From the IMG/VR virus record IMGVR_UViG_3300024298_000052, positions 1 to 20,328 of that record: a stretch of DNA of 20,328 nucleotides; one strand, given 5' to 3'. The position numbers and the translations under genes were made by a program. The DNA comes from a virus. A model generated the notes under the pieces. That model saw only the letters and a program-made list of their open reading frames with translations. It did not search any database and was not told the origin of the DNA. Shown piece after piece: positions 1 through 20,328 of the stretch. How positions within the stretch are numbered: position 1 is the first letter of the stretch; every line of letters begins with the position of its first letter.

Positions 1-35
1 CCTTGCGCATTCATACAAGCTTCCCTGCTCCTAAA

Positions 36-434
36 ATGCCCACCTACCTCACCCTCGACTGCGCGCTGCGCTCGGAAACGGATCCTGATGCGATTGCCAA
101 CCTAGAGCGCAAGGGCTGGGTCGTCACCGTGCCGCCGTCCTACGACCCCGCGACCGAACAAGCGCCCGTCTGGGAAAACTGTGGCTGGGTGGTCAAGCCG
201 CTGCCGCCTCCGCAGCCCTACCGCGTGTCCAAGGACACCATCGTGTCGCGGGTGCTGGCTGCCGGGGAACTGAACGACCTCATCGCCCTGACCAATGGTT
301 TGCCCGAGGATCAGGCGTATCTCTGGAACAACTTCGCGTGGTTCTGGAACACGAACCCGACCATTGTTGGTATGTGTACCCAGCTCGGCCTTGACCCCGC
401 TGTCATCCTCGCCCCTGACCCCTACCTGACGTGA
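36..434 (+). CDS. Hypothetical phage structural-region protein (132 aa)
   Basis: This is a small protein of unknown function at the left edge of the late module. The ATG at 36 is preferred over the in-frame TTG at 3 because the 11 extra residues do not look like a natural N-terminus; no Shine-Dalgarno is visible. The N-terminal half has a repeated W-V-V pattern (GWVVTVPP, then CGWVVKPLPPPQP), which may be two short beta units followed by a Pro-rich hinge. The C-terminal half (from YRVSKDTIVSRV) looks helical. From memory it resembles short C-terminal helical segments found on phage tail-associated proteins, which is weak evidence. The stop overlaps the GTG start of the next gene (GTGA at 431-434), so the two are translationally coupled. 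A tail-accessory role is only an inference from position. Confidence 0.7.
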   Translation: MPTYLTLDCALRSETDPDAIANLERKGWVVTVPPSYDPATEQAPVWENCGWVVKPLPPPQPYRVSKDTIVSRVLAAGELNDLIALTNGLPEDQAYLWNNFAWFWNTNPTIVGMCTQLGLDPAVILAPDPYLT

Positions 435-658
435 TTGAGTTGGCCTCCCTCATAGTAGCCCTAGGAAAGGCCATTCCTTTCGTTTCTAGGCTACTTACCG
501 AGGTGGAGCGTATCAGGGTAGCCCAAACCCACAATGCCATCGATAAAGCCATTGCAGAGGCCCGCAAAGGGCCTTCTGTGTGCCCTAGCCCTTCTTGCCC
601 TCTCCGGGTGCTACACAACGGGGCAGGTGGACAGGTTTTTGAAGCACCCCGAGTTTAA
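431..658 (+). CDS. Small amphipathic/membrane-associated protein, possible spanin partner
   Basis: The GTG start overlaps the previous stop (GTGA) and has no Shine-Dalgarno, so it is presumably read by coupling. The first 22 residues (IELASLIVALGKAIPFVSRLL) are hydrophobic to amphipathic. A charged helix rich in E, R, K and A follows up to about residue 47. The last 28 residues, rich in Cys, Pro and Gly, have unnatural composition; they lie where the lipoprotein gene at 534 uses another frame, so that part is probably constrained by the other gene. A short N-terminal hydrophobic helix plus a charged helix, with a lipoprotein nested out of frame, recalls Rz/Rz1 spanin pairs. However, the hydrophobic segment carries K and R and is a poor transmembrane helix. 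It could instead be an unrelated peripheral protein. Confidence 0.5.
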   Translation: MIELASLIVALGKAIPFVSRLLTEVERIRVAQTHNAIDKAIAEARKGPSVCPSPSCPLRVLHNGAGGQVFEAPRV

Positions 659-737
659 GGCGGCGGCGCAGTTTGCCCCCAACTTCACCTCGGAAGTCCT
701 TCACGCTTTGGCAGAAGCGGAGAAAAAGTCGTGGTAG
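534..737 (+). CDS. Small lipoprotein, candidate outer-membrane spanin subunit
   Basis: This 67-aa protein has a textbook bacterial lipoprotein signal: a basic N-terminus (K5, R9, K12), a hydrophobic core LLCALALLAL, and a lipobox L23-S24-G25-C26. Residue +2 after the Cys is Tyr rather than Asp, so sorting to the outer membrane is expected, which implies a diderm host. The mature part is about 42 residues, mostly helical, and not Pro-rich as many Rz1 proteins are. Its first 125 bases lie out of frame inside the 431-658 gene, the architecture of nested Rz/Rz1 lysis genes, and a holin-like gene follows at once. There is no clear Shine-Dalgarno at ATG 534. An in-frame TTG at 552 would give an equally good, shorter signal peptide. 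Lipoprotein is firm; spanin is an inference from architecture and neighbours. Confidence 0.75.
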   Translation: MPSIKPLQRPAKGLLCALALLALSGCYTTGQVDRFLKHPEFKAAAQFAPNFTSEVLHALAEAEKKSW

Positions 738-747
738 GATAGGCCCG
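731..747 (+). promoter_or_regulatory. TAGGAT box 7 nt upstream of start codon 748
   Basis: GTGGTAGGATAGGC (731-744) is repeated exactly at 1491-1504, each time ending just before a start codon. TAGGAT (735-740) matches the bacterial -10 consensus at 4 of 6 positions and lies 7 nt before ATG 748. That spacing would put the transcription start at or next to the A of the ATG, giving a leaderless mRNA. The box contains the stop codon TAG of the lipoprotein gene. No convincing -35 is seen; TTGGCA at 708-713 leaves a 21-nt spacer, which is too long. The alternative reading is a weak Shine-Dalgarno AGGA spaced 8 nt from the ATG. Confidence 0.35.
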
Positions 748-894
748 ATGCTCCACGCTAAGGACTACATCGTTGCCGGGACCCCAGTTGCGGCGTCCAT
801 CACCCTCTCTCAGGTGAACCAAGTGGCGGCTCTAGTGGGCACCCTTCTCGGCATTGCATACCTACTCTGGAAGTGGCGGAGGGAGGCCAAGTGA
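748..894 (+). CDS. Small one-span membrane protein, holin-like (48 aa)
   Basis: This is a 48-aa protein with a single hydrophobic span at about residues 25-41 (QVAALVGTLLGIAYLLW) and a basic tail KWRREAK, the topology of small phage holins. The segment before the span (VAGTPVAASITLSQVNQ) matches, from memory, the G-x-x-V-x-x-x-x-S/T-L-x-x-W/V pattern of holin superfamily II-like proteins next to T7-like lysis genes. A longer in-frame reading from 673 is rejected: its extra 25 residues are basic and lie over the lipoprotein gene. The ATG at 748 follows a TAGGAT box by 7 nt and has only a weak AGGA as Shine-Dalgarno. The stop overlaps the next start (GTGA at 891-894). Together with 431 and 534 it makes a plausible lysis cassette lacking its endolysin. 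Confidence 0.65.
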   Translation: MLHAKDYIVAGTPVAASITLSQVNQVAALVGTLLGIAYLLWKWRREAK

Positions 895-1151
895 GCCCGA
901 AGTCGAAGGCGGATATGCCCTGCGACCAGCCGATGAAGAGCTGGAGGGCGGGGAAGAAGAAGGTGGTGAAGGCTTGTGCGAATGGACAGGAGAGGATCGT
1001 CCATTTCGGTGATAGCTCGATGAAGGACTATACCCAGCACCGCTCCAAGGAGCGCCGGAAGTCCTATTGCGCTAGGTCTGGAGGCATCAAAGGCGGGGAA
1101 GGCAAGCTCTCCGCCAACTACTGGGCTCGCAAGGTACTGTGGTCCTGCTAG
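891..1151 (+). CDS. Small basic conserved phage protein (86 aa)
   Basis: I recognise the pattern of a widespread small phage protein often found near tail or packaging genes. It contains KKKVVKACANGQERIVHFGD, then a run of basic residues with RSKERRKSYCARSGGI, then the ending GKLSANYWARKVLW. The family resembles proteins carrying K-V-F/H-FG, R-K-S-F/Y-x-A-R-H and KLSA-x-YWA-x-K-x-LW motifs; its biochemical role is not established. GTG 891 is chosen over GTG 873 because GGGAGG (881-886) sits 4 nt upstream and because the start overlaps the previous stop as GTGA. This is the only strong Shine-Dalgarno in the + strand module. A hairpin follows at 1155-1172. Confidence 0.8.
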   Translation: MSPKSKADMPCDQPMKSWRAGKKKVVKACANGQERIVHFGDSSMKDYTQHRSKERRKSYCARSGGIKGGEGKLSANYWARKVLWSC

Positions 1152-1154
1152 CTT

Positions 1155-1172
1155 CCTCCCCTAACGGGGAGG
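1155..1172 (+). terminator. Perfect 7-bp hairpin, possible weak terminator or RNA-processing stem
   Basis: CCTCCCC (1155-1161) pairs with GGGGAGG (1166-1172) around a TAAC tetraloop, right after the stop of the 891 gene. The stem is GC-rich and would be stable, but no T-tract follows (next bases TGGAGGGGAAAC). It is therefore not a classical intrinsic terminator. It could be a Rho-aided end, an RNA-processing site or an mRNA stabiliser. The 57-bp gap 1152-1208 is the largest gap in the window; the rest of it (1180-1208) is unusually A/T-rich for this genome and could hold a promoter, but no clear -35/-10 pair is visible. Confidence 0.35.
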
Positions 1173-1208
1173 TGGAGGGGAAACACGATTTCAGTCAAAC
1201 AAATTCCT

Positions 1209-1349
1209 ATGAGCAAATCAGGCGAGCGCTACAAGACCAAGAAGGGCAAGATGATGCACGAGAAGATGGAGGGCAAGAAGGAGCGTATGATGGAATACGG
1301 CTCGATGAAGATGCGTAACCACGGGACCTCCCGTAAGAAGTGCTCCTAA
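1209..1349 (+). CDS. Tiny Lys/Met-rich phage protein (46 aa)
   Basis: This 46-aa ORF starts MSKSGERYKTKKGKMMHEKM and ends SRKKCS. It is very rich in Lys and Met, strongly basic, and predicted to be helical in the middle. The reading frame is open from ATG 1209 to TAA 1347-1349. The next tiny gene begins one base after its stop, so both are likely one operon. There is no visible Shine-Dalgarno. Function is unknown; small highly basic proteins in this position are common in phage structural modules and may bind nucleic acid or be minor virion proteins. Confidence comes from the tight packing between genes and the matching neighbour, not from a recognised domain. Confidence 0.6.
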   Translation: MSKSGERYKTKKGKMMHEKMEGKKERMMEYGSMKMRNHGTSRKKCS

Positions 1350-1350
1350 G

Positions 1351-1491
1351 ATGCCCCTCACCAAGAAGGGGAGGCGAGTCCTTTCAGAAATGGAAAAGAC
1401 TTACGGGAAGGAAAAGGCCCAGCGGGTGTTCTACGCTATGGCCAATTCCGGCAAGCTGAAGGGTACGGATTTCAAGCGGAAGCGGCGGTAG
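1351..1491 (+). CDS. Tiny basic conserved phage protein (46 aa)
   Basis: This 46-aa protein begins MPLTKKGRRVLSEMEKTYG and continues KEKAQRVFYAMANSGKLKG, ending in a basic tail FKRKRR. The pattern P-L-T-K-K-G-x-x-V/I-x-x-x-M-x-x-x-Y-G-x-x-K-x-x-x-V-F-Y-A-x-x-N-x-G-K-L-K-G is, from memory, typical of a small protein recurrent in phage structural modules, sometimes called a transcription- or capsid-associated small protein. No verified function is known to me. Its stop TAG (1489-1491) is followed by a second in-frame TAG at 1495-1497, which is part of the box preceding the next gene. It has the same length as the gene before it and sits one base away. Confidence 0.75.
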   Translation: MPLTKKGRRVLSEMEKTYGKEKAQRVFYAMANSGKLKGTDFKRKRR

Positions 1492-1506
1492 TGGTAGGAT
1501 AGGCGT
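1491..1506 (+). promoter_or_regulatory. TAGGAT box 6 nt upstream of start codon 1507
   Basis: This is the second copy of the 14-mer GTGGTAGGATAGGC found at 731-744. TAGGAT (1495-1500) is followed by 6 nt and then ATG 1507. As at 748, the box abuts the stop codon of the preceding gene. It may be a -10 element for a leaderless transcript of the tail genes, a phage promoter, or just a weak AGGA ribosome site spaced 7 nt. The exact 14-base identity at equivalent positions in two unrelated intergenic contexts favours a functional element over chance. Confidence 0.4.
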
Positions 1507-2271
1507 ATGCCTGTCCTGTCCACAGTTGGTGCTGCCTCTTTGCGGGCGTTTGGGGCCTTCCGTCAGGGGACGGTTGCGGCCAACTTCATCTCGGCTACGG
1601 GTGGCACGGTCTACGTTGATCCGACCAACGCAGACTACAAGATTCATCAGTTTACGTCGAACGGCACGTTCGCCATCTCTGCTGCTCCAGCGAGCCCATC
1701 AGTTGAGGTGATGATGGTTGGTGGCGGCGGAAGTGGCTCGTATGGCGGCGGTGGTGCTGGTGGCTACGTATACCGATCTGCCTTCACCGTTTCCGTAGGG
1801 TCGTTCAGCGTGGTGGTTGGCGCTGGCGGTGGAGGAAATGGCGGCGACACCACGTTTGCCGGTTTGGTTGCACTTGGTGGTGGTGCTGGCAATGACCAAG
1901 CGGGTGGCAGCGGCGGTGGTGGTGTCGATAGCAATGGTGGCGCTGGCTTGCAGCCCACCTCCGCAACCGGAGGCTTGGGGAACAAGGGTGGAGACTGGAC
2001 TTCTTTTGGCAATGATGGCGGCGGCGGCGGTGCTGGCAGCGCAGGGTCTGTGCCGAATGGCGGCGATGGCGTTACAGCAGACATCATCTCGTCTTCTGGC
2101 ACCTATGCCACTTTTGCTGCCGGTGGTAGGGGCAACATCAACAGCACTTCTAGTGCATCTCCTGCTGTAGTTGCCAATTCGGGTAACGGCGGTTGGGGCG
2201 GTGGCTACAACGGGGTGTCCTTTGGCAGCGGTCAGGCTGGCATTGTCCGCATCCGCTACAAATTCCAATAA
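1507..2271 (+). CDS. Glycine-rich tail adhesin-like protein (254 aa)
   Basis: After an N-terminal region of about 70 residues (start MPVLSTVGAASLRAF), the protein becomes extremely Gly-rich from about residue 75 to 240. It has runs such as VGGGGSGSYGGGGAGGY and DGGGGGAGSAGS separated by short hydrophobic stretches, and ends QAGIVRIRYKFQ. This layout matches Gly-rich phage tail proteins, in which polyglycine II-type helices form a compact sandwich with variable receptor-binding loops, as in T-even gp38-type adhesins and related Gly-rich domains. A role at the tip of the tail or fibre in host recognition is therefore likely. The stop TAA overlaps the next ATG (TAATG at 2269-2273), coupling it to the nozzle-like gene. 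The G-rich codons also create long antisense ORFs that are artefacts. Confidence 0.75.
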   Translation: MPVLSTVGAASLRAFGAFRQGTVAANFISATGGTVYVDPTNADYKIHQFTSNGTFAISAAPASPSVEVMMVGGGGSGSYGGGGAGGYVYRSAFTVSVGSFSVVVGAGGGGNGGDTTFAGLVALGGGAGNDQAGGSGGGGVDSNGGAGLQPTSATGGLGNKGGDWTSFGNDGGGGGAGSAGSVPNGGDGVTADIISSSGTYATFAAGGRGNINSTSSASPAVVANSGNGGWGGGYNGVSFGSGQAGIVRIRYKFQ

Positions 2272-4448
2272 TGGCACGCTATTCCAAGTTTGGCGCTCTC
2301 GATTCGGCCATTGTTGACGATGGCGACGTAGGCTTCACAAAGGTGAACAACCGCCTCCGCCCTGACCAGCTCAAGGCTGGGGAGGTGGCAGAGAGCTACA
2401 ACGGGCGGATGGACATCGAAGGGGCTTGGCAGACCCGCAAGGGGCTTGAAACCTTCGGACCTACCCTGACGGCAAACACGGAGTCTATCCGACTGGTTAG
2501 CCCTCCGGTGTGGTATCTGTACGCTACGGCCAGCATCTCCTCGGCTAGCCGCTCTGGCACCACCGTAACGGTGAATACGGCCACGAATGCCTTCTCCAGC
2601 AACACGCTGGTGAACATTGCAGGGGTGAGCGGCACGATAGACCCCACGGGTAACCGGGTGATCACGGTGGTGAGCACCACCCAGTTCACGTTCACAATTC
2701 CCGGGGCCACGGGCAGCGAGACGTACACGGTGAGCTCTGGGGTGGCTGGCCCAGCCAAGCTGACGGCCACGCAAACGACTGGCGTCTACGGCTCCTGCCT
2801 GTTCTCAGACCCAGCCAGCCAGAACGCCAACTACATCATCCGGGCGACCAACCAGAACGCCATTGCCACCCCGGCTAATGGCGGGTCGTCCACGACCATC
2901 TCCTACCCTGCTGGGGTGTCCATCTCGGCGGATGTCGAGTTGCTGCAATGCTTCGACAAGGTGATTATGTTCCGCGAAGGGCAGGCGGCGCTGGAGTGGA
3001 ATGGCGACCTGTCTGGTAGCCCTGCCTTCACGGCGGTGGCCAGCGGCGTGTACACCCAGCCCGTCTACTTTGACGCAGCCGGAAACGCCTCCATCACGGA
3101 CGGCGTGGTCACTATCACGGCCAGTTCGCACGGGCTGGCGGTGGGCGACACGGTGTACGTCATCGACCGGGCGTCTTCCGAGCTTCAGGAGGGGGACTTC
3201 CCGTACACGGTGAGCGAGGTGCCCACGGCCAACAGCTTCAAGTTCCTTGGGCAGGTGCCGGACATCGCCTCTGACCGCATCGTGGTGTCCAAGAAGATAA
3301 GCTCGGGTAAGGGCTTCATCCATATGCCTGCCCCGGGCTGGGGCTACTACCACCAACGGCGCCTGTGGGTGCCGTATTGGTACGAGCCGGGTGCTGGGTC
3401 CTACACCGACAGGAATGTCAGGGACGAAATCATCGCCTCTGACATTTTGGACAGCGACACCTACGACCGCATCCAGAACCAATACCGGATTACGGCTGGC
3501 GTAGCCGACTATGTTGTTGGTCTCCAGGCCTTTGCCGAAGACAACCTCTTGGTTTTCAATCGCAATTCCATCCATCTGGTGAGGGGAATCAGCGGGTCGG
3601 TGGCAGACACCTCCGTGCAGATGGTGACATCTGAGGTAGGGTGCGTGGCTCGCCGGTCCATCCTCCAGATTGGGAATCAGGTGCTATTCCTCTCCGACAA
3701 CGGAGTTTACGCAGCCGCGTTTGGCGACCTCTACAATCTCAGAGGTGCTGGCGTACCGTTGTCGGAGCCTATTGCGGCCACAATCCAGCGCATCAACAAG
3801 GACTATGCCAACAAGGCCGTAGCCGCCTACTTCGACAACCGCTACTACCTTGCGGTGCCGCTGGATGCGTCCACGGTGAACAACGCCATCCTCATCTACA
3901 ACTTCCTGAACGGGGGCTGGGAGTCGCTGGATATGACCGGCCAGACGGGCTGGAGCATCAACAATTTCGTGGTTGCGGAGAACAGCGGGTTTGCCTCGCT
4001 GTACACCATCAGCCCCAGCGGGTCCATTCACAAGGTGGACGGGCGGGAAGACGGCAATGATCGCCTTTCCATCTTCGCTGGGGTTCCCGCCGCAATCTAC
4101 CCAATCGGAAGCAATGTCACCACTCGCCAGTATTCCTATGGAACGATGGACCGGAAGAAGTTCAATTCGTATGAACTACACATTGAGTCGTCGTCGTCGG
4201 AATCGTCGAATGCTACAATTTATTCGGAAGTGGAAAATCCGGATAGCAGCACTTTTCTGGGGTTCCTGTCCTCTATCCTTGGCTCCAATCTGGCGGTAGG
4301 CGAAGACGCCTCCGTGCGTGGTAGAATCGGGAACAAGCGCGGCTATGGCATCCAGATGACGGTGGCCCCTACCAATGGGCGACCCAAGTTGAGGGCCGTA
4401 AAGGTGCAAGCGATGCTTACCGACCCAACCATCTCTCAAGCTTCCTAA
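2271..4448 (+). CDS. Tail nozzle / packaged-DNA stabilisation-like structural protein (725 aa)
   Basis: This large beta-rich virion protein starts at ATG 2271, which overlaps the previous stop (TAATG); an in-frame upstream reading from 2193 is rejected because it runs through the Gly-rich gene. The N-terminus (LDSAIVDDGDVGFTKVNNRL) and the central segments LLVFNRNSIHLVRG and LQIGNQVLFLSDNGVYA resemble beta-propeller proteins at the distal end of short tails (P22 gp10 / T7 gp12-like nozzle proteins). Two short inserted domains share the pattern T-V-x-x-x-x-HGL/NAF-x-x-G/N-T-x-V-x-I, at roughly 2520-2745 and 3085-3250. They look like the small Ig-like or beta inserts common in phage tails and are probably surface decorations. 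A Ser-rich stretch (ESSSSESSNATI) lies near the C-terminus. The family call is by eye; a distant tail-tube role is the alternative. Confidence 0.72.
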   Translation: MARYSKFGALDSAIVDDGDVGFTKVNNRLRPDQLKAGEVAESYNGRMDIEGAWQTRKGLETFGPTLTANTESIRLVSPPVWYLYATASISSASRSGTTVTVNTATNAFSSNTLVNIAGVSGTIDPTGNRVITVVSTTQFTFTIPGATGSETYTVSSGVAGPAKLTATQTTGVYGSCLFSDPASQNANYIIRATNQNAIATPANGGSSTTISYPAGVSISADVELLQCFDKVIMFREGQAALEWNGDLSGSPAFTAVASGVYTQPVYFDAAGNASITDGVVTITASSHGLAVGDTVYVIDRASSELQEGDFPYTVSEVPTANSFKFLGQVPDIASDRIVVSKKISSGKGFIHMPAPGWGYYHQRRLWVPYWYEPGAGSYTDRNVRDEIIASDILDSDTYDRIQNQYRITAGVADYVVGLQAFAEDNLLVFNRNSIHLVRGISGSVADTSVQMVTSEVGCVARRSILQIGNQVLFLSDNGVYAAAFGDLYNLRGAGVPLSEPIAATIQRINKDYANKAVAAYFDNRYYLAVPLDASTVNNAILIYNFLNGGWESLDMTGQTGWSINNFVVAENSGFASLYTISPSGSIHKVDGREDGNDRLSIFAGVPAAIYPIGSNVTTRQYSYGTMDRKKFNSYELHIESSSSESSNATIYSEVENPDSSTFLGFLSSILGSNLAVGEDASVRGRIGNKRGYGIQMTVAPTNGRPKLRAVKVQAMLTDPTISQAS

Positions 4449-4449
4449 T

Positions 4450-5145
4450 ATGCCCGTCCTGTCCAAAGGCACTACGTTCGCCACGGGAGATGCCCCCACG
4501 GCTACCACGCTCAATAATCTGGTGGACAACGCCACCTTTGCCGCTGATGCCGTGGACAACGCCACCACTCAGCTTTCTAGCGGGGCAATCATCGTCAAAG
4601 ATTTGGGGATTACTCCAGCCAAGCTTTACACGGGCGGGCCGACTTGGACAACCGCAGGGGCGCTGACGGCCACCTCCATTCAGAACACCCCTATTGGCTC
4701 GTCTGTGGCCTCTTCCGGGGCTTTTACGACGCTTTCGGCCACGGGGACTGCCTCCATCTGCGAAGTGCTGGAAAAGGCTTCTATTTCGGCTACTTCGCTT
4801 ACGGGGACCGTTAACTTCAATGCTCTGGATGGGGCGGTGCTCTATTGCACCTCAAATGCATCTGGGGACTGGACGTTGAACGTCAGAGGCGACAGCGGAA
4901 ATACCCTGAATAGCGTAATGGCGACTGGGGACAGCCTCAGTTTGGCTATTCTGGTCACTCAGGGTGCCACGGCCTACCGCCAGTCCACTTTTCAGATCGA
5001 CGGAACCGGGGTGGTGCCGAAATGGGCCGGTGGCACGGCTCCGGGTGCTGGCAACGCCAACAGCGTAGACGCCTACACCATCACCATCTTCAAGACGGGA
5101 TCGGCTGCTTTCACCGTCTTCGCCAGTCAGACTAAATTCGCTTAA
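4450..5145 (+). CDS. Phage tail fibre-like structural protein (231 aa)
   Basis: Residues 77-102 (SIQNTPIGSSVASSGAFTTL then SATGTA) form the I-x-N-T-P-I-G-x-x-x-x-x-S/A-G-x-F-T-T-L-x-x-x-G-T motif. It recurs in phage tail-fibre proteins just before the C-terminal domain. The C-terminal region (about 112-231), with LYCTSNASGDWTLNVRGDSG, SLSLAILVTQGATAYRQ, FQIDGTGVVPKWAGGTAP and a final FTVFASQTKFA, closely matches from memory a short beta-rich domain ending many fibre proteins of tailed phages. The N-terminal 60 residues may be the attachment region. It starts 1 nt after the nozzle gene stop and is followed 2 nt later by the next ATG. Its first five residues, MPVLS, are the same as those of the Gly-rich protein at 1507. 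Confidence 0.78.
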   Translation: MPVLSKGTTFATGDAPTATTLNNLVDNATFAADAVDNATTQLSSGAIIVKDLGITPAKLYTGGPTWTTAGALTATSIQNTPIGSSVASSGAFTTLSATGTASICEVLEKASISATSLTGTVNFNALDGAVLYCTSNASGDWTLNVRGDSGNTLNSVMATGDSLSLAILVTQGATAYRQSTFQIDGTGVVPKWAGGTAPGAGNANSVDAYTITIFKTGSAAFTVFASQTKFA

Positions 5146-5147
5146 TT

Positions 5148-6836
5148 ATGGCCGACCCACTCGAAGACCTTGGCATTATTGGTGTAAACAACCCCCGCAC
5201 CAACTACAACCCCACGGCGGGGGTAGTACAGCTTCCGGGTCAGGGCGGCGCCCCCGGTCCTTACACCGTGGACCCCGGTGCGGCCATTGGGTCCTACCTC
5301 TCCGCGTTTACGCCTGAGCTGATGGACCAGCTTTTCAAGCTGGAGCAGGGCTATGGCCCCAAGTTCACCGACCTCGACCTTGCTGCGCTTCGTCAGCGCA
5401 TTGAAGGGACGATGCCGCTGATTGGGGACCTCACCACCAAGGCTGGTGAAATCTCCCGTGGAGAGACCAATCTAGAGCGCAACTTCAACATCGACCAGCT
5501 TAACCAGCTTGGTTACCCGGCTCTGGACGCCTTCCTCAAGGCGAATCCCTACCTGAAGTCGGCTATGGATCGTTCGGACGCCCTTGGCGGGGTGTCCGCG
5601 AATGCGGGTTATGATGCGCTTTCGCGGAGGATTTTAGGCGGTGCCCCAACCCCCCAAAACATTACTCCTCAGACCATTTCGGCTGGTCAGCTTCAGGTCG
5701 GCGGGACGCTTACCCCGGAACGAGTGCAGGCGGAACGCATTGCTGCGGAGCGTGTTGCCGCTGGGCAGGTGCAAGCTGGTCAGGTTGGTCAGGGCGACTT
5801 GGGTCAGTCTCTGTATCAGCAAGCCCTTAATGCCCAGCAGCAGAGCCCGCTTTCGCAGGCCTTGCAGGCTCGCGGTCTGTCGATGGCGACTGCTCCGGGA
5901 CAGCTTTCTCCTGAGGAAATCCGAGCGGCTACGCAAGGCTCCCGCGAGGGCTATGCTGGTTCTGGCCGGTTGATGGACAATGCCTCCATTGCGGGTGAAG
6001 CCCTTGCCCGTGCGGGAGCTGCGCGTGAGCGGTCGATGCAGGACATCGCTGCCGCCCAGCAGATCAATCAGCAGCTTATCGGGGCTTCTCAGCAGGGTCA
6101 GGCCTTGGCTACGGACGTTCTGCGAACCGACATTCAACGTCAGCAGGCCAATGTTGGCAACCAACTTCAGGCTGGTCAGTTCAACGTGGACGCGATGCTT
6201 CGGGGCGACCTTGCCAACCAACAGGCCAACCTTCAGGCCAATCTGGCCAATCAGGATGCGTTTCTGCGTGCTGGTCTGGCCAATCAGCAGGCTGGGATGG
6301 ATGCCCAGAGGTTCAACATCACCAATCAGCAGGATGTTGGCCGGTTCAACATTGGGACAGGGCTCCAGACGAGCACGTACAATGCGGATGCGACGAATCG
6401 CGCCGCCGAAAGCAATCGGTCGTTTAACTACGCTGCTGAACAGGACTACCTCAAATACCTCGGCATCCTTGGTGACAAGACGGCTGCTCAGCGCGAGGCC
6501 GACCGTGCGTACAACCTCAATCAGGTTGGAACGTATGGCAACGTGACGAACGCCGCCCTCAATGCGGTGAATTGGAACCAGCCGCCTCCGGGTGTTAATA
6601 CCGGACTCAACTACTTCACGGCTGGCGGCAATGTTCCGAGTGCGAATCGGTTTGACCCGAATGCTGGCGTCAATCTGGCGTCCACCACCGCTGCCAATCT
6701 GAGCAACTACGGGGCCAACATCTACGGGGCCAACAAGAGCTTGGAAGCGGCTAATAAGACTGCTGCGGCTACCAAATCCGCTGGAAATGTTCAGGCTGGC
6801 GCTGCGATTGGCGGCGCGCTTATTGTCGCCCTATGA
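5148..6836 (+). CDS. Internal virion / ejection-like protein with regular repeats (562 aa)
   Basis: This protein is rich in Ala, Gln and Asn and sits just after the tail genes, where short-tailed phages encode internal (ejection) proteins such as T7 gp14. Two repeat systems are visible. Residues 172-218 have a hydrophobic residue every five positions (I172, I177, L182, then L188, V193, I198, V203, V208, V213, L218), like a pentapeptide-type beta solenoid with one 1-residue slip. Residues 355-387 have three 11-residue repeats starting LANQ (355, 366, 377), suggesting a long helix or right-handed coiled coil. The C-terminus VQAGAAIGGALIVAL is a Gly/Ala hydrophobic tail suited to membrane insertion. 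No enzymatic motif is seen. The stop overlaps the next start (ATGA at 6833-6836). The function is inferred from position and composition. Confidence 0.65.
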   Translation: MADPLEDLGIIGVNNPRTNYNPTAGVVQLPGQGGAPGPYTVDPGAAIGSYLSAFTPELMDQLFKLEQGYGPKFTDLDLAALRQRIEGTMPLIGDLTTKAGEISRGETNLERNFNIDQLNQLGYPALDAFLKANPYLKSAMDRSDALGGVSANAGYDALSRRILGGAPTPQNITPQTISAGQLQVGGTLTPERVQAERIAAERVAAGQVQAGQVGQGDLGQSLYQQALNAQQQSPLSQALQARGLSMATAPGQLSPEEIRAATQGSREGYAGSGRLMDNASIAGEALARAGAARERSMQDIAAAQQINQQLIGASQQGQALATDVLRTDIQRQQANVGNQLQAGQFNVDAMLRGDLANQQANLQANLANQDAFLRAGLANQQAGMDAQRFNITNQQDVGRFNIGTGLQTSTYNADATNRAAESNRSFNYAAEQDYLKYLGILGDKTAAQREADRAYNLNQVGTYGNVTNAALNAVNWNQPPPGVNTGLNYFTAGGNVPSANRFDPNAGVNLASTTAANLSNYGANIYGANKSLEAANKTAAATKSAGNVQAGAAIGGALIVAL

Positions 6837-7630
6837 CCTATGAGCAGAAGCTCGTCCTAGCCAAACTCACCATCAAGGCTGGCCTTGAGAACTCAAGGAA
6901 TCCGGCGGTGATGTGCAGCTTTGGCAAGGACAGTATGGTCGTCCTGCACTTGGTTAACACCTTCAAGCGCCTGAAGGTGATCTTCCACAGAGAGCCGTTC
7001 CAGCATCACAAGTACGACTACGCCAATCGGGTGATGAAGGCGTGGGATTTGCACGTAATCGACTACCCACCATCCAGCACGGCGGCAGCGGAAGTCGGCT
7101 CGGATATGGAGGTAGTCAATTACTACCAGATCGGAACCCGAACCGTTCATCTACCCACGGGCCTGAAGCACGAAGATAAGGGGCCGGACACCCTTTGTGC
7201 CCTGACTGAAATCTACGGAAAGCCCACCGGCACCTTCAACTACCCCTTCGACCTAGTGTTCCACGGTCATAAGTCGGTGGACAGCGATCCGATTATGGGT
7301 GATGTGCCTCTGTTCTCCGATGTGGCTATGAACATTGGAGCCCCGTCTGCCGCGTTCCCGATTCGGCACTTCACCCACGCGGACGTATGGCGGTATATTG
7401 AGGAGAACAACATCCCGATTCATCACGAACGCTATGAGAAGCGGGATGGGGAGTGGGTGGAGAAGGACGACAAGACAAACAACCCCGACTACATTGGCTG
7501 CTGCTATGCCTGTATGTCCCAGAACACGGGGAATAGCGTCCATTGCCCCAAGTGGGGCCTAACCGTCAGCAATGTCTCTAGCCAGCTTCGTTGGGCCCCT
7601 AAGATGGAAGCCAGCTATTTGAAGAGGTAG
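6833..7630 (+). CDS. PP-loop enzyme of the PAPS reductase (CysH/DndC-like) family (265 aa)
   Basis: A PP-loop S29-F-G-K-D-S34 near the N-terminus marks the adenine-nucleotide alpha-hydrolase fold. The downstream segment FPIRHFTHADVWRYIEENNIP matches the P-I-x-x-x-T-x-x-D-V-W-x-Y-I-x-x-x-N-I-P signature of PAPS reductase / sulfurtransferase-like proteins. The C-terminus has a Cys cluster GCCYACMSQ plus a further Cys (HCPKWG), possibly for metal or Fe-S binding. The ECGLH motif of assimilatory PAPS reductase is absent. It is therefore probably not a plain sulfate-assimilation enzyme; DndC-like nucleic-acid sulfur chemistry or nucleotide chemistry is possible but unproven. It is coupled (ATGA) to an internal virion protein and followed by another, an odd place for a metabolic gene. 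Its stop TAG lies inside the box before the next gene. Confidence 0.82.
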   Translation: MTYEQKLVLAKLTIKAGLENSRNPAVMCSFGKDSMVVLHLVNTFKRLKVIFHREPFQHHKYDYANRVMKAWDLHVIDYPPSSTAAAEVGSDMEVVNYYQIGTRTVHLPTGLKHEDKGPDTLCALTEIYGKPTGTFNYPFDLVFHGHKSVDSDPIMGDVPLFSDVAMNIGAPSAAFPIRHFTHADVWRYIEENNIPIHHERYEKRDGEWVEKDDKTNNPDYIGCCYACMSQNTGNSVHCPKWGLTVSNVSSQLRWAPKMEASYLKR

Positions 7631-7639
7631 AATACCCCT
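7628..7639 (+). promoter_or_regulatory. TAGAAT box 6 nt upstream of start codon 7640
   Basis: TAGAAT (7628-7633) matches TATAAT at 5 of 6 positions and is followed by ACCCCT and ATG 7640. It is the same geometry as the boxes before 748, 1507 and 10313, and the TAG is again the stop codon of the preceding gene. A leaderless start is possible. The alternative is a ribosome site GAGGT at 7624-7628, but its 11-nt spacing to the ATG is long. Confidence 0.3.
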
Positions 7640-10282
7640 ATGTTCACTTTCGGCTCACAGGTAAATCCCTCCCTGTTGCGGCAGGACTTCTCGCCCATCC
7701 TTCAGGCCGCGCAGGCGCAGGCTCAGGCCACCCAGCAAGCTGCTGCCATCCGAGCCCAGTCGCTTGCCCAGCTTGGGTCCACAATAGGCAAGAGCATCGA
7801 GAGCTACGTTGAGACCAAGCAGAAGAACGCTGTTCTGGAGGGCAAGAACGCCCAGCTCTTCAACGCCTTGGCGAGCGATCCGAGCACCAATGGCGTAATC
7901 AACCGCAGCCCGACGATCCAAAAGCTCATCGCTCAGCGCGATCAGAAGGGAGGGCTTGACTTCAACAACAACACCAAGTTGTTCGCGGAGCTTAGCACGG
8001 CCTACGATTTGGCTGAAAAGTCCCGCGAAGCACAGCGTCAGCAGGTCAATGCGGAATACGTCAGGGCTCAGACCAAGGCCTTGGTGGACAAGGCTGCTGA
8101 GGACAAGCGCGTGCGCGATGCGATGTCGGCCACTATGGCCGAGATTGGAAAGCTTGGCCCCGGCGCCACTCCTCAGCAGATCATCAACATTGGGGTCGCC
8201 AACAATATGCCGCTGGACAACCTGCGGTCGTTGGTTGGCATGAACATAGACGTTGCCCAGTTCGGCAACGCTCTAAAGCTTGCTGATGAGAACCTGAAGC
8301 GTGTTATCGCTGAAAACGCAGAGGCCGAGCGCAGGAAGAACGCCTTTGAAGCCACCAAGGCTGAGTTTGGCGGCAAGACCTATCGTGAGTTTACGGCGGA
8401 CAACGGGACTACGGTGTTCCAGACCTTTGACCCGATTTCCGGCTCCATCAAAACCGAGATCATCAACAAGGGGGCCACTCCTGCCAGCATTGCCTTGATG
8501 CGGGAAAAGTCCGAGGAAGTCGGCAAGATTTACGACCAATACCGCCAGCTTCTTCAGGGCAACCGGGAAGACCCTGAAAACATCGCCATGCGCGATAAGT
8601 TGGCAGAGCGGCTTAATGTCATCAACCCCCCGCTGGATAAGATTGGAGCTGATCGTAACGACCTAGACAAGAAGTGGGGCGGCGGCATCATCAACCCCGT
8701 TGTGCCACAGGGCCAAAAGGACGCTGCGGCAGGCAAGGGAACGGGTAAGTCCAACATCAAGGGCGCTGCCGTGGTGTCTCAGACGCAGCAACCTGCTGCT
8801 CCTGCGCCTGCTGCTGCTCCTGCCAATCTGTCTTTGGCCGGTGCTTCCACGGGGTTCATGGGCAGCTCCCAGCCGTTTACTGCCCCGACTCAGACCGCGA
8901 CTCAGACCCCGACTCTGGCCTCTGCGCCGCTTCCTCCCCCTGCCGCCCCTGCTCCCGACACCACCATTGGTGCTCCGGTGCAGGCTGCTCCCCCAGTAAT
9001 CCTGTCCCCTGAAGCCGCCAATCCCCTGATGGCGATGGGCGTGACTGGGTATGGGCCAACTGGACTTGGCCGGTCTAACGCTTTTGACGCCCTGCCGACG
9101 GCCACGACTCCCCCGCCCTTCCAGCGGGCCCCTACTGAGGAAGAGGCCTTCCCCGCCCGTCGTACCACCCTAGGTCAGCGGATGGCTGAGAATGCCCGTG
9201 TCCAGTCATTCCTGTCTGAAGGGCAGGACGTTATGGGCGGACCCTCGGGTGAGGGTTTGGCCGCAGGCGTGGCCAAGGGCTTTGAGGAAGCCAAGGCCAG
9301 AGCAGCTCGGGAAGGTCGCCTGCTGCGTGAGTTTGGTGGAACGCAGCGCTTCCAGATGGACCCCATGGGCCTTCCCATGGCAGGCAGTACGGCCCCCGAT
9401 CCGCGTTCTGAGGCCGAGCGAATCGCCTTGGCTGAGGCCGAAAACTCCAACACGCCGGACATCACCTATCGCAGGGTGATGGCCAAGCTTGGCTTCCCCA
9501 CGGAGGCTCAGCGGAACGTCTCTGCCATTCCATTCCGCATGGAGCCTTCAGATGAGGCTCGCACCGTTGGCACCCCACGCGAAGAGGGAAAGAAGGCATT
9601 TGAGGCTGCTGCACGGGCGTTTGGTCCTGCCTTAAAAGATGCCAAGGCTGGCCTGTCTGAACAGCTTATTCCTGAGCTGGTGAAAACTGGACAGACGGCT
9701 GTTCGTGTAGCCAAGCAGATGGTGAAGGAGGATGTCGAGATTCCGCTTAAGAGCTACGGCAAGGGCATTGCGGCAATGGCCAAGGCACTAGCTGAGGAAA
9801 AGCGTTACACGCCGGACTCTGCCAGCATCAGCCGCCTACCCAGCGGGAAGGTGATGTCCATCACGGAGATTCTGGCTGACCCGCAGGCGGCAGGTTTTGG
9901 ACCCACCCTTGCGGCTACGGCCCTTACCTCCATCAAGCTGGAACCCAAGGCCCAGCGCATCGCAAACGACTTACTGGACGAGTACAGGCGCAATGAGGCT
10001 GCGGCACAGGGTCGTGCGCCAATGTCCAGCCTGCGTCCTAGCAGCTCCACGGTGAGGGGCGGCGACGACCTGTATGGTGCGCCCAGCCTGCGTCGCGTAA
10101 GCGGAGGGGTTGGCCAGCCCGCCCCCCGGTACAACCTCCAGCCCCCCGAGGAGCCTACGCAAAGTGATACGTTCCGCAACCGGATGGAGAGCCGTGAGCT
10201 CACCGAGCGCAATATGCGGAACCGAGAGCTGGAGCGCCAGATGGAACAGATGCTCCGCAGCCGTCGCCGCTCCTCACGCTAA
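7640..10282 (+). CDS. Large internal virion / ejection-like protein (880 aa)
   Basis: The N-terminus (FTFGSQVNPSLLRQDFSPIL, then a Gln/Ala-rich helix and LGSTIGKSIESYVETK) matches, by memory, a recurrent start of large proteins following the tail genes in short-tailed phages. Residues 1-340 are mainly charged helix. About 385-465 is a Pro/Ala/Thr-rich low-complexity linker with repeated APAP and QTAT-type runs. The remaining half is helical and basic toward the end, finishing in an Arg/Met/Glu-rich helix and RSRRRSSR. No lytic transglycosylase or other catalytic motif is visible. Size, low complexity and position between two other such proteins suggest an ejected internal protein, comparable in role to T7 gp15. 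The start ATG 7640 follows a TAGAAT box and has at most a weak, distant Shine-Dalgarno (GAGGT, 11 nt). Confidence 0.6.
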   Translation: MFTFGSQVNPSLLRQDFSPILQAAQAQAQATQQAAAIRAQSLAQLGSTIGKSIESYVETKQKNAVLEGKNAQLFNALASDPSTNGVINRSPTIQKLIAQRDQKGGLDFNNNTKLFAELSTAYDLAEKSREAQRQQVNAEYVRAQTKALVDKAAEDKRVRDAMSATMAEIGKLGPGATPQQIINIGVANNMPLDNLRSLVGMNIDVAQFGNALKLADENLKRVIAENAEAERRKNAFEATKAEFGGKTYREFTADNGTTVFQTFDPISGSIKTEIINKGATPASIALMREKSEEVGKIYDQYRQLLQGNREDPENIAMRDKLAERLNVINPPLDKIGADRNDLDKKWGGGIINPVVPQGQKDAAAGKGTGKSNIKGAAVVSQTQQPAAPAPAAAPANLSLAGASTGFMGSSQPFTAPTQTATQTPTLASAPLPPPAAPAPDTTIGAPVQAAPPVILSPEAANPLMAMGVTGYGPTGLGRSNAFDALPTATTPPPFQRAPTEEEAFPARRTTLGQRMAENARVQSFLSEGQDVMGGPSGEGLAAGVAKGFEEAKARAAREGRLLREFGGTQRFQMDPMGLPMAGSTAPDPRSEAERIALAEAENSNTPDITYRRVMAKLGFPTEAQRNVSAIPFRMEPSDEARTVGTPREEGKKAFEAAARAFGPALKDAKAGLSEQLIPELVKTGQTAVRVAKQMVKEDVEIPLKSYGKGIAAMAKALAEEKRYTPDSASISRLPSGKVMSITEILADPQAAGFGPTLAATALTSIKLEPKAQRIANDLLDEYRRNEAAAQGRAPMSSLRPSSSTVRGGDDLYGAPSLRRVSGGVGQPAPRYNLQPPEEPTQSDTFRNRMESRELTERNMRNRELERQMEQMLRSRRRSSR

Positions 10283-10300
10283 CCCTCTTGGGCAATAGGC

Positions 10301-10312
10301 TATGATAGGGCC
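10301..10312 (+). promoter_or_regulatory. TATGAT box 6 nt upstream of start codon 10313
   Basis: TATGAT (10301-10306) matches the -10 consensus at 5 of 6 positions and is followed by AGGGCC and ATG 10313. Unlike the other copies it lies in a true 30-bp intergenic gap (10283-10312) and does not contain the upstream stop. There is no usable Shine-Dalgarno: AGGG at 10307-10310 is only 2 nt from the ATG. This is the copy that best supports a leaderless start. The tail ATAGGGC resembles ATAGGC of the copies at 731 and 1491. No -35 was recognised. Confidence 0.4.
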
Positions 10313-13300
10313 ATGCCCAAGTTTACGGTAAACACCAAGTATGGCGCGGTAGAGGTTGAGGCCGACCAGCAGCCCAGCGTGGCCGAGGTGGAGGAGTATG
10401 TAGCCTCCCAGAATGCAGAGAAAACCGTCCGTGACTCGGCCACGGAGTCCGTAAATCAGGCCACGCCGTCCATCTCCTCGATGCTCAAGGGGATGACGGT
10501 GGAGAGCGTCTTTACGATGGGCGGCACCATCCTTGGTGGTGCATTGGGAACGGTAGCTGGTGGAGCGAGCGGAACTGCGGTGGCCCCGGGGCCTGGAACG
10601 GTGGCCGGTGCGGCCAAGGGCGCAATGCTTGGTGCCACGGCTGGCGGCGCTCTTGGGGCTGGTGTTGGAAGCTACCTGCGCCAGCTAATGGAGGTGAATG
10701 AGGGCACCAAGAAGGAGGTGAGTACGGGTCAGGTGGTGGGTAGCGCCCTGATGGGGGCCATTCCCGCCACCGCTGGGGCCAAGCTGCTGGCCGGGGCCAC
10801 GGGCTACGCCAAGCCCATACTGGTGCGGGCCATTCAGGGTGGTGTCACCGGGGTGGCTGGAGAAGTGGTGGAGAAGGCCATTGACGAGAACCGGCTTCCA
10901 ACTTGGCAGGAGGTGAAGACGCCGCTGATGTTTGGCGCTGCCGTTGGTGGCGGCTTGGGCGGGGTGGAACGGCGCTATGCCGTCAATGGCAACCTCATCA
11001 GCAGCCCTGTGCTAGCTCAGGCGGCACAGGCTGGGACGGGCCTTGGCGTGGCTGGCTACGTCTACAACTCAGAGCGGGAGAACGGCAACAACAACGCCTT
11101 GGCGGTGGCCACGATGTATGGCCTGATGACGTATGGCGGCACCCACATTCCGTCCTACATCATGCGCCAGAAGCAGGCTGCACAGTCTGGCAAGGCTGCC
11201 GTGCTTGGGCCTGAGTCCACGGTTGGGGATCAGGTGGTGAGGCACACCGTTGACCAGCGTGCAGAGATGTCCTCAGCGGCAAAGTATGGCGTGGAGTTCG
11301 CCAACGACGTCAACCGGATCATTGATAAATCTGCCAATCCACAAGAGCTTACGGCTGACTGGCTGTCCTACATATCCAACCGGGCTCCAGAGACAATCCT
11401 GCCCAATGAGCTGTTGCCCTATGCGGAAAGGTTTCGTGAGCTGCGGAGGGAGAACTCGCGTATCCTGTCCACTCTCTACCCCAAGCTTGCCACTACGTTC
11501 GTAGAAAACGAGGACGAGTATACGCGCCTGTCCTACCGGGCGTTCGACAGCGCCTCCACCAGAGGCCGCGATTGGGACACGGACGCAGCTCGCACCAAGT
11601 TTTTGAATGAGCTTGCGGATGACTTTCAGGATCAGGCCACGAAGAAGGGAGCCCCGATAGCCCGCTCCCAAGCGGAGGCCTATGCCGACAACTACATGAA
11701 GCGGATGGTGGGCGACGTTGGGCTCATCTACTCCGGTGGAGACATCGACACCACCCTGATTGGCGGGCTCTCCTCTCCGCTGAAGAAGCGTAAGGAGCTA
11801 TCCGTTGCTGCCCGTGAGTGGCTTGGTGAGGTGAAAGACCCGGGTGGGGTTGCGGGCATCACCCTTCAGGCTCAGGACCGGCTCATCATCAAGGCCAAGT
11901 ATGACGAGCAGCTTGCCAAGTATTTGCTAGACAGCGAAATCGGAAAACTTGCAAACACGGCCAACCTGCCCGACAACTACGTGCTTCTTGTTGGGCCAGA
12001 GAACCCCACCATTGGCGCTGCCTTGAAGGACATCAAGGTGCCAAAGGAATGGGCTGACGCATTCAACAACATCAACAGCCACAGTCTTTTCGGTGACAAT
12101 GGGCCCGTGAAGGCAATGTTGGCCTTCTCTGCCTTCTCCAAGGGCATGAAGACCATCGGCAATCTTCCCGAGGCCTTTGCTCCGCAGATGCTTGGCAATG
12201 CGGTGATGATGGCTTCTGGAGGGATGCTCAACCCGGTGACGCTGTTCCGAGGGATGCGCGAGGCTGCTTACGACTTGGGTTGGCGTGGAGGCAAGCTGGA
12301 TGCAAAGCAGAAGCTGGCCCTCATGGACGAGCTTCGCTATGCCCGTTCAGTTGGTGTTCTAAGGGGCGGATCGGACTCACAGGAAATCAAGTCCCTGCTT
12401 GATGCCTCATTGGGAGAAACGTCGTGGAGGAAGTGGTATGAGAAAGCCGCTGATGCCTACAGCTTTCCTGACACCTCGTTCCGCTGGGCCATCTACAGGA
12501 ACAATGCCAAGCAGATGCAGGACCTTGGCCCCGAAGGCGTTGCCTTCATGCAGGACAAGTACTTCAAGGAGTTCAAGGAGAAGCAGTTTGGTGCTGGCCC
12601 CGCTCCCTTCTCCAAGGAGATCATTGACCGCACGGCGGCACGTATCACAAATGAGACCTTCCCCACCTACGAACTCATCAAGCGTAGGCTGAGGCAGGCT
12701 TCGGCTGTGGGCGTGGCCAATGCCTTCGGCTCCTTTGAGTTTGAGGTGATGCGGAACGTCAAGAACATGATGGTACACAACAAGTACCTCCTTGAGCTTT
12801 CCATCAAGGCGCAGAGTCCGCAAACCCGTCGTGCTGCTGCCATCCAGTTTGCCCAGCGTTCAGCCGGTCTGGTGGGCACCGCTGCCGCCACCGCTGCCGT
12901 AGCCACTTACGGAAGCCGTATGCTTGGCACCAGCGAGGAGATGGCTGGGCACATCAAGAACATCCTTCCCACGTTCGACGAGAACAAGGCCAACATCAGC
13001 AGGCTGAACAAGGATGGCACCATCACCTACGCCCCGCTCAACTACCTGATGCCTCATGCCAACATGATGCAGGCGCTGGCAGTTGGGGCCACGGGTGGAG
13101 ATGCCCTCCCCTACCTCAAGACCACGTTCCTTGGCGACGACATTGGCCCCTTCTTCACGGGCGTCACGGAGATGGTGACCAACACCTACTACAACACGCA
13201 GGTGGCTATTGAGGACCCGCGTGACAACGTGAAGCTGTTTGAACGGCTGATCACCCGGGCGTTCCTGCCCCAGTTTGTCATCGGCACCCTGTCCCGCACC

Positions 13301-14095
13301 GAGAAGGCCATTCGTGGTGACACCAACAAGCTGGGCACTAAGTACACGCTGGAGGACCAGATCAAGCGTTTTGGAGGGGTGAGGGCCCAGACGCTTGATG
13401 CCCTAGGCGCCGCCTCCGTTCGCATCCGTGACGTTGCCGAGCCCCTCAATCAGGAGCTTACGGGCTACAAGCGCATCATCAAGGGAGCCTTCGACCCTGC
13501 CAGCGGTGCCTACCCCGGCGTGAACGAGGAGGCTATCTACCGTGAGCGCAACATTCGGTATGAGCGCGGGCAGGAGAAGCTGGCCGAGATTTATCGGTCG
13601 CTGAAGGCCATTGGCGAGGAGAGCGGGGCTTTTGATGACGACAAGATCATTGAGGCCTTCGCCAAGGCTGGTGTGCCCAATCGCCTGATTGCAGGCGCCG
13701 CCTTTGGCTACACGGTGCCAATGCCCCGCGGCATACACAAGAACCACGGTGAGATCATCAAGGAAGTGATGCAGGACCCTGCCCGCAGGGCCAACGTCAA
13801 GGATGAGCTGCGGGCCATTGCGGGCAACGACAGGCGGATGTACGTGGACCTGATGCAGAGCTATCAGGAAGCTGTCATGAACGAGCGCCGTGGTCTCACC
13901 GGGCTGGCCAAGCTGTTCGGTGGCATGACCGTGGGCGACGGGGAACGGGCCGAGAACATCGGCCGAGCGATGTCCACCTACATCCGTAACGGCAACCCGG
14001 AGGTGGCGGAGGCGTTCAACCGCCAGCTACGCAAGGCCGGGGTAATCACCCCAGACGTTGTTCGTCAGCTCAAGGAGCGGGCGGACCGCTTCTAG
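10313..14095 (+). CDS. Very large internal virion / ejection-like protein with glycine-zipper segments (1260 aa)
   Basis: This is the largest gene in the window. Residues 1-32 form a small domain (KFTVNTKYGAVEVEAD, then an acidic helix). Residues 66-119 are a Gly/Ala-rich hydrophobic glycine-zipper region (GGTILGGALGTVAGG, GTVAGAAKGAMLGATAGGALG). More Gly/Ala hydrophobic segments follow to about residue 255, and another (SAGLVGTAAATAAVATYG) lies near 855. These could insert in membranes. The rest is long, charged and helical. This is the architecture expected for the biggest ejected internal protein of a short-tailed phage (role like T7 gp16), forming a conduit across the envelope. No transglycosylase catalytic motif was recognised. 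The stop TAG (14093-14095) interlocks with the stop of the convergent gene. A large polyvalent-type protein is the alternative. Confidence 0.62.
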   Translation: MPKFTVNTKYGAVEVEADQQPSVAEVEEYVASQNAEKTVRDSATESVNQATPSISSMLKGMTVESVFTMGGTILGGALGTVAGGASGTAVAPGPGTVAGAAKGAMLGATAGGALGAGVGSYLRQLMEVNEGTKKEVSTGQVVGSALMGAIPATAGAKLLAGATGYAKPILVRAIQGGVTGVAGEVVEKAIDENRLPTWQEVKTPLMFGAAVGGGLGGVERRYAVNGNLISSPVLAQAAQAGTGLGVAGYVYNSERENGNNNALAVATMYGLMTYGGTHIPSYIMRQKQAAQSGKAAVLGPESTVGDQVVRHTVDQRAEMSSAAKYGVEFANDVNRIIDKSANPQELTADWLSYISNRAPETILPNELLPYAERFRELRRENSRILSTLYPKLATTFVENEDEYTRLSYRAFDSASTRGRDWDTDAARTKFLNELADDFQDQATKKGAPIARSQAEAYADNYMKRMVGDVGLIYSGGDIDTTLIGGLSSPLKKRKELSVAAREWLGEVKDPGGVAGITLQAQDRLIIKAKYDEQLAKYLLDSEIGKLANTANLPDNYVLLVGPENPTIGAALKDIKVPKEWADAFNNINSHSLFGDNGPVKAMLAFSAFSKGMKTIGNLPEAFAPQMLGNAVMMASGGMLNPVTLFRGMREAAYDLGWRGGKLDAKQKLALMDELRYARSVGVLRGGSDSQEIKSLLDASLGETSWRKWYEKAADAYSFPDTSFRWAIYRNNAKQMQDLGPEGVAFMQDKYFKEFKEKQFGAGPAPFSKEIIDRTAARITNETFPTYELIKRRLRQASAVGVANAFGSFEFEVMRNVKNMMVHNKYLLELSIKAQSPQTRRAAAIQFAQRSAGLVGTAAATAAVATYGSRMLGTSEEMAGHIKNILPTFDENKANISRLNKDGTITYAPLNYLMPHANMMQALAVGATGGDALPYLKTTFLGDDIGPFFTGVTEMVTNTYYNTQVAIEDPRDNVKLFERLITRAFLPQFVIGTLSRTEKAIRGDTNKLGTKYTLEDQIKRFGGVRAQTLDALGAASVRIRDVAEPLNQELTGYKRIIKGAFDPASGAYPGVNEEAIYRERNIRYERGQEKLAEIYRSLKAIGEESGAFDDDKIIEAFAKAGVPNRLIAGAAFGYTVPMPRGIHKNHGEIIKEVMQDPARRANVKDELRAIAGNDRRMYVDLMQSYQEAVMNERRGLTGLAKLFGGMTVGDGERAENIGRAMSTYIRNGNPEVAEAFNRQLRKAGVITPDVVRQLKERADRF

Positions 14096-14361
14096 TTCAC
14101 AAACTTGCACATCTTGTCCCATTCCTCGGGACAATCCCATTCGCAGTCGATGAGGAAGGGCCTGCCGCATTCAGGCCCTCCCACTATTTCGCAGCGTAAG
14201 TAGTAGCCTCCGTCTGCCCGAGGGGCCTGGCTGGTGACCACGAAGCAGTTCTTGCCCGGATACCACTTGGCGTAGCCACCGTTGCCGTCCGTAGTCAGGA
14301 CGCTATCCATCACCCCTGTAAGGCGGAACAGGGGGCTACCCTTATCCTCAGCAGGTCCCAC
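14092..14361 (-). CDS. Hypothetical Cys-containing protein (89 aa)
   Basis: The last gene of the - strand module has no domain I recognise. It contains aromatic and Cys residues in a beta-like pattern (KWYPGKNCFVVTSQAP, GYYLRCEIVGGPECGRPFLIDCEW) and ends CPEEWDKMCKFVN. It has six Cys in 89 residues, possibly a metal site. GTG 14361 is supported by GGAGG 9 nt upstream, lying inside the previous gene, which it overlaps by 14 bp; a later start at Met18 is possible. Its stop codon shares the CTAG at 14092-14095 with the stop of the opposing 1260-aa gene. Confidence 0.7.
   Translation of the reverse strand: MGPAEDKGSPLFRLTGVMDSVLTTDGNGGYAKWYPGKNCFVVTSQAPRADGGYYLRCEIVGGPECGRPFLIDCEWDCPEEWDKMCKFVN
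14114..14134. terminator. Perfect 7-bp inverted repeat near the convergent gene ends
   Basis: TTGTCCC (14114-14120) pairs with GGGACAA (14128-14134) around a 7-nt loop. It begins 19 bases beyond the stop of the + strand module and lies inside the last codons of the - strand 89-aa gene. Because the two operons have no gap between them, this is the only stem near where a bidirectional terminator is expected. It lacks a T-tract on either strand, so it may be coincidental. Confidence 0.25.
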
Positions 14362-15214
14362 GGACAGCTACCTCCAAATGATCATTGCCGCCCGTGGACA
14401 CCCGCTTGACGGTAACGTCGAACTCAATCCAGCCAAGGGCACAGGCTGAGCGGGCGGCATCCACGTTGTAGCTCACCGTCCCGTCCTCGTAGGCCTTCAG
14501 GAAACTGCCCGTGCGGCCCAGCCAAGGGGTTCTTTCCCGTATGGTGAGGCTTCCCCCGCCCTCAGCTAGACGAAGCCTAGGAAACGAAGGAATGCATCCT
14601 TTCTTGTGGTCGTGTCCCATCAGATAGAGGTCAGCATCCGCAGTTTGCTGCATCTTTTCGATGGTGTTAAACGTAGCTCCCGGCGTGCTTCCACTCCCTG
14701 CCCCGTGGTGGGCAAAGATGTCAAAACAGGCACCCCTGCCCCTGCCCTTGGTCTGCGTCTGGATGCTAAGACGGATAAACGAACATACCCCTAGAAAGCG
14801 GGTCTCTAGGTTCTGGCAGAGGATGGTGTCGCTGCTCATCCCGCTGTTGAAGGAGAAGAAGTGGTTGCCACCCAGCATCCCAATCAGCCGCCCCTTCATA
14901 AACGCCAGCTCCCCACTCATCCGCTCAATCCACTCGCTGTAGAGTTTCTCGATGTTCTTGATCGTGGTGTTGTGCAGGCTGCTGCGGCTCAGCCCTTCCC
15001 GCTCCGAGGTGGACATCCCATCGAAGTAGTCCCCCATACCAAGGAAGTAGGCGTCCTTCTGGCCCTTGGCATAGGCCAGAAACTCACGCCACTTGGTGCC
15101 GCAATGCATATCACTATCACGGTGGACATCGCCAAATGGGACAATCTTGATCGGCCTGTCGCAGGGCTGATTGATTACTACCTTATGGGTGGTGAACAGG
15201 CCGGTGGTCTTCAT
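14348..15214 (-). CDS. Calcineurin-like metallophosphoesterase (288 aa)
   Basis: All the metal-binding motifs of the calcineurin-like phosphoesterase family are present in order: G28-D-V-H31, G61-D-Y-F-D65, G115-G-N-H118, H169-H170-G, and G200-H-D-H203. These would bind a two-metal centre for phosphoester hydrolysis. The substrate cannot be read from the sequence; relatives include nucleases (SbcD/Mre11), cyclic-nucleotide phosphodiesterases and phosphoprotein phosphatases. Location beside an HNH nuclease and downstream of helicase and exonuclease genes suggests a nucleic-acid or nucleotide substrate. ATG 15214 overlaps the stop of the 62-aa gene (ATGA at 15211-15214) and has no good Shine-Dalgarno, so it is translationally coupled. 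The 14-bp overlap with the next gene continues the operon. Confidence 0.9.
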   Translation of the reverse strand: MKTTGLFTTHKVVINQPCDRPIKIVPFGDVHRDSDMHCGTKWREFLAYAKGQKDAYFLGMGDYFDGMSTSEREGLSRSSLHNTTIKNIEKLYSEWIERMSGELAFMKGRLIGMLGGNHFFSFNSGMSSDTILCQNLETRFLGVCSFIRLSIQTQTKGRGRGACFDIFAHHGAGSGSTPGATFNTIEKMQQTADADLYLMGHDHKKGCIPSFPRLRLAEGGGSLTIRERTPWLGRTGSFLKAYEDGTVSYNVDAARSACALGWIEFDVTVKRVSTGGNDHLEVAVRGTC

Positions 15215-15399
15215 AGATTCTCAATGAACGTCTTGTTGGGTCCGAACTTGGTTATCCTGTACGGGCGGGCCTTTTGGAACATCCACTCTTCCGCGCCTTG
15301 CAGGCCGTGCAGGTGATGCAGCTTCGGGGATGCCTTCGGGATTTCCTTCGGGGATGGCTTCTTGACCTCCTCCTTCTGGCCGAAGATGTCTAGCTGCAT
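15211..15399 (-). CDS. Small protein nested in the HNH gene tail (62 aa)
   Basis: This 62-aa protein starts MQLDIFGQKEEVKK and is mostly read inside the 3' part of the HNH gene in another frame. It is probably real: ATG 15399 has a good Shine-Dalgarno (GAGGTGA, 4 nt spacing), and its stop forms an ATGA with the metallophosphoesterase start. Residues 15-26 are three tetrapeptides ending PK (PSPK, EIPK, ASPK) encoded by a 12-bp tandem repeat. The C-terminal half (EWMFQKARPYRITKFGPNKTFIENL region) looks folded, with aromatics. Function is unknown. Its existence suggests that the HNH C-terminal tail beyond about residue 137 is either non-essential or dual-coding. Confidence 0.65.
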   Translation of the reverse strand: MQLDIFGQKEEVKKPSPKEIPKASPKLHHLHGLQGAEEWMFQKARPYRITKFGPNKTFIENL

Positions 15400-15802
15400 T
15401 GGTCACCTCTTGGTGGCACGGCTTGCACAGCACTCTGAGCCCCTCTCTTTCGCAGAAAAGCCTCTCCACAAAACCCGGGAGGTCGGAGAGGCTTTTCAAG
15501 GGCCCACACGGGTTTACGTGGTCCAACTGTGTCCCCTTCATTGGAAACCAGCCCTTGCATATTGAACACTCGTACTCCCACTTCTGCTGCTTGGACGGGC
15601 CCGCATACGCCCTGCGGGCTCCGTTCCTTGCGTCGTAGTTGACGGGCCAGCGAACAAAGGCGCGCCTTAATGCGCTTCGCAAGAACGACCAGTAGCGTGC
15701 CTCTGTCCATTTGCCGCCAGCCCTCGTCAGCTCAGACCTTGCCCCTTTCCCGGTACTTCTTTTCCCTTTGAGCGAGATACTTGCGGATACCTTTTTCGTC
15801 AT
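15221..15802 (-). CDS. HNH endonuclease (193 aa)
   Basis: The HNH core is clear: C79-x-x-C82, then D94-H95 in QLDHVNPCG, then LC126-x-x-C129-H130. The two Cys pairs would bind structural zinc and D94/H95 the catalytic metal. The preceding segment KWTEARYWSFLRSALRRAF and the YECSICKGWF stretch match a phage-specific HNH subfamily seen as free-standing nucleases. The domain ends near residue 137. The remaining 56 residues are low complexity (PEG, PAR and tetrapeptide repeats) and overlap the 62-aa gene. The start is the least certain part: ATG 15802 lies 71 bp inside the upstream gene with only a weak AGG site, and no other ATG, GTG or TTG is available before the conserved region. It may be a homing-type or packaging-related nuclease; the role is not determinable here. 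Confidence 0.85.
   Translation of the reverse strand: MTKKVSASISLKGKRSTGKGARSELTRAGGKWTEARYWSFLRSALRRAFVRWPVNYDARNGARRAYAGPSKQQKWEYECSICKGWFPMKGTQLDHVNPCGPLKSLSDLPGFVERLFCEREGLRVLCKPCHQEVTNAARHLRPEGGGQEAIPEGNPEGIPEAASPARPARRGRVDVPKGPPVQDNQVRTQQDVH
15322..15357. repeat. Three tandem 12-bp units in a dual-coding segment
   Basis: On the + strand the units are CTTCGGGGATGC (15322-15333), CTTCGGGATTTC (15334-15345) and CTTCGGGGATGG (15346-15357), followed by a partial CTT. Because 12 is a multiple of 3, both overlapping - strand frames gain tetrapeptide repeats: x-x-P-E in the HNH protein (residues 149-160) and x-x-P-K in the 62-aa protein (residues 15-26). This probably arose by slippage. Confidence 0.85.
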
Positions 15803-16079
15803 AGGGCATGCCTAGGAACTGAGACTTGCGGTTCTTGAGGTTGGACACCGTGGTGCGGCTGATCTTGTGCTTCTCAGCCACCAAGTAAATCTGGGCCCCG
15901 GGCTCCCGGATATCCTTGTCGGCGGCGATGATGAGGTCTGGGTCCGTGATGCGCCGGAAGGTACGATCCTTCTGGGTGTCATCCGGCAATGCCTCGTTCC
16001 AGTCCATATTCTTGGTGTGCTTTTCCAAGATCATACGGACGCTCCGCATCGTCTCAGATACGTCGAATCCGAAGCTCAT
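15732..16079 (-). CDS. Putative HTH DNA-binding protein (115 aa)
   Basis: The segment AQIYLVAEKHKISRTTVSNL (about residues 62-81) looks like a helix-turn-helix, with a turn around HKIS and a recognition helix RTTVSNLKNRKS. It is preceded by an acidic region and followed by a basic helical C-terminus ending QREKKYRERGKV. It could be a small phage regulator or DNA-binding accessory protein; no family was recognised. ATG 16079 has an excellent Shine-Dalgarno (GGAGGTGAGG) and overlaps the previous stop (ATGA at 16076-16079). Its 3' end overlaps the HNH gene start by 71 bp. Confidence 0.7.
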   Translation of the reverse strand: MSFGFDVSETMRSVRMILEKHTKNMDWNEALPDDTQKDRTFRRITDPDLIIAADKDIREPGAQIYLVAEKHKISRTTVSNLKNRKSQFLGMPYDEKGIRKYLAQREKKYRERGKV

Positions 16080-16378
16080 GCCTCACCTCCGCGGGCAGGC
16101 TGAAGGCCCGTCTGAATCCAGCTAAGGCAATGGAGGTAGCCGTGGGCGTCGATGAGGTTGTCATCCTTGGGCCGATGGCTGTCCCGGCGCAGCTTGAGCG
16201 CCACCATCATACGTGCCACGTCCTCAGCCGTGATGTCCCGATGCAGCTTGGCGTTGATGAGGCCAGTCCACATCAGGGCGATGCCCTCAAAGTCCTCACG
16301 GGGGTTGCCGTAAGCTTCGTTGCGGTCGCCAAGGATGAGGTCGAGCGAGGCTTCAGAGAAGTTGGGAGAGGTGTTCAT
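16076..16378 (-). CDS. DUF6378-like small phage protein (100 aa)
   Basis: The sequence reads LGDRNEAYGNPREDFEGIALM, then DITAEDVARMMVALKLRRDS, then DNLIDAHGYLHCLSWI. This is the R-N-x-x-Y-G-x-P-x-x-D-F-x-x-I-A ... V-A-x-M-M-x-x-L-K-x-x-R ... D-N-x-x-D-x-x-G-Y pattern of a small all-helical family often seen beside phage replication genes (DUF6378, from memory). The helical bundle with acidic residues resembles MazG-like nucleotide pyrophosphohydrolases, but the catalytic EExxE motif is not apparent, so activity should not be assumed. ATG 16378 is chosen over an in-frame upstream start at 16432 because it overlaps the DnaB stop as ATGA; no Shine-Dalgarno is present, so translation is coupled to the helicase. 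Confidence 0.78.
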   Translation of the reverse strand: MNTSPNFSEASLDLILGDRNEAYGNPREDFEGIALMWTGLINAKLHRDITAEDVARMMVALKLRRDSHRPKDDNLIDAHGYLHCLSWIQTGLQPARGGEA

Positions 16379-17709
16379 GCGGGCTGGTGAGGGAGGAGCT
16401 TGGTGATGGGACGGTCGAACATCATTCCGCAACGGCCCGTGCCGTCGCTTCTACCCTTGGCTTGGATGGCGTCCACGTAGATGAAACGCAGATCGTTGTC
16501 CGTGAGCTGCTGCATCACCCCGTCAGGCCGGTGGTCGGGCGCATTCAGGAAGATGATGCGGTCGGCGTCCTGTTCCAGATTGCCACTCTCGCGGAGGTCG
16601 GACATCCGGGGCTCCCGGTTCTCACGTTCCACGCTGCGGCCTAGCTGGGCCAGCAGAACCACTGGCACCTGTAGCTCGATGGCTAGGTCCTTCATCGCCA
16701 TCGTGAAGCGACCAAGGGCCATGTCACGGGTTTCCCCGCGTTCCTGCTGGGCGTCGTAGCGCTGGAGGTAGTCCACGCAGATGGCCTTTGGCTTGCTCAC
16801 CTGAGCGAAGGCCTTGGCCCGGGTGACGATGTGGCTGAGCGTCCGGTCCTGATCGTAGATTTCGATGGGCAACGCCTTCACCTTGCCAAGCTCACGCTTG
16901 AAGGTTTCGATGTCGTCCATCGTGGCCCGCCCAGCGAGGATGTCGCGGAAGCTGATGCCCGTGGTGGTCTGGGCGAACAGCGGGGCCATCTGCTTGACAG
17001 GCATTTCACGGCTGAACAGCAGCACCTTCCCCTGCTTGCACCAATGCTGGGCAATCTGGCGGCAGCAGCTACTCTTGCCCATACCCGGACGGGCGGACAG
17101 GATGATGAGCTCACCGGGCTTGGCTAGGCCAAAGCGCCGGTTCCAGTCGGGCCACGGGAAGTCAATGCCCGTATCCTTGTCCGTGTACGTGCCGTCCTGA
17201 ATGCGCCCAATCAGGGCAATGGCTTCGTCTGAGGCGTCAGCCAAGGTCACCTGCTTGGTGCCAGCGTGGTGCTTGGTGAGAAGGTTGTTCACCTCCAGCA
17301 CGAAGGGCTCCACCCCGCCGCTATGGGCCAGCGTCTTCTCAGCCATCCGAGTGCAGGTGGAGTGCAGCTCCCGCATCACGTAGTGCTGACGCACCACGTC
17401 AATCCAATGGCTGAGCTGGGCCGTGGTGCAGACGAGCTGCGTCATCTCCACGAGGCCCGGGATGCCGCCCACTTCATCCAGCTTGCCCATCTTCTTCAGC
17501 TCCTCAGCCAAGGCATGAAGCTCAAGCGGATGGTTGTTCTTGTGCTGCCATTGGATGGCGCGCCACAGCTTGCGGTGCTGGGGCAGGTAGAAGCAGCCCT
17601 CGTCAATGCGCCCATCAATGGCCTTGGCCAAGGATGGCGGACCATCGAGCAGGATGCAGGAGAGGATGATGCGCTCGCCCTCCTCGCTATGCGGAAGGTC
17701 GGCGCTCAT
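16375..17709 (-). CDS. dnaB: Replicative DNA helicase, DnaB family (444 aa)
   Basis: This is a hexameric 5'-3' helicase that unwinds phage DNA at the fork. The N-terminal helical domain (residues 1-145, starting MSADLPHSEEGERIILSCIL) matches the DnaB N-terminal domain. The RecA-like domain carries Walker A A206-RPGMGKSS, the SREMP segment typical of DnaB (residues 233-237) and Walker B AICVDYLQ (309-316). It also carries the LAQLGRSVERE segment and SDLRESGNLEQDADRI (about 370-385), which is the conserved C-terminal DnaB signature. The length is normal for the family. ATG 17709 has a near-perfect Shine-Dalgarno (AAAGGAGGTG) and overlaps the exonuclease stop (TAATG). No primase domain is fused, so primase must be elsewhere or host-supplied. 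Confidence 0.96.
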   Translation of the reverse strand: MSADLPHSEEGERIILSCILLDGPPSLAKAIDGRIDEGCFYLPQHRKLWRAIQWQHKNNHPLELHALAEELKKMGKLDEVGGIPGLVEMTQLVCTTAQLSHWIDVVRQHYVMRELHSTCTRMAEKTLAHSGGVEPFVLEVNNLLTKHHAGTKQVTLADASDEAIALIGRIQDGTYTDKDTGIDFPWPDWNRRFGLAKPGELIILSARPGMGKSSCCRQIAQHWCKQGKVLLFSREMPVKQMAPLFAQTTTGISFRDILAGRATMDDIETFKRELGKVKALPIEIYDQDRTLSHIVTRAKAFAQVSKPKAICVDYLQRYDAQQERGETRDMALGRFTMAMKDLAIELQVPVVLLAQLGRSVERENREPRMSDLRESGNLEQDADRIIFLNAPDHRPDGVMQQLTDNDLRFIYVDAIQAKGRSDGTGRCGMMFDRPITKLLPHQPA

Positions 17710-18479
17710 TACACCACCTCCTTTCGGGGGTCGTAGCTACGACGCAGACGCCACAGGACGCAGCAGGCCTGAAACCATTGCCACGCAATCTCCAGCTCAG
17801 CCTCCGTGTAGTGGATGACATCGACGCGACCTGGCTCTGTCTTGCTGACGTACACGTTGATGCCCTCGCGCTCCCAAGGATTGAGCCACGGGAACGCAGC
17901 GTGGTGGTAGGCCGCAATCTGGGCCTTGTGCGACATCTTCAGCAGCACGGGCTCACCCGGGGTCGTCTTCGTTGTCTTGAAGTCGAGGATGCCGTTGCGG
18001 ACGCCGCGGAGGTAGCGCACGTCCGTGGTGCCCGCGTAGCCCATCTCCTTGCTGACGAGCACCACCTCGCGCTCGATCACCTCCAGCCCATCAAGGGCCA
18101 GCTTCTCCATCGCACCCTTGGTGGCGGCAGCCAAGACATCCATCCCATCCACCTGCTCGCCCGTCTCCATCGCCTTGTGGAAGGCGGTGCCAAACTGCTG
18201 GGCCTCCACCATCTCACGATCAGCCTCATCGCGGATGGCCTTCTTCCATTCCTCCGTAGTGGAGAAGGCGTCGGGCGTGAACTTCAGGCAGGCGTCCAGC
18301 AGACGCGACTGCTTGTAGCGCTCCAGCTCAGGGCTGTAGGCTTCGTTCAGGATGGAGGAAACGGAGGGCAGCAAGCCCTCCAGCCGCGCATCGCGGAGGG
18401 TGGTAGCCCTCTCGGTGCCCTTCTTCGTAAGCCGCGTGTGGCTGCTCTTACCGTCGCGTGTGTACCAATGTTCGCTCAT
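17709..18479 (-). CDS. PD-(D/E)XK exonuclease, RecB/Cas4-like (256 aa)
   Basis: The nuclease motifs appear in order: H101 in FGTAFH, E137, D153 in GTTDVRYLRG, D166-F-K168 in GILDFKTTK, and Q187-x-x-x-Y191 in KAQIAAYHHA. This is the arrangement of RecB/AddB/Cas4-like and phage exonucleases of the PD-(D/E)XK superfamily; it would bind divalent metal and cut DNA. The Fe-S cysteine set of Cas4 is not visible. With DnaB directly downstream it probably serves recombination or DNA processing. ATG 18479 is chosen over TTG 18524 because the protein beginning MSEHWYTRDG has a natural start. Neither candidate has a Shine-Dalgarno, and this is the only - strand gene separated from its upstream neighbour by a real gap (52 bp). 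Confidence 0.88.
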   Translation of the reverse strand: MSEHWYTRDGKSSHTRLTKKGTERATTLRDARLEGLLPSVSSILNEAYSPELERYKQSRLLDACLKFTPDAFSTTEEWKKAIRDEADREMVEAQQFGTAFHKAMETGEQVDGMDVLAAATKGAMEKLALDGLEVIEREVVLVSKEMGYAGTTDVRYLRGVRNGILDFKTTKTTPGEPVLLKMSHKAQIAAYHHAAFPWLNPWEREGINVYVSKTEPGRVDVIHYTEAELEIAWQWFQACCVLWRLRRSYDPRKEVV

Positions 18480-18531
18480 AGTTGTTCTTGTGTTCGTGTC
18501 GTTGGTGATGCCCAAATCGGGCAAAGTAAAG
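18480..18531 (-). promoter_or_regulatory. 52-bp gap upstream of the exonuclease, with a small stem
   Basis: This is the only untranslated gap in the - strand module. On the - strand it holds TGCCC-GATTT-GGGCA, a 5-bp stem, then an A/C-rich stretch with no G-rich ribosome site before ATG 18479. It could be a promoter, attenuator or leader; no clear -35/-10 pair or T-tract was found, so the assignment is tentative. Confidence 0.3.
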
Positions 18532-18888
18532 CTATTTCTTTTGACTCATCAGGATTTCCGCCGCCTTGGAATAGTAGGTTGCTTCGTTGCGCGTGGTCTT
18601 GGGGCTGAATGGGCCGTGTCGCCAGATGTTTGCCCGAGTCCTAGGCGTGTCCCTCAGCTTGCGCTTCTGCACCCAATGCTGGGTGTAAAGCTTGAACAGG
18701 CGATAGGACCCGTCCATCGTGCCCCGCTCACGCAGGGAGACATCGTAGCCTGCACGCTTCAGGTCCTCCACTACGACAGGCTTGATCTGGGCAGGCCCGT
18801 AGGCGTCCCCGTTGCGAGCCTTGAGGTTGCCGCCACTCTCAATCTGCACGATGGCTTGGAACAGGGCGGCAAGGGCTAGCTCGCTCAC
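18532..18888 (-). CDS. SLT/lysozyme-like muramidase domain protein (118 aa)
   Basis: The N-terminus AIVQIESGGNLKARNGDAYG followed by PAQI is the signature of transglycosylase SLT / lysozyme-like folds: the catalytic Glu is E17 in I-E-S-G-G-N, and G-x-x-Q-I follows. The C-terminal part, with ARIW-like ANIWRHGP, AxYW-like EATYYSKA and a final helix, matches the compact stand-alone family (about 110-150 aa) known from some phages and planctomycete/verrucomicrobial genomes. It would cleave peptidoglycan glycan strands. There is no signal peptide or transmembrane span, so export would need the holin if it is the endolysin. It sits in the replication module rather than beside the lysis-like genes. 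GTG 18888 has GGAGGTGA upstream and overlaps the previous stop (GTGA). Confidence 0.78.
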   Translation of the reverse strand: MSELALAALFQAIVQIESGGNLKARNGDAYGPAQIKPVVVEDLKRAGYDVSLRERGTMDGSYRLFKLYTQHWVQKRKLRDTPRTRANIWRHGPFSPKTTRNEATYYSKAAEILMSQKK

Positions 18889-19166
18889 GGCTTCACCTCC
18901 ACGACTCGTGCCGCGTTCTTCGCCGCATCCGTATTGGGCAGGTGTATCTGCGTGAGAGCAGCCAGTTCAGACAGCCGCTCAACAAATAGGTCCAAATCGC
19001 AGATGTGCATCGTGGTGATGTCATCAGCCGCCGCTTCGTCAATTGGACGATTCATTGAGCGAGTGATCTCAAAGCACCCGTCCCACTTTTGGTACACCTT
19101 CCAATAGCCTTTGGGGCTTTCGGCGCAGAAGTGGGTTTCGCTCTTTTCGGTGATCTTCCAGCTCAC
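18885..19166 (-). CDS. Hypothetical protein (93 aa)
   Basis: I do not recognise a family. The N-terminal half has alternating aromatic and charged residues typical of a small beta sheet (SWKITEKSETHFCAESPKGY then WKVYQKWDGCFEI); the C-terminal half is helical and acidic, then ends AARVVEVKP. GTG 19166 is preferred over an in-frame upstream start at 19199 because GGGAGG lies 7 nt before it and it overlaps the thyX stop as GTGA. The final codons GTG-GAG-GTG-AAG-CCG-TGA embed the ribosome site of the next gene, part of the junction pattern shared by four genes here. Confidence 0.7.
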   Translation of the reverse strand: MSWKITEKSETHFCAESPKGYWKVYQKWDGCFEITRSMNRPIDEAAADDITTMHICDLDLFVERLSELAALTQIHLPNTDAAKNAARVVEVKP

Positions 19167-19825
19167 GGCTTGGCCTCCCTCAGTTGCAGCGCATTCCACA
19201 CGTTGGGGAATTGCTTGGCGAACACTTCACGAATGAGGCAGGCCAGCTCACGATGCTCCTTCTGCGTGTGCTCCGCGCAGCGTTGGTCGAAGTAGTGAAT
19301 CCAGCTTCTGACATTTCCGGTCACGTACATCCGGGTGCGGGTGCAGAGAGGCAACACCATCCGGGCGGTCTCCTTGCTCACACCAGCCTCGATAAGGCGT
19401 TTGTAGACGCCGAAGATTGTGCTCACCGCCTCCTGCGCCTCCAAGCCCAGATCAGGGTCCTCGTGGATGTCTCCCGATGCCTGCCGGTTCTTCAGGTCTT
19501 GCCTGCGTAGCTCGATTGGCTCGAAATCGCCGCTGGTCGAATATCGTTGGCTATGCTCCTGAAATGTGAAGCTCCTATGCCTGAGAAGCTGGGCAGCAAT
19601 AGCCCGGCTGGTCTCTACCTCCACAGTCATCGAGGCAGTCTCAAAGACCGACCAATGCCCGTGCCTGATGCAATAGGCAAGGAGGCGCGGAGCCGTCTCC
19701 GTGTTAAGCTGGTTGCTGGGATTGCTGACCCGAGCGCAGTATGCGATCAGATCGTCTGCGGTGAGGATGCCCTGCTCTATGAGGTCGGCAGAGGGCTGAG
19801 TGATGCTGACAAGTTTAGCGTTCAC
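19163..19825 (-). CDS. thyX: FAD-dependent thymidylate synthase ThyX (220 aa)
   Basis: ThyX makes dTMP from dUMP using methylene-tetrahydrofolate, FAD and NADPH, supplying thymidine for phage DNA synthesis in the cytoplasm. The defining ThyX motif R-H-R-x7-S is present as R82-H83-R84 to S92 (LRHRSFTFQEHSQRYS). The N-terminal ARVSNPSNQLNTE and GHWSVFETASMTVEV segments (the family's H-x-S/P-x-F/L-E-x region), the central R-T-R-M-Y region and the C-terminal RSWIHYFDQRCAEHTQKE also match. Length is normal. The start is GTG 19825, with AAAGGAG 5 nt upstream and a GTGA overlap with the preceding gene. It is the third gene in a coupled string. Confidence 0.95.
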   Translation of the reverse strand: MNAKLVSITQPSADLIEQGILTADDLIAYCARVSNPSNQLNTETAPRLLAYCIRHGHWSVFETASMTVEVETSRAIAAQLLRHRSFTFQEHSQRYSTSGDFEPIELRRQDLKNRQASGDIHEDPDLGLEAQEAVSTIFGVYKRLIEAGVSKETARMVLPLCTRTRMYVTGNVRSWIHYFDQRCAEHTQKEHRELACLIREVFAKQFPNVWNALQLREAKP

Positions 19826-19842
19826 GGCTGCTCCTTTCGTGC
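19822..19842 (-). repeat. 21-bp direct repeat at gene junction, copy 1
   Basis: GCACGAAAGGAGCAGCCGTGA on the - strand is identical to 20202-20222. It encodes the last residues ARKEQP of the upstream gene, the ribosome site GGAG, the stop TGA and most of the overlapping GTG start of thyX. Confidence 0.9.
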
Positions 19843-20205
19843 GGCGTCAATGGCGGCGCGCTCCTTTTTCTGGGGGTCGTTTTCGGGCCAGTAGCCAACA
19901 ACCATCCGCCTAGATTCCGCGACAATTCGGAACCGGTCCGCATCGGCAAGACGGCGGAGAGCGATTGCGTGAACGGTAATAGCACCGCTGTCGGTGACCA
20001 TCGTGCCAGCGACTTGCCCGTTGTAATCGCGGAGCGCGGTGCCCGTGTGGCAATCCCGACGAGCCATATCCTCCAGCGCCTCAAGCAGCGCGGCGTTTTC
20101 GCGCTCCAGCTCGCGGGCAAAATCAGCCTGCACGAACTCCTCTCCTTCGTCTGGATTAAAACCAAAGAATTGTGCTTTCGAGTCGGTTTTAGGTGTGTCG
20201 CTCAC
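19822..20205 (-). CDS. Small coiled-coil phage protein (127 aa)
   Basis: The protein begins MSDTPKTDSKAQFFGF, then has a helical segment DFARELERENAALLEALEDM likely to form a coiled coil. From memory the S-D/E-T-P-x-T-D start followed by F-A-R-E/D-L-E-R-E is a recurrent small phage protein of unknown function. The C-terminal region (RLADADRFRIVAESRRMVVGYWPENDP) leads to AAIDAARKEQP. The last residues ARKEQP are the same as those of the preceding partial gene, because both ends lie in an exact 21-bp repeat. GTG 20205 has AAAGGAG and overlaps the previous stop (GTGA). Confidence 0.72.
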   Translation of the reverse strand: MSDTPKTDSKAQFFGFNPDEGEEFVQADFARELERENAALLEALEDMARRDCHTGTALRDYNGQVAGTMVTDSGAITVHAIALRRLADADRFRIVAESRRMVVGYWPENDPQKKERAAIDAARKEQP

Positions 20206-20222
20206 GGCTGCTCCTTTCGTGC
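20202..20222 (-). repeat. 21-bp direct repeat at gene junction, copy 2
   Basis: This is identical to 19822-19842 on the - strand. It joins the partial gene to the 127-aa gene with the same A-R-K-E-Q-P-stop / GTG overlap. Partial versions of the same design occur at 18885-18905 and 19163-19180. Confidence 0.9.
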
Positions 20223-20328
20223 CTCAACGGCGGCTTTTAGGTTCTCGAACTTCTGAGGAGCCTCCGGCCAATTGGTGGACTCGCCCTCGATCTCGTAGTC
20301 CACATAAGCCTTGGCGGCTTCCACGATG
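20202..20328 (-). CDS. Partial hypothetical protein, C-terminal 41 residues
   Basis: The gene enters from the right edge and stops at TGA 20202-20204. The visible part is IVEAAKAYVDYEIEGE, STNWPEAPQKFENL and KAAVEARKEQP. It is helical and charged with no recognised domain; the start is outside the window. It ends with the same RKEQP-stop design as the next gene, and its last codons carry the ribosome site for it. Confidence 0.7.
   Translation of the reverse strand, partial: IVEAAKAYVDYEIEGESTNWPEAPQKFENLKAAVEARKEQP

Follow-up and report, generated by a model that had tools for sequence, protein, structure and literature searches.

A repeated coding linker at small-gene junctions of uncultured phages, with a probable part in translational coupling and gene exchange

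One joining element of about 39 bp closes many of the small genes of a group of uncultured phages. It recurs in one fixed frame, its nucleotides are the same across unrelated genes, and similarity breaks and gene insertions fall at such joints. Probably the element is a translational-coupling linker that doubles as a homology patch for the swapping of gene pieces, a reading in which both the coupling and the exchange are drawn from sequence comparison.

The linker in the window

The window is the whole of one IMG/VR record, a 20.3-kb fragment of 20,328 nucleotides. Its minus strand encodes ThyX, a PD-(D/E)XK exonuclease and a DnaB-type helicase, and its plus strand carries virion genes; a PAPS-reductase-type gene lies among the late virion genes (6833–7630, plus strand). 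With 12 kb of the window as query, no near-identical DNA was found in the phage collection, and the helicase has less than 60% identity to any phage of the collection (about 29% to the best among the matches listed). For the 127-aa protein encoded upstream of thyX, no Pfam or PHROG family was found, and tblastn against phages gave no match.

Four minus-strand genes end at 20202 (EQP), 19822 (EQP), 19163 (EAKP) and 18885 (EVKP), each with a 4-base GTGA overlap with the next gene, which continues with GC or AC. A 21-mer, GCACGAAAGGAGCAGCCGTGA, is exact at the first two (Table 1) and was not found in 100 shuffles of the window with up to 3 mismatches allowed. The gene ends, the overlaps, the 21-bp identity and a 12-mer shared with a plus-strand junction had all been described in an earlier, sequence-only reading and are confirmed in the sequence. 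The same reading took the four junctions for one cassette, which holds for the two with the exact long linker, the EAKP and EVKP junctions being only loosely related to it.

In the linker, GGAG lies 5 bases ahead of the GTG, so that the Shine-Dalgarno (SD) sequence is inside the upstream gene, and stop and start overlap (GTGA). The ribosome site that had been placed within a fixed C-terminal peptide is indeed there, as AAAGGAG in the coding tail. Folding at all four junctions is weaker than the mean of their shuffles, which leaves the SD accessible. RNA structure at the linker was considered and ruled out, folding being no better than in shuffles.

The junctions at 19163 and 18885 have in common only a looser GAG...AGCCGTGAGC, not the 21-mer, and may be just ordinary SD plus overlap. 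The 12-mer AGGGAGGCCAAG occurs at 880–891 (plus strand), followed by the TGA of GTGA, and a second time at 19169–19180; with up to one mismatch, 3 occurrences were found in the window against 0.19 expected. A search for the generic gene-end pattern (GAGN4AGCCGTGA, up to 2 mismatches) found 10 in the window against 6.8 expected, which is not clearly above chance, and the four junctions are therefore not treated as one cassette.

Table 1. Features of the window bearing on the linker and its relatives
Feature	Position	Strand	Comment
3' part of upstream small gene, truncated by contig end	20202..20327	-	114 open-frame residues in L008/L013
Linker copy 1, AAVEARKEQP-stop / GTG	20202..20237	-	Exact 21-mer core 20202-20222, AAAGGAG ribosome site
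GTGA overlap of linker copy 1	20202-20205	-	
127-aa mosaic protein gene	19822..20205	-	Head MSDTPKTD..FARE, internal joint, private middle, AAIDAARKEQP tail
Internal joint CTGGAGCGCGAAAACGCCGCGCTGCTT (LERENAALL) in 127-aa gene	20083..20109	-	Joins heads to unrelated tails in relatives
Linker copy 2, full 39-nt form, RAAIDAARKEQP-stop / GTG	19822..19860	-	Exact 21-mer core 19822-19842; GTG starts thyX
thyX (flavin-dependent thymidylate synthase)	19163..19825	-	GTG start provided by linker copy 2
thyX end, AGGGAGGCCAAGCCGTGA (REAKP-stop)	19163..19180	-	GAG ... AGCCGTGAGC, looser linker relative; one edge of gene insertion
93-aa gene	18885..19166	-	Insertion between thyX and VSELAL gene relative to L042, L043
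GAGGTGAAGCCGTGA (EVKP-stop) ahead of VSELAL gene	18885..18899	-	Looser linker relative; other edge of insertion
PD-(D/E)XK exonuclease (PHROG 298)	17709..18479	-	Possible recombination partner
AGGGAGGCCAAGTGA (REAK-stop), next GTG at 892	880..894	+	12-mer in common with thyX end; not the long linker

Recurrence across unrelated genes

An exact search of IMG/VR finds the 21-mer in 33 stretches, which come from 31 metagenome datasets; chance would give far less than one occurrence (an estimate that sets about 1e11 positions against 4^21 words). All copies are at gene junctions and in one frame, the upstream gene ending in (..RAAIDA)ARKEQP-stop and the next starting at the overlapping GTG. Upstream proteins with this end fall into 9 families and downstream genes into 13, in 17 combinations, as a portable linker, proposed beforehand, would have it; families were counted after removal of the last 14 residues, with a simple ORF caller and single-linkage clustering. 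The relatives, cited by L numbers, are metagenome contigs throughout, and kinship among contigs makes the counts non-independent. Protein families without the last 14 residues were used because upstream DNA clusters merged into only 3 groups, probably because an internal joint (see below) connects them. Remote homology within the coiled-coil parts may connect some of the upstream families.

Other exactly shared 21-base gene ends join at most 2 families, and 6 families end in the 21-mer even among loci picked solely for ThyX or the nuclease. For example, the tail KQLERENAAL.. stands before several different downstream genes, and the downstream gene VRNT.. follows three different tails. Genes downstream of the linker, thyX and the VSELAL gene included, are unrelated. 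Across relatives, many different genes precede thyX, and its C-terminus comes in several versions.

A search of 84,980 bacterial and archaeal genomes found no copy of the 21-mer and pointed to no host. In known phages, the 40-nt linker has one weak match (87.5% over 32 bp, E 0.01); it falls where two genes meet in Gordonia phage Cafasso and is probably a case of convergence.

The DNA itself is shared, since the 2,048 synonymous codings of AARKEQP-stop (with CGN arginine) add only 1 contig beyond the exact-sequence set. Between junctions that are unrelated on both sides, identity changes in a step at -39 and again at about +1 to +5. It is about 0.25 outside the linker and 0.5 to 1.0 from -39 through -22, a part free of search constraint; the perfect identity of the 21-mer is partly imposed by the exact search. 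The 21 bp noticed at two junctions of the window thus belong to a longer element, of about 39 bp. Distant versions retain AAIDAARKE and the ribosome site with varying last residues (EKP, EAQP, EKE, EIQS), all at gene ends.

Pentapeptide-repeat proteins of varied length (201–262 aa) close with the linker in L009, L026 and L033. HL(T/N)EGGTPT-stop, with GGAGG and ATGA/GTGA, is a second gene end that recurs, standing before different genes (L003, L006, L011, L018, L155). HLTEGGTPT-stop was rejected as a portable linker: the genes that it closes are homologous at the C-terminus (DDAIMRQ), so that it looks like a family tail, not a proven portable joint. A third, WHQPKE(E)QP-stop / GTGA, stands before thyX and other genes in L035, L036, L038, L041, L046 and L054.

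Breakpoints, internal joints and competing explanations

Breakpoints were defined as ends of similarity segments of at least 88% identity and at least 80 bp, over all loci. Linkers contain 74 of them against 9.2 expected, and internal joints (LERENAALR) 50 against 8.8; 12.5% lie within 5 bp of a gene stop, where 2.4% would be expected. A breakpoint is present at 25 of 27 linker junctions vs. 24 of 43 other strong-SD junctions (p 0.001), and at 11 of 41 weak-SD junctions. Among shared segments of 80–1500 bp, 17 of 98 have both ends at a linker, an internal joint or a gene stop (0.6 expected).

Gene gain and loss in relatives track junctions as well. The 93-aa gene (18885–19166) is missing from L042 and L043, where thyX directly adjoins the next gene; compared with these contigs the flanks of the insertion are 93–96% (thyX end) and 92% (next gene) identical, and its borders lie exactly at GTGAGC junctions. 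Borders of gain, loss and swaps thus coincide with the linker or similar junctions, and the contrary outcome named in the sequence-only reading, boundaries falling elsewhere, is unseen.

Many linker-closed proteins are mosaics, in which heads (MSDTPRTDAKAQFFGFNPDEGEEFVQADFARE, MSDRETAPYRRIAD or VSDQELHLRTIIER) and unrelated tails meet at LERENAALR. The DNA of this internal joint is also conserved, as about YTGGAGCGYGARAACGCCGCGCTGCGG, and the joint is in frame in 50 stretches. L007 and L023 share about 265 identical bp, from the internal joint to the linker GTGAG, with unrelated DNA on either side. The linker had been suggested as homology for swapping small genes; the borders at joints agree with this, but because a second joint lies inside genes, what is exchanged is often not a whole gene but its 3' part together with the linker. 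The N-terminal start M/V-SDTPRTDA heads many unrelated small proteins (L007, L009, L011, L158, L161, L175, L180, L186) and is possibly a third joint, at gene starts.

The linker would act both as RNA and as DNA. In RNA, it encodes the 12 C-terminal residues of the protein upstream (RAAIDAARKEQP) and carries an AAAGGAG site 5 bases before the overlapping GTG, and a gene placed after it would be translated right behind the upstream gene. In DNA, the same patch at unrelated junctions would offer homology for annealing-type recombination, and crossovers there could exchange downstream genes, or 3' parts of genes from LERENAALR onward, leaving reading frame and ribosome site intact. Exchange may proceed by homologous annealing at the patch, probably via the phages' own Erf/exonuclease system. 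The Erf annealing protein is found in about 20 relatives (PF04404, E 6e-27; PHROG Erf-like), and in L040 its gene is close to that of the PD-(D/E)XK exonuclease; in the window's 20 kb the exonuclease is present and no Erf was identified. A protein of about 210 aa (PHROG 862), with an acidic DVPF tail as in single-strand binding proteins, is encoded at L112:7009-7662 and L054:8054-8677, and may be a partner in recombination in the lineage that showed no Erf.

More tentatively, LERENAALR inside genes and RAAIDAARKEQP/GTGA at their ends might form a combinatorial two-joint assembly, maintained by the phages at the DNA level because annealing recombinases can then build in-frame, translated chimeric small proteins. 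If true, the phages would have a permanent supply of new small genes.

An unlikely substitute for the linker explanation is an ordinary strong SD with a 4-base overlap: gene ends would come to resemble each other through selection for tight initiation of translation, and breaks would remain at gene ends because, after illegitimate recombination, only intact genes were kept by selection. Breakpoints are enriched at non-linker stops and strong-SD junctions too, and [KQ]P endings occur in 9 of 28 families at GTGA junctions vs. 4 of 231 other gene ends, an excess that SD plus spacer would give. Initiation, however, needs neither a single synonymous coding out of the 2,048 nor another 15–18 identical bases ahead of the SD (ATCGACGCCGCACGA), which are conserved across unrelated genes, and linker junctions have more breakpoints than other strong-SD junctions. 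Breakpoints gather at non-linker NTGA junctions too, so that selection for intact junctions has a share, and the gradient across junction classes is best fitted by a mixed model in which homology acts at the long linkers and such selection at the other junctions.

Less probable again is protein-level selection on AAIDAARKEQP as a functional C-terminal tag or interaction motif. Such a motif would fit the retention of the core AAIDAARKE in distant versions with altered endings, but not the near absence of synonymous variants while the last residues vary (EQP, EKP, EAQP, EKE, EIQS), nor an identity that runs on through stop and start in carrier genes that are unrelated. Descent of one duplicated gene family, with a conserved tail, a diverged remainder and no exchange at joints, is very improbable: 100% identity between joints with unrelated DNA outside, as in L007 and L023, cannot be yielded by descent with divergence, and whereas coiled-coil segments are common to several upstream proteins and L011 has tandem similar cassettes, the tails close pentapeptide-repeat proteins as well as coiled coils and the downstream genes (thyX and VSELAL among them) are unrelated. 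Assembly chimeras at short repeats can be dismissed almost entirely, for although the data are all metagenome assemblies and repeats of 21–39 bp can confuse short k-mers, separately assembled datasets repeat the same junctions (AEQQDRIAFD/VSDP in three, KQLERENAAL/VRNT in at least three), two copies are resolved within single contigs (L006, L011, L013, L032, L033), and the recurring linker itself would persist.

Comparison with known systems

A literature search of mostly open-access papers returned no prior description of the linker, and its sequence matches none of the SAS, boundary sequences and PeSL. It explains identical tails on unrelated small phage proteins, and such tails are not to be read as domains.

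SAS/ESAS of cluster K mycobacteriophages are short asymmetric AGGAG repeats directly before the start codons of various gene families. The SAS has 13 bp (GGGATAGGAGCCC) and often goes with larger intergenic regions, and half of the SAS have inverted repeats; it is conserved beyond pairing with 16S rRNA, and its authors also raise recombination (PMC3203893). Like SAS, the linker is an SD-containing repeat before the starts of different families (13 downstream families). Its sequence, CGAAAGGAGCAGCCGTG, has AGGAG in common with SAS but little else, and lies outside the 2 deviations allowed from GGGATAGGAGCCC. Unlike SAS, for which the upstream coding content is not fixed, the linker of about 39 bp is wholly coding, with a fixed C-terminus and a stop/start overlap, and is paired with a second joint inside genes.

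Boundary sequences are attributed to lambdoid phages. They are short conserved sequences between modules and proposed homologous crossover sites for whole-gene swaps (cited in PMC3029335). Similarly, the linker flanks non-homologous modules (9 upstream and 13 downstream families) with an identity step at both edges, and breakpoints (74 vs. 9.2) and gene gain/loss fall at it. It differs in being one identical coding patch at many unrelated junctions, accompanied by an intragenic joint, and recombination at it is deduced from the sequences. Whether the precise exchange of single small genes results from random joining plus selection or from homology at boundary sequences has long been argued; the linker offers a natural set in which an identical boundary sequence stands at many unrelated junctions and breakpoints are countable, which makes the question testable in crosses.

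The PeSL (promoter early stem-loop) of T4-type phages is a repeated intergenic cassette that reportedly mediates gene shuffling between related T4-like phages (Arbiol 2010, Comeau 2014; cited in PMC4503421). The linker resembles PeSL as a repeated cassette between genes that is probably tied to gene shuffling, and departs from its promoter and stem-loop terminator in being coding, in carrying a translation signal and in folding no better than shuffled sequence.

Rad52-like phage recombinases (Red-beta, Erf, RecT) build mosaics from homology that is short or diverged (PMC3945230). Many of the relatives encode one of these annealing proteins, Erf, and a role of this machinery at the linker is proposed. 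In contrast to relaxed recombination, which uses whatever homology phages share, the linker is a dedicated-looking repeated patch.
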